The position numbers and the translations under genes were made by a program. 61,679 nt of DNA. Origin: a virus. Below the pieces are notes generated by a model. It made no database searches. It was given only the letters and a program-made list of their open reading frames with translations, and was not told the origin of the DNA. Numbering within the stretch: the first letter of the stretch is position 1; the number at the start of each line of letters is the position of its first letter. Location of the stretch: positions 1-61,679 of the IMG/VR virus record IMGVR_UViG_3300045741_000280, one strand, 5' to 3'. Below, one piece after another: positions 1-61,679 of this stretch.

Positions 1-1
1 A

Positions 2-214
2 AAAGGATATTCTGAGGATGTGCTTTCAGACTGCCCCTCGGATGAAATTAATAAAAAGCCTATAAAAACTAAAATAAAGGGAAAATTAAATGAGGGTGTT
101 TATTCCCTTGGAGTTAGATTCACCAGAATTTTATTTGGTAAAAATGTGATTACACGCTCACTTTCTGTCTCTGGAATATCCTTTTTCAAATCCCCGGAAG
201 CATTAATGCTATAA
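2..214 (+). CDS. C-terminal end of an upstream virion gene (5' truncated)
   Basis: The reading frame is open to the left window edge, so the apparent GTG start at 20 is probably an internal codon. What remains is about 70 residues, basic (many Lys/Arg), ending at a TAA. No motif identifies it. In crAss-like phages the gene before the scaffold/capsid genes is commonly the portal or a neighbouring head gene, so a portal C-terminus is a reasonable but untested guess. It is followed by 97 bases that hold the promoter and palindrome of the capsid operon. Confidence 0.55.
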   Translation, partial: KGYSEDVLSDCPSDEINKKPIKTKIKGKLNEGVYSLGVRFTRILFGKNVITRSLSVSGISFFKSPEALML

Positions 215-249
215 TATGCCCAAAAAATTTAACAAAATTGTATAATTGT

Positions 250-281
250 CTTGGTTATTAAATAATTGCATTCTATCTTTG
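250..281 (+). promoter_or_regulatory. Bacteroidota-type promoter for the capsid operon
   Basis: The -7 element TATCTTTG (274-281) is an exact match to TAnnTTTG. A CTTG (250-253), one base off TTTG, lies 20 bases upstream, which is the expected spacing for the Bacteroides primary sigma factor. Transcription would begin near 286-290, just ahead of the ATG at 312. The left element sits inside the left arm of a perfect inverted repeat. Confidence 0.65.
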
Positions 282-295
282 TTCTTAATAACCAA
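251..295. repeat. 11-bp perfect inverted repeat around the capsid promoter
   Basis: TTGGTTATTAA (251-261) and TTAATAACCAA (285-295) are perfect reverse complements separated by 23 bases. The left arm covers the -33 element and the spacer contains the whole -7 element. This is the geometry of an operator or looping site for a dimeric regulator. Transcripts from this promoter would start at or inside the right arm, so an RNA hairpin is possible only for read-through transcripts from upstream. Confidence 0.7.
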
Positions 296-311
296 TAAAC
301 TACATTAGAAA

Positions 312-1535
312 ATGCCCGAAAAGAATATAGACACCTCGGAAGCCTTCGATTTTGGAATCGTGGACACCTCTGTAATGGGAAACGTGAAAGCTGTAGATGC
401 TTTCCTTTCTGACACAGTTCTACCAGATGATGATAAAGAGCTGGAGGATGTAGACGAAGAAGAAAAACCACCTACAAAGAAAGAGGCTGTAGCAAAAAAA
501 GCTAAAGAAACTCCATCTAAATCAGTTGTTAAGAAAGTAGAGGATCCTCTTAAGAAAACAGCTGAGGAAATCTTATTTGAAGAAAAGGACGAAGAGGACG
601 AAGAAGACAAAGAGGAAGAGGAAAAAGAAGAAAAGGACGAAGACAAAGAGGAATCTAAAGAAGGAAATGACTTTGAAACTCTCTCTAAGGATTTAATATC
701 TTTGGGCGTATTCACACAAGAAGAGGATGAGGCTTTGCCTAAAACAGGCCCTGAACTACTGGCTAAATTTAATGCTGAGAAACAGAAAGGTGCTACACAG
801 TGGCTTGATGGATTTCTCGGAAGATTTGGTGACGACAGAAAAGACCTGTTCGAAGCCATTTTTGTAAATGGTGTTGATCCTCAGGAATATCTACCAGTGT
901 TTGCAGAAGTGCAAAATCTGGAATCTCTCGACCTCTCAAAAGAAGAAAACCAGGAGAGAGTGTACAGGGAATTTTATCGTAGACTAAAATTTTCCCCTGA
1001 AAATATAGATAAGAAACTACAGAAAGCTAAGGATTATGGTGACCTGGAAGAAGAGTCCAAGAATTATCATGCTCAAATTGTAGCACAGGATAAGGAAGTG
1101 TTAGCTGATCAGGAAGCCTCTAGAGCAGCTAAAATTCAGGCAGATGCGAGGGCTGATGCCGAATATAAGAGTTCAATACAAAAGGTGTTACAGGATAAAT
1201 TAAAAACCAAAGAATTTAATGGAATTCCTCTTACGCCCGATTTAGTTAATAAGGCATTTGACTTATTATATACAAAAAGATATAAGACAGCAGACGGACA
1301 ACTGTTAACGGAATTTGATAAATTCATTCTTGAAACCAAACGTCCAGAAAATCTGGAAAAGCGCATACAATTAGCTCTTTTAAAACTAACAGATTTCGAT
1401 TTTTCTAAAATAGCCAAGAGGGCTGTTTCTAAAGAAACAAATGAATTGTTCAACCAATTCGCTCAACAGAAAGCTAAAAAGTCTACAGCCGTAAAGGAAA
1501 AAGCTACACAAGCCAGAGACTGGCTACAGTTATAA
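312..1535 (+). CDS. Acidic coiled-coil protein, probable capsid scaffold
   Basis: A 407-residue protein immediately before the major capsid gene, the usual place for a scaffolding protein. Residues about 35-120 are extremely acidic and Lys-rich, with long Glu/Asp runs and low complexity. The rest is predicted helical and highly charged (for example residues 240-290, rich in Gln, Ala, Lys and Glu). There is no catalytic motif, signal peptide or membrane segment. Composition and position match internal scaffolds of HK97-fold phages, but there is no sequence signature, so this is an inference. The ATG at 312 follows an A-rich stretch and lies about 25 bases after the predicted transcription start. 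A long antisense open frame here only mirrors the Glu/Asp/Lys runs. Confidence 0.6.
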   Translation: MPEKNIDTSEAFDFGIVDTSVMGNVKAVDAFLSDTVLPDDDKELEDVDEEEKPPTKKEAVAKKAKETPSKSVVKKVEDPLKKTAEEILFEEKDEEDEEDKEEEEKEEKDEDKEESKEGNDFETLSKDLISLGVFTQEEDEALPKTGPELLAKFNAEKQKGATQWLDGFLGRFGDDRKDLFEAIFVNGVDPQEYLPVFAEVQNLESLDLSKEENQERVYREFYRRLKFSPENIDKKLQKAKDYGDLEEESKNYHAQIVAQDKEVLADQEASRAAKIQADARADAEYKSSIQKVLQDKLKTKEFNGIPLTPDLVNKAFDLLYTKRYKTADGQLLTEFDKFILETKRPENLEKRIQLALLKLTDFDFSKIAKRAVSKETNELFNQFAQQKAKKSTAVKEKATQARDWLQL

Positions 1536-1567
1536 TAACAAATTTCAAACAAAAATTATAAAATAAG

Positions 1568-3118
1568 ATGGCATTACAAACAATACCTGGATTTACAGGG
1601 CTAGCCTATGGAAGGGTGAGTTCAACAGACAAACGCTCTATTGGTAAATTCACTGATAGCAATCACCTGGAGAGCTTCCATGATGTAGCTCCTTCCAATT
1701 ATGACAAGAAGGTGATAAGCCTGTACACGCAATCCAGCTTGTATAGCAATGATTTTCTTGACATGGTGAATAAATCCACTCCTTATTATTTGGATGGACT
1801 TAGTGATACATGGAAATGGGATATTGAAAAACCATTCCAATTCATGAAAATCATTGATGTCCCGGATTCCACTCTCACACAAACCAATATTGGTATTGAT
1901 GGAAAGGAATTCCAGGTGGTGCTGGATGGCCAGGTGGCCAAGAACTCAGTGTTCTCTGTAGGTCATAGGATGTACGGACAGCAATTCGGTGTCATTCAGG
2001 ATCCTGTTCCCTACAATAGGGGATGGCTTCACACATGTACATTGATGTCTGATAATCCACAAACTACAGCTGTAAACAGGTTGTTCCTATTAGCAGGTAC
2101 GGATATTGAGGTGATAGATGTAGTGCTTGGAGAGTTCGACCAGGATTTAGGCGGACTTGATAAATTGGCAGAAAAGATTACAATGTTCGAAACTCTTGGC
2201 TCAGGCTATGGCTTCGAACACACTATAACAGCATGGGCCGATGACAAGATGTTAAAGGATTCAAAAGGTCAGCCTCTGGATATTATGGTGTATATGAACC
2301 AGCGTAGAAATGAAAAAATGGATGTTCGCAACGATATTAAATGGGAACCATTCGTAGAATTCATGTTACGCAAACAAATGCTGGAAACCAAGGTGAAGAG
2401 AATGATTTGGAGCAAGCCTGGATATATGCGTACAAATGGTGGAAAGCAAGAGCTGAAAAAGAAATCAGCTGGTGTCTACCCCAGAATGCGTACATCAGGA
2501 AACTACCATCCATACAATCGTGGAGAATTCACTCCAGCTTTTATACGTGGCATCTTTGGTGATTTGTTCTATCGTAGAGTGGATGTATCCAAGAGAAGGG
2601 TGAAAATGTATACAAATGAAGCAGGTTTTGATGCTTTTCAGCAGGCTATTAAGGAAGATGCTTTGGGTGCAGGGCTTGTATTCAATGTTGGTGATAACGA
2701 TAAATTCATCAATGGATCAGGTCAGCATTTACAAATGAATTTCGCTTTTGATTCATTTGTCACTCGGGAAACTGGTGTTGTAGAAATATCCCACCTGAAA
2801 GAACTCGATTTGCCACAAACCAACCTTGAGTTTGGTCAGAATAAGAAAAGCACACCAATATTCTTTGTATTCGATGTATCTCCTACATCAGATGGATCAT
2901 TAGTTAATAACATCCGTGAAGTGAGGAGAAGCGGAACACCTTCTATGCAATGGGGATATGTTGATGGTCGTAGAAGCCACCTTGGAGCTTTCAAAAGCCA
3001 GGGTATGCAATCAGCCTCTAAATTCCCGGGATATACAATTTGGATGGAAGACCGTTCAGATGTGTTCATAGAGGATTTAAGCCGCACAGTGTTGATAGAA
3101 GAAATACCACAATTCTAA
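1568..3118 (+). CDS. Major capsid protein (crAss-like, HK97 fold)
   Basis: A 516-residue protein, close to the roughly 500 residues usual for crassvirus major capsid proteins, and resembling them in its N-terminal Gly/Ser/Arg region and the dense Arg/Lys/Tyr segment at about 275-350. It would form the hexamers and pentamers of the icosahedral head. There is no membrane segment and no obvious N-terminal pro-domain, so the separate acidic protein upstream probably serves as scaffold. It lies 32 bases after that gene and shares its promoter. The intergenic region downstream is unusually structured, with a GC-rich hairpin and a possible three-way junction. The call rests on recognition of the family by eye plus gene order. 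Confidence 0.85.
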   Translation: MALQTIPGFTGLAYGRVSSTDKRSIGKFTDSNHLESFHDVAPSNYDKKVISLYTQSSLYSNDFLDMVNKSTPYYLDGLSDTWKWDIEKPFQFMKIIDVPDSTLTQTNIGIDGKEFQVVLDGQVAKNSVFSVGHRMYGQQFGVIQDPVPYNRGWLHTCTLMSDNPQTTAVNRLFLLAGTDIEVIDVVLGEFDQDLGGLDKLAEKITMFETLGSGYGFEHTITAWADDKMLKDSKGQPLDIMVYMNQRRNEKMDVRNDIKWEPFVEFMLRKQMLETKVKRMIWSKPGYMRTNGGKQELKKKSAGVYPRMRTSGNYHPYNRGEFTPAFIRGIFGDLFYRRVDVSKRRVKMYTNEAGFDAFQQAIKEDALGAGLVFNVGDNDKFINGSGQHLQMNFAFDSFVTRETGVVEISHLKELDLPQTNLEFGQNKKSTPIFFVFDVSPTSDGSLVNNIREVRRSGTPSMQWGYVDGRRSHLGAFKSQGMQSASKFPGYTIWMEDRSDVFIEDLSRTVLIEEIPQF

Positions 3119-3130
3119 TAAATTCCCTCC

Positions 3131-3171
3131 GGAAGAAAGGCTCCACTCCTCCCACCTCGGAGCCTTCTTCC
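3131..3171 (+). terminator. GC-rich hairpin after the capsid gene (weak or processing terminator)
   Basis: GGAAGAAAGGCTCC (3131-3144) pairs with GGAGCCTTCTTCC (3159-3171) with one bulged base and a 14-base loop. No U-tract follows on the + strand (the next bases are A-rich), so this is not a canonical intrinsic terminator. It may protect the 3' end of capsid mRNA or attenuate read-through, letting capsid protein be made in excess of the genes downstream. Confidence 0.5.
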
Positions 3172-3183
3172 AAAAATTAAATA

Positions 3184-3238
3184 AGAATGTTGGAATGGGG
3201 TATCGCCCGTTCGTCTTTCTCTCATCAGAAAGCATTCT
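3184..3238 (+). ncRNA. Candidate structured RNA element (three-way junction) in the leader of the next gene
   Basis: An outer stem AGAATG (3184-3189) / CATTCT (3233-3238) directly abuts an inner hairpin CTTTCT (3215-3220) / AGAAAG (3227-3232). A small GGG/CCC hairpin (3198-3200 / 3206-3208) sits on the 5' side. The contiguous outer and inner stems could stack coaxially like the acceptor and T arms of a tRNA, but there is no T-loop consensus and no anticodon arm. Function is unknown. Confidence 0.3.
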
Positions 3239-3260
3239 CTAAAAAACCAAATAACTAAAT

Positions 3261-4214
3261 ATGCCGAAAATAGCCAAACTATCTCCGATTAAGAAAACCT
3301 ATGGCCAATCATTCAGGACGTTTGAATCTTCACTTGCCTCTCATGAGCTTTACAGAGCTCCGGGCACTGTAAGAAGCTTCACTCCCTATAGAGAAGCAAA
3401 TGGTAAATATAGAACAGGACTGGATAAAGATGCTCTCTATCTTAGAGGATTTTCTGAAGAAGCTCGTAAAGTGGAATATGATAGAATAGATGAAACATTG
3501 GAAAAGCTGGAAGGATTTTTTGGTGCAGGAATTGATTGGTCCCCCACATCTAAAGTGTGGAATGCTTTTTCAAACTCCCCAATAAAAGTGAATCCTGTAA
3601 AAATAGGATCTAGCAGTGAGTTTTTCGATTTAGAATCTGGTGTAGGATTATTAAATTACACATGGATTAGGGTGCATCCACACATAGCTCCCTCGTTTGA
3701 GGCATATAAAAGAGGAGAATATCCTGATGTTCAATACTACCTTGCAGATGATGAGGTGGAAACTAAACAAACATATAACAGGAAAAGGGAAATCAATCAG
3801 GCTATTGTAGCTTTTGAACAGATGACCCCAACTAAAAAGAAGCAGGTGGCCCGTTTAATGGGACTTCCAATAGGAGACTCGGTGACGGAAGAACAGGTGT
3901 ATAATGATATTGACACCCTTTTGAAACAATCGGAGTTTTCTGAAGGAGAATATAAAGGACTTTCCACCATCAGAGTGTTCAAAGAGATTTCATCTCTGGA
4001 TGACGCAAGACTTAAGGTGAAAGACTTAGTGGAACAAGCCATAAGAAACTCCATATATCGTGTAGGACTGCATGGCAAAATACAGGAAGGAGCAAATGTT
4101 GTCTCCCCATCAAAGGAAGAATTAGTTACACATCTCCTGGACGACTCTAACCAAATGGAACTCCTGGCCCTGCAAAAACGACTCGAAGTTAAGAAATTTG
4201 CTAATGTAGTATGA
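3261..4214 (+). CDS. Conserved crAss-like head/neck protein, function unknown
   Basis: A 317-residue soluble protein with no membrane segment or catalytic motif that I recognise. The C-terminal half (about 180-310) is strongly helical and charged. It lies just after the major capsid gene and overlaps the next gene by ATGA at 4211, so the two are translationally coupled and probably act in one structure. Position suggests a head-completion or neck component, or a minor capsid protein. I cannot assign a specific ring or adaptor role. Confidence 0.5.
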   Translation: MPKIAKLSPIKKTYGQSFRTFESSLASHELYRAPGTVRSFTPYREANGKYRTGLDKDALYLRGFSEEARKVEYDRIDETLEKLEGFFGAGIDWSPTSKVWNAFSNSPIKVNPVKIGSSSEFFDLESGVGLLNYTWIRVHPHIAPSFEAYKRGEYPDVQYYLADDEVETKQTYNRKREINQAIVAFEQMTPTKKKQVARLMGLPIGDSVTEEQVYNDIDTLLKQSEFSEGEYKGLSTIRVFKEISSLDDARLKVKDLVEQAIRNSIYRVGLHGKIQEGANVVSPSKEELVTHLLDDSNQMELLALQKRLEVKKFANVV

Positions 4215-4939
4215 TAAAGACAGAAAGCTTATTATATAAAATAGACCAACGACTTAATAAGCTAGCTTCAAATGCTCATCAGCAAATAGCCTTAGAAGAT
4301 AAAATTCTCGCTGCCAATGAGGCTCAACTAAAATTAATAAAGCAAAAGCTTGATGGGAATAACATCTACAAACTGGGTTTGGATGCGTTTAAAAAACGTT
4401 ACGAAGATCTCCAGAAATTAGTAGAAAATTATGAGGATCATCCGCTTCCTCTAATCCCAACAGATGCATATTTAAATAAGTGGGTGGCTGATTTAACGGT
4501 TTTGAAACCAAAATACATGTTTTATGTTGATAGCTATGTAGTAGCCAGCAAGGGAGCATGTAAGAACAAGAGAGTGGATGTTAATAATGATTTAGTTAAA
4601 CACGCTGATATTCCTACACTCTTAAATAATTCCAACTACAAGCCTTCTTTCGAATATAGAGAAACATTCTCCATAGTGTCCACAGATGAAATAGGAATAT
4701 TTACAGATGGGACATTCACACCAAAGGATGTATACGTTTCCTATATACGTTATCCACAGGAAATTGATTTCCCGGGATATGTGAAATTAGATGATAAAGA
4801 TTCATCCCTCTCCGATTGTGAGTTGGAAGAATACCTGGAAGATGAGCTTCTTGATTTGATGGTGGAAAATCTGGCAATGTATACAGAAAACCAATCTGCT
4901 GTACAATACGCAAAAGAAAGACAGGCAGAAAACGAATAA
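4211..4939 (+). CDS. Probable neck/head-completion structural protein
   Basis: A 242-residue protein starting inside the stop codon of the gene before (ATGA). The N-terminal about 75 residues form a Lys/Gln/Leu-rich helical segment. The middle is a mixed alpha/beta region containing a segment of alternating hydrophobic residues near residue 175. The C-terminus is a very acidic helix (about 195-235). In crAss-like genomes a protein of this kind follows the capsid gene and is regarded as a head-tail connector or ring component. That assignment here is by position and general resemblance, not by a diagnostic motif. Confidence 0.5.
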   Translation: MIKTESLLYKIDQRLNKLASNAHQQIALEDKILAANEAQLKLIKQKLDGNNIYKLGLDAFKKRYEDLQKLVENYEDHPLPLIPTDAYLNKWVADLTVLKPKYMFYVDSYVVASKGACKNKRVDVNNDLVKHADIPTLLNNSNYKPSFEYRETFSIVSTDEIGIFTDGTFTPKDVYVSYIRYPQEIDFPGYVKLDDKDSSLSDCELEEYLEDELLDLMVENLAMYTENQSAVQYAKERQAENE

Positions 4940-4962
4940 ATTAAAAATTAAAAAAGACATAA

Positions 4963-6102
4963 ATGAGTACATATTCTCTCCGTACAATATTTGTATTTCC
5001 CGTTGGGAACACATTGCCTTCTTCTGGAAGCACAGAAAATCTAACCAACCGTCAGGTGGGTGTGTTTAAGGATGCTGCTCGTACAGTGGCCACAGCAGGA
5101 AATGTTAGCTCGGCAGATTTCATTCAAATCGCCCAGGGTCAGGATTTATCCCTAGGATCTAAAATCTCTGACAAAATCAAGTCCACTAAGGTGAAGAAGT
5201 GGTATAAAGTAACTGGTAGTGCCACAGCAGCTAACGAAATATGGGAATTCTCCAAATTCTCTGCCCAGTGTGACCAGGCTGTTACATTCACTATTAATGC
5301 CCATTCAAGCTATTTGGATACAATTAGTTTTAATGGCTTAACACGTTCTGTAACATTCCTCACTCCATGCTGTGATTGTGGAGCAAATCCATGTACGGAT
5401 ATTGCTAATGAGACGCTAATTGATCTGTTAATTGCAAAAATTAACCAGGATTCTGACACTACAGTTCAAACAGGGCCTAATGCTCTAAATCTGAAGACAT
5501 TCTTCACATTTGAGAAAGTGGGTACAGGAAATTCAGCTGTTCTAAGGGTGAGTTCTAAACCACTTACTGTTTATGGTAAATTCTGTGATGTTGCTCTTAA
5601 TCCCTACGAATTCGATAGGATTTGGTTCAGAGGATGGGTTTATTCAGGTCCAGAAACTACAGTGGATTTCTTGGTGTATGACAGATGTGAGTCTGTAGCA
5701 ACAGGCACTGTTACACAGAGAAGCTCATTCCCAAGAGGCACCTCAGCAGAAATCTACCAATTGGAAATTGATTATTTTAGCTACCAGAGTCCATTCAAAC
5801 ATTTGTACAGCATGTCTGGCTACAACCAGTATTTTGTATCGGATGTTGTAGATGGCCAGCTATATGATACATATTACATTATATTTGACGAATATCAACA
5901 GGATGATTCATGGACTCCTAATTTGAAAGAGGACGAAACTGTTATTCTTGCTGTTCCCCAGGGAGCTACATCAACACTAGAAACTTTGTTGGTGACATAT
6001 CTTGGAGCCATTACTAATGCTTCAGGAGCAGCAGTGACTACAACGTCTTCAACAACAACATCTTCAACAACTAGCACTAGTACCACTACACTTACTCCAT
6101 AA
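4963..6102 (+). CDS. Structural protein with Ser/Thr-rich C-terminal tail (auxiliary capsid-like)
   Basis: A 379-residue, beta-rich protein with a Cys cluster in the middle (CCDC and a further Cys near residues 144-151), suggesting metal binding or disulfides. Its last about 22 residues are nearly all Thr and Ser, the same low-complexity joint found between domains of the lyases near 48-54 kb. Here the joint is followed directly by a stop codon. Position, between neck genes and the lysis pair, fits an auxiliary capsid or tail-tube-like protein. It is the last gene before a strong intrinsic terminator and therefore closes the capsid transcription unit. Confidence 0.45.
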   Translation: MSTYSLRTIFVFPVGNTLPSSGSTENLTNRQVGVFKDAARTVATAGNVSSADFIQIAQGQDLSLGSKISDKIKSTKVKKWYKVTGSATAANEIWEFSKFSAQCDQAVTFTINAHSSYLDTISFNGLTRSVTFLTPCCDCGANPCTDIANETLIDLLIAKINQDSDTTVQTGPNALNLKTFFTFEKVGTGNSAVLRVSSKPLTVYGKFCDVALNPYEFDRIWFRGWVYSGPETTVDFLVYDRCESVATGTVTQRSSFPRGTSAEIYQLEIDYFSYQSPFKHLYSMSGYNQYFVSDVVDGQLYDTYYIIFDEYQQDDSWTPNLKEDETVILAVPQGATSTLETLLVTYLGAITNASGAAVTTTSSTTTSSTTSTSTTTLTP

Positions 6103-6124
6103 CACTCTCATTTTAAAACAAGCT

Positions 6125-6168
6125 AAAAGCTGAAGGAAGGATGTATTTCCAACTCCTTCAGCTTTTTT
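6125..6168 (+). terminator. Intrinsic terminator of the capsid operon
   Basis: AAAAGCTGAAGGA (6125-6137) and TCCTTCAGCTTTT (6154-6166) form a perfect 13-bp stem with a 16-base loop. The right arm runs into T6 (6163-6168). It lies 22 bases after the stop of the preceding gene. Confidence 0.9.
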
Positions 6169-6205
6169 AATTAAGAGTGGAGTGGTGACAAAATAAAAAG
6201 TAATT

Positions 6206-6487
6206 ATGAAAATGAGTGTGTTTAAGGGATATGTTACATCAGCTATAGGCACTATTACAATGGTGCTAACTCTCATCCTTCTATGGCAGAGAGTAGTGGG
6301 GTTTGTATGGGAAGGAGTGGCTGGGTTATGTATAGGATGTATATTATTTTTAGCTCCCCAGGCTATTGAAAATATAGTGTCTAAAGGAGTGGGATATTTT
6401 ACAAAGAATAGCCAGTCTCAAGCAGATGAATGTGTTGATGGAATAAAGAACGTTACAACACCTCCAAATCCACCAAGAAAAATATGA
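6206..6487 (+). CDS. Small membrane protein, probable holin
   Basis: A 93-residue protein with two hydrophobic segments (about residues 9-30 and 33-52) separated by a short turn, then an amphipathic stretch and a charged Pro-rich C-terminus. This is the layout of a class II-type holin that would release or activate the adjacent peptidoglycan peptidase. The gene overlaps the peptidase gene by ATGA at 6484, which supports a lysis pair. Two in-frame ATGs (6206, 6212) could give a short and a long form, a pattern seen in dual-start holins. That is only a possibility here. No promoter consensus is visible between the terminator at 6168 and the start. Confidence 0.6.
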   Translation: MKMSVFKGYVTSAIGTITMVLTLILLWQRVVGFVWEGVAGLCIGCILFLAPQAIENIVSKGVGYFTKNSQSQADECVDGIKNVTTPPNPPRKI

Positions 6488-6909
6488 GTGCTCAGCAAGA
6501 GATAATACAAAAATATGGTATGCCAGGAACAGCTTATTTTAATAAGTGGTGTGTAACATGGCCCATTAAGGAAGATTTCTCCTGGTTTCCGGCTAATAGG
6601 ATATTTATAAATAAGGATTTCAGAGAAAAACTATATTTGGCATTTAAAGAACTAGAAAATAAAGGATTACAAAAAGAGATAAAGACATTTGATGGGTGCT
6701 ATGTAGAAAGAAATGTTAGGGGCTCATCTTCAATATCACTACATTCTTGGGGTATGGCTATTGACTTAAATGCATCCTTTGAAAAACTTGGACAGAATAT
6801 CACCCATTTTAGTAAGGACTTTATTAATGTAATGACTAAATATACATTCTGGGGCGGAAATTTTAAATCTCGTCCTGATCCTATGCATTTTGCATTCTTA
6901 AATGGCTAA
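6484..6909 (+). CDS. M15-family peptidoglycan peptidase (endolysin)
   Basis: A 141-residue single-domain enzyme. The zinc-site signature of M15 (VanY/L-Ala-D-Glu endopeptidase-like) peptidases is present: H87-x3-G-x2-x-D94 in the segment LHSWGMAIDLN, and D132-x-M-H135-F near the C-terminus. H87, D94 and H135 would bind zinc. It should cut stem peptides of host murein. There is no signal peptide, so export depends on the holin-like protein encoded by the overlapping upstream gene. Length and motif spacing are normal for this group. The placement inside the structural cluster, not at its end, is unusual, and a second membrane-protein pair lies near 55 kb. Confidence 0.85.
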   Translation: MSAQQEIIQKYGMPGTAYFNKWCVTWPIKEDFSWFPANRIFINKDFREKLYLAFKELENKGLQKEIKTFDGCYVERNVRGSSSISLHSWGMAIDLNASFEKLGQNITHFSKDFINVMTKYTFWGGNFKSRPDPMHFAFLNG

Positions 6910-6931
6910 TAAAGAAGAATATAAATAATAA

Positions 6932-7477
6932 ATGGCGAATTCCACTCCATCTCTCGATTTAATTATACTAGATACACACTCCTCTCTTACACTAGCTGTG
7001 GGTGATGTTAGTGTATATCCATCTACATTCTCTATTTCCACTCCTACAATAGAAATCACCGTTCCCTCCTACCCTATGATTTCTCTTCCATTTGTGGCCT
7101 CCTCTGTACAGGTGTATAATTCCACCACTTTAGGCATCACTACGGGAACTAATTGTGATAATATAGCTCTTCCAGATGGATTGTATAGTATTAAATACTC
7201 TGTCTATCCAGCTTATTTATATTATGTGGAAAAAACATTCCTTAGAGTGGATAAATTAATGGCTAAATGGGACGAGGCTTATTTAAAGCTCGACCTTTTC
7301 CAATGTGATCAGGCTATTAAATTCCAGGAGCAACAAACTCTGGATTTGATAGAGGATTACATCAGTGGAGCTATAGCAGCCTCCAATCAATGTGTTAACA
7401 AATTAGCCGTTGAATTATATACAAAGGCTAATTCTCTATTGGATAAATTCATTAACAACAGTTGTTGTATTAAATAA
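6932..7477 (+). CDS. Conserved virion protein of unknown function
   Basis: A 181-residue protein. The first about 90 residues are beta-rich, full of Ser/Thr/Pro, and resemble an Ig-like or fibre-attachment domain. The rest is helical and ends in a Cys pair (SCCIK). It opens a run of short Cys-containing proteins leading to the fibre genes, so it probably belongs to the head-fibre or tail-attachment assembly. I recognise no enzymatic motif. Confidence 0.5.
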   Translation: MANSTPSLDLIILDTHSSLTLAVGDVSVYPSTFSISTPTIEITVPSYPMISLPFVASSVQVYNSTTLGITTGTNCDNIALPDGLYSIKYSVYPAYLYYVEKTFLRVDKLMAKWDEAYLKLDLFQCDQAIKFQEQQTLDLIEDYISGAIAASNQCVNKLAVELYTKANSLLDKFINNSCCIK

Positions 7478-7489
7478 AAACCAATTAAA

Positions 7490-7591
7490 ATGGGATGTCA
7501 ACCAACCAGCTGTAGAGGCTGTGGAGTAGTTATGAAAGCCTGCCAATTAGTAAATGGCTTATGTCCTCAATGTGTAAATAGAAATAAATAA
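7490..7591 (+). CDS. 33-residue Cys-rich microprotein (zinc-ribbon-like)
   Basis: ATG at 7490 to TAA at 7591, 33 residues, with six Cys including CxxC pairs (CRGC near residues 8-11 and CPQC near 25-28). Two CxxC pairs about 14 residues apart fit a minimal zinc ribbon. The gene is precisely fitted between its neighbours: 12 bases after the stop before it, and its own stop overlaps the next start (TAATG), which argues that it is translated. Function unknown. It may be a structural zinc protein or a regulator. Confidence 0.6.
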   Translation: MGCQPTSCRGCGVVMKACQLVNGLCPQCVNRNK

Positions 7592-7959
7592 TGTCTAACT
7601 TTCAAGTGGTTTCATGCACTTCCTGTGGGTCGTTAAAAGAAATTTATAACGAGATAGAATGCACATTGATAGATTTGATTAAGAGAAAATGGACTAATGC
7701 TCAATACAATACATCACTATCCTTTAACCAGCGTCTGTACAAAGACTTAGTGAGATATAAGAGAGTGGTGTATAATAGAATGTTTAATTCATCCTACCCA
7801 TCCTCCTCCATAGATGTCCAGGATGTAATTACACAATCCAGACTAAGAGCTTACAAGGGTGGAAACTGTTCACAATGTTCTTCGTGCTTTCCCCCTGATA
7901 ATTCTTCTTCATCTTCGACATCCTCTTCTACATCCTCGTCTTCCACCACTAACCCATAA
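7591..7959 (+). CDS. Small Cys- and Ser-rich virion protein
   Basis: 122 residues. The N-terminus has a CTSC motif at about 9-12, matching the Cys-rich proteins on both sides. The middle is basic and helical, followed by another Cys cluster (CSQCSSC near residues 93-99). The last about 20 residues are almost pure Ser/Thr before NP and a stop. It is translationally coupled to the microprotein before it. Probably a fibre-attachment or head-decoration protein. The Ser/Thr tail matches the joints in other fibre proteins of this phage. Confidence 0.5.
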   Translation: MSNFQVVSCTSCGSLKEIYNEIECTLIDLIKRKWTNAQYNTSLSFNQRLYKDLVRYKRVVYNRMFNSSYPSSSIDVQDVITQSRLRAYKGGNCSQCSSCFPPDNSSSSSTSSSTSSSSTTNP

Positions 7960-7966
7960 TTAACAA

Positions 7967-9013
7967 ATGAGTTGCGAAAATTGCTTACAAAACTGCGGAG
8001 ACTCTCTAACAACAGATAAATGTGTTAAATACACAGGACCAGATGTCCCTATATTAGGGATATGCACTGGAGATTCTTTATTTCAGGTGGAGGAAATTTT
8101 AATAGATGCCTTAATAGGGGTTACTAGCGGAACATCCATCACTCTTTCAGATTTAACACTAGATTGTGCTTTAATCACCACCTTATTGGATGGAAAGGAT
8201 AAAACTGTAGCTAATTTGGTGCAGGTGTTGGTGACAGCATCCTGTCAAACTAAAGGAGAATTAGATGCTCTCTATGCCCAAGTGAATGCTCCCTTTTCTA
8301 TTTCCGGAGCATGTCTTACACTGCCAACCAATCCTACAAGGGATCAAGTGTTACAGGCTATAGCTACAAAGCTATGTTCTACATCAGATGCTGTTAACGC
8401 TATAGCAGCTGATTATGTGAAGGCTTCTCAGCTTTGCTCTCTCGTAAACTCCTGTATATCAGGAGGAGCCACAGGCCAGGAATATTTAAAAATGCCTAAA
8501 TATGTTGCTCTACCCTATCATGGTCCACTAACAGTGTTCGATGCAGGAGGGGCAGGAATAGCCGCTCAAGGATATGATAAGGTGTATATATGTGCGGGTC
8601 AGTCTGTAGGAACATTCACTCTCCCCGATTATAGGGGTAGAAGTCCAATAGGAGCTAATACAAATGTTCCTGGAGGAGCTATGGATTCCGATGTGGATCC
8701 TTCCCTTGCAGCAAATGCAGGATATTCCATAGTAGCTGGAACGAAGAAGGGAGAATATGCTCACACATTAGTAGTGGCTGAGAACGCTGCACATACGCAT
8801 TCTGTTAATGATCCTGGACACACACATAGTTATATTAAAGGAAATGTTAGTTCCCATCCCACTGGTAATGCTACTAACGCCATACGTGACCAAGTGAGCG
8901 ACACCACCACATCCTCCACAACAGGGATTACTATTAATTCCAGTGGTGGATCACAACCCCATAATACAGTGCACCCATCTATAGGAACCACCTTTATTAT
9001 GCATGTACCATAA
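7967..9013 (+). CDS. Short fibre with phage tail-collar-like C-terminal domain
   Basis: 348 residues. The first 35 residues carry a Cys cluster (C3, C6, C10, C19, C33) and a version of the CVxYxGP docking motif shared with two other fibre genes. Residues about 35-165 are a helical/beta stalk. From about 170 on there is a tail-collar-like module: a segment reading GTFTLPDYRGRSPIGAN, then a His-rich HTHS...GHTHSY pair that could bind metal as in short-tail-fibre receptor domains, and a compact C-terminal tip. It would be a trimeric fibre or collar protein for adsorption. The lysis genes and small Cys proteins upstream and another fibre downstream place it in a decoration/fibre cluster. Confidence 0.75.
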   Translation: MSCENCLQNCGDSLTTDKCVKYTGPDVPILGICTGDSLFQVEEILIDALIGVTSGTSITLSDLTLDCALITTLLDGKDKTVANLVQVLVTASCQTKGELDALYAQVNAPFSISGACLTLPTNPTRDQVLQAIATKLCSTSDAVNAIAADYVKASQLCSLVNSCISGGATGQEYLKMPKYVALPYHGPLTVFDAGGAGIAAQGYDKVYICAGQSVGTFTLPDYRGRSPIGANTNVPGGAMDSDVDPSLAANAGYSIVAGTKKGEYAHTLVVAENAAHTHSVNDPGHTHSYIKGNVSSHPTGNATNAIRDQVSDTTTSSTTGITINSSGGSQPHNTVHPSIGTTFIMHVP

Positions 9014-9034
9014 TTTTAAAAATCAATATAAATA

Positions 9035-10618
9035 ATGTCCTGTAATTCTCTCCCTTCCTCATCCTCTCCGATAACATTTGATGTTCAATACTTTATGAAC
9101 ACACAATGTTTTCAATGTGAAGATAGTGGATGTTCAGCAACATATGATAGCAGGTGTGTATATTACACAGGTCCCAATCTCTCATGCTCAGGAATTCAAA
9201 CAGGGCAGACAGTGGAGGTGGCTCTTCAGAAAATAGATGAGCAAATATGCTCTGTAATAGGAGATTATTCTAATTACCAATTTAATTGTCTATCAGCATG
9301 GTTTGGATCACCTATAACGCAGGAAAGTCAATTTGTTGATGCAATAACGGAATATTCCTGTGAAATAGTTGAAACTCTTACACACTTCACAGGGGTGACA
9401 TTCCCAGCTTTCCAGAATGAGGTGGATGCCCGGATTGATAACATCACCACTCCAACCATATCTTGTTCTTCAGCAGGGGTGACATCCTTGGATTCATTAC
9501 AAACTATTTTAGAGAAATATTGTACAAAATTTGGGCAGATTGATTCGGCCCTTTCTATTTCATCTGTAGATTGGGATGAATGCTTAACAGTGGTGTCTCC
9601 TCCCACGACGATAGCAGGAGCATTTTCTCTGGTGGTGGATCAAATATGCCAAGTGGCTACACTCACAGGAGCTGCCCTTCCCACATTTAATAATACAGGA
9701 ACATGTCTTGCTTCCCCCGGAACAGCAGATAGTTTGGTGTCCACTGTAGGAAAGATTATTACACGTCTCTGCCAGTCTCCAACATATGATGGAGATAATA
9801 TTACGTGGGGATGTGTAACGGAACCTCCTGATAATACATCAATAGAGGATGGAATACAGAATATTATAACTCGTGTAAATACATCATTACAAGCCCTTCC
9901 GACATTTGATGGCGGGGATTTTAATGTTGTTGCTACAAACCCAATGGATCCCTGTGCAGGAGTTACAGTGTCTCTTGCCACTCCTCTCAATCAGGATAGA
10001 TTTGTAGCTGCAAGTGCTTCTGATATGTCCCCAGGCACATTACAAAGTAAAACTACAGCTGGCACTAATATAACATTAGATTTTATTTCTACGCCAGGAC
10101 AGATGATTATAAATGCTGCCTCGGCTACTCTCGACCATAAGGTGAAGGCCTCTTCAGCAGATGCGTCCCCAGATTTTCTGGACGTAAAGCTAGCTGGGTC
10201 AACAGATTCTGGCATCACTATTTCTCCCACTTATAATGCATTTACAGAGAAGGTGGATTTAAACCTCTCTGTTAATACATCCACCCTTCTTGATTTACTA
10301 TTGGATGAATTAGTGGTGGGATCGGCTCTATACACCAAGTTCTGTGATAAGGTGGCACTATGTCCATGTAATTGTGGTACAGCAGATTGTATACAATATT
10401 TGGTGGAAAATGAGTCTGGATCAACCAAAAGTGTCCTATACAGTCCATGCTCAGATCCAGTGGTTGGATCAGTGACATTATCCCTGGCAAATGGAAGTTC
10501 TATAACAATATGTGCTATGGCAGCCAGTGTAACAGCTGCGGGCTGTACAGTGACAGCTGTACAATCCTGTGCTGGAGGTACTACATCCACTACAACATCC
10601 ACCACCACTGCTCTTTAA
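9035..10618 (+). CDS. Fibre protein with shared N-terminal docking motif and Thr-rich tail
   Basis: 527 residues. Residues 25-72 hold Cys-rich segments and the motif C41-VYYTGPNL-x-C51...LQKID...C72, with the same Cys spacing (10 and 21 residues) as in the 1743-residue fibre at 42.6 kb. The rest is beta-rich and Thr/Ser/Asp-rich, as in trimeric fibres, with regularly spaced Cys. It ends with a Thr/Ser tail of about 15 residues. This is the last gene before a terminator, closing the second transcription unit. Likely a head or tail fibre. The receptor-binding end is not identifiable. Confidence 0.65.
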   Translation: MSCNSLPSSSSPITFDVQYFMNTQCFQCEDSGCSATYDSRCVYYTGPNLSCSGIQTGQTVEVALQKIDEQICSVIGDYSNYQFNCLSAWFGSPITQESQFVDAITEYSCEIVETLTHFTGVTFPAFQNEVDARIDNITTPTISCSSAGVTSLDSLQTILEKYCTKFGQIDSALSISSVDWDECLTVVSPPTTIAGAFSLVVDQICQVATLTGAALPTFNNTGTCLASPGTADSLVSTVGKIITRLCQSPTYDGDNITWGCVTEPPDNTSIEDGIQNIITRVNTSLQALPTFDGGDFNVVATNPMDPCAGVTVSLATPLNQDRFVAASASDMSPGTLQSKTTAGTNITLDFISTPGQMIINAASATLDHKVKASSADASPDFLDVKLAGSTDSGITISPTYNAFTEKVDLNLSVNTSTLLDLLLDELVVGSALYTKFCDKVALCPCNCGTADCIQYLVENESGSTKSVLYSPCSDPVVGSVTLSLANGSSITICAMAASVTAAGCTVTAVQSCAGGTTSTTTSTTTAL

Positions 10619-10655
10619 CCTATAAGCCATTGGGTTATTGGTTTCTCAATGGTTT

Positions 10656-10686
10656 GCCTCGCTTCACTTGAGGCGGGGCTTTTTTA
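10656..10686 (+). terminator. Intrinsic terminator before the tail module
   Basis: GCCTC (10656-10660) pairs with GAGGC (10670-10674), then GGGGC and a T6 tract (10680-10685). An outer CCATTG/CAATGG repeat lies just upstream (10627-10652). The position directly between a gene end and a promoter supports termination. Confidence 0.65.
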
Positions 10687-10726
10687 TAACATAAATAGTT
10701 AAACTATTTTCACCCAATAAATTAAA

Positions 10727-10758
10727 TTTGGTAATATCACCAAAATCTGTTAACTTTG
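10727..10758 (+). promoter_or_regulatory. Near-perfect Bacteroides promoter for the tail module
   Basis: TTTG (10727-10730), exactly 20 bases, then TAACTTTG (10751-10758): a complete match to TTTG-N19-21-TAnnTTTG. Transcription would begin near 10763-10767, giving a leader of about 33 bases. It follows a terminator, so it is the clear start of the unit running from the phosphoesterase gene through the tail genes. Confidence 0.85.
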
Positions 10759-10797
10759 CTGCCGATAGTGTAAAATTATAAATAAAATTAGTAATTA

Positions 10798-12051
10798 ATG
10801 TCTGAAAACACACAACTGTTAGAAAAACTAAGACAATATCTAAAACACAAGAAATCAAAGACTTATTACGCCGAGCAGCTAGGAATTACAGTGGAGGAGG
10901 TGGAAATGCTCTTAAAAGAAATAAGAGGAACCAGCAGAGAGTTGGATGTAGAAGCAGAAACAGCAAATTATATAGCAGATTTGGAGGAGGATGTAGTAAG
11001 ACTTGCATCAGAGAGGGTGAATGAGGATGGAAGTAGGGAAATATCATACAGGAGTTCAAAACCCTTAACTAAGGAAGAAATAGAAAAATTATATGGAATA
11101 GATGGTATATCCACAAAGCTTTCCACATATTGGAATAAGGAGCTCCCTTCGGGCCGCTACCTTACATCGGCCTTGATTAAATGCTTAAAGAATGATTTCT
11201 CAGTGGATAAATTCCAGGAATTTCTAGCTAATTACAAGGCTCCCCCGGTTGTTAAATTTGAATATACACATACAGCACCACTTACAAAAGAAGAAGTGGA
11301 TGTAGAGCTGTCAATAGCAGATTTCCATCTGGATAAGCTCACTGTGGAGCCAGAATCTATAGAACAGAGAGTGGCTCAATATAAAGAAGCTGTAGAATCC
11401 CTCATCACTAAGACACAAGCAGCTTATAATATCCACACCATTGCCTTTATTCTAAGCAACGATTTCTTCCACACAGACTCCTATTCTAGCACCACTACAA
11501 AGGGAACTCCTCTAGATGTTTCTACGACATGGAACGATGCCTATGAAATAGGATTTGATCTTCTCGTATGGGCTATTTCTTATTTAAGCGTAGTGGCCAA
11601 AAACATAGAGGTGATATTGGTTCCTGGAAACCACGATAGAACAAAGAGTTTCTATTTAGCCCATGCCCTGGATGTATATTTTAAGAATATGGATAATGTA
11701 TATTTTGATAGGACATTTGACACAATAAAATACACTGTTTTGGGGAATACATTCATAGGGTATAACCATGGGGATGGTAAGATTGATGATCTTCCTCTAA
11801 TATTTGCCACAGACAGGGATTCCTCCCAGGAATTCGGGCTAGCTAAATTCAGGGAAGTGCACACGGGCGATAAGCACTATTACATGACCAAGGAAGTAAA
11901 GGGTGTAAGAGTGCAACAGCTTCCCTCCCTGGCAGGAACAGATAGATGGCATAAAGATAATGGATATGTTAACAACATAAGAGCTGCAATAGCCCTAATA
12001 TACCATCCAAAATATGGAAAATGTGCAGAATTTGAATATAGAATACCATGA
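10798..12051 (+). CDS. Calcineurin-like metallophosphoesterase with N-terminal HTH
   Basis: 417 residues. Residues about 18-42 look like a helix-turn-helix, followed by a helical linker. The catalytic domain (about 165-417) has the calcineurin-like motifs in order: D175-x-H177, N221-D222, G277-N-H-D280, H324-G-D, and a final H355-x4-H360. These would bind two metals in a phosphatase or nuclease. Related phosphoesterases are known in crAss-like phages beside tail genes. The substrate is unknown: DNA processing during packaging or ejection, or a nucleotide second messenger, are both possible. It is the first gene after a consensus promoter and overlaps the next gene (ATGA at 12048). Confidence 0.8.
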   Translation: MSENTQLLEKLRQYLKHKKSKTYYAEQLGITVEEVEMLLKEIRGTSRELDVEAETANYIADLEEDVVRLASERVNEDGSREISYRSSKPLTKEEIEKLYGIDGISTKLSTYWNKELPSGRYLTSALIKCLKNDFSVDKFQEFLANYKAPPVVKFEYTHTAPLTKEEVDVELSIADFHLDKLTVEPESIEQRVAQYKEAVESLITKTQAAYNIHTIAFILSNDFFHTDSYSSTTTKGTPLDVSTTWNDAYEIGFDLLVWAISYLSVVAKNIEVILVPGNHDRTKSFYLAHALDVYFKNMDNVYFDRTFDTIKYTVLGNTFIGYNHGDGKIDDLPLIFATDRDSSQEFGLAKFREVHTGDKHYYMTKEVKGVRVQQLPSLAGTDRWHKDNGYVNNIRAAIALIYHPKYGKCAEFEYRIP

Positions 12052-12743
12052 CTAACAGACAAATTGTAAGTTCTATAAGATCATTGAATAAGATGTTCTC
12101 GGATGCCACAATTTCCGATAGGGCCATTCTACAGGAATGTAGAAATGCTGCCAATCTTATTGTTCATCAGGATTTAGATAAACGCAAACTTGCTAATAGT
12201 CCCAATTTATTTGCATTCATTCCATGCCTGGAAATGCAGGAAGCCCCTATACAGGAATGTTGTGTATATGAATCAGAATGCACTGTGGCCAAATCTGTTA
12301 AAAAATTGCCAAAAATAGGAGAAGGGCTATATGGGCTAGCCATTCAGGGTGTATTTGGCCTGGATGGAACAAGGAAATTTAAAGAATCTAATCCTAATAG
12401 ATATTCGAACACCCTAAAATTAAAGCTTAAAACAAACGACATATTCTATTGGGTGGTAAATGACCACCTCTACATATCCAACCCTGATACAAAGGCTGTA
12501 AATATATTTCTCTATCCCACGGAGGACGTGGCTAATGATTTGCTCTATCCCGGGGAAGATTGTAATTGTGTTACAAAGCCAGACATAGACTCTTTATGCA
12601 CTCCTATATTGGATAAGAAATTCTATTTCCCAGATTACAGGGTGGCAGATATGAATAATATAGTGGAAAAGAGCCTATTATCTACATATTTTAGAATTCC
12701 TACGGATAAAACCAGTGATAATAAAGATGACCAAGCTCCATGA
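12048..12743 (+). CDS. Conserved crAss-like structural protein (ring/neck candidate)
   Basis: 231 residues, coupled to the phosphoesterase by ATGA and to the small gene after it by another ATGA. It has a helical N-terminus, four Cys in two pairs (about residues 65-78 and 165-180), a beta-rich centre, and a hydrophilic Asp/Lys-rich C-terminal tail. The C-terminal region with FYFPDYRVADM resembles a conserved structural protein seen next to IHF-like and tail-tubular genes in crassviruses. A neck or ring role is inferred from that position. Confidence 0.5.
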   Translation: MTNRQIVSSIRSLNKMFSDATISDRAILQECRNAANLIVHQDLDKRKLANSPNLFAFIPCLEMQEAPIQECCVYESECTVAKSVKKLPKIGEGLYGLAIQGVFGLDGTRKFKESNPNRYSNTLKLKLKTNDIFYWVVNDHLYISNPDTKAVNIFLYPTEDVANDLLYPGEDCNCVTKPDIDSLCTPILDKKFYFPDYRVADMNNIVEKSLLSTYFRIPTDKTSDNKDDQAP

Positions 12744-12886
12744 AAATAAACTATTCCGACTACATAAGACAAGGATGGAGAATATATAATATTTCTCTAA
12801 AGGAACATCATCTTTCTCCGCTATCTGTAAAGCTTGAGAGTGATGTAATGTATGACTCAGAAAACCAATTATTGTTTGTAAAATGA
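12740..12886 (+). CDS. 48-residue protein between ring and IHF-like genes
   Basis: ATG at 12740 (inside the stop of the preceding gene) to TGA at 12884-12886 (overlapping the next ATG). The 48-residue product is soluble, with aromatic residues in the first half and an acidic second half. ATGA overlaps at both ends make it very likely to be translated. No family is recognised. Confidence 0.7.
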   Translation: MKINYSDYIRQGWRIYNISLKEHHLSPLSVKLESDVMYDSENQLLFVK

Positions 12887-13374
12887 GAGTGAAGTGTGAA
12901 TATCGTACGGGATCAAAGGAAACCTACGATAGATTTTGTGTAGAAAACCCATCTATTAAGATTTCCTATAATGAGTATTGTAACATTATATATACATTCT
13001 CTTACAATTTCAGGGATAGACTATTAGAAACTGGAGAGAAGGGAAAGCTTCCACATGGCTTAGGAGCATTTGCTGTTTCCAAAAAGAAAATGACAAGAAT
13101 TCTCACTGTTCCGGAAACAGGAGAAGAACATATAGGACTACCCGTAGATTGGGCTAAAACCAGAAAAGCGGGGAAGAAAATATATCATATGAATTTCCAT
13201 ACAGAGGGCTTTAGATTTAAATGGAAATGGTTCCCACATTCAGCACAATTCTACAAGGCCGATGTATGGAACTTTAAGCCCTCAAGGGTGACATCACGCC
13301 TCATCACCCACTATCTTGTACAGGACCCCGCTTGCCAATATAAATACAAGGAATGGCACTTATTAAAATATTAA
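12883..13374 (+). CDS. IHF/HU-like protein of the tail cluster
   Basis: 163 residues. Residues about 30-75 resemble the HU/IHF pattern: a helix, then a Leu-x2-Gly...Lys-Leu-Pro turn, then GLGAFAV and a Lys-rich strand, comparable to the G-F-G-T-F-x-V signature. The C-terminal half is basic and rich in aromatic residues (Trp, Phe, His, Lys). Crassviruses carry IHF-like genes beside the tail-tubular gene, which is the arrangement here. It may bend DNA in the virion neck or be a structural derivative of the fold. Key DNA-binding Pro and Arg arms cannot be confirmed by eye. Confidence 0.5.
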   Translation: MRVKCEYRTGSKETYDRFCVENPSIKISYNEYCNIIYTFSYNFRDRLLETGEKGKLPHGLGAFAVSKKKMTRILTVPETGEEHIGLPVDWAKTRKAGKKIYHMNFHTEGFRFKWKWFPHSAQFYKADVWNFKPSRVTSRLITHYLVQDPACQYKYKEWHLLKY

Positions 13375-13383
13375 CATCCCTAA

Positions 13384-14256
13384 ATGAGAGCTACAAAATC
13401 CACCTACTATTACCACTATGATTTCGTTTCCCCGGCCCCCCTCTTTGCTCTGATAAAGGAGGAGCTTAAATCATATTATGATGCTGGAGCTATAGACGAT
13501 TTAGTATGGCCCATTTATTTGGAGAAATGCCTAAAAAAGCTACGCAGGGGATCGTATAAAATCAATCCTCTTCTCCTTGAAATAAAGGATTTTGAGGCTC
13601 GTCTTCCGGATGATTTTTATGCTGTTAGGGAGGCCTGGATGTGTACATCATGCACTGTTCCCTATCAGCTCCCTAATGCTCAATACCAATCTGTAGCTAT
13701 TTCTACAAGACTAGATAGTCCGGATGTATATTGTGATTTATGTACAGAATGTGAATTCCCAGATATTGTAAGAGCTTTATACAAAACCACAAACACTGTT
13801 CTTTTTGAATTTAGAAAGCAATATCTTCTAAAGCCGGGAAACATTTCTGTAGAGCAGAACTGCACCCTGAATTGTGCAAATAACAACACCCACGATTGTA
13901 TGGACACATTCGATGTTAGGGGCAATAAATTTGTCACTAATTTCAGGGAGGGTGTTGTACATCTAATATATTATGCTAAAGAATATGATGAATCGGGCTA
14001 TCAACTCATTCCCGACTCCTATGATATATGGGAATATATAGAGGCTTTTATTAAATATAAAGCATTCGAACAACTCTCCAACCAGGCCTCTGATGAGACA
14101 TTTAAACAGCTCCAGGCTAAATATCAGGAATATGATGCCAAACAACAGGAGAAATTCATCCTGGCTCGTACAGAAACCATGAAAGAAACTGCCTACCAAA
14201 TTCAAAAGGCCATCAAACGTAATAATAACAGACTGAATAAATTTATTCTTCCATAA
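13384..14256 (+). CDS. P22 gp4-like tail accessory/tubular protein
   Basis: 290 residues. The region around 195-235 (GVVHLIYYAKEYDESGYQLIP, then an Asp/Ile/Trp/Glu helix and KYKAFEQ) follows the pattern of P22 gp4/T7 gp11-like adaptor proteins of crassviruses. Those have a beta hairpin, the phrase G-x-x-LIPD, and a helix ending in K-Y-x-x-F-E. The C-terminus is a charged helix. Several Cys cluster between 85 and 185. It would form the ring between portal and tail. It overlaps the next gene by TAATG. Confidence 0.65.
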   Translation: MRATKSTYYYHYDFVSPAPLFALIKEELKSYYDAGAIDDLVWPIYLEKCLKKLRRGSYKINPLLLEIKDFEARLPDDFYAVREAWMCTSCTVPYQLPNAQYQSVAISTRLDSPDVYCDLCTECEFPDIVRALYKTTNTVLFEFRKQYLLKPGNISVEQNCTLNCANNNTHDCMDTFDVRGNKFVTNFREGVVHLIYYAKEYDESGYQLIPDSYDIWEYIEAFIKYKAFEQLSNQASDETFKQLQAKYQEYDAKQQEKFILARTETMKETAYQIQKAIKRNNNRLNKFILP

Positions 14257-17200
14257 TGGCAGACCAGCCCCAGGGTAATATACAGCAGAATCCTAAGATA
14301 GCCACTGTTGGTATAAACATTGGAAATACACCCTCGCAGGTGAAAGTGGGCCAGCTTTCCTGGGCTATAAATGCTACATTACAGAATTTTGATGGATCTA
14401 GTGTATCCTATCAAAATGAGCAGGCTAATGAGGAATGTTTAACATTTCCCTCAGGCTATCAGGTGATTGGACATAGGAATATAGTGGAGGATGGAATAAT
14501 TGTATTCTGGCTGGCTAATCCGTCAACGGGTGATTCTGAAATAGGAACAGCATCCAATTGTGTATACACCACCATTGTAAATGCTAAATGTCTTAATTTA
14601 TCAATACACCATCCTGTCCTAAAATCTGTATATAAAAAGACTAACTGTGGAACAGAGGTGTATTGGACAGATGGCTACAATGTAAGACGATATATCAATC
14701 TATCAAAACTTCCATTTGCAGAAACTCTTGATTGTCCACCCGCCATAACAGGAGATGTTGATTGTAATAAGCTTTCTGTACAGCCTAATTTTTCAATCCC
14801 AGAAATAACAATTACAGATGTTGATTCAGATGGCTCCCTGATAGCCGGGACATATCAATTTGCTGTTTCTTATTCAAATGCCTTAGCAGAGAGTTATACA
14901 TCATTCTATTCCATCACCAATCCCCTACCAGTATTTGATCCTAATAAAATTACACAGGATTTTAACTATCCCGTGGGAAAATCAATAAATGTAACAATTT
15001 CCAATATTGATGTAACGGGATATTATGACTACATAAATGTAGCTGTTATAAAAACAGTGAATAATATTTCCTCTGTAGAGTTGGTTGGAACATACCAAAT
15101 TACATCTCCCACTAAAACCATATCCTACACTGGCCAGGGAGTGCAGGATAGACTAACAATAGCTGACATATTTGAGAAATATCCAATATATAATGTAGCC
15201 GGGGATTTAACAACTGCCCAGGATGTACTAATATGGGATGTATTAACAACAGATGAGAGAATAAGTTATCAGGAAATAGCTAATACAATCATTGTAAATT
15301 GGCAAACCCATCGTCTAAAGGCTGACAAACCATATGCTAATGAGATAAATGCTGTATATAAAAGAGGGTATATGAGGGATGAAATCTATCCTTATGAGAT
15401 AGTATTTCTATTAACAAATGGTAAACAAACAGATGGATTTCATATTCCAGGGAGAACCTCTCTCCCATCTGATTTGATTCCTATAGCGGGGAATGATGTA
15501 ATAGGAGAAGGAGCAGATGAGTGTGATCCAACATCTCAGCCCCTTCCCACATGGCAGGTGTACAATACAGGCTCTGTTACGGGATTTACGGAGGAGTTTC
15601 TGGCCAATTGTACATTCACAAAAGAGGGAGTGGTGTGTGATGATGCATGTTACGAAGGATCCTATCAATATGGAGAAATGTCGTATTGGGAATCAACGGA
15701 TGTCTATCCCTGTAATCCAATTTATGGCCCTTTGCAGAATAAGCCTATCCGGCATCATAAATTCCCTGACTCATTAATAACACACATTCACGACTCTGAT
15801 GGCTATATATATCCAATTGGTGTACGGATTAATGTAGCTCAGATATATGATGCCATACAAAACTCTTCTCTAACAGCCGATCAGAAAGCCAAAATAGCAG
15901 GATTTAAAATTGTAAGAGGAAATAGAGTTAATAATAAGTCTGTCGTTGCCAAGGGACTTATACATAATGTAGGAAAGTATTCCAGGGATGATCAAACATA
16001 TTATTTTCCGAATTACCCATATAATGATTTAAGGGCTGATCCATTTATACGCACTGTTCAATCACGCAATGACAGTGGTAAAAACGATTCCACCCGTCTC
16101 CAGGCTTTTTCCACGGATGAGAGTAAGCAAAGATGGGTGTTTCATAGTCCTGATACGCATTTCTACCAGCCTCCCTTAGGGAATATTATAAAGCTAGAAA
16201 CAGCTGAATATGGGCAATCCAAGGGACATTTTCAGCAGGTGAAAAATCATAGCAGGTATAAATTCCTTTCAGCGGCAGCTTACATCACCTCTGTAGGAAT
16301 AGGAGCTTCAATAGGAGTGCTTTCCGCAACAATAGGAATTTCTTTACAGGCATTTGATGGTACAGCTGCATTTACAGCCTATCGTACACTACTAGATATA
16401 GTGGAGCGTGTGAGCCCAAAAATCAATTTTGCCTATCAATATAACTCCATAGGAGAATATATTAACTACACACCTGTGCAGAATGCAGGAAATAAACAGA
16501 GATTATTGGACATTGCCACCTACCTGTCTCCAGGAATGCTGGCCGTAGGAGATGTACACACTGTTAATAATTTTCAGAGGGAGAGCTCTGTGTATTTACG
16601 TGGAGCTGTAACACTACCATTTCCCTCGCAAGTGGCGAATGTTCCAGAAGATGATTCCAGGTATTTACTTTCTGATGTATGCAACACGCCAGGATGTACA
16701 GGATGCGAAAATATTATTTCTAAGAAGGATATATCATCCTATTATGGTTCTATTAAAAGGAATTTTGCAAATCAATATGGTCCTCTATATTCATATGAAA
16801 CAGTTGACACAGGATTTCAAATAATATTTCCACCTAATATAAGGGATTTATATGTTGCTCCTATAAGGAATATATTTGGTGGGGATGTGTTTATTAACAA
16901 ATTTGCTTATAAATCCAAACTACCATTCTTTATAGATAATAGGGTGAGTTCCTCTCCCTCTAAGATATTTCCGGATGAGAGTGATATATCCTATAGTGAG
17001 TTGGGAAATATAGCTTTTCCAAATTACTGGTTGGACACAGACTCCGTACGGGGAACATCCTTGGTTATACCCATAATAAACCTTGATTTAGGACAATTTT
17101 TTGGTATAAGAAGTAATAATTTGGATTGTGACTCCCGTCCATTTTTCTATCAAAAGGGTAAAATATATTTATTTGCTTATGGTGTTCCATATTTTTATGT

Positions 17201-18794
17201 GGAATCCGAGGTGAATGTAGATTTGAGGCAAGCATATAATGGTGCGGAAGGAGACTTTTTTCCAAGGGTGAGCTCAGATATTCCTGACGATTGGCTACAG
17301 GAATCCTACACATCCATTCAATTCGATAATACATATTGGTATAATAAAACCTATTCCAAGCAGAATAAGGAGAATGTATTTACACATATTCCAGATAATT
17401 TCCTTCCATCTGAATGTACACAGTCCCTGGCATACAGGGCTATATTCTCAGAGCCCCAGAAGGATTTTGTTAATTACAGGAGAAATAATTGGCTGATATA
17501 CAGGCCCTCAGCTTATTATGATTTTCCACAGAATTATGGATCCCTAACATCGCTTGAGGGGATAGAGAATAAGCAGGTGTTGGCCAGATTTGAGAATAAA
17601 TCTTTACTCTACAATGCCCTTCTTACAGCTCCAACATCCCAGACTGATGTCTACCTTGGAAGTTCCCTTTTCTCTCAGCAGGTGCCTCCTCTTGATTATG
17701 CAGACACTGATCTTGGATTTGCCGGATCACAGCATAAATTCTTCCTTAAAACAGAATTTGGACATGTTTCACCTGATTGCAAAAGAGGAGCAATATTCCT
17801 GTTTAATGGGCAGCAGACAAAGGAAATTACAGCTGATGATGAAGTGAGCCAGTGGTTCACACAATATTTGGATTTTGAGCTTAAAAAGGCTTTCCCATCC
17901 TATAATGTGGATAATAATTATAATGGCACAGGACTCACGGGAGTGTATGATAGTAAATATAACAGACTCATCGTTACAAAAACTGATTATAAACCAATTA
18001 ACCCCAAATCAATATCCCTTTCAAATAATAAATTCTATGTCGGAACAACAGAAATCCAGCTTACCAATACAGAATATTTCTTAAATTATTCATTCACAGC
18101 CTCTTATGATTTACGACATCAGCAATGGATTAGCCTTCATACCTACATCCCCAACTATTATGTTGGAGAAGCTAATTACTTTTATTCCGGTGTTAATATA
18201 TTGGGCTCTTCTTCTATGTGGAGGCATAACACTTCTATTAACAAATATAATAATTTTTACGGCTCTATTCATCCTTACGTTTTAGAATACCCCTATAGTT
18301 ATCAATATAATGACGAAATCCTCCAGAATGTTAAAGACTACACAAAGGCTCTTAGATATGACTCATGGCAATCCTTTATAGAAGTGGATGATGCATGGTT
18401 TAATAAAGCCATTCTTTACAATGCTCAACAGAGTTCCGGAGTATTAAAACTCACCAGAAAACCCGTCAACAATCTATCCTTATATTCTACATATCCTAAA
18501 TATAACACTGATAGCAAAGAAATTCTGTACACTAAGAGGGATAATTTCTATCTCATCAACCAATTCTGGGCCTTAAATATTTCTTCTCAAACTCCAAATT
18601 GGATTCCCTCCACACAAAATCTCTCCATATTCAAGGAAATAAATCAGACTAATATGGATTATGGGAAACGCTCTTTCAGAAAAGCTCCTCTTAGAGCTAA
18701 AGACTTAAAAATCAGGCTCATCCTGGATGATAGAGATGACACAAAACTAATATCCGTTTTCCAGACAGCCCCATCGCAACAATCGTATTTATAA
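14256..18794 (+). CDS. Very large tail protein (tail-stabilisation/'muzzle' type)
   Basis: 1512 residues, beta-rich, dominated by Tyr, Asn, Asp and Ser, without catalytic motifs. A Gly/Ala/Ile-rich segment near 685-710 might be membrane-interacting. Position directly after the P22 gp4-like gene and before internal virion proteins, together with size, match the crassvirus tail-stabilisation protein, which forms the outer tail 'muzzle'. Starts inside the TAA of the gene before (TAATG). The same overlap links it to an HNH endonuclease gene that separates it from the internal protein it would normally adjoin. Confidence 0.65.
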   Translation: MADQPQGNIQQNPKIATVGINIGNTPSQVKVGQLSWAINATLQNFDGSSVSYQNEQANEECLTFPSGYQVIGHRNIVEDGIIVFWLANPSTGDSEIGTASNCVYTTIVNAKCLNLSIHHPVLKSVYKKTNCGTEVYWTDGYNVRRYINLSKLPFAETLDCPPAITGDVDCNKLSVQPNFSIPEITITDVDSDGSLIAGTYQFAVSYSNALAESYTSFYSITNPLPVFDPNKITQDFNYPVGKSINVTISNIDVTGYYDYINVAVIKTVNNISSVELVGTYQITSPTKTISYTGQGVQDRLTIADIFEKYPIYNVAGDLTTAQDVLIWDVLTTDERISYQEIANTIIVNWQTHRLKADKPYANEINAVYKRGYMRDEIYPYEIVFLLTNGKQTDGFHIPGRTSLPSDLIPIAGNDVIGEGADECDPTSQPLPTWQVYNTGSVTGFTEEFLANCTFTKEGVVCDDACYEGSYQYGEMSYWESTDVYPCNPIYGPLQNKPIRHHKFPDSLITHIHDSDGYIYPIGVRINVAQIYDAIQNSSLTADQKAKIAGFKIVRGNRVNNKSVVAKGLIHNVGKYSRDDQTYYFPNYPYNDLRADPFIRTVQSRNDSGKNDSTRLQAFSTDESKQRWVFHSPDTHFYQPPLGNIIKLETAEYGQSKGHFQQVKNHSRYKFLSAAAYITSVGIGASIGVLSATIGISLQAFDGTAAFTAYRTLLDIVERVSPKINFAYQYNSIGEYINYTPVQNAGNKQRLLDIATYLSPGMLAVGDVHTVNNFQRESSVYLRGAVTLPFPSQVANVPEDDSRYLLSDVCNTPGCTGCENIISKKDISSYYGSIKRNFANQYGPLYSYETVDTGFQIIFPPNIRDLYVAPIRNIFGGDVFINKFAYKSKLPFFIDNRVSSSPSKIFPDESDISYSELGNIAFPNYWLDTDSVRGTSLVIPIINLDLGQFFGIRSNNLDCDSRPFFYQKGKIYLFAYGVPYFYVESEVNVDLRQAYNGAEGDFFPRVSSDIPDDWLQESYTSIQFDNTYWYNKTYSKQNKENVFTHIPDNFLPSECTQSLAYRAIFSEPQKDFVNYRRNNWLIYRPSAYYDFPQNYGSLTSLEGIENKQVLARFENKSLLYNALLTAPTSQTDVYLGSSLFSQQVPPLDYADTDLGFAGSQHKFFLKTEFGHVSPDCKRGAIFLFNGQQTKEITADDEVSQWFTQYLDFELKKAFPSYNVDNNYNGTGLTGVYDSKYNRLIVTKTDYKPINPKSISLSNNKFYVGTTEIQLTNTEYFLNYSFTASYDLRHQQWISLHTYIPNYYVGEANYFYSGVNILGSSSMWRHNTSINKYNNFYGSIHPYVLEYPYSYQYNDEILQNVKDYTKALRYDSWQSFIEVDDAWFNKAILYNAQQSSGVLKLTRKPVNNLSLYSTYPKYNTDSKEILYTKRDNFYLINQFWALNISSQTPNWIPSTQNLSIFKEINQTNMDYGKRSFRKAPLRAKDLKIRLILDDRDDTKLISVFQTAPSQQSYL

Positions 18795-19450
18795 TGCCAG
18801 AACTAAAAAGACAAAAAATATGCTTAGTATGTGGTAAAGAGTACTTAGGAGTTAGAAAATCTAAATACTGCTCCTGTAAATGTTCTGCTTCTACTAAAAA
18901 GAATGGAAAGATTAATACCTGTAAAACTTGTAGTAAAGAGTTTTATGTACAAAAGTATCAATTTGATAGAGAATTTTGCTCAAAATCATGTTATAATGCA
19001 AATGGTATCACTACTATAAATTGTAATAATTGTGGAAAGCAAGTACAAAAAGTAAAGAACAGAGTGGACAGAACCAAAAATAAAAGAAATTTTTGTAGTT
19101 TTAAATGCTTCCTGTCTTTTAATAGAAAAGAAAATTGTGCTCTATTCAAACCAGATTTGAGAATTAAGGGTTTAACGATTGCACTAAAACAGTGGTCTCA
19201 AAGGGTAAAAGAAAGAGATGATTATAAATGCCAGATATGTGGAAATGTTAGTAAGCCATTTTTAGAGGCTCACCATATAAAACATAGAGATGAATATCCA
19301 GAATTACAGTTAGAGATAGAGAATGGTATAACTTTATGTGTTAGATGTCATGCTGATAAGCATAGAGATGATGCTAGAGTGTACGGATTAATAAATAGTA
19401 GAGTTAAAAAATTTGAAAATGAGCAAGATATATATAAAACCTTCGCATAG
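18794..19450 (+). CDS. Free-standing HNH endonuclease with N-terminal zinc fingers
   Basis: 218 residues. Residues 10-105 contain three Cys-pair zinc-finger-like units (CLVC...CSCKC, CKTC...CSKSC, CNNC...CSFKC). The C-terminal domain has the HNH layout: CQIC, then LEAHHIKH, then NGITLCVRCHADKH. It probably nicks or cuts a specific site and spreads by homing. It is wedged between two virion genes, with TAATG at its start and its last 11 codons overlapping the start of the next gene. Oddities: it is the only complete gene here ending in TAG, and by eye it is more AT-rich than its neighbours. Both suggest recent acquisition. Neither flanking gene looks split, so it is not within an intron. Confidence 0.9.
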   Translation: MPELKRQKICLVCGKEYLGVRKSKYCSCKCSASTKKNGKINTCKTCSKEFYVQKYQFDREFCSKSCYNANGITTINCNNCGKQVQKVKNRVDRTKNKRNFCSFKCFLSFNRKENCALFKPDLRIKGLTIALKQWSQRVKERDDYKCQICGNVSKPFLEAHHIKHRDEYPELQLEIENGITLCVRCHADKHRDDARVYGLINSRVKKFENEQDIYKTFA

Positions 19451-22400
19451 AGGAAAGTTGCATTCTGATTTAGGAGTACCTGCTGGAAAACCCATCCCAG
19501 CTTCTAAGCTGGCTATTAAAAGTGGAGACTCCACGGCTGTAAAGAAGAGAAAGCAATTTGCTATTAACGCCAAGAAGTGGCATCATGGCCAGGATGGTGT
19601 TACAATGCAGCCTACAAATCCATATAATTGGTATACTCCAGAGCAGCCTATGCCACAAATACCACAAAGTGGATATGCTCAGTTTCCAAATCTTCCAAAA
19701 ATTGATTTAACAACACTCCCTGGATCCACTGTTCCTTCCACGTTAAACATTCCAAAACCCCCGGAATTGTTAACATATCCTAATAAGAAAAAGAAATCAA
19801 AATTTGATGTAGGAGATGCAGCTGTTACAGGCCTCCTGGCTATTGATGCTCTCATTCCTCCAGAACCCTCTCCCTATCCAGTTGTTCGTCCAGGCCTCTC
19901 GTACAACGAACATCCATATGGAACAGGAAGTCAAGCAATAGCCCAGAAGGGCACTACTATTCCATCTAATCTGTACAAAACCAACAAATCTGCATATGTT
20001 GATAGTGTATTGAATGCTAATAAGAATTTAGATTGGGTACAAAGACTCTATGAGAAAAACCCAAAAACTGTCCAAATACCCGGACAACCTCATCCTTCTA
20101 CCCATTTTATGGGGGATAATGGACAGGGATATGTATTCCCTACTGTAGTGAATAAGGATGGGAAATTACAATATCTTGGAGATGGTGCAGAAGCCTATGC
20201 AAGAGATAGTAACACAGGAATTCAATTTCCAAAGGAGCAGGGTACATGGTTTGCTAATAATGGATATAAAAAAGGAAAAGGAGTGTTGAGTGGATTTGAG
20301 AGTGGTGGTAATATCCCTATTTCAACAACAGGGTATAAGTCATCTTCTAAAGACAAGAATAAGGCAAATCTTCGTATTCCTTCCAATCAAATAACAATGA
20401 AGGGAGTGCCACATAATGTCCTAGGTACAGACTCTCTTGGCTTTCAGCAACTTATGACTCCGGGAAATGATTATACATTCCCAGGCTCCTATGTAGATGA
20501 AATCCCAATGGCTAAAATGGGAAGCACTCTTTCCTCTGATAAAGCTAAAGAAATGTTAAGAGATGGAACAGCACATGGAAAGAAATTAACAGGAAAACAG
20601 AAGAGATATTTTGGATATATAGCTGGTGGAGGCACTCCACAAGCAGAGGATGGAATGACAATTCTTGACCAAAACACAGTGAAATTTAATGGAGACAAGC
20701 ACTCCGATCCTTCTGGAGGAATTCCTATATCCTATGGAGGAAAGAATGTTATGGTGGAAGGAGATGAAACAGGCTACCTCTCACCAATGGATAACTCCCT
20801 CACCATCATGGGAAATATGAAAAATCCTCTTACAGGCCGAAAATTCAAATCTGATTCCAAAATTCTTTCTGAAAAAGAGGCCAAAATGGATAGGCTCCAG
20901 GATGAGGGCTTAACACTAATAAACGATAACAACCCTATGGATAAATGGAGCTCTCTCAAATTTAATTCTGGAAAAGTGATGGCCACAGGGGCAAATAAGA
21001 AAAAAGAGGAGCTCCTGGCTTCTAAAGAGCATTTAAAAGACATTCAGGAGGCCATGCTTGGTCTTTCTATGGATAAGCCCTCCTACCCTAATGATGAGTT
21101 CGGAGTCAGCCAGAAGGCTAAAAAGGGCCTTAGAATTGATTCCTATCAGAGTGGGGGTACATTACGTAGGCCTAAGGGAAATGCTACTATGGAGCCCTAT
21201 TATAATGAGCAGGAGGGACTCTGGCACTTAAGACCTAGAACCATTCCTACAACAGCCCCCACACCAAGTTTTCAGCCTATTAATCCAGAAACAGGAAATA
21301 TTCCCTGGAAATATAACGATACAAAAATAGAGGGCTTAGACCCTAAAATAAAAGAATTTACAGACCTTCTTACTAAAAAAGGTATCACTGGATATTCAGG
21401 TCCAGAATCTGGAGTCTCTCAACGTAATACTAAACAAGGAAGAGCTTCACGTCACGCTTCGGGAGAAGCTCTAGATGCTTTTATGTTCCAACCAGATGCA
21501 TATAATAAGGTGTTAGCTGATCCGGAGCTATCTAAATATCTGATAGACAATGGGTTAACAGCAATAAATGAATACGACCCAAATGTGGCTAAGCAAACTG
21601 GAGCTACAGCTGGACATTTGCATATAGGATATGATAAGGGCACATCCGTTTCAGATCAGTTTAGAAAAGATGCACTTGCCAAATATAAGTCCTCAAACCC
21701 AACATGGGGATGGGGAACTACACGTAATCCCAAAGGAAAAGCTATTCAGGGAGCTCCACAAGGAGACCAAACATTCTTTCCATATGATCCTGGACAAGTG
21801 AGTTTTAAGGATATTTTACAAACATGGACACCTCCAGAGGGTTATAAACCCCCTCAGAAAAATCCTATTCCCCAATATGATCCAACAGCCGGATTTAAAA
21901 ATCCAGCTCCTTATCATATGCCTTCCAATGCACAACCCCTGGAATTAAATCAAGTTCTTCCAGAATTGTATGCAGCAGCTACAAATAAAGTGGAGCCTGT
22001 TCACCTGCAAAAATATCAGCCTGAGCTTTTCGAGCCCTATCAGGTGAGCTATCAGGATCAATTAAACGAAAATCAGGCTACATTTTCAGCAACACAGAAA
22101 GCTGCTGCTTACAATCCCTCAGCCCTGGCTACTCTCGGAGCCCAGAAATATTCAGCTGATAGTGGAGTGTTAGCCAATGAATTCCGCACCAATCAGGGAA
22201 TAGCTAATGATATTACAAACAAGAATATACAACTTCTAAATGACGCAGAATATAAGAATTTAGGCCTTGCTGACACACAATACACTCGACAATCCCCGGC
22301 CAGAAGCAATACAAAGGCTATTGATCATGATGTCCTAAATTCAATTTCCTCTAAAATCCTCCAGAATAAGCTCAACCAGAATAAAACCCGTTTGTACGAA

Positions 22401-22715
22401 AATCTCTATAATTATCGCTTCCATCCAGATAATCTGGAAGCTTATAATGCAGGTCCAGGAGGGCAAGAATATGTGGATTGGACTGGATCAGGAAATGGAA
22501 ATTCTGGGGAAAATCCCAATCAATCTACATCTGTAAGAAGGGATGCTTATGGCAGAGTGCAGGGCACCACTACGAACACACCCTCTATTAAAACACAGCA
22601 GCTACAGGATTATAATATACAAATGAAAAGAAACACTCCTGTAGCCAGTATGTTAAATAAAGGAGGACTTTCAAAGAATCTTGCAGCATGGCTTGCTACG
22701 CAGAGCTTACAATAA
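19419..22715 (+). CDS. Internal virion protein with D,D-peptidase-like site (cargo/ejection)
   Basis: 1098 residues from ATG 19419 (a second ATG at 19413 adds two). The start MSKIYIKPSHRG is typical of crAss-like internal proteins. A module at about 210-290 (VQIPGQPHPSTHF...YVFPTVV...TWFANNGYKKG) occurs in phage virion proteins. A peptidase-like site lies at about 650-740: R-H-A-S-G-E-A-L-D (H679, D686) and G-H-L-H-I (H733, H735), the pattern of M15-like murein peptidases. The C-terminal region is Gln/Asn/Tyr-rich. It probably sits in the tail barrel and opens the cell wall at entry. The first 32 bases lie inside the HNH gene, so that insertion must preserve this start. Confidence 0.65.
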   Translation: MSKIYIKPSHRGKLHSDLGVPAGKPIPASKLAIKSGDSTAVKKRKQFAINAKKWHHGQDGVTMQPTNPYNWYTPEQPMPQIPQSGYAQFPNLPKIDLTTLPGSTVPSTLNIPKPPELLTYPNKKKKSKFDVGDAAVTGLLAIDALIPPEPSPYPVVRPGLSYNEHPYGTGSQAIAQKGTTIPSNLYKTNKSAYVDSVLNANKNLDWVQRLYEKNPKTVQIPGQPHPSTHFMGDNGQGYVFPTVVNKDGKLQYLGDGAEAYARDSNTGIQFPKEQGTWFANNGYKKGKGVLSGFESGGNIPISTTGYKSSSKDKNKANLRIPSNQITMKGVPHNVLGTDSLGFQQLMTPGNDYTFPGSYVDEIPMAKMGSTLSSDKAKEMLRDGTAHGKKLTGKQKRYFGYIAGGGTPQAEDGMTILDQNTVKFNGDKHSDPSGGIPISYGGKNVMVEGDETGYLSPMDNSLTIMGNMKNPLTGRKFKSDSKILSEKEAKMDRLQDEGLTLINDNNPMDKWSSLKFNSGKVMATGANKKKEELLASKEHLKDIQEAMLGLSMDKPSYPNDEFGVSQKAKKGLRIDSYQSGGTLRRPKGNATMEPYYNEQEGLWHLRPRTIPTTAPTPSFQPINPETGNIPWKYNDTKIEGLDPKIKEFTDLLTKKGITGYSGPESGVSQRNTKQGRASRHASGEALDAFMFQPDAYNKVLADPELSKYLIDNGLTAINEYDPNVAKQTGATAGHLHIGYDKGTSVSDQFRKDALAKYKSSNPTWGWGTTRNPKGKAIQGAPQGDQTFFPYDPGQVSFKDILQTWTPPEGYKPPQKNPIPQYDPTAGFKNPAPYHMPSNAQPLELNQVLPELYAAATNKVEPVHLQKYQPELFEPYQVSYQDQLNENQATFSATQKAAAYNPSALATLGAQKYSADSGVLANEFRTNQGIANDITNKNIQLLNDAEYKNLGLADTQYTRQSPARSNTKAIDHDVLNSISSKILQNKLNQNKTRLYENLYNYRFHPDNLEAYNAGPGGQEYVDWTGSGNGNSGENPNQSTSVRRDAYGRVQGTTTNTPSIKTQQLQDYNIQMKRNTPVASMLNKGGLSKNLAAWLATQSLQ

Positions 22716-22755
22716 TATTCCCCGTTATTCTGTTTTAACATCTCGCATTAAAAAA

Positions 22756-22787
22756 TTTGGCTATTATAATTCAATTCATTATCTTTA
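22756..22787 (+). promoter_or_regulatory. Bacteroidota-type promoter for the cargo/RNA polymerase module
   Basis: TTTG (22756-22759), 20 bases, then TATCTTTA (22780-22787), which differs from TAnnTTTG only at the last base. Transcription would start near 22793-22796, very close to the ATG at 22803. Confidence 0.65.
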
Positions 22788-22802
22788 CAAAAAATACATC
22801 CA

Positions 22803-25400
22803 ATGGCCTCTTTCACAGATGATCCAAGGCAACTTGGAAATTTTACCCCATACATAGAAACTCTTCCCGCAGAGTCACTAGCTCAAGTGGGAATGATCAA
22901 ACAACAACAGTTTGATCAGGGTGTGCAAAAGGTTCAGGGTCAAGTGGATATGTTAACGTCCCTTCCAATAGCAAAGGATGAGGTGAAAAGCTATGTACAG
23001 ACAAAGCTAGGCCAATTAAAAGAGGGGGTGACAAAGAATCTTGCAGGGGATTTTTCTGATGCTCGCATCACTAACCAAATTGGAGGGGCAGCAAGAATTA
23101 TAGCTCGGGATCCTATTGTACAGAATGGTGTAACATCAACAGCCAGAATGCAGGCAGCCCAATCCCAAATGCAGGAAGCTATAAAAGCTGGAAAATCTGC
23201 TCCTCAAAATGAGGCATCTCTTAATGAATCAATAGGATCCTGGTTAAATGATGGGCAGATAGACACTCAATTTACAGGATCATACTCCCCTCATGTAGAC
23301 TATATAGATAAGCTCACAAAGACATTCAAGGATATGAATCAGGGAGAGGATATTGATAAGGATGCATTTATATATGAGAATGGGGAAAGAAAGGTGAATC
23401 CTGTATTATTTAAAGGGGTGGGTCCAAAGAGAATTCAGGATGCATGGAATCTTGTATCTTCACAGCCAGATGTTCAAAATCAATTAAAAATTGATGGGTG
23501 GTATAGATATAATGGTGTCACTCCCAATGAATTGGGTCACTATCTACAGGAATCAACTCAAAGGATAAAGGATAATATAGGGCAGGCCATAAATGCTTTA
23601 AAGGCTAAAATAGCTATGGGCTCTACAGACACTACACTCTCTGCTCAAATAGAGCAATATAAGCAAATGGACATAGATAGAACAAAATCCTATGAGAATA
23701 TAAATGCTATTTTACACGGAAAAAATCCAGAATCTGCTAAGACAGAGCTTGTTAAGGAGCAAACTCTTAATGATTTTATAGGAGCGCATGCTTTCCAGAC
23801 AATGGAAAAGAGTCCTCTCTGGGAAACATCAATGCAGCAAAAGGTGTTTGACAGACAGTTTTATGAATGGCAGCAGGATTATAATCTAAATGTAGATAAA
23901 TTTAATTTAGAAAAAATAAAGGTGGGTTTAAAAACACCCTCCGATGGTAGTGGAGGAGGGAATGATGTAATAACATCTGGACAAATAGTAACCAGTGAAA
24001 TACCACAGGGCTCAGTGGCTGCATATGATAATCAGGCCTCAGCATTAGATGCCTACACCCAGTCTACGTTAGAATTGGCTTCATATATGGCACATGGTGG
24101 AAATGATAGCCCAGCTGTATTGGATAATGTAACGGGAAAATGGAAATTTAATTTTGGTCCAGATAAACATTATAAAACATTAGGAGAAGCACAGGGTGCA
24201 GTGGGTGGACTATTAGCCACAGCCAAGGATGATTATATGAATGGAGCTGTAGATAATGCAAGAGCTAACGAATTAATAGAAGCTTCCAACCAAAAATGGG
24301 ATAATTATCAATCCAATAGCCAGATAGTAAAGGATGTGGAGACACAATTCAAACCAAAAATAGACGAAATAAAGAAGAAAATTGGTAATGAGGAATATGC
24401 TTCTGCATATATAGTGGATAACAAACTCCCAGGATGGCAAGTAGAGCAGGCAAAACTAGAAGGAAAATATGGGGCTGGAATATTAGAAGATCAGCCGGGG
24501 AGTCAAATAACATCTAGCACACGTACACCAGCTTGGAAAATAGGAATGGGTATAAGTGAGATAGGCCATTATGCTACATCAGGAAATGTTAAAATACAGA
24601 GAGGCCCTAATGCTTCTGTATATGAAAAAGCAATTTCTACTGTAAAGAATGATCCCTCTATAACACAAGCAGTGAAGGATAGAGAAGATGCCTTCTCAGC
24701 AAGAAATAAAACAGATATTCCATACACTGTAACACATGATGTATCTAAATCAGATGACAGAGAATACATAAATACACGATTTTATGCATTGGCTGCTGCA
24801 AGAGCTGTTAATCCATCCACTGGAAAAGGAGATGCTAATGAGATTCTGAATTTAACGGGACAAGATAAGAATAAGAGGGGAGAATTACAATATCAGAGTG
24901 GTATTGATCCACAATCAGGTGTGGCCTATATAAAAGTGGGATCTGGTACGGATTTTTACACTATGGAAGTGTCCAGAGCAGAATATGAGAAACAATTTCC
25001 AGAAAGAAAATATAACAACCAATTTAGGGAAACATTTGGTCCACGTCTCAATCAGACACAATGGCAATCCACTGATCCATTAGGAGAATCAAATGGTGGT
25101 GGAAGAGCTAATGCCTATAAGGTGGTGTTGGATAAACCTAGTGCTCCATTTGTAGTACAATACCATTTAGTAGCTCAAGGTCCTAATCAATATGCAATGA
25201 GACTATGGGTGACACCAAAACCCACATCTACTAATCCATCTCCAGATCCAGTGATAAATGGAGAATATGCTTCTGGAACATTAATAGGAATGCCCTCTAC
25301 ATTAACAGAAGAAGAAGTGGTAAAATGGAAGGATAAATTAAAGGATTCAGATTGGCTAAATCAACAGCTTTTATACAAATTCAAGCCTAAAGCACCATAA
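22803..25400 (+). CDS. Internal virion (ejection/cargo) protein
   Basis: 865 residues, soluble and helical in the first half, with Gln/Ala/Lys-rich segments (about 30-330), then mixed alpha/beta. The N-terminal phrase around NFTPYIETLP followed by a Gln-rich helix (KQQQFDQG) is typical of internal virion proteins of crAss-like phages that precede the giant RNA polymerase protein. No enzymatic motif was found. First gene of a new transcription unit; ends in TAATG overlap with the 3950-residue gene. Probably ejected with the DNA. Confidence 0.6.
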   Translation: MASFTDDPRQLGNFTPYIETLPAESLAQVGMIKQQQFDQGVQKVQGQVDMLTSLPIAKDEVKSYVQTKLGQLKEGVTKNLAGDFSDARITNQIGGAARIIARDPIVQNGVTSTARMQAAQSQMQEAIKAGKSAPQNEASLNESIGSWLNDGQIDTQFTGSYSPHVDYIDKLTKTFKDMNQGEDIDKDAFIYENGERKVNPVLFKGVGPKRIQDAWNLVSSQPDVQNQLKIDGWYRYNGVTPNELGHYLQESTQRIKDNIGQAINALKAKIAMGSTDTTLSAQIEQYKQMDIDRTKSYENINAILHGKNPESAKTELVKEQTLNDFIGAHAFQTMEKSPLWETSMQQKVFDRQFYEWQQDYNLNVDKFNLEKIKVGLKTPSDGSGGGNDVITSGQIVTSEIPQGSVAAYDNQASALDAYTQSTLELASYMAHGGNDSPAVLDNVTGKWKFNFGPDKHYKTLGEAQGAVGGLLATAKDDYMNGAVDNARANELIEASNQKWDNYQSNSQIVKDVETQFKPKIDEIKKKIGNEEYASAYIVDNKLPGWQVEQAKLEGKYGAGILEDQPGSQITSSTRTPAWKIGMGISEIGHYATSGNVKIQRGPNASVYEKAISTVKNDPSITQAVKDREDAFSARNKTDIPYTVTHDVSKSDDREYINTRFYALAAARAVNPSTGKGDANEILNLTGQDKNKRGELQYQSGIDPQSGVAYIKVGSGTDFYTMEVSRAEYEKQFPERKYNNQFRETFGPRLNQTQWQSTDPLGESNGGGRANAYKVVLDKPSAPFVVQYHLVAQGPNQYAMRLWVTPKPTSTNPSPDPVINGEYASGTLIGMPSTLTEEEVVKWKDKLKDSDWLNQQLLYKFKPKAP

Positions 25401-28400
25401 TGCAGGACGGACAACTCTCAAATACGCTATTCGGAGAACAACTCAATCAGTCTGATTGGGGAAAATTTGCTCCTGGAACTGGGACATTAAATCCCCAAGG
25501 GCCAGCTCCTAAGACCAACACAAAGATAGATTATGACCAGCTAGAGCAATCGTTGCTTGCTCAGGGAGATGCTGTAAATAAGAGTGCAAAACAAATAGAG
25601 TCTCCTTACAAAGAAGAACAAATTAGTCCCTTGTCATTAGATCTTACAGGAAGATTTAAAAGACAACTACCTGGGGCAGATAATGAAGATCTCTGGGGAC
25701 AGAGTCAATCCAATTGGGATAAAATGTTTAATGGCATCACCAAAGGACTTGCTTTAGCTGGTACAACATTTCTTCAGGGCACACTCGGACTGGCTTATGG
25801 CTTAAAGCAGGTGGTGACAGGTCATGGACTTAATTCACTATATAACAATGACCTATCCAATTCGTTTCAAAATTTTAACAATTCTCTAGAAAATACATTA
25901 CCAAACTATTACACAGCACGGGAAAGAGCAGCTGATTGGTTGGAACCCTCGAATGTATTTACGATTAATTTCCTGTTTGACAAACTTATTAAAAATTTTG
26001 GGTTTTCACTAGGAGCTATATATTCAGGAGCTGCCATATCTAAAATATTGGGACTCATCCCGGAAATATTTGGCATATCAAAAGCCAAGGGACTGAGTGT
26101 ATTAGCTAATAGTATTGAAAAAGAGTTAACACCTCTTCCTCCTCTCGTAAGACCAGCAGCTGTAACAAACGCTATATTAAAAGCTTCCAAAGTTACAAAC
26201 ATTATTAATACAATAATATCCCCGGCAGAAAAGTTTCTTATATCCAGTCTTGGGGCTGTAACAGAAGGAGGGATAGAAGCTTTACAAGGACTTAATGATT
26301 GGCGTAATAAGAAAATACAGGAATACAAGGATGCAAATGGTGTTTCCCCTCAAGGAGAGGATCTAAATAAAATAAATAATATGGCTGAGGATTTAGGAAA
26401 TGCCAGATTTGGAATGAACCTGGCTCTTCTTACAGCCACTAATTATGTTCAGCTTCCTAAAATTCTTTCCTCCTCATATAAAGAGTCTAAAATAATAGCT
26501 AATGGAATAGAACGTTCCATAAATCCCATCACAAGGAAGCTGGAAACAGGTCTTTACGAATCGGCCCTTCCCTCCACAACACTGGGTAAATTAGCCTTTC
26601 GTGCCAAAAATATAGCCTCTCTTTTCTTTTCTCCAGTGGAAGCTTTTGAGGAAGGAGCACAAAACACAATCCAGCAGGGGGTGGAGGACTACTATAATAA
26701 GGCATATAAAGGAGAAGGAAAAGATTGGCTAAATTCCATATCAGAAGGAGCTAGACAAACTCTGCATGATAAATCTGGACTGGAGCAAATATTAATAGGA
26801 GGATTGTCCGGAGGACTACAACAAGCAGGATTTGTTGGTACATATCAGAATGAAAAAGGAAAAACAAGACTCGGTTTTGGCAAATCCGGAGAAATTGGGG
26901 AAAGAGGAGTGACAGGATATGGTGGAGAAAGGGCCAAGCATACAGCAGACTTTTTAGCAGTTTTAAATAAATCCAAGGGGACACAATCCCCCGATGGATG
27001 GATGCAGGCTATGGCTATGTCAGCAGCCAGGGGCATCAATCTACAGCTTGAGGGCCAGCAATATATTAAGCAAGGAGACCTTCTTGAAGCAAAGGATAAT
27101 GAATTCGACTATCAGCATAACTACCTAACACCCAGAATACAATATGGAAGATTTGATTTAGTCACTAGTGATATTAATAACTATCGCCAGCTTGCAGCCT
27201 CTCCAGAAGGATGGCTGAAACTAAAAGAGATGGGGATAGCTAATTCAGGAGACACAAGAGAATCATTTCTAGCCCGTCTTGGCCAATTTGAAGAGAATGC
27301 TAAGAATGTAAATTCTTTATACCAATCCCTCAATGTACGTTATGGAGGAGTGTTAAATAAAGATAAAACTCCTAAATATAATGCAGAGGCTTTGGAAAAA
27401 ATGACATATGCAGCCTCCAAAGTGGCTAATTATGACACACGTATTCCACAGGTGAATGCCTCATTAGCATCAGCCGGAATATCCACACAGCCTATAATTG
27501 ATAGTGTTATTGCAAGTAATAGGGTGCCGGAAGGAGCCACTAAAGAAGCTTTAGACCAAATAGAGGGTTTAAAAAAACTAACGGATGATGGTAGGAATCA
27601 ATTAAAATCTGATTTAAGGGATGTAATAGAAATGTCCCTCAGACGTAAGAATTTCTTAAAGGCCTATGATCAGCTTAAGGAAGATCCTGAAAAATACACC
27701 CCTGTAGAGGAGCCAGGTGTGAATACGTCCACCACTATAAATGGAAAGAATGTAGAAATAGGAAAGGAATATAGCCTCGCACAGCCGCTATTCCGTGAAG
27801 GAAATAAACTATCCATATCCCCCACTCTCACTATCCTCTCCTCCACACTAAAGGGAGAACTAGAAGTGAAAACTCCTACGGGAGAAATCACCTATCGTAA
27901 GCCTAAAGATCTTTCCTATGATCTCCTTGATTCGGACATAACGGATGAGAAATATAATGAAATAGCTGAAAAGGCTGTTGATAGTGTTATAGGCAAAGAA
28001 GAAGGACGTGACACCCTGGATAAAAAACTATCATTCATCAACTCCCAAAATGACAAGGAGCTTACAGATGAGGTGGAAGATGCCATTACAAAGGCCACTA
28101 AAACATATATGGAGTTTGTGGTGAAAGCAAGAGAAGCTAAGGATAAACTTGCTAAGGATGCTGCTCTTAAAAAATCCCTTGAGGCTGCTCAGGATGCCTT
28201 GGATAGGCTTTCAGGACTAGAAACAGGAGATGAAACTACAGACACAGATGAGAAAAATGCTTCCTTCTCTCCTAATAAGCCACTTCCAGCCTTCCGTTCC
28301 AGTGATGCTGCCAATTCCACTAACAACCTTCCGGATGGGGAAGATAAATCCCAACAATTAAGGAGACAATCCTTCCTTTCCATACTACCATCACTTTCCA

Positions 28401-31400
28401 AGCAGAATGCTGCTAATATTCGTGTATTAGCCATCACTAAGAATAATGAGGCCACATATGGCCTATCAGGATTAATAGCTTATGTCAAGGATCAAATTAA
28501 GAATTCTAATTTAGACGACGAAACCAAAAGCATCTATATAGATGAAAAAGGGGAATTTCGCCCTGAGCAAGAGCCAATTATAAAGCTCTATGTAACAAAG
28601 GATGGAGCAAAATTACATCTCATTGGAGCAGATGGAAAAGCTTTGTCCCCACTAGAAGGCTCTGTTCTTGAAGAATTAAAATCTCAAGGAATATTCTCAA
28701 CATTCCATTCTGTTATAGACGGAGTGTATAAAATGGGTCCGAGGGCCAATCAGCCTAATTTCTCAGGACCTTATACAGCCGAAGATGTTGAGAAAATAAA
28801 TAAAGAACACCAGGCATGGAGAGCCTCCATTCTGGATGGCACAACATCCCCGGAATATGAAATTGATCAAATATCCAGGGGAGTAATTCTCACAGATGGT
28901 AATAATAAACCTCTCACAGAGACAGTGCTGGCCTCAGACGAGGATTTAAAGAATAAGGAAGGACTCATTGTAATTCCCACTATTGAAAATCAAATATCCC
29001 ATGGAGGTGTATCCTTTAACTACACTCCAGGGTTTCCTGTATTCCAGAATGGGCCAAATATATCCTTTCTAAACTCCCGTACACTCACCCCCAAAGAAGC
29101 AGAGGATGTATTCCATCTTCTTAGAAGAAGGATAGAAACAGCCGGAACCCCAGAATCGGCAAGAATAGAGTCCTACCTCTCTTCAATTCTATATTTACGT
29201 TCCCCCAAGGCGGGAGAGGCTGCATCAAACTCTCAAATATTCCATGCCTCCACTGAGGATGGATATAAATATTTCCTTGGAAATTCCAAGCCAATAGATT
29301 TTACGACAGCGGCCTTTGACCAAAACAAAGACGCAATAACATCCTTCTTTGAAAATTACCATGTAAGAATTAATGCCAGAATTCTCAAAGAAAACTCCCC
29401 ATTAGGCTATGAAACTCCATCCCTCAATGAGGATGGTTCTATAAAGGAGTGGATTAAACATCCTTCCTATCAATATTATTTGCTCTCCTCTAAAGATAAT
29501 TCCAATCCTTTCTTACAAACAAAAGCTCGTAAATCAGTTTCTTCTGGAGATCCCTCTATTGTTTCACGTTATACAACATTAAAGGGAAATTCTTTTGAAT
29601 TCACTCCTAAAGTGAAAGAAGAAAAGAAAGCAGAACAACCCCAGGCTAGGGCAGAGAAGGTGGATGAGGAAAGAAAGGATGCTGTCACTGCTGCTGCCAC
29701 TGCATCAAACTCTACATGGGAAATAGCATACAGTGAAAGACGCAACAAATGGATAGGGGAATATGTAGATGAGGAAGGGAAAAGTGGAGCTGTTGGAGGA
29801 AAAACAGAAGAGGATGTCAAGGAACAATTAAAAGCTCTTGGGATAATTAAAGAAGAGAAGCCAGAAGCTAAAGAAGACTCTGTAGAGGATAAAATAAAGG
29901 AAAAAAAGGATAACCCATCCTCATTGGATGCAGATGCATTCAGTTTTGTGGATGAGGCTGTTAAATATTCCCCAATAGATGTAGAAAAAGAGCTGGCTTA
30001 TGCCAGGGAAAAGACGCCCTTTGAAACCACTTCTCTGAAGAACGTAATAAAAACTTCTCAGGGAATATTTGCTTGGGGAGAATTCAAGGGAATGCTAATT
30101 TCTGTATATGAGAAGGCCCAGGCTGGAACAGGATACCATGAAACATTTGAGGGAGTGTGGAAGGTGTTCACCACTCCACAACAGAAAGCTGCTATTCTAA
30201 AGGAATTCCAGAGAAGACCCGGAACATTCCAATTCTTTGATGGAAAGGAATATTCAGCAATTCCCCATTCAGAAGCTACAGAATTTCAGGCTAAAGAAAC
30301 CTTGGCTAATGAATTTGCTCAATATGTACTCACTAAGGAAGAACCAAAAGGTCCGTTATTAGTTCGCTGGTTTAAGCAGCTTCTCAATCTTTTAAAGGGA
30401 ATATTCTCTGGAAAAATAGACTCCCTGTTCTCCAAAATTGATGCCGGACATTATAAATCTGCCTCCCCAATATATACAGATGGTGTCTCGGAATATTCAT
30501 TTGCACAGCTTCCATATACAGATCAATATGAAACCGTACAGGGAGTGGCTCTTGCTCTTATACAAGAACTAATAAACCCAGAAAATAAGAATTCCATATC
30601 CCTTACGGAGTTCGAGGAATCAACAAATGTTTCCGTAAAGGAATATTACGATGAAGTGTATAAAAAATTAGCCCAAATATATGAGAATGATATATACACG
30701 GATGCCCTTGGAATAAATACCAATATTCCGCTTGTAGAGTCATTTAGGAATTATTGGGAGAATATAAAGCAGGATTGGGATGAAATAAAGAAAAAGACAG
30801 ATGAATACCTCTATTCCCTGGGCATTGTGCAGGGCTACCAGGATGAGAAGGGAAATATTTCTCGTCTTGAGAGGGATGATTATTCTAACAGGGATTATGT
30901 GGATGATAGGAAATATTTCATGAATGATGCTAAACAAACAGCCTCCCGATCCATAAAACTACTATTTGCCACCATCCCGGAAATAAAGAAAAGGAGAGCT
31001 GATGGATCCCTTATGGAAATAAGGAGCAGAAGCACTCTGATGATGAGGCCTGTAAACTACAGTAAGACATTCAATCTTGTAATGTCTCATTTGTTAAAAT
31101 ATAATACAGCTTCTGAAAAGGAAGAGGCCCTTAAAACTCTGGCTCTCACTAATTTAGATGCAGCATATTTATATAACACTCTCAATGCATCCCATCCAGG
31201 CTCTATTCTTCAGGATGAGCAGTTGAAAATTCGTTTCTATCAGGCTATGTCTAAACAGCAGCCTACACCATGGAAACAACGTAATTTTTCTAATGGAACA
31301 TCTGCCACCACAACAGCTAATTTGGAAAGTTCCACAAAAGCTATTGTACAGAGGTGGATTGATAATATGAAAATAGAGGCTTCTAAGGGAAACAATCCTC

Positions 31401-34400
31401 TTTATGGCGTTACATCCAATGGAGAATTGGCTATAAATCCGGGAAGACTTTCTCATGTTATAAAAACTCCTGAGGACAAAACTAAATTTCTTTCCCAGCT
31501 GAATATAACATTCACTCCAGAGATGATGGCTTCCCTATCCACTGAAAAAGTGAATAATAGGGAATCGGAGCTTGAAACATTTAATAAAGCCGTAGCCCGT
31601 CTCTCCTACCATCTAAAACAGAGGACAGCTTACATCCTGGACGATGCAAAATCATTCGAGGCTGTAAAAACTCTTGAAGTGATAGCAGAGGCTTCTATTA
31701 CAGCAGGAGCCGAATTTGAAACAACATTTCTTGGTATAGAGGGAACCCAAACAGCTACAAGAATATCTGCAAATGCTATTTCCAAAATAACTAATGACCT
31801 AAATAATAGTCGTACAAAATCTTCCCTGCTTGAAACTCAGCCTCAGCTTAGTGATGTCAAGGATAGCTGGTATTTAAATTATATTCTTTACAATTCAGTA
31901 GGGGGTAGGACAGGGTTTAATATTGATATAGGATATATACAGGGTACATTTGACTCTAATAATAAGCCCATTCCAGGAGCTCGTCTATCCATGCCACAGC
32001 GTCTTGGCCAGGAAATTAATCAAAATCTAAATGGTAGATATTACATACTCATTCCAGCTGATGCCAAAACTCAATGGCTGGCTTCCTTAAAGAATTTTAT
32101 TACATATGCAAATATAGCTTCTGCCACCGATTGGAAGAAAACAGTGAATGAACAATTCCTACAATACTACCATTCTGAGCAGGAGTATTACAATCATTTA
32201 AAGAATACACTCTCTGAAAAGGAACTGAATTCCAGGATGGGGGCTTTAAAGGAAATTTCCAAAAACTATACACTCTCTGACGAAGAATTTATAAAAGCAA
32301 ATACAGATTTTATTAATAGCCAGGTGAGGGCACAGGAGCAATTTCTTAAGGAATATAAAGTTATTACACAAGCTAAAGGAGCCGACTCCTTCAAATGGAA
32401 CGCATTGGATGGAGAATGGGCCAAGTCTAACGGCTTAAATGCAAGAGCTCTTAAACAAGCCTCTATTCTAAATATTCTTACAGCCCGCACAATCAATTTA
32501 TACATTAATAATATAGAATTACATAAATTGTATTTTGGTCAAACTCTGGCCTATAAGGATGCTAAAAGATGGAAATTATTCCAATCCCCACGGGAGTCTT
32601 CCATATTTGGGGTGCCTGCTCTAAACACCATCCTTAATGAGTCCTTAAACACTGTCTCTGGACACACCCTTCCAAATGCTCTAACAGGCCAATGGAAATT
32701 CTCCGACTACATCAATACAGTGATGATGAAGGATGTAATTATGGAAAATCCAGCACTGTCAAAGCTATCTCCTCTCTATCAGAAAATTAATTCTACAGAT
32801 GCCCAGGCATGGGGCCACCTTGTAGCTATGAGAGAGGCCCGTATAAAAGGAGGAACATGGAATTATAAAAGAGATGAGCCACAATTCCAATATTCTCAAG
32901 CTCTTGATAGAAAATACATGTTAGAGGATGGGGTGTTACAATCAAAAGACTCTTCTAAGGATAATTACTATCCAGCCTTTCTTCGAAATCATGACGAGGC
33001 CATTATAGAAAATGGAAATCCTTATTACAAAAAAGATGGAGGAACATATTTCTATGTAATAAAACCCATTCTTTCGAGCCATGTGCAAATGCCCGATGGA
33101 AGGTGGAGTCCTGTTGTGGACAAATACTCCATAGCCTATTTTTCCTATGCAGCCATTCGTTCCACTAATTTTAGGGACCATTATGTAAAAATGCTCCGTC
33201 AGGGAATAGGGTATATTATTGCAGAATCTGGCAGAAAGGTGGGAAAAACCACTCCCAATACATTCTACACTCCCGATGGAGCCACTAATACAGCCCCATA
33301 TGAGGGAGTAACACCCGTTCCATTTTCAGCATGGGGTGTGCAAACTGATACATCCAATAAGAAGGAAACTACCACTAGAGGATCACAGCTTTCTGTACAT
33401 GCTACAGCCAATTTATATAATAATGGTGTTCCAATTACAGAAGAAGCTGGCCGCCTGGCTCAACACAATCTTGCTCTTCTTAACGAGCAAACAGAAATAG
33501 GCTACCATTCCCTAATGAAAAAATTGGGAGCAGAGAAGGATGTAAACGGACAATATAGAATAAACAGTAAAACTAAAATAGTTAATTTAATAAAGGATGA
33601 GCTTCTTAGAAGAGAGGTGGCCGACTCCATCAAACGTCTTCTTTCCACTAAAGAGGGTAATCCTGACGAGCTCACCATCCCGTTTGAGGCTCTGCCTAAT
33701 TATATACAGATAAAACAAATTATATATTCCCATGTAGATAAATCCATCGTAAGACCAAATATGAATGGCTCCCTGAGTGTACAGGTGAGCGGGGCCACGA
33801 TGGAGGAATATGGTGTTAAGAAACATGTGATAAATGGGAAGGATGTTTATACATCCTCCTCTCTCCATTTCTACACTCCTGCTATTGGGGACAAGAAAGC
33901 AGAACCATGGATAGAGGTGATGCTTCCGGCATTGGCAGCTCAAAAGCTCAGAAGGGCAGGATTTAAATGGAATTCCCCGGAGGAGCTATATGATTTATTT
34001 AAGAGTTCTCCGGATGCAGAACAACTTCTTTCGGGTGTTGGATTTCGTATTCCTACACAGGAATTAAATTCTATAGAAAATATTCGTATTAAAGGATTTT
34101 TGCCTGAAGAATTTGGTTCTACAGTTGTAGTTCCAGAGGAAATCACCACAAAAGCAGGCTCGGATTTTGACATAGATAAATTAAATTTATATCTACAGAA
34201 TATATATATTGATAATGAAAAGAAATTAAGAATTGTTCCATATTTTGGTATTGGGGAACAAGCTAAAGCAGAGCTCAATAAATGGATTTCTAAAGATGTA
34301 TCCAAGGATTTTCTATTAAATATAGCCAAATCCGATCCGGATGCTATAGATAATTTAGAGTATGACACAGAAGAAGAAATAGCCTCTTTAAATAAAGGAG

Positions 34401-37252
34401 AAGCCGATAGTGATATAGATATTCTTTATAAACAATCTATTGAGAATGAATATTTTAAGAATATTTCACAGATTCTTTCCCTTCCAGAGAATTTCGAAAG
34501 ACTTGTAACACCCAACACCACCAATACATACACCGATCCTAAAACAGGTATTCTGGCCCAGTTAGTGGAATTGTCAGAAACATTTGATAGCAATCTCAAT
34601 CAAACAATAGTGTCTCCAATGTGGAGTTTACAAACCCGCCACAATCTGGAGTCTATTAAGGGACTTGCAGGGATAGCAATGGTGGCACAAACAGCTATTG
34701 TAAAAAGGCAAAAGTCTGAGATTGCTCTTAACCCCGAAAAAATGCAACTACTTCCTTCCCGTACTAAGGAAATGGTATTTCGTAAAGGCCCCAATCCTCT
34801 GATTCCCCATACATCTATTGGTAAAATGGCCTCAGTTTCCTCCATAAAGGATGTGGAAGGATTCTATATAACAGATAATAATTCCCAAATAGCCAACGGA
34901 ATTGTGGATGTAGCTAATAGTCCATTCCTGGCTCAAATGAATTACAATAGAAGAACAGCTCCTGTATGGCACACAATGATAGCCTTTGGAATGCCTAATT
35001 CTGAAAAACACCCCATTATAGCCCTTTTCATGAACCAGCCTATTGTAAAGGAATATATTAAATACATGGAAATAAACAATAGGGGAGGTAATATTGTTGA
35101 TGCAAATGGAAAAGGAAATGCCTATGATGTTATAAGAAAACAATTTAAACAAAAATTGTCTCCTCCAAAAGTTAGGGAATTTCCAAAAACACTCTCGGCC
35201 TTAACAGAAATGTTAAAGGATGGTATTAAATCATACTATGGAAATGGTACACTCACTCTGGAGCAGAGAGGCCAGCAACTCCTTATTCTGGATGAGCTGA
35301 TGAAATACGGAGTGTATTCTAATCAATTAAATGATTTCCGTCAGGGGACAGACTATGATACATCAAGGATGAGGGATGCCTATTCTATGTATTTCAAAGA
35401 CTATACATATAATAATAATATAGCTAGAAATATATTCTCCGATGTTTCCACGTACATTTCTAACACCCATGCTGGACCTCAAAGAACAGCATTAAATGAT
35501 GTAAATCAAACACTTGCTGATGTATTCATTACACAAAATCCCATAGTGCAGACAGCTCTTACCCCCACACTATCCCGGATAGCCTCAAGGTGGATGTCCA
35601 CGGAGGATAAAAATACCCTGGCTAGAAAGCTGGAGGAATCTCTGCTTAATTATCTTATTCAGACTAAAACTGATAATTCCTCTTCTCTCATTCATTCCAT
35701 GCTTGTGGATTCTAAAACAGCCCTTGTTAATGAAATAAAAGCATTCCGTAAATCTCCCAACACTCCCGATAAAATCCAGGGGAATCTTATTCTTAACAGG
35801 CTAGCTCCATCCATTGGTGGACGTAAACCCATTTCCACTAAGAATGTTACACTAGCTATAAAGCCCAGGGATGTGTTCTCTAAGAACTCTAATAACGCTG
35901 CATTTCAGGAACTTCTTGATAATCCGGCAACAGCTTCCCTGGCCCTGAAGCTAGTTCAGGCTTCCTTCCTCCAAAACGGTGTTTCCTCCTCAAGAATATC
36001 ATTCAAGGATGCCATTCCGGCTAAAGCCTATGCAGATGTAGTAAACCAAATAATGCCCTATATACAGGATGAAGCTGTATTACAGAAATTTATGGACACG
36101 GCCTCTTTCGGAAAAAATAATTGGAATGATGACACTCTCGTTCCAACTGTGTATGATGATGATGATCCTTCTAACGCAGCTGTAAAATATCCTTTAAATG
36201 AGCTATTTATTCCTTTAGATAATTATATATCCTCACTTAAATTACAGGGGATTATTCCTAGCGACTCTCCCACTCCTCATACAATATGGCTTGATGGAGC
36301 TCCTTCCTATTCGCAATTTGTTACACATGTTGATACAATTGTTCCGAGAGAGGGGTCAGAGGATGAGCCAATTATTACAAAAAGATATTTTCAGAGAGTG
36401 GAAAATCATGAAAATCAGGGATGGAGTATACAAGGGGATATTGGTGAGCCGTGGAAAACTCTATTCATACAGGTGAGTGCCTTAGGAGATTCATTCAGGG
36501 CTCAGGAGCATTACGAAACATTACATTCCTCTGTCCTGGATAATGGATATTCCAATCCCGCTGTACAAATTCCCATCCAGGAATTTTATGCCTATCTCGA
36601 ATCAGGAGAATGGAAAAACTCTCCACAGCCTGAATCAGAAGAATTACCAAAAGTTGTAACGGAAACTCCGGAAAAAGCCCTACCTTTACAGGAAAATAAA
36701 GAATCTGAAAAGAAAGAAGAGTCCAAAACTACAGAAACTAAAATTCCAGAAATAGGGAAGCCTAATATAATACAAAAAGTCCTTGAAAATGCCTCTCAGC
36801 AATACTTAAAAGAGTGGTTGGAAAAGAATCCAAGATATTATATACCAATACCAAAATCAGAATGGGGGAAAGATGATTTAGATGAATACTATAAAAAGAA
36901 AGGAACGCTTATCACTATGGATAATATAGAGGAAGCTATAAAACAAAATGAAGCTTTGGGGGACCAAATTACAGATGATTCTAACCCTAATAAAGGATCT
37001 GTAGCTGATTTAATAGATCCAATGAATGATTTTATAGAGCTACCTATTAGCAGCTCCACATCATCTGAGTTCGAAGGATTTAAGAATATATTAAAAGCAT
37101 ATAATGATCCAAGGGAAGAACAGGATTATAAGGATGCTCTGAAAGCATTTGGACAAAAATATGGACTTGGTAAACTCCTTGGTGGAGAAGATGCTTATAA
37201 TCCAAACCAATTATCATTATTCCCAGAAGAAGGAACAGAAGGAATATGTTAA
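25400..37252 (+). CDS. Giant virion polyprotein carrying the crAss-like RNA polymerase
   Basis: 3950 residues, one uninterrupted frame. N-terminal region (about 110-310) has several hydrophobic or amphipathic helices, as in ejection proteins. A zincin-like segment lies at 1575-1640: H1580-E-T-F-E1584 plus E1638 in the helix ETLANEFAQYVL. The second His of HExxH is replaced by Glu. The RNA polymerase core signature is at about 2865-2930: GVGFRIPTQEL, then GSDFDIDKLNLY with D2922-F-D2924-I-D2926, the metal-binding DxDxD of beta'-type double-psi beta-barrels. A charged Pro/Glu/Lys linker (about 3735-3790) precedes a C-terminal tail ending with QLSLF (3937-3941). Crassvirus RNA polymerases of this kind are packaged and transcribe early genes. 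Much longer than the roughly 2200-residue polymerase of phage phi14:2, so it looks like a fusion of several cargo proteins and may be processed. Confidence 0.85.
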   Translation: MQDGQLSNTLFGEQLNQSDWGKFAPGTGTLNPQGPAPKTNTKIDYDQLEQSLLAQGDAVNKSAKQIESPYKEEQISPLSLDLTGRFKRQLPGADNEDLWGQSQSNWDKMFNGITKGLALAGTTFLQGTLGLAYGLKQVVTGHGLNSLYNNDLSNSFQNFNNSLENTLPNYYTARERAADWLEPSNVFTINFLFDKLIKNFGFSLGAIYSGAAISKILGLIPEIFGISKAKGLSVLANSIEKELTPLPPLVRPAAVTNAILKASKVTNIINTIISPAEKFLISSLGAVTEGGIEALQGLNDWRNKKIQEYKDANGVSPQGEDLNKINNMAEDLGNARFGMNLALLTATNYVQLPKILSSSYKESKIIANGIERSINPITRKLETGLYESALPSTTLGKLAFRAKNIASLFFSPVEAFEEGAQNTIQQGVEDYYNKAYKGEGKDWLNSISEGARQTLHDKSGLEQILIGGLSGGLQQAGFVGTYQNEKGKTRLGFGKSGEIGERGVTGYGGERAKHTADFLAVLNKSKGTQSPDGWMQAMAMSAARGINLQLEGQQYIKQGDLLEAKDNEFDYQHNYLTPRIQYGRFDLVTSDINNYRQLAASPEGWLKLKEMGIANSGDTRESFLARLGQFEENAKNVNSLYQSLNVRYGGVLNKDKTPKYNAEALEKMTYAASKVANYDTRIPQVNASLASAGISTQPIIDSVIASNRVPEGATKEALDQIEGLKKLTDDGRNQLKSDLRDVIEMSLRRKNFLKAYDQLKEDPEKYTPVEEPGVNTSTTINGKNVEIGKEYSLAQPLFREGNKLSISPTLTILSSTLKGELEVKTPTGEITYRKPKDLSYDLLDSDITDEKYNEIAEKAVDSVIGKEEGRDTLDKKLSFINSQNDKELTDEVEDAITKATKTYMEFVVKAREAKDKLAKDAALKKSLEAAQDALDRLSGLETGDETTDTDEKNASFSPNKPLPAFRSSDAANSTNNLPDGEDKSQQLRRQSFLSILPSLSKQNAANIRVLAITKNNEATYGLSGLIAYVKDQIKNSNLDDETKSIYIDEKGEFRPEQEPIIKLYVTKDGAKLHLIGADGKALSPLEGSVLEELKSQGIFSTFHSVIDGVYKMGPRANQPNFSGPYTAEDVEKINKEHQAWRASILDGTTSPEYEIDQISRGVILTDGNNKPLTETVLASDEDLKNKEGLIVIPTIENQISHGGVSFNYTPGFPVFQNGPNISFLNSRTLTPKEAEDVFHLLRRRIETAGTPESARIESYLSSILYLRSPKAGEAASNSQIFHASTEDGYKYFLGNSKPIDFTTAAFDQNKDAITSFFENYHVRINARILKENSPLGYETPSLNEDGSIKEWIKHPSYQYYLLSSKDNSNPFLQTKARKSVSSGDPSIVSRYTTLKGNSFEFTPKVKEEKKAEQPQARAEKVDEERKDAVTAAATASNSTWEIAYSERRNKWIGEYVDEEGKSGAVGGKTEEDVKEQLKALGIIKEEKPEAKEDSVEDKIKEKKDNPSSLDADAFSFVDEAVKYSPIDVEKELAYAREKTPFETTSLKNVIKTSQGIFAWGEFKGMLISVYEKAQAGTGYHETFEGVWKVFTTPQQKAAILKEFQRRPGTFQFFDGKEYSAIPHSEATEFQAKETLANEFAQYVLTKEEPKGPLLVRWFKQLLNLLKGIFSGKIDSLFSKIDAGHYKSASPIYTDGVSEYSFAQLPYTDQYETVQGVALALIQELINPENKNSISLTEFEESTNVSVKEYYDEVYKKLAQIYENDIYTDALGINTNIPLVESFRNYWENIKQDWDEIKKKTDEYLYSLGIVQGYQDEKGNISRLERDDYSNRDYVDDRKYFMNDAKQTASRSIKLLFATIPEIKKRRADGSLMEIRSRSTLMMRPVNYSKTFNLVMSHLLKYNTASEKEEALKTLALTNLDAAYLYNTLNASHPGSILQDEQLKIRFYQAMSKQQPTPWKQRNFSNGTSATTTANLESSTKAIVQRWIDNMKIEASKGNNPLYGVTSNGELAINPGRLSHVIKTPEDKTKFLSQLNITFTPEMMASLSTEKVNNRESELETFNKAVARLSYHLKQRTAYILDDAKSFEAVKTLEVIAEASITAGAEFETTFLGIEGTQTATRISANAISKITNDLNNSRTKSSLLETQPQLSDVKDSWYLNYILYNSVGGRTGFNIDIGYIQGTFDSNNKPIPGARLSMPQRLGQEINQNLNGRYYILIPADAKTQWLASLKNFITYANIASATDWKKTVNEQFLQYYHSEQEYYNHLKNTLSEKELNSRMGALKEISKNYTLSDEEFIKANTDFINSQVRAQEQFLKEYKVITQAKGADSFKWNALDGEWAKSNGLNARALKQASILNILTARTINLYINNIELHKLYFGQTLAYKDAKRWKLFQSPRESSIFGVPALNTILNESLNTVSGHTLPNALTGQWKFSDYINTVMMKDVIMENPALSKLSPLYQKINSTDAQAWGHLVAMREARIKGGTWNYKRDEPQFQYSQALDRKYMLEDGVLQSKDSSKDNYYPAFLRNHDEAIIENGNPYYKKDGGTYFYVIKPILSSHVQMPDGRWSPVVDKYSIAYFSYAAIRSTNFRDHYVKMLRQGIGYIIAESGRKVGKTTPNTFYTPDGATNTAPYEGVTPVPFSAWGVQTDTSNKKETTTRGSQLSVHATANLYNNGVPITEEAGRLAQHNLALLNEQTEIGYHSLMKKLGAEKDVNGQYRINSKTKIVNLIKDELLRREVADSIKRLLSTKEGNPDELTIPFEALPNYIQIKQIIYSHVDKSIVRPNMNGSLSVQVSGATMEEYGVKKHVINGKDVYTSSSLHFYTPAIGDKKAEPWIEVMLPALAAQKLRRAGFKWNSPEELYDLFKSSPDAEQLLSGVGFRIPTQELNSIENIRIKGFLPEEFGSTVVVPEEITTKAGSDFDIDKLNLYLQNIYIDNEKKLRIVPYFGIGEQAKAELNKWISKDVSKDFLLNIAKSDPDAIDNLEYDTEEEIASLNKGEADSDIDILYKQSIENEYFKNISQILSLPENFERLVTPNTTNTYTDPKTGILAQLVELSETFDSNLNQTIVSPMWSLQTRHNLESIKGLAGIAMVAQTAIVKRQKSEIALNPEKMQLLPSRTKEMVFRKGPNPLIPHTSIGKMASVSSIKDVEGFYITDNNSQIANGIVDVANSPFLAQMNYNRRTAPVWHTMIAFGMPNSEKHPIIALFMNQPIVKEYIKYMEINNRGGNIVDANGKGNAYDVIRKQFKQKLSPPKVREFPKTLSALTEMLKDGIKSYYGNGTLTLEQRGQQLLILDELMKYGVYSNQLNDFRQGTDYDTSRMRDAYSMYFKDYTYNNNIARNIFSDVSTYISNTHAGPQRTALNDVNQTLADVFITQNPIVQTALTPTLSRIASRWMSTEDKNTLARKLEESLLNYLIQTKTDNSSSLIHSMLVDSKTALVNEIKAFRKSPNTPDKIQGNLILNRLAPSIGGRKPISTKNVTLAIKPRDVFSKNSNNAAFQELLDNPATASLALKLVQASFLQNGVSSSRISFKDAIPAKAYADVVNQIMPYIQDEAVLQKFMDTASFGKNNWNDDTLVPTVYDDDDPSNAAVKYPLNELFIPLDNYISSLKLQGIIPSDSPTPHTIWLDGAPSYSQFVTHVDTIVPREGSEDEPIITKRYFQRVENHENQGWSIQGDIGEPWKTLFIQVSALGDSFRAQEHYETLHSSVLDNGYSNPAVQIPIQEFYAYLESGEWKNSPQPESEELPKVVTETPEKALPLQENKESEKKEESKTTETKIPEIGKPNIIQKVLENASQQYLKEWLEKNPRYYIPIPKSEWGKDDLDEYYKKKGTLITMDNIEEAIKQNEALGDQITDDSNPNKGSVADLIDPMNDFIELPISSSTSSEFEGFKNILKAYNDPREEQDYKDALKAFGQKYGLGKLLGGEDAYNPNQLSLFPEEGTEGIC

Positions 37253-37270
37253 ACCAAAAAACAATATAAT

Positions 37271-40200
37271 TTGAGCAGTTGCCGTATCTATATTAACAAA
37301 CTTTCTAAGGATGAAAAGGTGCAGGAAAAGCTTACATCTTTTCACAATCAGATATTTAAAAAGCTGATTGATAGTGGGTTATTCAATAAATTCAACGATC
37401 ATTATTTCCTCCCCCCTGTAGGTACAGGTCGCTATTCCAAAGCTCAGGGCCTCATATCAGAATTAAATAAGGAATATACCATCCCTGTTATCGGGACAGC
37501 TTACACAAAAGCTAATTCTAAGGAATATGTATTTGTTAATGTAAAGAATTTGCTTCCAAGAGCACAGGATGAGGCTAAAGGGCCTCAACTAGATTTAGCA
37601 GAAATACAGGCTATTTTAAATCAAAAACAATCTTTAGTATCATCCAAAGCTTCTCCAAAAACTATAGGAAAAGTGAAGGAATGGCTTTCAAGAATTGGTG
37701 TGGATATTAAAACTCTCGATTCTAAGAGGTATGGCGGAGTGAATGGAATAGCCAATCTATTAAAGGCTACAATAGAAATAGCAGAAGGAAAGGAATCAAC
37801 AGCTCTTCCAGAAGAGGCTATGCACTTTGCTGTAGACATTCTAAAAACCTCTAATCCAGGATTATATAGAGCTATGTTCAATAAAATTGGACAATTTAAT
37901 ATATATCAGCAAACGAGGGATTTGTACGCCAACTCTCCAGAATATAAGAATCCAGATGGATCCCTAAATGTTCCCAAAATTAAGGAGGAGGCTATAGGAA
38001 AACTCCTTGCTGAATATTATATTAAAAAGGAAGAATTTGGAACAGAAAAGCCAGAATTACTCCTACAAACTAAGACATGGTGGGACCAACTCGTAGAATG
38101 GATTAAGAGCCTCCTGGGAGTGGCAAATTTCAATCCTTTTGAAGAGGCCGTAAACACTCTACCAGAAAATAATAAAGCCTCTGATGGGCATATAAAAGAG
38201 CTTGCAGAGCTTATACAGGCCCAGGATGTACCCTCCTATATGAGGGACTCCATAGACCAGGCCTTTGATAGGGGGGAATATAGAGAAATTGTTAGTACAA
38301 TAGCTGACCAATTAGCTGACACCCCTACATATGAAACTACAAAACGTCTCTATCTTGGTGGAGATGAGGCCCTTGCACAGGAAATTCTTAGTGTCTATCA
38401 GCAAATGTTACAAATTCAAGGAGAAGAACCTGTAAAGAATGAATTTGCCGATGATTTAATGAAGAAACTGGATGCCAAAATAGAAGAATTTGATCTTAAA
38501 AAGGTGGAAAATCCAAAGGCCAATGAAGAGGACGATAACAACTATTATGAAGCAACAATAGGAGGTGTAAGAGGAAGAACAGACCGCACCACCGAGTATG
38601 CCAAAAGAGCTAATGTAAAATATACAGGAGGAAAGGACTTCTTAGCCAATTTAACTCCTGAGGAAAAGGCCTATAATGATAAATTTGCGTGGAATGGATT
38701 AAATGTACACTTTGACATAGAGAGAATTATTCAATCAGCTCGTAATGAGGATGGAACAATAAAGCCTAAAGGAACATTTGTACCTAATATTGTTCCCACT
38801 GGTCCCAAAGCTGTATTTAAGGTGTTGCAAAACTTTTTATTAGGAACAGATCAAACTACGGGGTTTCTATATCAATTCGAGCCCGGAACTAAGGTGGTGA
38901 TAGAGCAACCTATATTAAATGAGAAAGCTAAAACCAAAACAGAGGATGGAAAAGTGTTAATTGGTAGAGCCGGAACAATTGATTTATTAGTATTGGAACC
39001 AGCTTCTGAAAAACACCCTAAAGGACTTGCTACAATATATGATTGGAAGGTGATGAATATGTCAGAGAATAGCCCTGAATATAAATTTCCTAAGCAATCT
39101 CAGCATAAAATCCAAATTACTGATTATAAAAGAACTCTTAAAGAGGGATATGGATTAAAAGAGTCTGAAATTCAAGCATTTGCAATTCCTATAGCAGGTA
39201 AATATACAATAGATGAGGATAGAAAAACAGGTGTAAAAACACCCAAATTAGAATCGGTAAAGATAGGGAATGTTGATATTAAAACAGAGGATAGACCATG
39301 GCTCCTACCAGTGGTGCCGGATGATCAATCAACAGGAAATACTAAAATAGACTCCCTTGTAAGGGCTCTTAGAGCCAAATATGATAGAATATATAAAAAG
39401 CCTGTTCCGGCCAATCAGCAGGCTGAGAAAGAGGAAGACTTAAATGAAATGTCTTCAGCTATTCGTAATTTACAGGTGGCTATTAATTTCGAACCTCTTT
39501 CCGTGGAAGCCTTAACATTCCAGCATAATGTGGGAAAGATAATAGATAAATATAGCTCCTACGATGCTAAAGGCAAAACTCCTGAAGAATATAATCCTAT
39601 TCTGTCAGAAATAGCTTCTAATATAAATGCTGCTTCCTATTATTCAGATATTGATAGGGTGTTCTCCTCAGAATATAAGGATACGCCCAATCTATCAGAG
39701 AAGAATAAGGCTATATTGGATTCCTTACAGAAGACATCCTCAGCTGCAAAGGATAGTGTAGATAAATTACAGGCTATAAATTCCAGAATAGTAGCTCAAA
39801 TAGCTGCTGAAGGAGGAATTAAGGATATACTATCTCCTGAAAAAGAGGCAAAGGGCATCACTAATTCATGGCTGCAAGCAGGCACCACTCCTATAAAAAG
39901 TAAGCAATTTCTTACACAACTAGCGGTAGATGCCCGTAGTGCAGATGTTATAAAAATCATGAAGATAGAGAAGGAATTTGGTGATTTATATACACCATTG
40001 GAAAAACTAGCCTCCTCTAAGGGTAAGTCCCCCTATGAAATGATAGCCGATGTAAAGGAGCATAAGCTTAAAAGAAGGCTGTCCAGGGATGTGTTAGACA
40101 TCATCAAAAAAGCTAAAAACGATAGAAATAAAAAGGCTATCCTGGATAATATTGACATAGACACATACAATAAACTAGCAGCTGATAGGATAAAAGAGCG

Positions 40201-42508
40201 CTTAGAAAGGCTGGATTTAAAAACATTTTCTAACGATGAGGTCAAGAATGCCAAGCTTAGAAAGCAAGCTAAGGCTAGCCTTATACGTACATTAGATATA
40301 AATGATGAAAATTTTGATGGATGGAAAAATAAAACTGTAGCCCAATTCATACGCCAGTCCATTAAGGAAGAGGAAAACTATAGTGATTTCTATAAAGAAC
40401 TCCATAGTCCAGAGTTAAAGCCAGCTTTGGATATGTATAATTTCATTCTGGAGCTTAATGAATGGGCCAAATCCCTGGGATATATAGAATCCAAACATAC
40501 AGAGGGATTTCTTGCCTATGTAAATGCCACCCTTTTACAGAGGGTTAATGCTTCCGAAGATAAATTTAAAACATTTAAAGAGGCTCTGGGGGACAAATTT
40601 ACAACAGTGCAGCCTGATGAGGGACAAATGTATGGTAGAAAGGATGCGGAAACAGGGGAATTAACGAGAAGTATTCCAAGACTATACACTAGTGAGAGAG
40701 ATGAGGACAAAAGGAGCACAGATTTGTTATCCATCATTTCTTTATATATAAAATCTCTTGTACGTTTTGAAACCTCACAAAAACTGGATCCCTTATTTGC
40801 AGCTACATTATTAATGGAAAAAAATAAGGGACATTTAGAAACCCAGCCTGGTAGCGGTAAGGTGATATTTCAGGGGGATACACCACAAGTGTTTCCAGGT
40901 AATTCCGTGAATGCAAATAGGTTGCAGTCGTATATAGACACTCAAATATATGATATTAATTTACAGGCCAGTGATTTAATTGACACCATAGCTTCTAAAA
41001 TAGACTCCAGGGAGGGTAAGGAAGAAAGAGCTCTCTCCGCCAAAAAGATATTGCAATCAGCTAACAGGCTGACACAACAACTGGCTGTTGGATTAAAACC
41101 TCTTATTGCTACAGCTAATGCTTTTGGAGCTGCTGTACAGGCAGAAATAAATAATAGTGGAAGAAGATATTATACACCAAATGAGTATAAAACTAATGAA
41201 TTAAAAGAAATAGGCAGTTTATTCACAGGAGTAAAGGGAAATATACGAAAGGGTCTCACCGATTTAATAATTCCTCTTGGTGAGGAAGCCTTAAAAAAGC
41301 ACTATAGAGGGGTGGCATGGAAGCAGAGCTCGTTAAAATGGCTATCCACCCTGTCTATGCAGGATGTTATGATGAGCTCCAATAGGCTCCCTGATGACGT
41401 ACATATGCTTGTAAATGCCGATTGCTGGATGGAAAATACAATGGTGGTGGATGGGAAATTAGAAAATATAAGACAATATCTACGTAATCAGCCGGAATTT
41501 ACGAATAGATATAAAGTGGCTGAGCAGGGTGGCAGGAGTGTGGCAGAAGTAGAAAAGGAATTTGAGGCAAAGGTGAAAGAACTTAAAAAAACAAAATCTC
41601 TTCCGGAAATAGCAAAATTTAATTCCGAGGGGTATTTGGAAATACCAGGATTTGATATACACAATTCTAATTTAGCTGAATATAGAGCCAAGGTGGTGGA
41701 ATATGGCAGAAAGATAACTTCACAAGTGTCAAGGGAAAATGCCCAGGAAGCTAATACAAACATCATTGCAAAATCGTTTGCAATGTTCAAGAATTGGATA
41801 ATTCCACAAGTGGAGCAAAGAGCTCTCGACATTCATAAGGATCCCACACTGGATGATTGGGAATATGGAAGAGTGAGACTGTTCGCTAAGGTGGTGGCAA
41901 AATTAGGGTTTAAAAGTATAGCAAAAATTAGAGACATCACTAAAGCTACTCCCGAGGGAATTAGAATAATGCGGGAAATGTATGAGTCTAAAATAGAGCA
42001 ATATTATAGAAAAACAGGCCAAAAGCTAGATATAACAGAACAAGAGTTTTTTGATTTAGTTAGAAAGGAATTGCGCTCGGAAGGAAAAGAATTGGCTCTG
42101 TTAATAGGTATAGTGGGTATAGTTTTCACAATAAAATCAGCTGTTCCACCAGATGATGAGAATGACCCCACTAAAAAGAACAGGCTTAAGTATTTAGCCA
42201 AGGCTCTCACAAAAATGAGTAATGAAATAGATTTTTATTACAATCCCCTTTCGGCTGAGTCCATCACCAGAGGTACTATTTTACCATCTTTTGGACTCCT
42301 AACCAAAGCAGAACGTCTTTTAGATCAGAGTGTTAAAGAAATGTTAGGTGGCCCGGAAACACAGAAAGGAGCCCATCCATTAAAAGCATTGTTTAGCTTA
42401 ATACCAGGACCTTCTCAATTTCAAACAGAAATACTACCCCTTTGGTTTCCAGAGGAAGCTAAAGAGCTGGGAATACGCCCTACAGCAGAGGCAAGAATAC
42501 TTCAATAA
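37271..42508 (+). CDS. Second giant virion protein with PD-(D/E)XK-like nuclease site
   Basis: 1745 residues from a TTG start at 37271, the only reasonable initiation codon after the previous stop; an A-rich stretch precedes it. A zincin-like but degenerate segment lies at 178-270 (E181-E-A-M-H185-F and the helix EEAIGKLLAEYY). Residues 560-640 look like a PD-(D/E)XK fold: G-T-I-D571-L-L, then I-Y-D591-W-K593, then a Gln/Tyr/Lys helix (QHKIQITDYKR). Residues 760-1130 are long charged helices. A hydrophobic segment near 1610-1625 (LALLIGIVGIVFTI) may be membrane-inserting. Partner of the RNA polymerase polyprotein, 18 bases downstream of it. Probably ejected; the nuclease could act on host or phage DNA. 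Confidence 0.7.
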   Translation: MSSCRIYINKLSKDEKVQEKLTSFHNQIFKKLIDSGLFNKFNDHYFLPPVGTGRYSKAQGLISELNKEYTIPVIGTAYTKANSKEYVFVNVKNLLPRAQDEAKGPQLDLAEIQAILNQKQSLVSSKASPKTIGKVKEWLSRIGVDIKTLDSKRYGGVNGIANLLKATIEIAEGKESTALPEEAMHFAVDILKTSNPGLYRAMFNKIGQFNIYQQTRDLYANSPEYKNPDGSLNVPKIKEEAIGKLLAEYYIKKEEFGTEKPELLLQTKTWWDQLVEWIKSLLGVANFNPFEEAVNTLPENNKASDGHIKELAELIQAQDVPSYMRDSIDQAFDRGEYREIVSTIADQLADTPTYETTKRLYLGGDEALAQEILSVYQQMLQIQGEEPVKNEFADDLMKKLDAKIEEFDLKKVENPKANEEDDNNYYEATIGGVRGRTDRTTEYAKRANVKYTGGKDFLANLTPEEKAYNDKFAWNGLNVHFDIERIIQSARNEDGTIKPKGTFVPNIVPTGPKAVFKVLQNFLLGTDQTTGFLYQFEPGTKVVIEQPILNEKAKTKTEDGKVLIGRAGTIDLLVLEPASEKHPKGLATIYDWKVMNMSENSPEYKFPKQSQHKIQITDYKRTLKEGYGLKESEIQAFAIPIAGKYTIDEDRKTGVKTPKLESVKIGNVDIKTEDRPWLLPVVPDDQSTGNTKIDSLVRALRAKYDRIYKKPVPANQQAEKEEDLNEMSSAIRNLQVAINFEPLSVEALTFQHNVGKIIDKYSSYDAKGKTPEEYNPILSEIASNINAASYYSDIDRVFSSEYKDTPNLSEKNKAILDSLQKTSSAAKDSVDKLQAINSRIVAQIAAEGGIKDILSPEKEAKGITNSWLQAGTTPIKSKQFLTQLAVDARSADVIKIMKIEKEFGDLYTPLEKLASSKGKSPYEMIADVKEHKLKRRLSRDVLDIIKKAKNDRNKKAILDNIDIDTYNKLAADRIKERLERLDLKTFSNDEVKNAKLRKQAKASLIRTLDINDENFDGWKNKTVAQFIRQSIKEEENYSDFYKELHSPELKPALDMYNFILELNEWAKSLGYIESKHTEGFLAYVNATLLQRVNASEDKFKTFKEALGDKFTTVQPDEGQMYGRKDAETGELTRSIPRLYTSERDEDKRSTDLLSIISLYIKSLVRFETSQKLDPLFAATLLMEKNKGHLETQPGSGKVIFQGDTPQVFPGNSVNANRLQSYIDTQIYDINLQASDLIDTIASKIDSREGKEERALSAKKILQSANRLTQQLAVGLKPLIATANAFGAAVQAEINNSGRRYYTPNEYKTNELKEIGSLFTGVKGNIRKGLTDLIIPLGEEALKKHYRGVAWKQSSLKWLSTLSMQDVMMSSNRLPDDVHMLVNADCWMENTMVVDGKLENIRQYLRNQPEFTNRYKVAEQGGRSVAEVEKEFEAKVKELKKTKSLPEIAKFNSEGYLEIPGFDIHNSNLAEYRAKVVEYGRKITSQVSRENAQEANTNIIAKSFAMFKNWIIPQVEQRALDIHKDPTLDDWEYGRVRLFAKVVAKLGFKSIAKIRDITKATPEGIRIMREMYESKIEQYYRKTGQKLDITEQEFFDLVRKELRSEGKELALLIGIVGIVFTIKSAVPPDDENDPTKKNRLKYLAKALTKMSNEIDFYYNPLSAESITRGTILPSFGLLTKAERLLDQSVKEMLGGPETQKGAHPLKALFSLIPGPSQFQTEILPLWFPEEAKELGIRPTAEARILQ

Positions 42509-42603
42509 TGAGAATGGCCAATCTTCCATACAGGGTAAGAATAGCAGCCATAAATGCTATATTATACCAAAAAATCCCGACACACACCCTTGCTGTCCAA
42601 TAA
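42508..42603 (+). CDS. Possible 31-residue basic peptide
   Basis: ATG at 42508 overlaps the stop of the giant gene (TAATG) and the frame ends with TAA at 42603. The product is basic and hydrophobic, with no Cys or known motif. The overlap is like those joining real genes here, but the same DNA also carries the promoter elements for the fibre gene, so it may be only a chance frame. Confidence 0.3.
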   Translation: MRMANLPYRVRIAAINAILYQKIPTHTLAVQ

Positions 42604-42619
42604 TTTATAAGTAAATTTG
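42589..42619 (+). promoter_or_regulatory. Bacteroidota-type promoter for the fibre module, nearly leaderless
   Basis: CTTG (42589-42592), 19 bases, then TAAATTTG (42612-42619), an exact TAnnTTTG. The transcription start predicted at about 42624-42627 coincides with the ATG at 42627, implying a leaderless or nearly leaderless message. Confidence 0.6.
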
Positions 42620-42626
42620 TCCCACA

Positions 42627-45600
42627 ATGTCAGCCTGTCCTCCGTCATCATCCAACCCCTGTCCCTCCTACCCTAATGCAAAGTGCGTCTATTATGGGGG
42701 CTCCAATCTCCTATGCACTGGAATTAAGACAAATGACAGACTGGATGTAATTCTTCAGAAAATTGACGCCCTCTTCTGCAATGGTGGTGGAGGAGGCGGT
42801 GGAGGATCGTTTGTGGTGGCTGGCACTGGGATAGATGTTAATGGTGTAGGTACATTAGGAAATCCCTATATTATTTCTTCTGTTTTGCAGGCTAATAACG
42901 GACTAACGTTAGGTAGTTCCATAATGAAATTTGGCCAAACTGTAGGTCAAACAGGCAATCCTGGAGCTATTTTGCATAATACAGAAGTGCCAATGGGGGA
43001 TTTTAGTATTATTTTTAACAATAAAACTGGAACTGGAGCCCCTGCCTCAGCCATCACTATAAATGGAGGCAATTCCTCCGGAACCAGTAGAGCAGATATA
43101 AAGCTGGAAGCTATAAATACAGCCTCCGTAAAATTTAGTGTTGATAATACAGCTGGAAATATGCAGCTCGCCTATTATGGGCTTAACGGATTGCTAGAAG
43201 GATCTGGTGGATATTTTGTTTCTGGTGCTGGTGGACATTTCTACTTATCTAATATGACAGGTGGCACTACACACTCCACTGTAGAAATAGGCGGTGTAGC
43301 ATCCCAGCAATGGAATATAACAGGTGATACGGCTTTAGGGCTATATGGCACTAGACGGACAGGATTTGGTGGTGTCACCACTCCTACAGCTCATATTGAT
43401 ATTATAGGATCCACTGTAGACACCATACCATTGAGATTTCAGGATGGTGTTGATCCCTCAAACAATTATTTAGAAGGGGCAGTGTGGAGAGCCAACAACC
43501 ATCTCTATGGAAGACTCAACGGGATGAATAAACAGCTAGATAATGACTACATCCTATCCCCTGGAGATTTCATACAAAACCAATTTACCACCTCACAATC
43601 CACTGCTAATTTCTGGATTGATGGGCATGGTAGAATTGATGACTATTTACAAATAAGTAATGCAGCACGTCTTGTAAAGGATAGTGGAGGAATGCTCTCT
43701 GTTGCTTCTCCAACAAATTCTTCCCTTGGAGCCTCTTTGAGAGTTAATCAACTCCAGTTTTTTAATCCAGTAACTCCAGGTGCTCTATCCACCTCTTATA
43801 TTGATTCTTCTCAAGGGGATCGTATAGGTATACACACTCCTGGTTCATATGGATCACTTGATATTGATAGCGCATATATATCCCAAACTAAGCACACTAC
43901 ATGGAACATGGGTGGTGTGTTTCCTCTTATTTTTATGGGGGCAGATAGTGATAGTACGGACAATCCTCAAGACTTTATACGTATAAGAAATAACGGGCCA
44001 GCGGGTAGTGACGCTAATTCAACTCACGCATTTCTTTCTTTTGCTGTTAATAAAGAAAATGGCACACCTATAAATCCTGTTAGTAATAGGGGGGATGTAG
44101 TAAAACTTGCAAGAATAGGAGTTGAGGCTGTGAATTTCTCCCAAACCCTTTATAAGGGAGATTTGGTGTTTGAAACGGTGGATGCCAGTGTTAATAGTGG
44201 AGCATACACAGAATATTTTCGTCTGAAATATGACGGAAGGATGATAAATCCAGCATATTCCACTCTTCTTGCTGCACCAACAACAACGGGTGTAAAACAT
44301 CTGGTGACATGTGATGAGGGTGGTTTATTTAGCCATGAAGTAATACCAGTGGGAGGAGTGGGGAGTGTTACATCTGTAGCCCTCTCAATGCCATCTGCAT
44401 TTTCTGTAGCAAATTCTCCTATTACAAATGCAGGAACATTAGTAGTTACAGCCACTGGTACAACTTCCCAATATATAAGAGGAGATGGATCTCTCGGTAG
44501 TGTTCCTATATCCGTACTCACAGCAGCAACGGCATCCAATAGTATTAATAATGCTAATTTTGCGCAAACTTGGAATTGGAATTCCCTTTCTACACAAACA
44601 GGATTATTATTACAGACGAGCTCTACATTAGCAGCCTCTAATGCACAGACACTCCTATGGGTGAATATGTTTGGACTGAATGCTAATTCAAACCAAATAA
44701 CATATGGGGCAATTTTTGCTAATTCCCATACAGGAACAGGATCAACTAATATAGGAGCAAGTTTTAGTGCCTCAGGAGGTGCTACAAATATTGCAGCTCA
44801 ATTCATTAGTGGCTCAGTAAATTTAGGAGTTCCCGGAACATCTTTAGGAGTGTTAAATATAAGCGGAAACACTTCAGGGACAATAACTATACAACCAGCA
44901 GCAGTGGCAGGAACGTACACTCTTACACTACCCACTAGTGCTGGCACTGCCAACCAAATATTAAAAACAGACGGAAGTGGTGTACTATCATGGAGCTCAA
45001 GTGCATTAAACACTCCTCTTTCTGGTATTACAGCAGCAACTACCGCTAACACTATTAATAATTTAAACTTTGCTCAAACATGGAGATGGAATACTTTAGT
45101 ATCTGGGGCAGGGTTGGCATTAACTGTCGGAAGTGCCTCAGCCTCTACTGGGTCGAGGGTGTTAGATGTTATTCTTTCTACAACAAATAATCAGGCCACT
45201 TACGCAGCACATATAAGAAATAATGGAGTAAATGCGGGTAGCAATACAGCTCTATATTTACAGGCTGTAAACTCCACTATTCAAAATGTTGGTTTATATA
45301 TAGATGCAAGTGGGGGTAGTGATAATCAAGCCATCACTATTGTTAACGGAAAGGTGACAATTAACAGTTTTTCAAATCTATCTACACAGGATAGGCTTAT
45401 TGGCCAATATTCTTCTAATTCTGTTCTCGGATATATATCAGTGGGTGCAGGATTAACTCTTTCCGGAGGTGTTCTATCTTCTTCTGGGTCATCAGGTAAT
45501 GTTTACACTATAGATGGTACTGTTACTGATTCGGTTAGGACAGTAGATGTTAATAATAATAGTATTATATTTAATAATGTAGATTTATGGGCTGTATATG

Positions 45601-47858
45601 GAAAAACTGCATACGCAGGTGTTGGATTATTAGGTGTGAATGGTGATACAGGGTTTGCTGCAATAGGGGATATTGACACTGATATAAATGGTACTCAAAT
45701 AAGAGTAACAGACAATGTTCAGGAAATAACCCTAATTAATACTAATGTTAGTGGTACATTCTTCAAAATAGCAGGATTTGGGTCGGCTTCTAATGGAGAT
45801 GTACTCACATTAGCAGACAATACAACAGGACGAGTGTCCTGGTCCACTCCAGGGGGTGGAGGTGGGGGTGTAACATCATTCTCAGCAGGTACTTTTTCTC
45901 CATTATTTACCACTTCAGTGGCTACAGCAACCACTACTCCTGCATTATCATTCACTGCTTCAAATGCTTCAGCTAATACATGGTTTGGTAATAATACAGG
46001 GTCTCCTGCACCAGCTTCTTTTAATGCCTCAGGAGCTTTAACAAAAACAGATGATGCTAATGTAACATTAACTTTAGGAGGCTCACCAACAACAGCTTTA
46101 TTAAATGCTGCCTCAATTACAGTGGGATGGACAGGTACATTAGGAGTGGCAAGAGGAGGTACTAATTTAGCCTCTTATACAATAGGAGACATTTTATATG
46201 CCTCTGGAACCACCACCCTATCAAAACTTGGAATAGGAACATCAGGGCAAATTCTTCGTGTAAATGCAGGAGTTCCACAATGGTATACACAGACATTTAA
46301 TAGCGGCACTGTCACTGATTTCTCTGCTGGGGACCTTGCTCCTTTATTTACAACAACAGAAGCTACTACAACCACTACTCCGGCACTATCATTTACACTC
46401 ACTAATGCTGGTGCTAATACATATTTTGGTAATGCTACAGGAGGATCAGCAGCACCTTCTTATACAGCAGCAGGTGCATTAACTACAGGAAGTGACACTA
46501 ATATAGTGTTAACTGTAGGAGGAAATGCCTCTACATCCTTATTAAGAGCAGCTTCTATTACAGCATCATGGAATGGAACATTGGGAGTTGCCAGGGGTGG
46601 TACAAATATAGCCTCTTATGCTATAGGGGATATATTATTTGCTTCAGGTACAACAACTCTATCAAAATTAGCAATAGGTGCTCCAGGACAACAATTAAGA
46701 GTAAATGGGGGAGGCACTGCATTAGAATATTTTACAGCAGGACCTGGCATCACTACATTAAATACACTCACAGCAGCTACACAATTGTTTGCTGTAGGAA
46801 CATCAGGTACAGATTTTAATATATCCTCTGTAACAGATACACATACATTTAATATTCCTTCAGCCGGGATAGGAATAACCAGAGGGCTTATTACAAATTC
46901 AGCTCAAACACTGGATGGTGTAAAAAGCTTCAATCTTGGTGTAAATATTAACAGTAGTGGGGTAAACACAGCAGCAGGTGGGGATTTCGTAGTGCAAAGT
47001 GACACTAACACTGATGCTATACACGTAGATGCCACTAATAATAGAGTGGGGATACTCACTGCTCCCGGTGCATTCGGATTTGATGTAGCAGCCGTTTCTA
47101 CAAGAATACAAGGAAATCTTGGAGTGGGCACATCCCCTAATGGTAGTGTTGCATTAACAATAGGAGGATCCTCTTGGACAGCTTACGGCCTAAACACCAG
47201 TGGAGTCACCCTATCTCCCACAGCAAATGCTAATGCTGCAATTGGTAATTTTGGAGGCACTATTGTAGAGGCAGCATCCGGAACCCATGCTATTCTTGCA
47301 ACATTATGGGCTTCTCCTTTCACTGATACAGCAGGATTGGCCGTAGTTACAAATGCATGTACAGTGTACATATCCGATGCCCCCACCGCTGTTGGGGCTA
47401 CCAATTCTGCACTATTTATAGCTGCTGGTGCATTTAGGGCTAATGGTGATTGGTTTATGGGTGTTGGAAATGCCTACGCTTCTGGTGGATATGATTATAT
47501 AGTTAGAAATAGAGGAAATGGTAGACTAGAATCAATAGATCCAGATGTAATAGCTATAAACACTCAGTCAGCAGCATCATACACCCTGGTGCTTACAGAC
47601 AAGGGTAAGCTAATAGAAAGAACTAATGCTGGAGCTCAATCCGTAACTATTCCTACAAATGCTTCAGTGGCATTTCCTATAGGCACTATGATATTAATAG
47701 AGCAAACAGGAGCTGGACAAGTGACATTTACACCTGCTGTGGGAGTCACCATGAATGCAGCTGATGCATCAACAAAAACCAGAACACAGTGGGTGGTGGC
47801 TACATTAATAAAGAAAGCAACCAATACATGGACACTTAGTGGAGATATAATACCATGA
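42627..47858 (+). CDS. Large tail/head fibre, 1743 residues
   Basis: Residues 1-55 hold the Cys-rich docking motif C20-VYYGGSNL-x-C30...LQKID...C51 shared with the 527-residue fibre, then a Gly7 hinge and GTGIDVNGVGTLGNPY, a common fibre-stalk entry. The remainder is beta-rich, with many G-x-x-S/T repeats. A 134-residue module (typified by GTLGVARGGTN, IGDIL and ASGTTTLSKL) occurs twice at about 1082-1215 and 1229-1362. The C-terminus (about 1640-1743) is the hydrophobic beta cap found on many phage fibres. Probably a trimeric adsorption fibre. The next gene starts inside its stop (ATGA), linking it to a lyase. Confidence 0.8.
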   Translation: MSACPPSSSNPCPSYPNAKCVYYGGSNLLCTGIKTNDRLDVILQKIDALFCNGGGGGGGGSFVVAGTGIDVNGVGTLGNPYIISSVLQANNGLTLGSSIMKFGQTVGQTGNPGAILHNTEVPMGDFSIIFNNKTGTGAPASAITINGGNSSGTSRADIKLEAINTASVKFSVDNTAGNMQLAYYGLNGLLEGSGGYFVSGAGGHFYLSNMTGGTTHSTVEIGGVASQQWNITGDTALGLYGTRRTGFGGVTTPTAHIDIIGSTVDTIPLRFQDGVDPSNNYLEGAVWRANNHLYGRLNGMNKQLDNDYILSPGDFIQNQFTTSQSTANFWIDGHGRIDDYLQISNAARLVKDSGGMLSVASPTNSSLGASLRVNQLQFFNPVTPGALSTSYIDSSQGDRIGIHTPGSYGSLDIDSAYISQTKHTTWNMGGVFPLIFMGADSDSTDNPQDFIRIRNNGPAGSDANSTHAFLSFAVNKENGTPINPVSNRGDVVKLARIGVEAVNFSQTLYKGDLVFETVDASVNSGAYTEYFRLKYDGRMINPAYSTLLAAPTTTGVKHLVTCDEGGLFSHEVIPVGGVGSVTSVALSMPSAFSVANSPITNAGTLVVTATGTTSQYIRGDGSLGSVPISVLTAATASNSINNANFAQTWNWNSLSTQTGLLLQTSSTLAASNAQTLLWVNMFGLNANSNQITYGAIFANSHTGTGSTNIGASFSASGGATNIAAQFISGSVNLGVPGTSLGVLNISGNTSGTITIQPAAVAGTYTLTLPTSAGTANQILKTDGSGVLSWSSSALNTPLSGITAATTANTINNLNFAQTWRWNTLVSGAGLALTVGSASASTGSRVLDVILSTTNNQATYAAHIRNNGVNAGSNTALYLQAVNSTIQNVGLYIDASGGSDNQAITIVNGKVTINSFSNLSTQDRLIGQYSSNSVLGYISVGAGLTLSGGVLSSSGSSGNVYTIDGTVTDSVRTVDVNNNSIIFNNVDLWAVYGKTAYAGVGLLGVNGDTGFAAIGDIDTDINGTQIRVTDNVQEITLINTNVSGTFFKIAGFGSASNGDVLTLADNTTGRVSWSTPGGGGGGVTSFSAGTFSPLFTTSVATATTTPALSFTASNASANTWFGNNTGSPAPASFNASGALTKTDDANVTLTLGGSPTTALLNAASITVGWTGTLGVARGGTNLASYTIGDILYASGTTTLSKLGIGTSGQILRVNAGVPQWYTQTFNSGTVTDFSAGDLAPLFTTTEATTTTTPALSFTLTNAGANTYFGNATGGSAAPSYTAAGALTTGSDTNIVLTVGGNASTSLLRAASITASWNGTLGVARGGTNIASYAIGDILFASGTTTLSKLAIGAPGQQLRVNGGGTALEYFTAGPGITTLNTLTAATQLFAVGTSGTDFNISSVTDTHTFNIPSAGIGITRGLITNSAQTLDGVKSFNLGVNINSSGVNTAAGGDFVVQSDTNTDAIHVDATNNRVGILTAPGAFGFDVAAVSTRIQGNLGVGTSPNGSVALTIGGSSWTAYGLNTSGVTLSPTANANAAIGNFGGTIVEAASGTHAILATLWASPFTDTAGLAVVTNACTVYISDAPTAVGATNSALFIAAGAFRANGDWFMGVGNAYASGGYDYIVRNRGNGRLESIDPDVIAINTQSAASYTLVLTDKGKLIERTNAGAQSVTIPTNASVAFPIGTMILIEQTGAGQVTFTPAVGVTMNAADASTKTRTQWVVATLIKKATNTWTLSGDIIP
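45870..46271 (+). repeat. Fibre module repeat, copy A
   Basis: 134 codons encoding a module that begins VTSFSAG and ends ILRVNAG. It recurs 441 bases downstream in frame. The protein copies are clearly similar, with many substitutions at both protein and DNA level. Confidence 0.75.
46311..46712 (+). repeat. Fibre module repeat, copy B
   Basis: Second in-frame copy, beginning VTDFSAG and ending QLRVNGG, the same length as copy A, separated from it by 39 bases. An old internal duplication in the fibre shaft. Confidence 0.75.
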
Positions 47859-49804
47859 TAATTAAAGCAATAACGGGGGTGAATGATGATTATAGAACAA
47901 CATCCACCACTACAACAACATCCACCACTACAGCACCTCCTTCCGGGTGCTCCCTTGCTATACAAGGATATGGGGTTGGTGTAACTGGTGGCGCTGGTCA
48001 GCTATCAGTGGTAGTTACCAATTTGAATGCATCAGGAACCGGGTCATTTGCAGCTGCATTAGGTAGTAATAGAGTGATAACATTTGCTTTAGGAGGCACC
48101 ATATCAGGATTTAGGCTATCAAGTAGTGGGTTCACAAATGTAACAATAGATGCCACATCTGTGGGAGGAATAACCCTAGACAATCTTAATAATGGGGACT
48201 GCTTTTCGATGGATGGTCCAGGATTTAGTAACATAATCATACGAGGAATAAGGTTTAGAAATGCTGGGAATGATTGTGCTAATGTTGTTAATGGAGCTCA
48301 CGATATTGTTTTCGATAGATGTAGTTTTTCTGGAGCACGGGATGGCAATTTAGATATTACATCTGGCTCTTATAATGTTACAGTGCAATATTGTATACTT
48401 GGAGGTGGATCTCCCACCTCATCTTTTGCTGGGGATATGCTTTTAGCATATAGTCCTACACAAAACATTTCTGTCCATCACAATCTATTTAGTCCAACAA
48501 GTGTTGGAAATGTTGGGGAGAGGTGTCCTCTTATACACTCTAATAACACTCCCCCGGCAGCTGGAATTATGATGTGCGATTTCAGAAATAATTTAGTGTA
48601 TAAATGGGGGAGGAATAATGGAACAGGATCTGGATATGGTACAGCTGTAGCATTCACTGGAACAGCAAATATTGTGAATAATTACTATTTTAGTAATGCT
48701 AGTCCAGGAAGCGCTACACAGACAGATGACGGGTATGGTGGAGGAGCCACTGGTAAGGCTTATATGGCTGGAAATGTATCCGGGAACACTGGCGTCAATC
48801 CCAACACTGGGAGTAATGTTGCAGAGTATTCAATTCCCGTTCCAAATAGAATTGCTAGTGAAACAGCTTGTGATTCAGCATCTTGTATATTAGCAAACGC
48901 GGGTCCACGTCCTCTTGATTCTGTTGATCAGGCATTAATTAACGCTGTAGTGTTGACAAATTGTGGACCCACCACTACGACAACATCTACATCAACATCT
49001 TCCACCTCCTCCACTACCACCACATCCACCACTACTATTCCGGGAGGAAGAACAAATTTAATATTTGAGGCTTTGTTTGAAGGGGCTGCTCCAGATTCTC
49101 CCCCATCAATAGGAACTTTTCCAAATCCCACACAATCTTGCTGCGAAACCACATCATCTTGTTGCTCTTATTCAGCCACTACAAGCACCAACCACCCTCG
49201 TACAGGTACAAAATGTTATAGGGCGGAAGTGAGGGCCACTGATCCAGCTGCACATGGTGGATGGCGTAGTGAGGTTGTACCACAATATACAGGAGGATTG
49301 TCAGACACTGGGAACAGGTGGTATGGATTTTCTGTATATTTCGATGCTCCACAATCATCTGGAAATTGGCTTGGAAGCTATGGAGGTCATTTTATACAAT
49401 GGCATCCTGATAATAGTTCCGGCTCTCTATCCTTTGGATTATGGGGATCAGATGGACTATGGGATTTAACAGTGAATCCACAGGGAGACTCAACAGCAGA
49501 TCACTATTATTTTGGGGGTACGACACCAAATGGTGGCACACCAATACAAATATTAGCAAATGTATGGTTTGATATAGTTATGAATGTCAATTGGACAACG
49601 GGACTCACTAAGTGGTGGAGGGACGGGGTGTTACAAAACACTCTAACAATTCCATGGTCAAGCGGACCGGGACGATATTTGAAATTTGGAATGAATAGGT
49701 GGGGAAATGGTCCTGGAGGGTCTCCTCAAGACACATGGGTAATATATTACGATAATTTAAGAGTGGGGAATGATAGTGCTACATATAATGATGTGGCTCC
49801 ATAA
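47855..49804 (+). CDS. Dual polysaccharide lyase: pectate-lyase-like plus PF14099-like
   Basis: 649 residues. A 14-residue leader is followed at once by a Thr/Ser joint (about 15-27). Residues about 32-365 form a right-handed beta-helix of the pectate-lyase (PL1) type: repeated IxIxGIxF turns, FDRCSFSGARDGNLDI, and HHNLF followed by ERCP, the usual place of the catalytic Arg. A second Thr/Ser joint (372-395) leads to a C-terminal jelly-roll resembling bacterial polysaccharide lyases of PF14099: WRSEV, HFIQWHP, and a closing YYDNLRVG. It should depolymerise a host surface or dietary acidic glycan. No virion-docking domain is visible, so attachment may be via the joint or the overlapping fibre gene. 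A paralogue lies at 52.3 kb. Confidence 0.75.
   Translation: MIIKAITGVNDDYRTTSTTTTTSTTTAPPSGCSLAIQGYGVGVTGGAGQLSVVVTNLNASGTGSFAAALGSNRVITFALGGTISGFRLSSSGFTNVTIDATSVGGITLDNLNNGDCFSMDGPGFSNIIIRGIRFRNAGNDCANVVNGAHDIVFDRCSFSGARDGNLDITSGSYNVTVQYCILGGGSPTSSFAGDMLLAYSPTQNISVHHNLFSPTSVGNVGERCPLIHSNNTPPAAGIMMCDFRNNLVYKWGRNNGTGSGYGTAVAFTGTANIVNNYYFSNASPGSATQTDDGYGGGATGKAYMAGNVSGNTGVNPNTGSNVAEYSIPVPNRIASETACDSASCILANAGPRPLDSVDQALINAVVLTNCGPTTTTTSTSTSSTSSTTTTSTTTIPGGRTNLIFEALFEGAAPDSPPSIGTFPNPTQSCCETTSSCCSYSATTSTNHPRTGTKCYRAEVRATDPAAHGGWRSEVVPQYTGGLSDTGNRWYGFSVYFDAPQSSGNWLGSYGGHFIQWHPDNSSGSLSFGLWGSDGLWDLTVNPQGDSTADHYYFGGTTPNGGTPIQILANVWFDIVMNVNWTTGLTKWWRDGVLQNTLTIPWSSGPGRYLKFGMNRWGNGPGGSPQDTWVIYYDNLRVGNDSATYNDVAP
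48969..49040 (+). repeat. Thr/Ser joint, C-rich low-complexity repeat
   Basis: About 24 codons of almost only ACN and TCN between the two lyase domains. It is the same kind of repeat as at 52.9-53.1 and 54.08-54.19 kb and at the ends of the genes stopping at 6102, 7959 and 10618. Confidence 0.8.
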
Positions 49805-49822
49805 ATAAATAAATAAAAAACA

Positions 49823-52279
49823 ATGAGTATTTGTTGTAAACCTAACGCATCATCCTGTCCAAAAGTGGTGGATTGTATAAATCTACAGCTAACACGTTTG
49901 GCAAATGGACAGTCCACAGATTTAGTCAATTTCTGTGAGGCTACAGCTTTGTGTATAAATACCCAATTATATAATATTGCTAATTCTCTCCCAACAAGTC
50001 TCACAAATTTCACTCCAGCTATATCAACATATTTACGATCCTTCACTGGATATTCTTCGACAGGGGATATTTTTCTAAGTTTGTCTAATAATACATTTAA
50101 ATGGCAAACAGTTGGTAGCGGTGTGCTGGTAAATGCTAATGAAGGCCTTAGTCTTTCTGGAACAACAGCGCAATTAGGGCAACTATTTAATCAGGCAGGA
50201 AATCCCTCTGCGTTTTCTACATCAAGAGAAATATACACGGGATCAAATCTTGCCAACCTCTTCAAAATAAGAGGATCCTCCACTAATAAATATTTTCTTA
50301 TTAATCATGGCGACAACGATGGGGTGTTTAGGTTTGTTAATGATGCTCTTTTAGAAACTATATTATATTCTGAAGGATATGATTATGGGTGGGTGAGAAA
50401 CCACATTCGTAACAATTGGAGTAATGACGGAGTACATGGATATGGTAGTGCTGGCTCAGGACTGCTTATATCAAACAGTAGTGCTAATGGAGCAAGTGGG
50501 ATAGCACAACTTTTATTAGGGTTTCCCGGAAACTCATTTGCAAGCGATTTACTTCTGTTTAGAACCACTGGTGCTGGTGGAATGAGAATCACTGCTGATG
50601 CAGGACTCATCACATTCACCACTGGATTTGCTGGAGCAGGAGAGTTTGCACGTTTTACAGGAACATCCACAAGAAGATTCGGAATAGGAACAGGTGCCAC
50701 AGTGGACACCACTCTTCATGTGGCGGGGGATTTAAAATTTGTTACAGGGAATCAAGGAGCTGGAAAAATATTAACATCTGATGCAGCAGGTGTAGCAGAC
50801 TGGGCTACTTTGGCAGCAGTTGTGACAGCAGATAATGGCTTGACAAAAAATACATCAAGTAATGTAAGACTTGGTGGAACACTTGTACAAACCACTACAA
50901 TAGATGCAACATCCTTATATAAATTAAATATTACAGGAACTATAGCAGCAGAGATATTTAACGTAACTAATTCAGGAAGTGGAGGATCGGGAATTAAAGG
51001 GATAGCTACAAATGGTGGTGTGGGTGTATGGGCAGAGTCTACAGGAGGATCAGGAGTGTATGGGCAAACAAATGACACCTTTGGTGTTTATGGTGCAGCC
51101 ACCACTTCAGGATTTGGTGGATTTTTCTCTGCTCAAACCTCTTATGGCATACTCGCTCAATCCGTATCTGGCTATTCCGGAGGGTTTAAATTAGACTCTC
51201 CAAATACAAACACTGTAGAGCCTGTTGTTAATATAATTAGAATTGCAGATAGTTCAACCTCAAATGGAGTTGGTGCATCATTAGACTATTCTATAGCCAC
51301 CAATCTAGGAACTGAACAGGTGGCTAATAGACTAATATCTAAATGGACTAATGCCACTGATGCAACCCGTACTTCTGAATTTTCAATTACAGGTGTAAGC
51401 AGTGCTGCTTCCTCAACGTTATTTACTCTTTCGGGTAGTGGAGCACTAAAGCTAAATAAATATGGAGTAGGAACATTTACAGGCACTCCTGCTTACACTC
51501 TACAAGTGGATTCTTCTGGTAATATTATTGAAGGTACAGTGGGCTCATCTTTTACTCCTGTTGTAATAGGGTCTTCTGCTGCCAATGGCACACTAACATT
51601 AGAGGGCAATAATGCCGGAGCAGGTAATACGGCTACTAATGCTAATATAATATTCAAGTCTGGAGACACTCCGACACAGGCAATGGATATTTTAAATAAC
51701 GGATTGGTAAGGATAGGATCAGCTCCTGCAACAACCTCTGGATATGGATTGGTAGTTGACCAACCAAATGACGGAGCAAGTAATATAGGGATAAAGGTAT
51801 CAGCCAATAATCATACAGCCTTCATGGGTATTGGATATGATAAAATTTCAAGTGCCGGTGTATTAAAAATAGAAGGCAATGGAGGTTTACAATATTTAGG
51901 GGCTTCTAGTGCTGTTAAAATAAATATAACCTCATCAGGATTAGCATTTTTTGGAGGGTCATCAACCCCAGCCTCTACAGTGGAGGTGGGAGGCTCTTTT
52001 GCTACTAAATTAAGTACAAGTGCAGTTAATGTCACTCTTGATGCCACTCATTCTACAATGCTGTTGACAGCTTCTGGAAAAACTGCCACACTACCAACAG
52101 CAGTAGGAATTACAGGTAGAATATATACAATAAAACTCACAGTGTCGGGAACAGGGACAGTGGCTACAACATCCTCACAAACTATTGATGGTAGCACAAC
52201 GTATTCTCTTTCTTCCCAATATAAATATGTCTCTGTACAATCCGATGGTGCCAATTGGCACATCATTGCAAATAATTAA
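49823..52279 (+). CDS. Fibre protein, 818 residues
   Basis: N-terminus with a Cys cluster (MSICCKPNASSC...DC, residues 1-18) and a helical attachment segment to about 70. Then a long Gly/Ser/Thr/Ala-rich beta shaft, including a repeated GVYG/GIxA segment (about 395-450) and VNxxGxxS units. The last about 75 residues are a typical fibre cap (TLDATHSTML...TATLPTAVG...VSVQSDGANWHIIANN). It lacks the CVYY docking motif of the other large fibre, so it may attach elsewhere. It sits between the two dual-lyase genes, completing a fibre/lyase/fibre/lyase order. Confidence 0.75.
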   Translation: MSICCKPNASSCPKVVDCINLQLTRLANGQSTDLVNFCEATALCINTQLYNIANSLPTSLTNFTPAISTYLRSFTGYSSTGDIFLSLSNNTFKWQTVGSGVLVNANEGLSLSGTTAQLGQLFNQAGNPSAFSTSREIYTGSNLANLFKIRGSSTNKYFLINHGDNDGVFRFVNDALLETILYSEGYDYGWVRNHIRNNWSNDGVHGYGSAGSGLLISNSSANGASGIAQLLLGFPGNSFASDLLLFRTTGAGGMRITADAGLITFTTGFAGAGEFARFTGTSTRRFGIGTGATVDTTLHVAGDLKFVTGNQGAGKILTSDAAGVADWATLAAVVTADNGLTKNTSSNVRLGGTLVQTTTIDATSLYKLNITGTIAAEIFNVTNSGSGGSGIKGIATNGGVGVWAESTGGSGVYGQTNDTFGVYGAATTSGFGGFFSAQTSYGILAQSVSGYSGGFKLDSPNTNTVEPVVNIIRIADSSTSNGVGASLDYSIATNLGTEQVANRLISKWTNATDATRTSEFSITGVSSAASSTLFTLSGSGALKLNKYGVGTFTGTPAYTLQVDSSGNIIEGTVGSSFTPVVIGSSAANGTLTLEGNNAGAGNTATNANIIFKSGDTPTQAMDILNNGLVRIGSAPATTSGYGLVVDQPNDGASNIGIKVSANNHTAFMGIGYDKISSAGVLKIEGNGGLQYLGASSAVKINITSSGLAFFGGSSTPASTVEVGGSFATKLSTSAVNVTLDATHSTMLLTASGKTATLPTAVGITGRIYTIKLTVSGTGTVATTSSQTIDGSTTYSLSSQYKYVSVQSDGANWHIIANN

Positions 52280-52292
52280 AATCCTATAAAAT

Positions 52293-54824
52293 ATGCCTAT
52301 CAAAATTGAGTCTATAAGTAGTAAAGAAGGAACATCAGCAACCTCCCACAAATTTGTAGCAGTGCCTCAGGGAGCTTTAATAGTAGTTACCACCACATCT
52401 GAGACAAGCAACAGGAACTCATCCATATCTAGTTCCCCCACCCTTGTCTGGGAAAAAACCGATGCCAGTAAGCAAAATAGTGGTGATGCTGAAACCTTTA
52501 CAGCAATACATACGAGTGGGGGAACCCTATCAATCACCAGTAATTGGGGATCTAACACCTATCAAACAAGTGTCGCTTATGTAATAACAGGAGCCCTGCC
52601 AACAGTGGCACCCAAAACTATTGTTAAGGGGCAGGGTGCTCCATCTGCTAGTATTACAGCATCAAATGCTGGAAGTATTCTAATTTGTGTTACATCCGAT
52701 TGGAATGCTGTAGACGGAAAATCAAGGATATATAGAGACGGAGCAGTGGAACAATTTTACGGCACATTGGCTAAGAGAGGGACAGCCTATCACTATATAA
52801 AACAAGTGTTTATTCCTGGAATATATACGGAAGGGCTCACGTCTCCAAATGTACAGAATTCAGGAACTATTGTTCTAAATATAAGTCCTTCAGATGGTGT
52901 AGCCCCCACCACCACAACATCCACAACCACATCATTGCCTACCACAACAACCACCACCACTTCTACAACTACGTTAACGCCCACAACCACCACCACCACA
53001 TCCACCACCACCGCTCAGTCGCCTACAACCACCACCACCACATCCACCACCACCGCTCAGTCGCCTACAACCACAACCACCACCACATCCACCACCACAA
53101 ATAGTGGAGGGTATAATTTACTAATTGAGGGATATGGTTCCCAGGCTATTGGGGGAGCAAACAGTGCTACAATATATCATGTAACCAATCTAAATGCTTC
53201 AGGGCCAGGATCTTTAGCAGCAGGAATTGGTAGTAATAAAACCATTATATTTGATGTTTCCGGAACAATAAATGCAAGACTGACAATCTCAGGTGTTTCA
53301 TATTTAACAATAGATGCCTATTCCAATGGAAAGGATATTACAATAGACAATGGAAATAATGGAGATGCATTAAACGTGGATAATAGTGATCATATTATCA
53401 TTAGGGGATTGAGGTTTATAAATGCCGGAAATGACGGACTAAATGTAACTAATTCTGCTCATGATGTTGCTTTTGACCATTGTTCAGCCTATGGAAATAG
53501 AGATGGAAATATAGATGTGACAGCAGTGACAGGTAAGAATTTCACCGTGCAATACTGTATTCTGGGGAACAATCAGGGTGCAGGCAATATGCTTATAACA
53601 ACTATAAATGCCTCAATCCATCACAACTTGTTTATTGGGGATGGTGCGGCACCAGATGGACAGGAACGTAACCCATATGCCCACAGTAATTATAGTCCAA
53701 AGGGGTCACAATCCAACCCAAATTTCGATTTCCGTAATAATCTTATTCATGCCTCAGGAAGATATGCCAGTGGGGATGGCTACGGGGCAGTTGGCAACTT
53801 TATCAACAATTATTATACGTCCAATAAAGCAGGACTGATAAACCTTTGTGCTGATCCTGCAAGTTGTAGCTCTGCATATGTTTCGGGGAATTTTAATCAA
53901 CCATCTGCAACGGGAGGCACTAGCCTTTCATCAGCATGCACTATTCCCGTACAATATCAAATAGCTACAACAGATGCTACGACAGCTGCTCAATTAGTGT
54001 TACAGAAGGTGGGACCATATGTAAGGAGTGCATATGAAACTTCTGTGATTAATTCAATTGTAATTTCAGGAAATCCCACCACCACTACAACAACATCCAC
54101 CACCCAGCCTGTAGGAACCACTACAACCACTACATCCACTACAACCAAACCTGCAACAACCACCACCACCACATCCACCACCACCCAGCCTACACCTGGA
54201 TATACACTAACCTATCAGAATAATTTTAACGTTCCCGCAGATGTGGATTCCAATCAGCTGGGAAGGGGTGGACTGAGCTCAAATCAATCCGTAAGTGGTG
54301 GGTTTAGTTTTAGATCGGAAGTTAGGGCAGGAGACGCACCTATATCAAGTGGCTGGAGAAGTGAACAACAATATGATGGAGCAAATCAAAATCCAACAGA
54401 AGGTGCAGTGGAGTATGATGTGTATTATGAAAATTGGGGCAATTTTGATGGTGGTGGCCATTCTGTCCAGTGGCACCCAAACACTAGCGGGGGCTCAGCT
54501 ATTATTTCCCTACAGAATTATTCCTCTACATGGGATGTCACTCGTGATCCAAATGGCACAGTTACCCACCAAAATAATGCACCTGCCCACCAATCAAATC
54601 GGTGGTATCATTTACGCTGGGAGTTTAAATGGAGTACAGGAAGTGACGGATATTGTAGGCTATTTGTAGACGGAGTGCAAACATTTAGTTTTAATGGGCC
54701 CACTGCCGATGGTTCAGGCCAATATTTTAAGCTTGGTCAGAATAGATGGCCTTCAGGAAGTGGAAATATGAAAACCACATCTGTATGTTACTATGATAAT
54801 TTAAAAATATATACACGTAATTAA
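52293..54824 (+). CDS. Dual polysaccharide lyase with N-terminal beta-sandwich domain
   Basis: 843 residues. Residues 1-200 are a beta-sandwich domain (ALIVVTTTSETSNRNSSIS, then AYVITG) of a kind found in crAss-like fibre proteins and likely to dock it to the virion. Joint 1 (about 205-270) is Thr/Ser with two 14-residue tandem units ending AQSP. Residues about 272-590 are a pectate-lyase-like beta-helix (RGLRF, FDHCS, NRDGNIDV, HHNLF...ERNP). Joint 2 (595-634) precedes a PF14099-like lyase domain (FRSEVRAG, WRSE, HSVQWHP, YYDNLKIY). Paralogue of the lyase at 47.9 kb, which lacks the N-terminal domain. Confidence 0.75.
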   Translation: MPIKIESISSKEGTSATSHKFVAVPQGALIVVTTTSETSNRNSSISSSPTLVWEKTDASKQNSGDAETFTAIHTSGGTLSITSNWGSNTYQTSVAYVITGALPTVAPKTIVKGQGAPSASITASNAGSILICVTSDWNAVDGKSRIYRDGAVEQFYGTLAKRGTAYHYIKQVFIPGIYTEGLTSPNVQNSGTIVLNISPSDGVAPTTTTSTTTSLPTTTTTTTSTTTLTPTTTTTTSTTTAQSPTTTTTTSTTTAQSPTTTTTTTSTTTNSGGYNLLIEGYGSQAIGGANSATIYHVTNLNASGPGSLAAGIGSNKTIIFDVSGTINARLTISGVSYLTIDAYSNGKDITIDNGNNGDALNVDNSDHIIIRGLRFINAGNDGLNVTNSAHDVAFDHCSAYGNRDGNIDVTAVTGKNFTVQYCILGNNQGAGNMLITTINASIHHNLFIGDGAAPDGQERNPYAHSNYSPKGSQSNPNFDFRNNLIHASGRYASGDGYGAVGNFINNYYTSNKAGLINLCADPASCSSAYVSGNFNQPSATGGTSLSSACTIPVQYQIATTDATTAAQLVLQKVGPYVRSAYETSVINSIVISGNPTTTTTTSTTQPVGTTTTTTSTTTKPATTTTTTSTTTQPTPGYTLTYQNNFNVPADVDSNQLGRGGLSSNQSVSGGFSFRSEVRAGDAPISSGWRSEQQYDGANQNPTEGAVEYDVYYENWGNFDGGGHSVQWHPNTSGGSAIISLQNYSSTWDVTRDPNGTVTHQNNAPAHQSNRWYHLRWEFKWSTGSDGYCRLFVDGVQTFSFNGPTADGSGQYFKLGQNRWPSGSGNMKTTSVCYYDNLKIYTRN
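52983..53103 (+). repeat. 42-bp tandem repeat encoding Thr joint
   Basis: A 42-base unit containing GCTCAGTCGCCT and ACC/ACA/TCC runs occurs twice exactly (GCTCAG at 53013 and 53055) and a third time partially. Each unit encodes TTTTTTSTTTAQSP-like residues. Near-identical DNA copies suggest slippage or recent duplication. Confidence 0.85.
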
Positions 54825-54833
54825 TTAATAAAT

Positions 54834-55142
54834 ATGCTTGTAATGGAGTCAATTGGAAATATCCCTGTACCAAATTTAACAGATAGGGAAATCCTATTAT
54901 TAACCTATCAGCAACTTCAAACAGTGAGCGATGAGTTCCGGAGTTACAAGGTGGCTAATGACAGAATGTTACATGAGCTGGATCATAGAATAGCCCAAAT
55001 AGAGGGGTTTATAGCTACATCAGATGCTCTGAAACAAGCTGCTGATAATAGAACAAAAAGACAGGTGACAATAATAGGATTCGTAATAACAGGAGTGAAT
55101 TTAGCTGTTAGTGTAATTGTACAATACCTTTTACGAAGATAA
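54834..55142 (+). CDS. Small C-terminally anchored membrane protein (holin/XhlA-like)
   Basis: 102 residues from ATG 54834 (another ATG at 54843). Residues 15-75 form a charged coiled-coil-like helix (LLLTYQQLQ...HELDHRIAQIEGF); residues about 78-98 are one membrane segment followed by two Arg. This topology resembles haemolysin XhlA-type accessory holins. It lies upstream of a spanin-like gene, so a second lysis-related pair is plausible, apart from the holin/peptidase pair at 6.2-6.9 kb. Confidence 0.5.
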   Translation: MLVMESIGNIPVPNLTDREILLLTYQQLQTVSDEFRSYKVANDRMLHELDHRIAQIEGFIATSDALKQAADNRTKRQVTIIGFVITGVNLAVSVIVQYLLRR

Positions 55143-55165
55143 CATTTATTTAACAAATTTTTTCA

Positions 55166-55173
55166 TATTTTTG
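55166..55173 (+). promoter_or_regulatory. Possible -7 promoter element
   Basis: TATTTTTG matches TAnnTTTG exactly, 15 bases before an ATG, but no TTTG lies at the usual distance upstream, only TTTA at a 17-base gap. The region is very AT-rich, so this is weak. Confidence 0.3.
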
Positions 55174-55188
55174 TAGAAATAATAATAT

Positions 55189-55827
55189 ATGAAAGAATTT
55201 CTGAATAAAAATCTAGTTTCCCTGATAGTGTTAGCCCTTGTGGTGATATTATATTTACAGAGATGTACAACAGGAGATCCCGTGGTGCCAAAAAACACTC
55301 ATGACACCGTAATTATAGTGTATCATCACTATCACGATTCCACAATTATATCAAAACCAACAATAGTTAACCATATATCTGCTACGGAGCATGATATTCC
55401 TCCTACAACCGCTCCAGACACCAATTACAGCCGCCTGGTGGCCCAGTATGATAGTTTAAGGCAGTTGTACTACTCAAAAAATATAGCTAAGGATAGCCTT
55501 AAAATGGATTCTACGGGCATTGTGTATACAACGGACACCACTCAGAGGAATGTGATAATTGGACGTAGATGGACCTATCATTTGGATATTCCTGAAAAAG
55601 TTACAACAATCACTAACACTATATATCCCCAGCCAAAATTCCAAATGTATGTAGGCCTTGGAGTGATGGGAGAACAGGAAAAGCTAGTGAATGGAGCTGA
55701 ACTTAGTGCTCTCCTAAAGAACCGAAAAGACCAGATATTTGGCCTATCTGTACAAAAACAAATTGGTCTCCCATTAGAATACACCATAAGTTCATATTGG
55801 AAGTTAAAATTTCATAAAGGCCCGTAA
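55189..55827 (+). CDS. Membrane-anchored periplasmic protein, spanin-like candidate
   Basis: 212 residues. Residues 1-8 are positively charged, followed by a membrane segment at about 9-24 and a Cys (C26) that does not fit a lipobox. Then a His/Asp/Thr-rich extended region (about 35-75), a short coiled region (YSRLVAQYDSLRQLYYS), and a beta-rich C-terminal domain. Single N-terminal anchor plus large external part fits an inner-membrane spanin or Rz-like protein, and it follows a holin-like gene. There is no Rz sequence signature, so this is inferred from topology and context only. Confidence 0.4.
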   Translation: MKEFLNKNLVSLIVLALVVILYLQRCTTGDPVVPKNTHDTVIIVYHHYHDSTIISKPTIVNHISATEHDIPPTTAPDTNYSRLVAQYDSLRQLYYSKNIAKDSLKMDSTGIVYTTDTTQRNVIIGRRWTYHLDIPEKVTTITNTIYPQPKFQMYVGLGVMGEQEKLVNGAELSALLKNRKDQIFGLSVQKQIGLPLEYTISSYWKLKFHKGP

Positions 55828-55829
55828 TT

Positions 55830-56108
55830 ATGGCTACAAACAGAGGATATTCACTTAGTGATTTATATGATGTAAACACCAGATCGGGGTTTTTACAATG
55901 GTTACGGGACAATCTTCCTCTAATAAATGCACTCCCAGCAACACAGGCTGAGGTGAATGCTGGAATAATAAATAATAAATATGTGTCCCCCTTCACACTG
56001 GCACATTCCATATGTTGCGGCGGTGGTGGGGGACTTTTTGATATAGATGGAGGAAATGCATCCTCTATTTACCCACCCCCCAATGCAATGGATGGTGGAG
56101 GAGCCTAA
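55830..56108 (+). CDS. 92-residue fibre-associated protein
   Basis: 92 residues, beginning two bases after the previous stop. The first about 60 residues are helical (LSDLYDVNTRSGFLQWLRDN, and a later NAGIINNKYVSPFTL phrase that occurs at C-termini and linkers of phage fibre proteins). The end is Gly-rich with a CC pair and a stretch of Gly5. It resembles a short fibre-tip or linker protein placed just before the giant fibre. Confidence 0.5.
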   Translation: MATNRGYSLSDLYDVNTRSGFLQWLRDNLPLINALPATQAEVNAGIINNKYVSPFTLAHSICCGGGGGLFDIDGGNASSIYPPPNAMDGGGA

Positions 56109-56129
56109 CTAATTTAAAATCAATATTAT

Positions 56130-59100
56130 ATCGCAGTTATAATTCAGATAAGACGTGACCTTGCGGCAAATTGGGTCGCAGCCAATCCCATTCTCGCATC
56201 TGGAGAAATAGGGCTAGAAACTGATGTCTATCCCCATCCCTTTAAAATAGGAAATGGGGTGACACCATGGAACGGACTAGGCTATGAGTTTAATGGTGTA
56301 GGAGGTGGTGGCACGGTGTCAGCAGGAACACAGACATTAAGCCTGGGTAGTCTTATTTTTTCCAATGCCCATGGAGTGAGTTTTGGGCTTAGCTCAAACA
56401 CCATAACTGCTTCTGTTAAAACAGATTATCAATCATCTAATGCCAACTATCTAACATCCCAATCCAACCAAGCTGTTTCTGGATCTAATGGCTCATTTAC
56501 ATTCCAAACTATTAGCTTTGGTAATTCAAATGGGCTTTCTTTTTATACGTCCAATGGCTCGGTGGTGGGATCATACACTACCCCTGCTGGTACGAATTCT
56601 TCCTTTACGGTTTCTGCTGGAACAAGGAGTGAGACAATTAGCCAATTAGTGTTTTCTAATTCTAACGGCATATCTTTTGGACTTACAGGTGGCACTGTAA
56701 CAGCTACAGTGAAGACAGATTATCAATCTTCCGGAGCTTATTTGACGACAGCAATGCTTTCTAATGCTGTTACAATAAGTAATATTAATGTTTCTGGTGG
56801 CACTACGTCAAGCAATCTATCTAATTTCAAACTAATTGACTCCAATGGAGTGTCATGGAGCCTTGATACAGGGTCCAAGATTTATGCCTCTGTCAAAACC
56901 GACTATCAATCCTCTGGAGCCTATCTCACCACGCAGAGTGGGCAAGCATTTAGCGCAGATGCATCCAGTACATTCCAAACCCTTGTATTACAGGATTCTA
57001 ATGGAATTTCCTTTAGTAATAATGCTGGATCACTGAGACTCACTCACGGGCTACAATACACATCTGCCACATCAAACATCACCTCCAACGCCTTAAACAC
57101 TTCCGCTTCAAGGGTGATAAACATTGTAGCGGCTACAAATAACACTGGAGGCGGCACTGCATCCCTTTCTAGCAATGTATCCTTTTCGAATGTTAATGGT
57201 GCTACATTCTACACATCAGCCGGAAATGCTGTAGCCCTATCCTACACTGTACCAACACAAAGTAATCAGAATATTTCTTTATTTGCTCTGGGGAATACAA
57301 CACAAAATAGCTCCACTGTTCTCAATGCCTCCAATCTTTCATTTAATGGGCTAGGAATAGTTACGATGGGGTATTCCAATGGGAGTGTACAGGTGTCAGC
57401 ATCTCAGTCAACAGTGGCACAGAACATCTCACTATTTGCACTAAATCAAACCACACAGAATTCTTCTACAGCGCTGAGTGCCAATGCTCTATCAATAGCT
57501 GGTAGAGGAATTGTCACTGTAGGATATTCCAATGGATCTATACAGATAAGTGCAACGGAGGTGGCACAAACTAACCAAACTGTTGGTGTTTATGCATCCT
57601 CCCAAACTACAGGAAGCGCCTCTTCTGCCACCTATGACGCCAGGAGCTTGTCCATTATAGGAGCAGGAATAATTTCTATAGGTAATCACTCCACTTCTGC
57701 CGGAGGCACCACCACTGGGATTATTATTTCTGCGTCACAATCAGCGGACACTGCAAAAGCAGGCACTGGATTTACTAGTGCAGGAAACAATATTGGACTA
57801 ACAGGAACACTCAACACAAATGGCCTATCTCTTTCAGCCACTGTAGCTGCCCAAACCAATCAGACAGTGGGAATTTATGCATCCTCTCAAACAACGGGAA
57901 GTGCTTCTTCGGGCACATATGATGCTAGGAGTTTATCATTTATTGGTGCCGGAGCAATTTCTATAGGAAATCATTCAACCTCCGCTGGAGGCACCACTAC
58001 AGGAATAATTATTTCTGCACCTGTCCAATCTGTACAAACTCAAAATGTACACAATCTAACACTATCAGGAAACTCCACTTCTGCCGGAGCCGGATATATA
58101 CAGGTGTCATCTGGAACACTTACGTTGGCAGGTGGTAATAATATCACTCTTTCCCAAAATGGGAACGCCATCACTATTTCTGGTCCAAATGTAGGAGGAG
58201 CTCAAACTGGTATATCTGGTATTGCAGCTTCTAACACTACATATACATCAGGGAGTGTAACATTCAGAGATGGTAATGGAATAAGCTGGGCATCTACAAC
58301 AGGACAGCAAATATCCATCACTCACGATTTACAATTTACAAGTAACACTAGTGCAATCACTTCAAATGCTTTGAATACATCTGCAAGCAGCAGATTTATA
58401 CAAAATTGGAAATTAACGGGAAACACGGCAGGAACCACGTCTTCTGCACAGGGCTCTGATTTATGGCTGGCTGGTGGAAACGGAGTGACAATTTCAGGAA
58501 GTAGTAACACCCTTTCTTTTTCAGTGGCCACTAATTATCAGAGTCAGGGGGCCTATCTCACCACTGCTATGCAATCAAATGCAGCCACTATTTCAAATAT
58601 CAATGTTTCAGGCGGTACTACATCTAGTAATCTTTCAAATTTCAAATTAATTGATTCCAATGGTGTTAGCTGGTCTCTTGACACTGGTAGCAAAATATAT
58701 GCAACAGTGAAGACAGACTATTTAACAACAGCGATGGCTTCTAATGCCTCTACACAGTTTGTTCAGGCTAATGCTGGATTTAATGGTACTAACGCTTCGG
58801 GCACAATAGCTAGTAATTCCATATCTGTTTCTGTAGCAGCGCAAACTAATCAAACGATAGGAATATATGGTAGTAGCCAGACAACAGGCTCAGCATCTAG
58901 TGGAACATATGATGCCCGTTCTCTTTCCTTTATTGGAGCTGGTATTATCAGTATTGGTAATCACTCTACGTCTGCTGGTGGTACTACTAACGGTGTTATT
59001 ATATCTGCTATACAATCTGTGGATACTAATAAGGCTGGCACTGGATTTACAACAGCAGGAAATAACATAGGTTTATCAGGTACTTTAAATACTAACGGAT

Positions 59101-61565
59101 TATCTTTATCTGCTACAGTTGCTGCACAGACCAATCAAACTGTTGGCCTATATGCCTTAGGTAACACCACTCAAAATTCATCCACTACACTAGATGCAAG
59201 AACTCTTTCTTTAAATGGGTTGGGAAATATAACTGTTGGATATAGTAATGGTAGTGTACAAATATCAGGAAGTCAGTCCACTGTTCCGCAAAATGTATCC
59301 CTGTTTGCACTGGGTAATACCACTCAAAATAGCAGTTCGCAGTTATCTGTTAATGCTCTATCTTTAAATGCCATTGGTTCACTTACAATAGGATATTCAA
59401 ATGGTTCTATACAATTTAGTGCTCCTAATGCCCTAACTACGCAATCCGTACAGACACAGAGTAGATTTAACCTAACTCTATCTGGTAATTCTACATCAGG
59501 AGGAGGAGGATATATACAAATATCTTCAGGCGTAATGACCTTAGCCGGAGGAAATAACATAACTCTTTCTCAGGATGGAAATGCTGTCACCATATCTGCC
59601 GGGGCTGGAGGAGCTGCAACAGCTATTTCTGGTGTAATAGGCTCTAATACCACTTACACTTCCGGGTCTGTTTCCCTCAGAGATTTAAATGGTATTAGTT
59701 GGCAATCTACAACTGGGCAAGCATTTCAAATAACCCATGACTTGCAATACACCTCTAACACAAGTAACATCACGTCTAATGCTCTGAACACTTCCGCGTC
59801 AAGAGTTCAGGCTATCATGGTTGGTACGGCTACAAACGCCGCAACGAATCAGACATCTGTACTTTCAGGTACTATTACACTTAGTAATTTAAACGGAATA
59901 TCATTTTATTCAACAGCAAGTGGGGCAACGTCAGGTATTGCTGCAAGTTACACCGTACCCACTGTAACTAATAGTTCATTTTCCGTACAGGATAGCGCCA
60001 CTACAATTAATCCAGTAAACAGGATAGCTTTCAGTACAGGAAATAATATTACACTTTCCCTATCAACAGGTGCAAGTAGCGTAACAGTTGGTGTAGCACA
60101 CAATCTTGCAGGAACATCTACTGGATTCACAGGTGGTGCTTCTATAAGCGGCTCTATGACACACAATTCAAGTGGGTTGGCAATTTCATTAAGCCATCCG
60201 GCATGGATAAGTTCGCAAACAAATCAGACAGTGGGAATGTATGCCGTTTCAAACACCACCCAAAATTCATCAACCACATTGGATGCACGCACTCTATCAT
60301 TTCAGGGAGCTGGTGTGGCCTCTGTAGGATTTTCTAATGGATCGGTGATAATATCTGTTCCGTCAGGAGGAGGCGGATTAACAAATATAAATGTTAGTGG
60401 TGGCACTACATCAAGCAACCTTTCCAACTTTAAATTAATTGATTCCAACGGTGTGTCGTGGTCATTAGATACGGGATCAAAAATATACGCAACAGTAAAA
60501 ACAGACTATCTTACCACCCAAACCAACCAAACAGTGGGTGTATATGCAAGTTCCCAGACAACGGGTTCTGTATCATCCTACACCTATGATGCAAGAAGTT
60601 TATCAATTATAGGTGCGGGAGGAATTTCCATTGGTAACAATTCAACAAGTGCCGGAGGAACAACAACCGGAATATTAATATCAGCACCGGCTACATCGTC
60701 TCTTTCAGGAACAGGGCAGGTTAGTATAGCCATTAATGGAGCAACAATATCAATCGGAGTTCCCAACCCATATATTTCATCTTACCAGAATTTACCCTCA
60801 ATAGCGGCATCTTCGTTATTAACATGGGGAGCTACATCTCTATCTCATGCAGCGGCATTTAATTTACCAGAGCAGGGATCATTTAGCTTTATTCGGATTC
60901 CTGCTTTAATGACTACTAATAGCACCACTATAGCTACATTAGCTTCTGCTACAGCATCGGCCTCAGGAGCTTTATATAGCACTATTAACGCTGTTGTTTA
61001 TTCATTAGGAGTGGGAGCAAGTTCAAAGAGTTTACAATACGTTACAAGTGGACAGGGTTTATATACAATGTCTCAGCAAATAAGTGTTACAAATAGTACA
61101 CAGGCAAGCTATTCTTTAGGATTCACCGCAGAAGTGGAAGGACAGGCTGGACGAACTAATTTAACAACTCAATATTCTGTAAGTAACACCAACTATTCAT
61201 TTACTACAAACCAAATAGCAACCAATTTTTCAAGTGCAAGATTTTTAGACATACCATTCGCTGCCTCATTATCAGCCGGGCCATATTGGATGATAGTAGG
61301 AATGAGTTCCTCTTCCGCATCAGGAGGAGCAGCAGGGTTGGCGGCTCTCACTAATTGTAATGTAAGATATTCAGGACATTATGGAGTGTCACAGGCAGTG
61401 CTATCTATGGGTGTAATGGGTTCAACAAACTTATCAACTCAGGGGTTGGGAGCAGGATCATTCTCCACAGCTGGAGGTGGTACAACTAATTCCCTACCAA
61501 TTTCAGCTATTTCTTCTATGGCTAGTAATGCCATGGTTTATTTCCAAATGTTGAGAAGTGCATAA
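56130..61565 (+). CDS. Giant repeat-rich fibre with Mtd-type N-terminal domain (ATC start?)
   Basis: About 1811 residues if begun at ATC 56130; the first conventional start (GTG 56259) would cut into the N-terminal domain. The frame is open from 56118, and 56130 onward encodes x-AVIIQIRRDLAANWVAAN...ASGEIGLETD...FKIGNG, the well-conserved major-tropism-determinant-like N-terminal attachment domain of phage fibres, whose homologues begin M-A-V-x-I-Q-x-R-R. The shaft (about 60-1560) is made of recurring beta modules such as SLFALGNTTQNSS, YASSQTTGSASS and INVSGGTTSSNLSNFK. The C-terminal about 270 residues form a distinct non-repetitive domain, likely the receptor-binding tip. Next gene overlaps by TAATG. 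Confidence 0.8.
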   Translation: MAVIIQIRRDLAANWVAANPILASGEIGLETDVYPHPFKIGNGVTPWNGLGYEFNGVGGGGTVSAGTQTLSLGSLIFSNAHGVSFGLSSNTITASVKTDYQSSNANYLTSQSNQAVSGSNGSFTFQTISFGNSNGLSFYTSNGSVVGSYTTPAGTNSSFTVSAGTRSETISQLVFSNSNGISFGLTGGTVTATVKTDYQSSGAYLTTAMLSNAVTISNINVSGGTTSSNLSNFKLIDSNGVSWSLDTGSKIYASVKTDYQSSGAYLTTQSGQAFSADASSTFQTLVLQDSNGISFSNNAGSLRLTHGLQYTSATSNITSNALNTSASRVINIVAATNNTGGGTASLSSNVSFSNVNGATFYTSAGNAVALSYTVPTQSNQNISLFALGNTTQNSSTVLNASNLSFNGLGIVTMGYSNGSVQVSASQSTVAQNISLFALNQTTQNSSTALSANALSIAGRGIVTVGYSNGSIQISATEVAQTNQTVGVYASSQTTGSASSATYDARSLSIIGAGIISIGNHSTSAGGTTTGIIISASQSADTAKAGTGFTSAGNNIGLTGTLNTNGLSLSATVAAQTNQTVGIYASSQTTGSASSGTYDARSLSFIGAGAISIGNHSTSAGGTTTGIIISAPVQSVQTQNVHNLTLSGNSTSAGAGYIQVSSGTLTLAGGNNITLSQNGNAITISGPNVGGAQTGISGIAASNTTYTSGSVTFRDGNGISWASTTGQQISITHDLQFTSNTSAITSNALNTSASSRFIQNWKLTGNTAGTTSSAQGSDLWLAGGNGVTISGSSNTLSFSVATNYQSQGAYLTTAMQSNAATISNINVSGGTTSSNLSNFKLIDSNGVSWSLDTGSKIYATVKTDYLTTAMASNASTQFVQANAGFNGTNASGTIASNSISVSVAAQTNQTIGIYGSSQTTGSASSGTYDARSLSFIGAGIISIGNHSTSAGGTTNGVIISAIQSVDTNKAGTGFTTAGNNIGLSGTLNTNGLSLSATVAAQTNQTVGLYALGNTTQNSSTTLDARTLSLNGLGNITVGYSNGSVQISGSQSTVPQNVSLFALGNTTQNSSSQLSVNALSLNAIGSLTIGYSNGSIQFSAPNALTTQSVQTQSRFNLTLSGNSTSGGGGYIQISSGVMTLAGGNNITLSQDGNAVTISAGAGGAATAISGVIGSNTTYTSGSVSLRDLNGISWQSTTGQAFQITHDLQYTSNTSNITSNALNTSASRVQAIMVGTATNAATNQTSVLSGTITLSNLNGISFYSTASGATSGIAASYTVPTVTNSSFSVQDSATTINPVNRIAFSTGNNITLSLSTGASSVTVGVAHNLAGTSTGFTGGASISGSMTHNSSGLAISLSHPAWISSQTNQTVGMYAVSNTTQNSSTTLDARTLSFQGAGVASVGFSNGSVIISVPSGGGGLTNINVSGGTTSSNLSNFKLIDSNGVSWSLDTGSKIYATVKTDYLTTQTNQTVGVYASSQTTGSVSSYTYDARSLSIIGAGGISIGNNSTSAGGTTTGILISAPATSSLSGTGQVSIAINGATISIGVPNPYISSYQNLPSIAASSLLTWGATSLSHAAAFNLPEQGSFSFIRIPALMTTNSTTIATLASATASASGALYSTINAVVYSLGVGASSKSLQYVTSGQGLYTMSQQISVTNSTQASYSLGFTAEVEGQAGRTNLTTQYSVSNTNYSFTTNQIATNFSSARFLDIPFAASLSAGPYWMIVGMSSSSASGGAAGLAALTNCNVRYSGHYGVSQAVLSMGVMGSTNLSTQGLGAGSFSTAGGGTTNSLPISAISSMASNAMVYFQMLRSA
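56781..56906 (+). repeat. Recoded fibre repeat, copy 1
   Basis: 42 codons encoding the module INVSGGTTSSNLSNFK...DTGSKIYASVKTDY. It recurs at 58596 and 60384 with near-identical protein and extensive synonymous differences. Confidence 0.9.
58596..58721 (+). repeat. Recoded fibre repeat, copy 2
   Basis: Same 42-residue module as copy 1 with one Ser-to-Thr change. Codons for Ser, Gly, Thr and Leu are largely different. Confidence 0.9.
60384..60509 (+). repeat. Recoded fibre repeat, copy 3
   Basis: Same module again. By my codon-by-codon count it differs from copy 1 at 24 synonymous codons and one amino acid out of 42. Confidence 0.9.
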
Positions 61566-61679
61566 TGCCAGGAACAGCAACGATAGGATGGATGGGTAAT
61601 ACAGCACCAACAGGATTAGTTGTTGTTTCGTCAGACACTAAGACTGGCGCTGGAAATGCTTTAGCTGCCCATGCTCTTA
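61565..61679 (+). CDS. N-terminus of a further gene (3' truncated)
   Basis: ATG at 61565 overlaps the stop of the giant fibre (TAATG) and the frame stays open for 38 codons to the window edge. The start (MPGTATIGWMGNTAPTG) is Gly/Thr/Ala-rich and fibre-like. Translational coupling suggests a tip, chaperone or another fibre of the same complex. Too short to classify. Confidence 0.65.
   Translation, partial: MPGTATIGWMGNTAPTGLVVVSSDTKTGAGNALAAHAL

Follow-up and report, generated by a model that had tools for sequence, protein, structure and literature searches.

Synonymous saturation between repeat modules nearly identical in protein in a phage fibre gene family

A modular fibre gene in a crassvirus-like genome

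The window, that is, the whole stretch of 61,679 nucleotides analysed here (IMG/VR record IMGVR_UViG_3300045741_000280), comes from a crassvirus as judged by its major capsid protein (PF23898, E = 9e-22; PHROG 11589), for which we found 39 relatives at 57 to 76%. Within the fibre cluster of this genome lies a long gene built of repeated modules, with the following features.

56187..61565, + strand: fibre gene with a modular build, about 1,790 codons (open reading frame)
56781..56906, + strand: 42-residue module, copy 1, in frame with the fibre
58596..58721, + strand: 42-residue module, copy 2, with an upstream extension from 58536
60384..60509, + strand: 42-residue module, copy 3, in frame with the fibre
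57564..57734, + strand: second module type (YASSQTTGSASS...GNHSTSAGGTT), copy 1, protein repeat
57849..58019, + strand: second module type, copy 2, 57 amino acids, 93% identical to copy 1
58833..59009, + strand: second module type, copy 3, protein repeat
60519..60686, + strand: second module type, copy 4, protein repeat
57756..57872, + strand: third repeat (AGTGFT.AGNNIGL.GTLNTNGLSLSATVAAQTNQTVG), copy 1, sharing 95% identity with copy 2
59031..59147, + strand: third repeat, copy 2, protein repeat
60690..61562, + strand: C-terminal domain, the probable tip, common to loci L045 (56% identity), L094, and L001

The reading frame is open from 56118, and no ATG, GTG, or TTG precedes the first GTG at 56259. 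This GTG falls within the apparent N-terminal domain, and the residues upstream of it resemble a domain start (AVIIQIRRDLAANW...FKIGNGVTPWNGLGYEF). The true start of the fibre may be a rare codon. The ORF at 55830-56108 is cut off from the fibre frame by in-frame stops. The homology between copies 1 and 2 of the 42-residue module reaches upstream to 56721 in copy 1, giving 62 amino acids at 94% identity. The structure model of the C-terminal domain was beta-rich but of low confidence, and predictions for the module and for this domain reached a pLDDT of 48 with no useful fold match.

Copies with nearly the same protein share codons only at the level of chance

An earlier note on this DNA reported that the three 42-residue copies are identical at 41 or 42 of 42 residues and that copies 1 and 3 differ by 24 synonymous codons and a single replacement, including switches of serine between the TCN and AGY families. 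Our alignments reproduced these counts exactly, switches included; copies 1 and 2 differ by 25 synonymous codons and 1 replacement, copies 2 and 3 by 22 synonymous codons and none. In order to place such differences on a common scale, we used a measure termed codon memory. It equals (observed − expected)/(n − expected), where the count is that of identical codons at positions with the same residue only and the expectation supposes independent draws from the codon usage of the gene itself; a value of 1 denotes identical DNA and a value of 0 saturation. Identical codons number 15 in copy pair 1/2 (16.1 expected), 16 in pair 1/3 (16.1 expected), and 19 in pair 2/3 (16.3 expected). Protein identity thus lies beyond chance while codon identity lies exactly at it, and since the agreement is that of independent draws, no DNA memory is left between these copies. 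A convergent origin was rejected on the strength of the 42 identical residues.

The second module behaves in the same way, as the note had also proposed: it lies at 57591, 57876, 58866, and 60543, where the note had placed it, and the copies are 84 to 93% identical to one another over the aligned segments, with no codon memory. The two copies of the third repeat likewise combine 95% protein identity with codon agreement at chance. When 11 repeat segments of the gene were pooled, 188 codons were identical versus 201.9 expected (z = −1.2). Together, these results establish that the copies in the window are at synonymous saturation: the memory of their common DNA is gone, and they differ neither more nor less than chance predicts.

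Exact repeats gave the same picture. The longest one in the 5.4-kb fibre gene is 18 bp, compared with a mean of 19.9 bp in codon-shuffled versions, and the numbers of 12-mers (42 versus 40.6), 16-mers (7 versus 7.6), and 20-mers match synonymous-codon shuffles within error. Third-position GC is uniform over the length of the gene (z = 0.0).

The note had contrasted the fibre modules with Thr joints elsewhere in the cluster, described as near-identical in DNA. This holds for tandem joints: the Thr-rich joints at 52983-53074, in a lyase-like gene at 52293-54824, contain the longest exact repeat of the window, 50 bp, whose two occurrences start near 52983 and 53025. The remaining Thr joints show codon differences.

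The fibre family is spread over many uncultivated phages

A search of IMG/VR with the whole fibre returned one distant relative and no close one. With the module as query, we obtained 60 loci which, combined with earlier matches, make about 58 distinct genes of 33 to 70% GC. Among the carriers sampled, at least 6 major-capsid families are represented, namely, the window crassvirus capsid and 5 PHROG major-head families. In annotated collections, matches were scarce: tblastn found none in cultured phages, where the BLAST low-complexity filter may hide weak ones; GTDB genomes gave one weak match only; and Pfam, PHROGs, and the PDB gave only weak, short matches, below curated cut-offs where these are given and none of them convincing. 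Although the window genome is crassvirus-like and the gene sits in a fibre cluster as crassvirus tail fibres do, the family was found mostly in other phages, and 0 of the 17 crassvirus capsid relatives tested, many of which are fragments, carry it.

The wording of the window modules was absent from the other contigs found, the best other match reaching 79% (L042), and the window-specific motif NGVSWSLDT matched L042 and, by chance, L168, and nothing else. The nearest protein neighbour of a module resides in the same gene in 82 of 211 and 53 of 239 cases versus 5.6 and 6.9 expected. Codon memory within these same-gene nearest-neighbour pairs is only 0.08 and 0.14 to 0.16. Protein ancestry is therefore still visible among copies within a gene, and codon ancestry is nearly lost.

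Two low-GC phages, L046 (IMGVR_UViG_3300009545_000018, a very large contig of 447,763 bases) and L047, each carry two adjoining family fibres with 7 to 13 module copies per fibre. Shifts of third-position GC occur inside the fibre genes L084:5453-9715, L058:5852-8095, and L086:3-4178; in L084 the value is about 0.45 and then 0.85 to 0.92 over the last 240 codons. These shifts suggest recent swaps of the C-terminal tip.

Low codon memory at high protein identity is a property of the family

We compared ungapped segments across the family that were 34 or more residues long and had 95 to 100% protein identity; whole-gene BLASTP alignments were dropped, since gapped alignments mix modules. Within genes, 62 pairs from 20 genes had a pooled codon memory of 0.079, and between genes, 101 pairs from 43 gene pairs had a pooled memory of 0.043. 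These segments were picked for high identity and average constraint is weaker, the mean identity of modules within a gene being about 0.65. The block common to L046 and L047 is 98.3% identical over 117 amino acids with a memory of 0.04. Low codon memory at high protein identity is a property of the whole family and not of the window alone.

As a control we turned to bacterial Ig-like adhesin repeats (PF19077, PF17963), because the non-fibre ORFs of the same loci contained almost no repeats beyond further family fibres and collagen-like GTS repeats. At 90% identity or more, the adhesin repeats, a small set of 16 genes, had a memory of 0.64 to 0.76, with none below 0.2. They resemble the fibre in carrying repeated extracellular domains of at least 90% identity in one gene but are recent copies, whereas the fibre modules are at about 0.08. 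Single-copy orthologues of crassviruses had a memory of 0.65 at 90 to 95% identity and 0.88 at 98 to 100%, again with none below 0.2. Among 4,724 pairs of ordinary genes less than 70% identical, there were 6 segments of 95% identity, with a median memory of 0.08; strong conservation with little memory thus exists in ordinary genes but is rare there. Extreme conservation also occurs outside the fibre: in the carrier phages, a few capsid genes combine 92 to 98% identity with a codon memory near 0.2. Between L057 and L066, fibre and core genes have a similar synonymous age: the fibre is 90% identical over 248 amino acids with a memory of 0.15, the core 72% identical with a memory of 0.08. The fibre being the more conserved at similar synonymous age, a slow protein suffices, without fast synonymous change.

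Serine class memory outlasts third-base memory

The TCN/AGY switch of serine is the sole synonymous change without a single-base synonymous path; the leucine and arginine classes have one. Within genes, memory of the serine class was 0.27 [0.18, 0.36] versus 0.05 [0.02, 0.07] for third bases, and between phages it was 0.125 versus 0.042, while the memory of the leucine and arginine classes was indistinguishable from zero. In the window, the adjoining copies at 57564 and 57849, which form the youngest-looking pair, keep 11 of 11 serine classes with third bases that are random; copies that lie farther apart retain little memory of either kind. A serine class that decays after the third bases is what stepwise ageing by single substitutions predicts; wholesale recoding would scramble both equally.

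Probable old duplications under purifying selection

We consider it probable that the pattern results from old duplications and extreme purifying selection on the protein, and not from deliberate recoding. Of the two explanations offered in the note, this is the one that the data favor: memory is zero at 98 to 100% protein identity, other phages behave alike, the serine class is slower, and dS is near saturation with near-zero dN inside one gene. The maximum-likelihood codon dN/dS of the window gene is 0.003; fixing it at 0.01 costs 5 log units, at 0.02, which is rejected, 12, and at 0.1, 51, although these likelihoods are approximate and serve only as guides, since the pairs overlap. Younger duplicates in L042, L054, L055, and L068 have a dN/dS of 0.07 to 0.14, which implies that the very low value starts after an early phase or holds for some copies only, and they supply a continuum of intermediate pairs.

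On this reading the fibre draws on an old stock of short modules of about 37 to 57 residues. Modules were duplicated within the gene, as the excess of same-gene nearest neighbours shows, and the copies persisted until each synonymous site had been replaced several times, as shown by codon agreement at independence. Selection meanwhile purged nearly all amino acid changes (dN/dS of about 0.003 in the window gene), so that synonymous sites drifted to saturation around a static protein and no recoding process is needed. The constraint may be structural, each module contributing one beta unit to an oligomeric shaft whose residues are nearly all packed; such a shaft would account for the recurrence of the same wording in unrelated phages. 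Besides the higher dN/dS of the younger duplicates and the choice of segments for high identity, two further points run counter to this reading. The wording of the window is unique among the contigs found, so its residues are not fixed everywhere, and the structure models, at their pLDDT of 48, give no explanation for the constraint.

Recombination might have a part at an earlier stage. Duplicates with identical DNA could be quickly deleted by recombination, leaving only synonymously diverged copies to survive. We think this unlikely; if it were true, the fibres would be naturally recoded repeat genes, in which scrambling starts by selection for genome stability and finishes by drift under protein constraint.

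The other explanation in the note was that synonymous divergence is itself selected, since recombination between repeats of identical DNA would delete modules of the shaft. Synonymous choice against unstable DNA repeats has a precedent in codon choice that avoids mononucleotide runs, which Ackermann and Chao (2006, PMC1378130) ascribe to selection for stable DNA, and the window gene indeed has no exact repeat longer than 18 bp despite its 42-residue identity. Nor does any family gene have one longer than 80 bp, although short-read assembly breaks longer repeats and could hide them. In L069, 35 identical residues (fibre codons 490 and 772) share just 3 of 33 codons versus 12.3 to 12.5 expected (z = −3.3 to −3.5), the most extreme pair seen and the clearest case below chance. 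However, z falls below −2 in just 2 of the 46 family genes, the window gene is at −1.2, and the left tail at z < −2 amounts to 2.4%, as by chance. Unlike the mononucleotide runs of that study, the fibre shows no depletion of repeats relative to codon shuffles, and across the family 20-mer exact repeats are enriched 8.35-fold over the shuffle expectation. Modules in different phages, which are unable to delete each other, are equally saturated. In addition, the loss of serine class memory lags that of third bases, and selection should cease once recombination ceases, which would leave partial memory. As neither codon identity nor exact repeats nor saturation between phages supports selected recoding, we regard it as quite improbable.

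Separate acquisition of the copies, each with the codons of a different donor phage, would fit with modules common to phages of at least 6 capsid families and 33 to 70% GC and with the fibres of L084 and L058, which are mosaics in composition. Yet the homogeneous third-position GC of the window gene rejects a recent origin in donors that differ in composition, no other contig found has the wording of its modules, and same-gene copies are nearest neighbours far above expectation (82/211 and 53/239 versus 5.6 and 6.9). Such donors would still require equally extreme protein conservation, and we hold little expectation that the copies arose in this way. Finally, rewriting of codons by hypermutation or copying, for instance by a diversity-generating retroelement or some other template-based process, is highly improbable: full scrambling with an unchanged protein does resemble protein-level copying, but the changes span all third bases and are synonymous instead of being adenine-directed replacements, and ageing is graded with intermediate pairs present.

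Fibre shafts, and protein repeats in general, are usually thought of as fast-changing. Here, a fibre family absent from the annotated collections searched has kept its wording through complete synonymous turnover in many uncultivated phage lineages, and in comparable cases more strictly than the neighbouring core genes. This makes it well suited to the question of what holds the sequence of a shaft in place residue by residue. Repeats of one protein were found, across life, to be under strongly relaxed purifying selection compared with orthologues, in an analysis that assigned no dN/dS to pairs with pS ≥ 0.75 (Persi, Wolf and Koonin 2016, PMC5120217). The fibre modules, too, are paralogous repeats of a single protein to which dN/dS comparison was applied, but their within-gene pairs are synonymously saturated with a dN/dS near 0.003; the family is an exception to relaxed selection, of a kind that a saturation filter would miss. 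Codon memory provides a ready yardstick by which old repeats can be told from young ones, whatever the gene. Collagen-like GTS repeats in three crassvirus relatives of the window (L008, L037, and L039) also contain near-identical stretches without codon memory.
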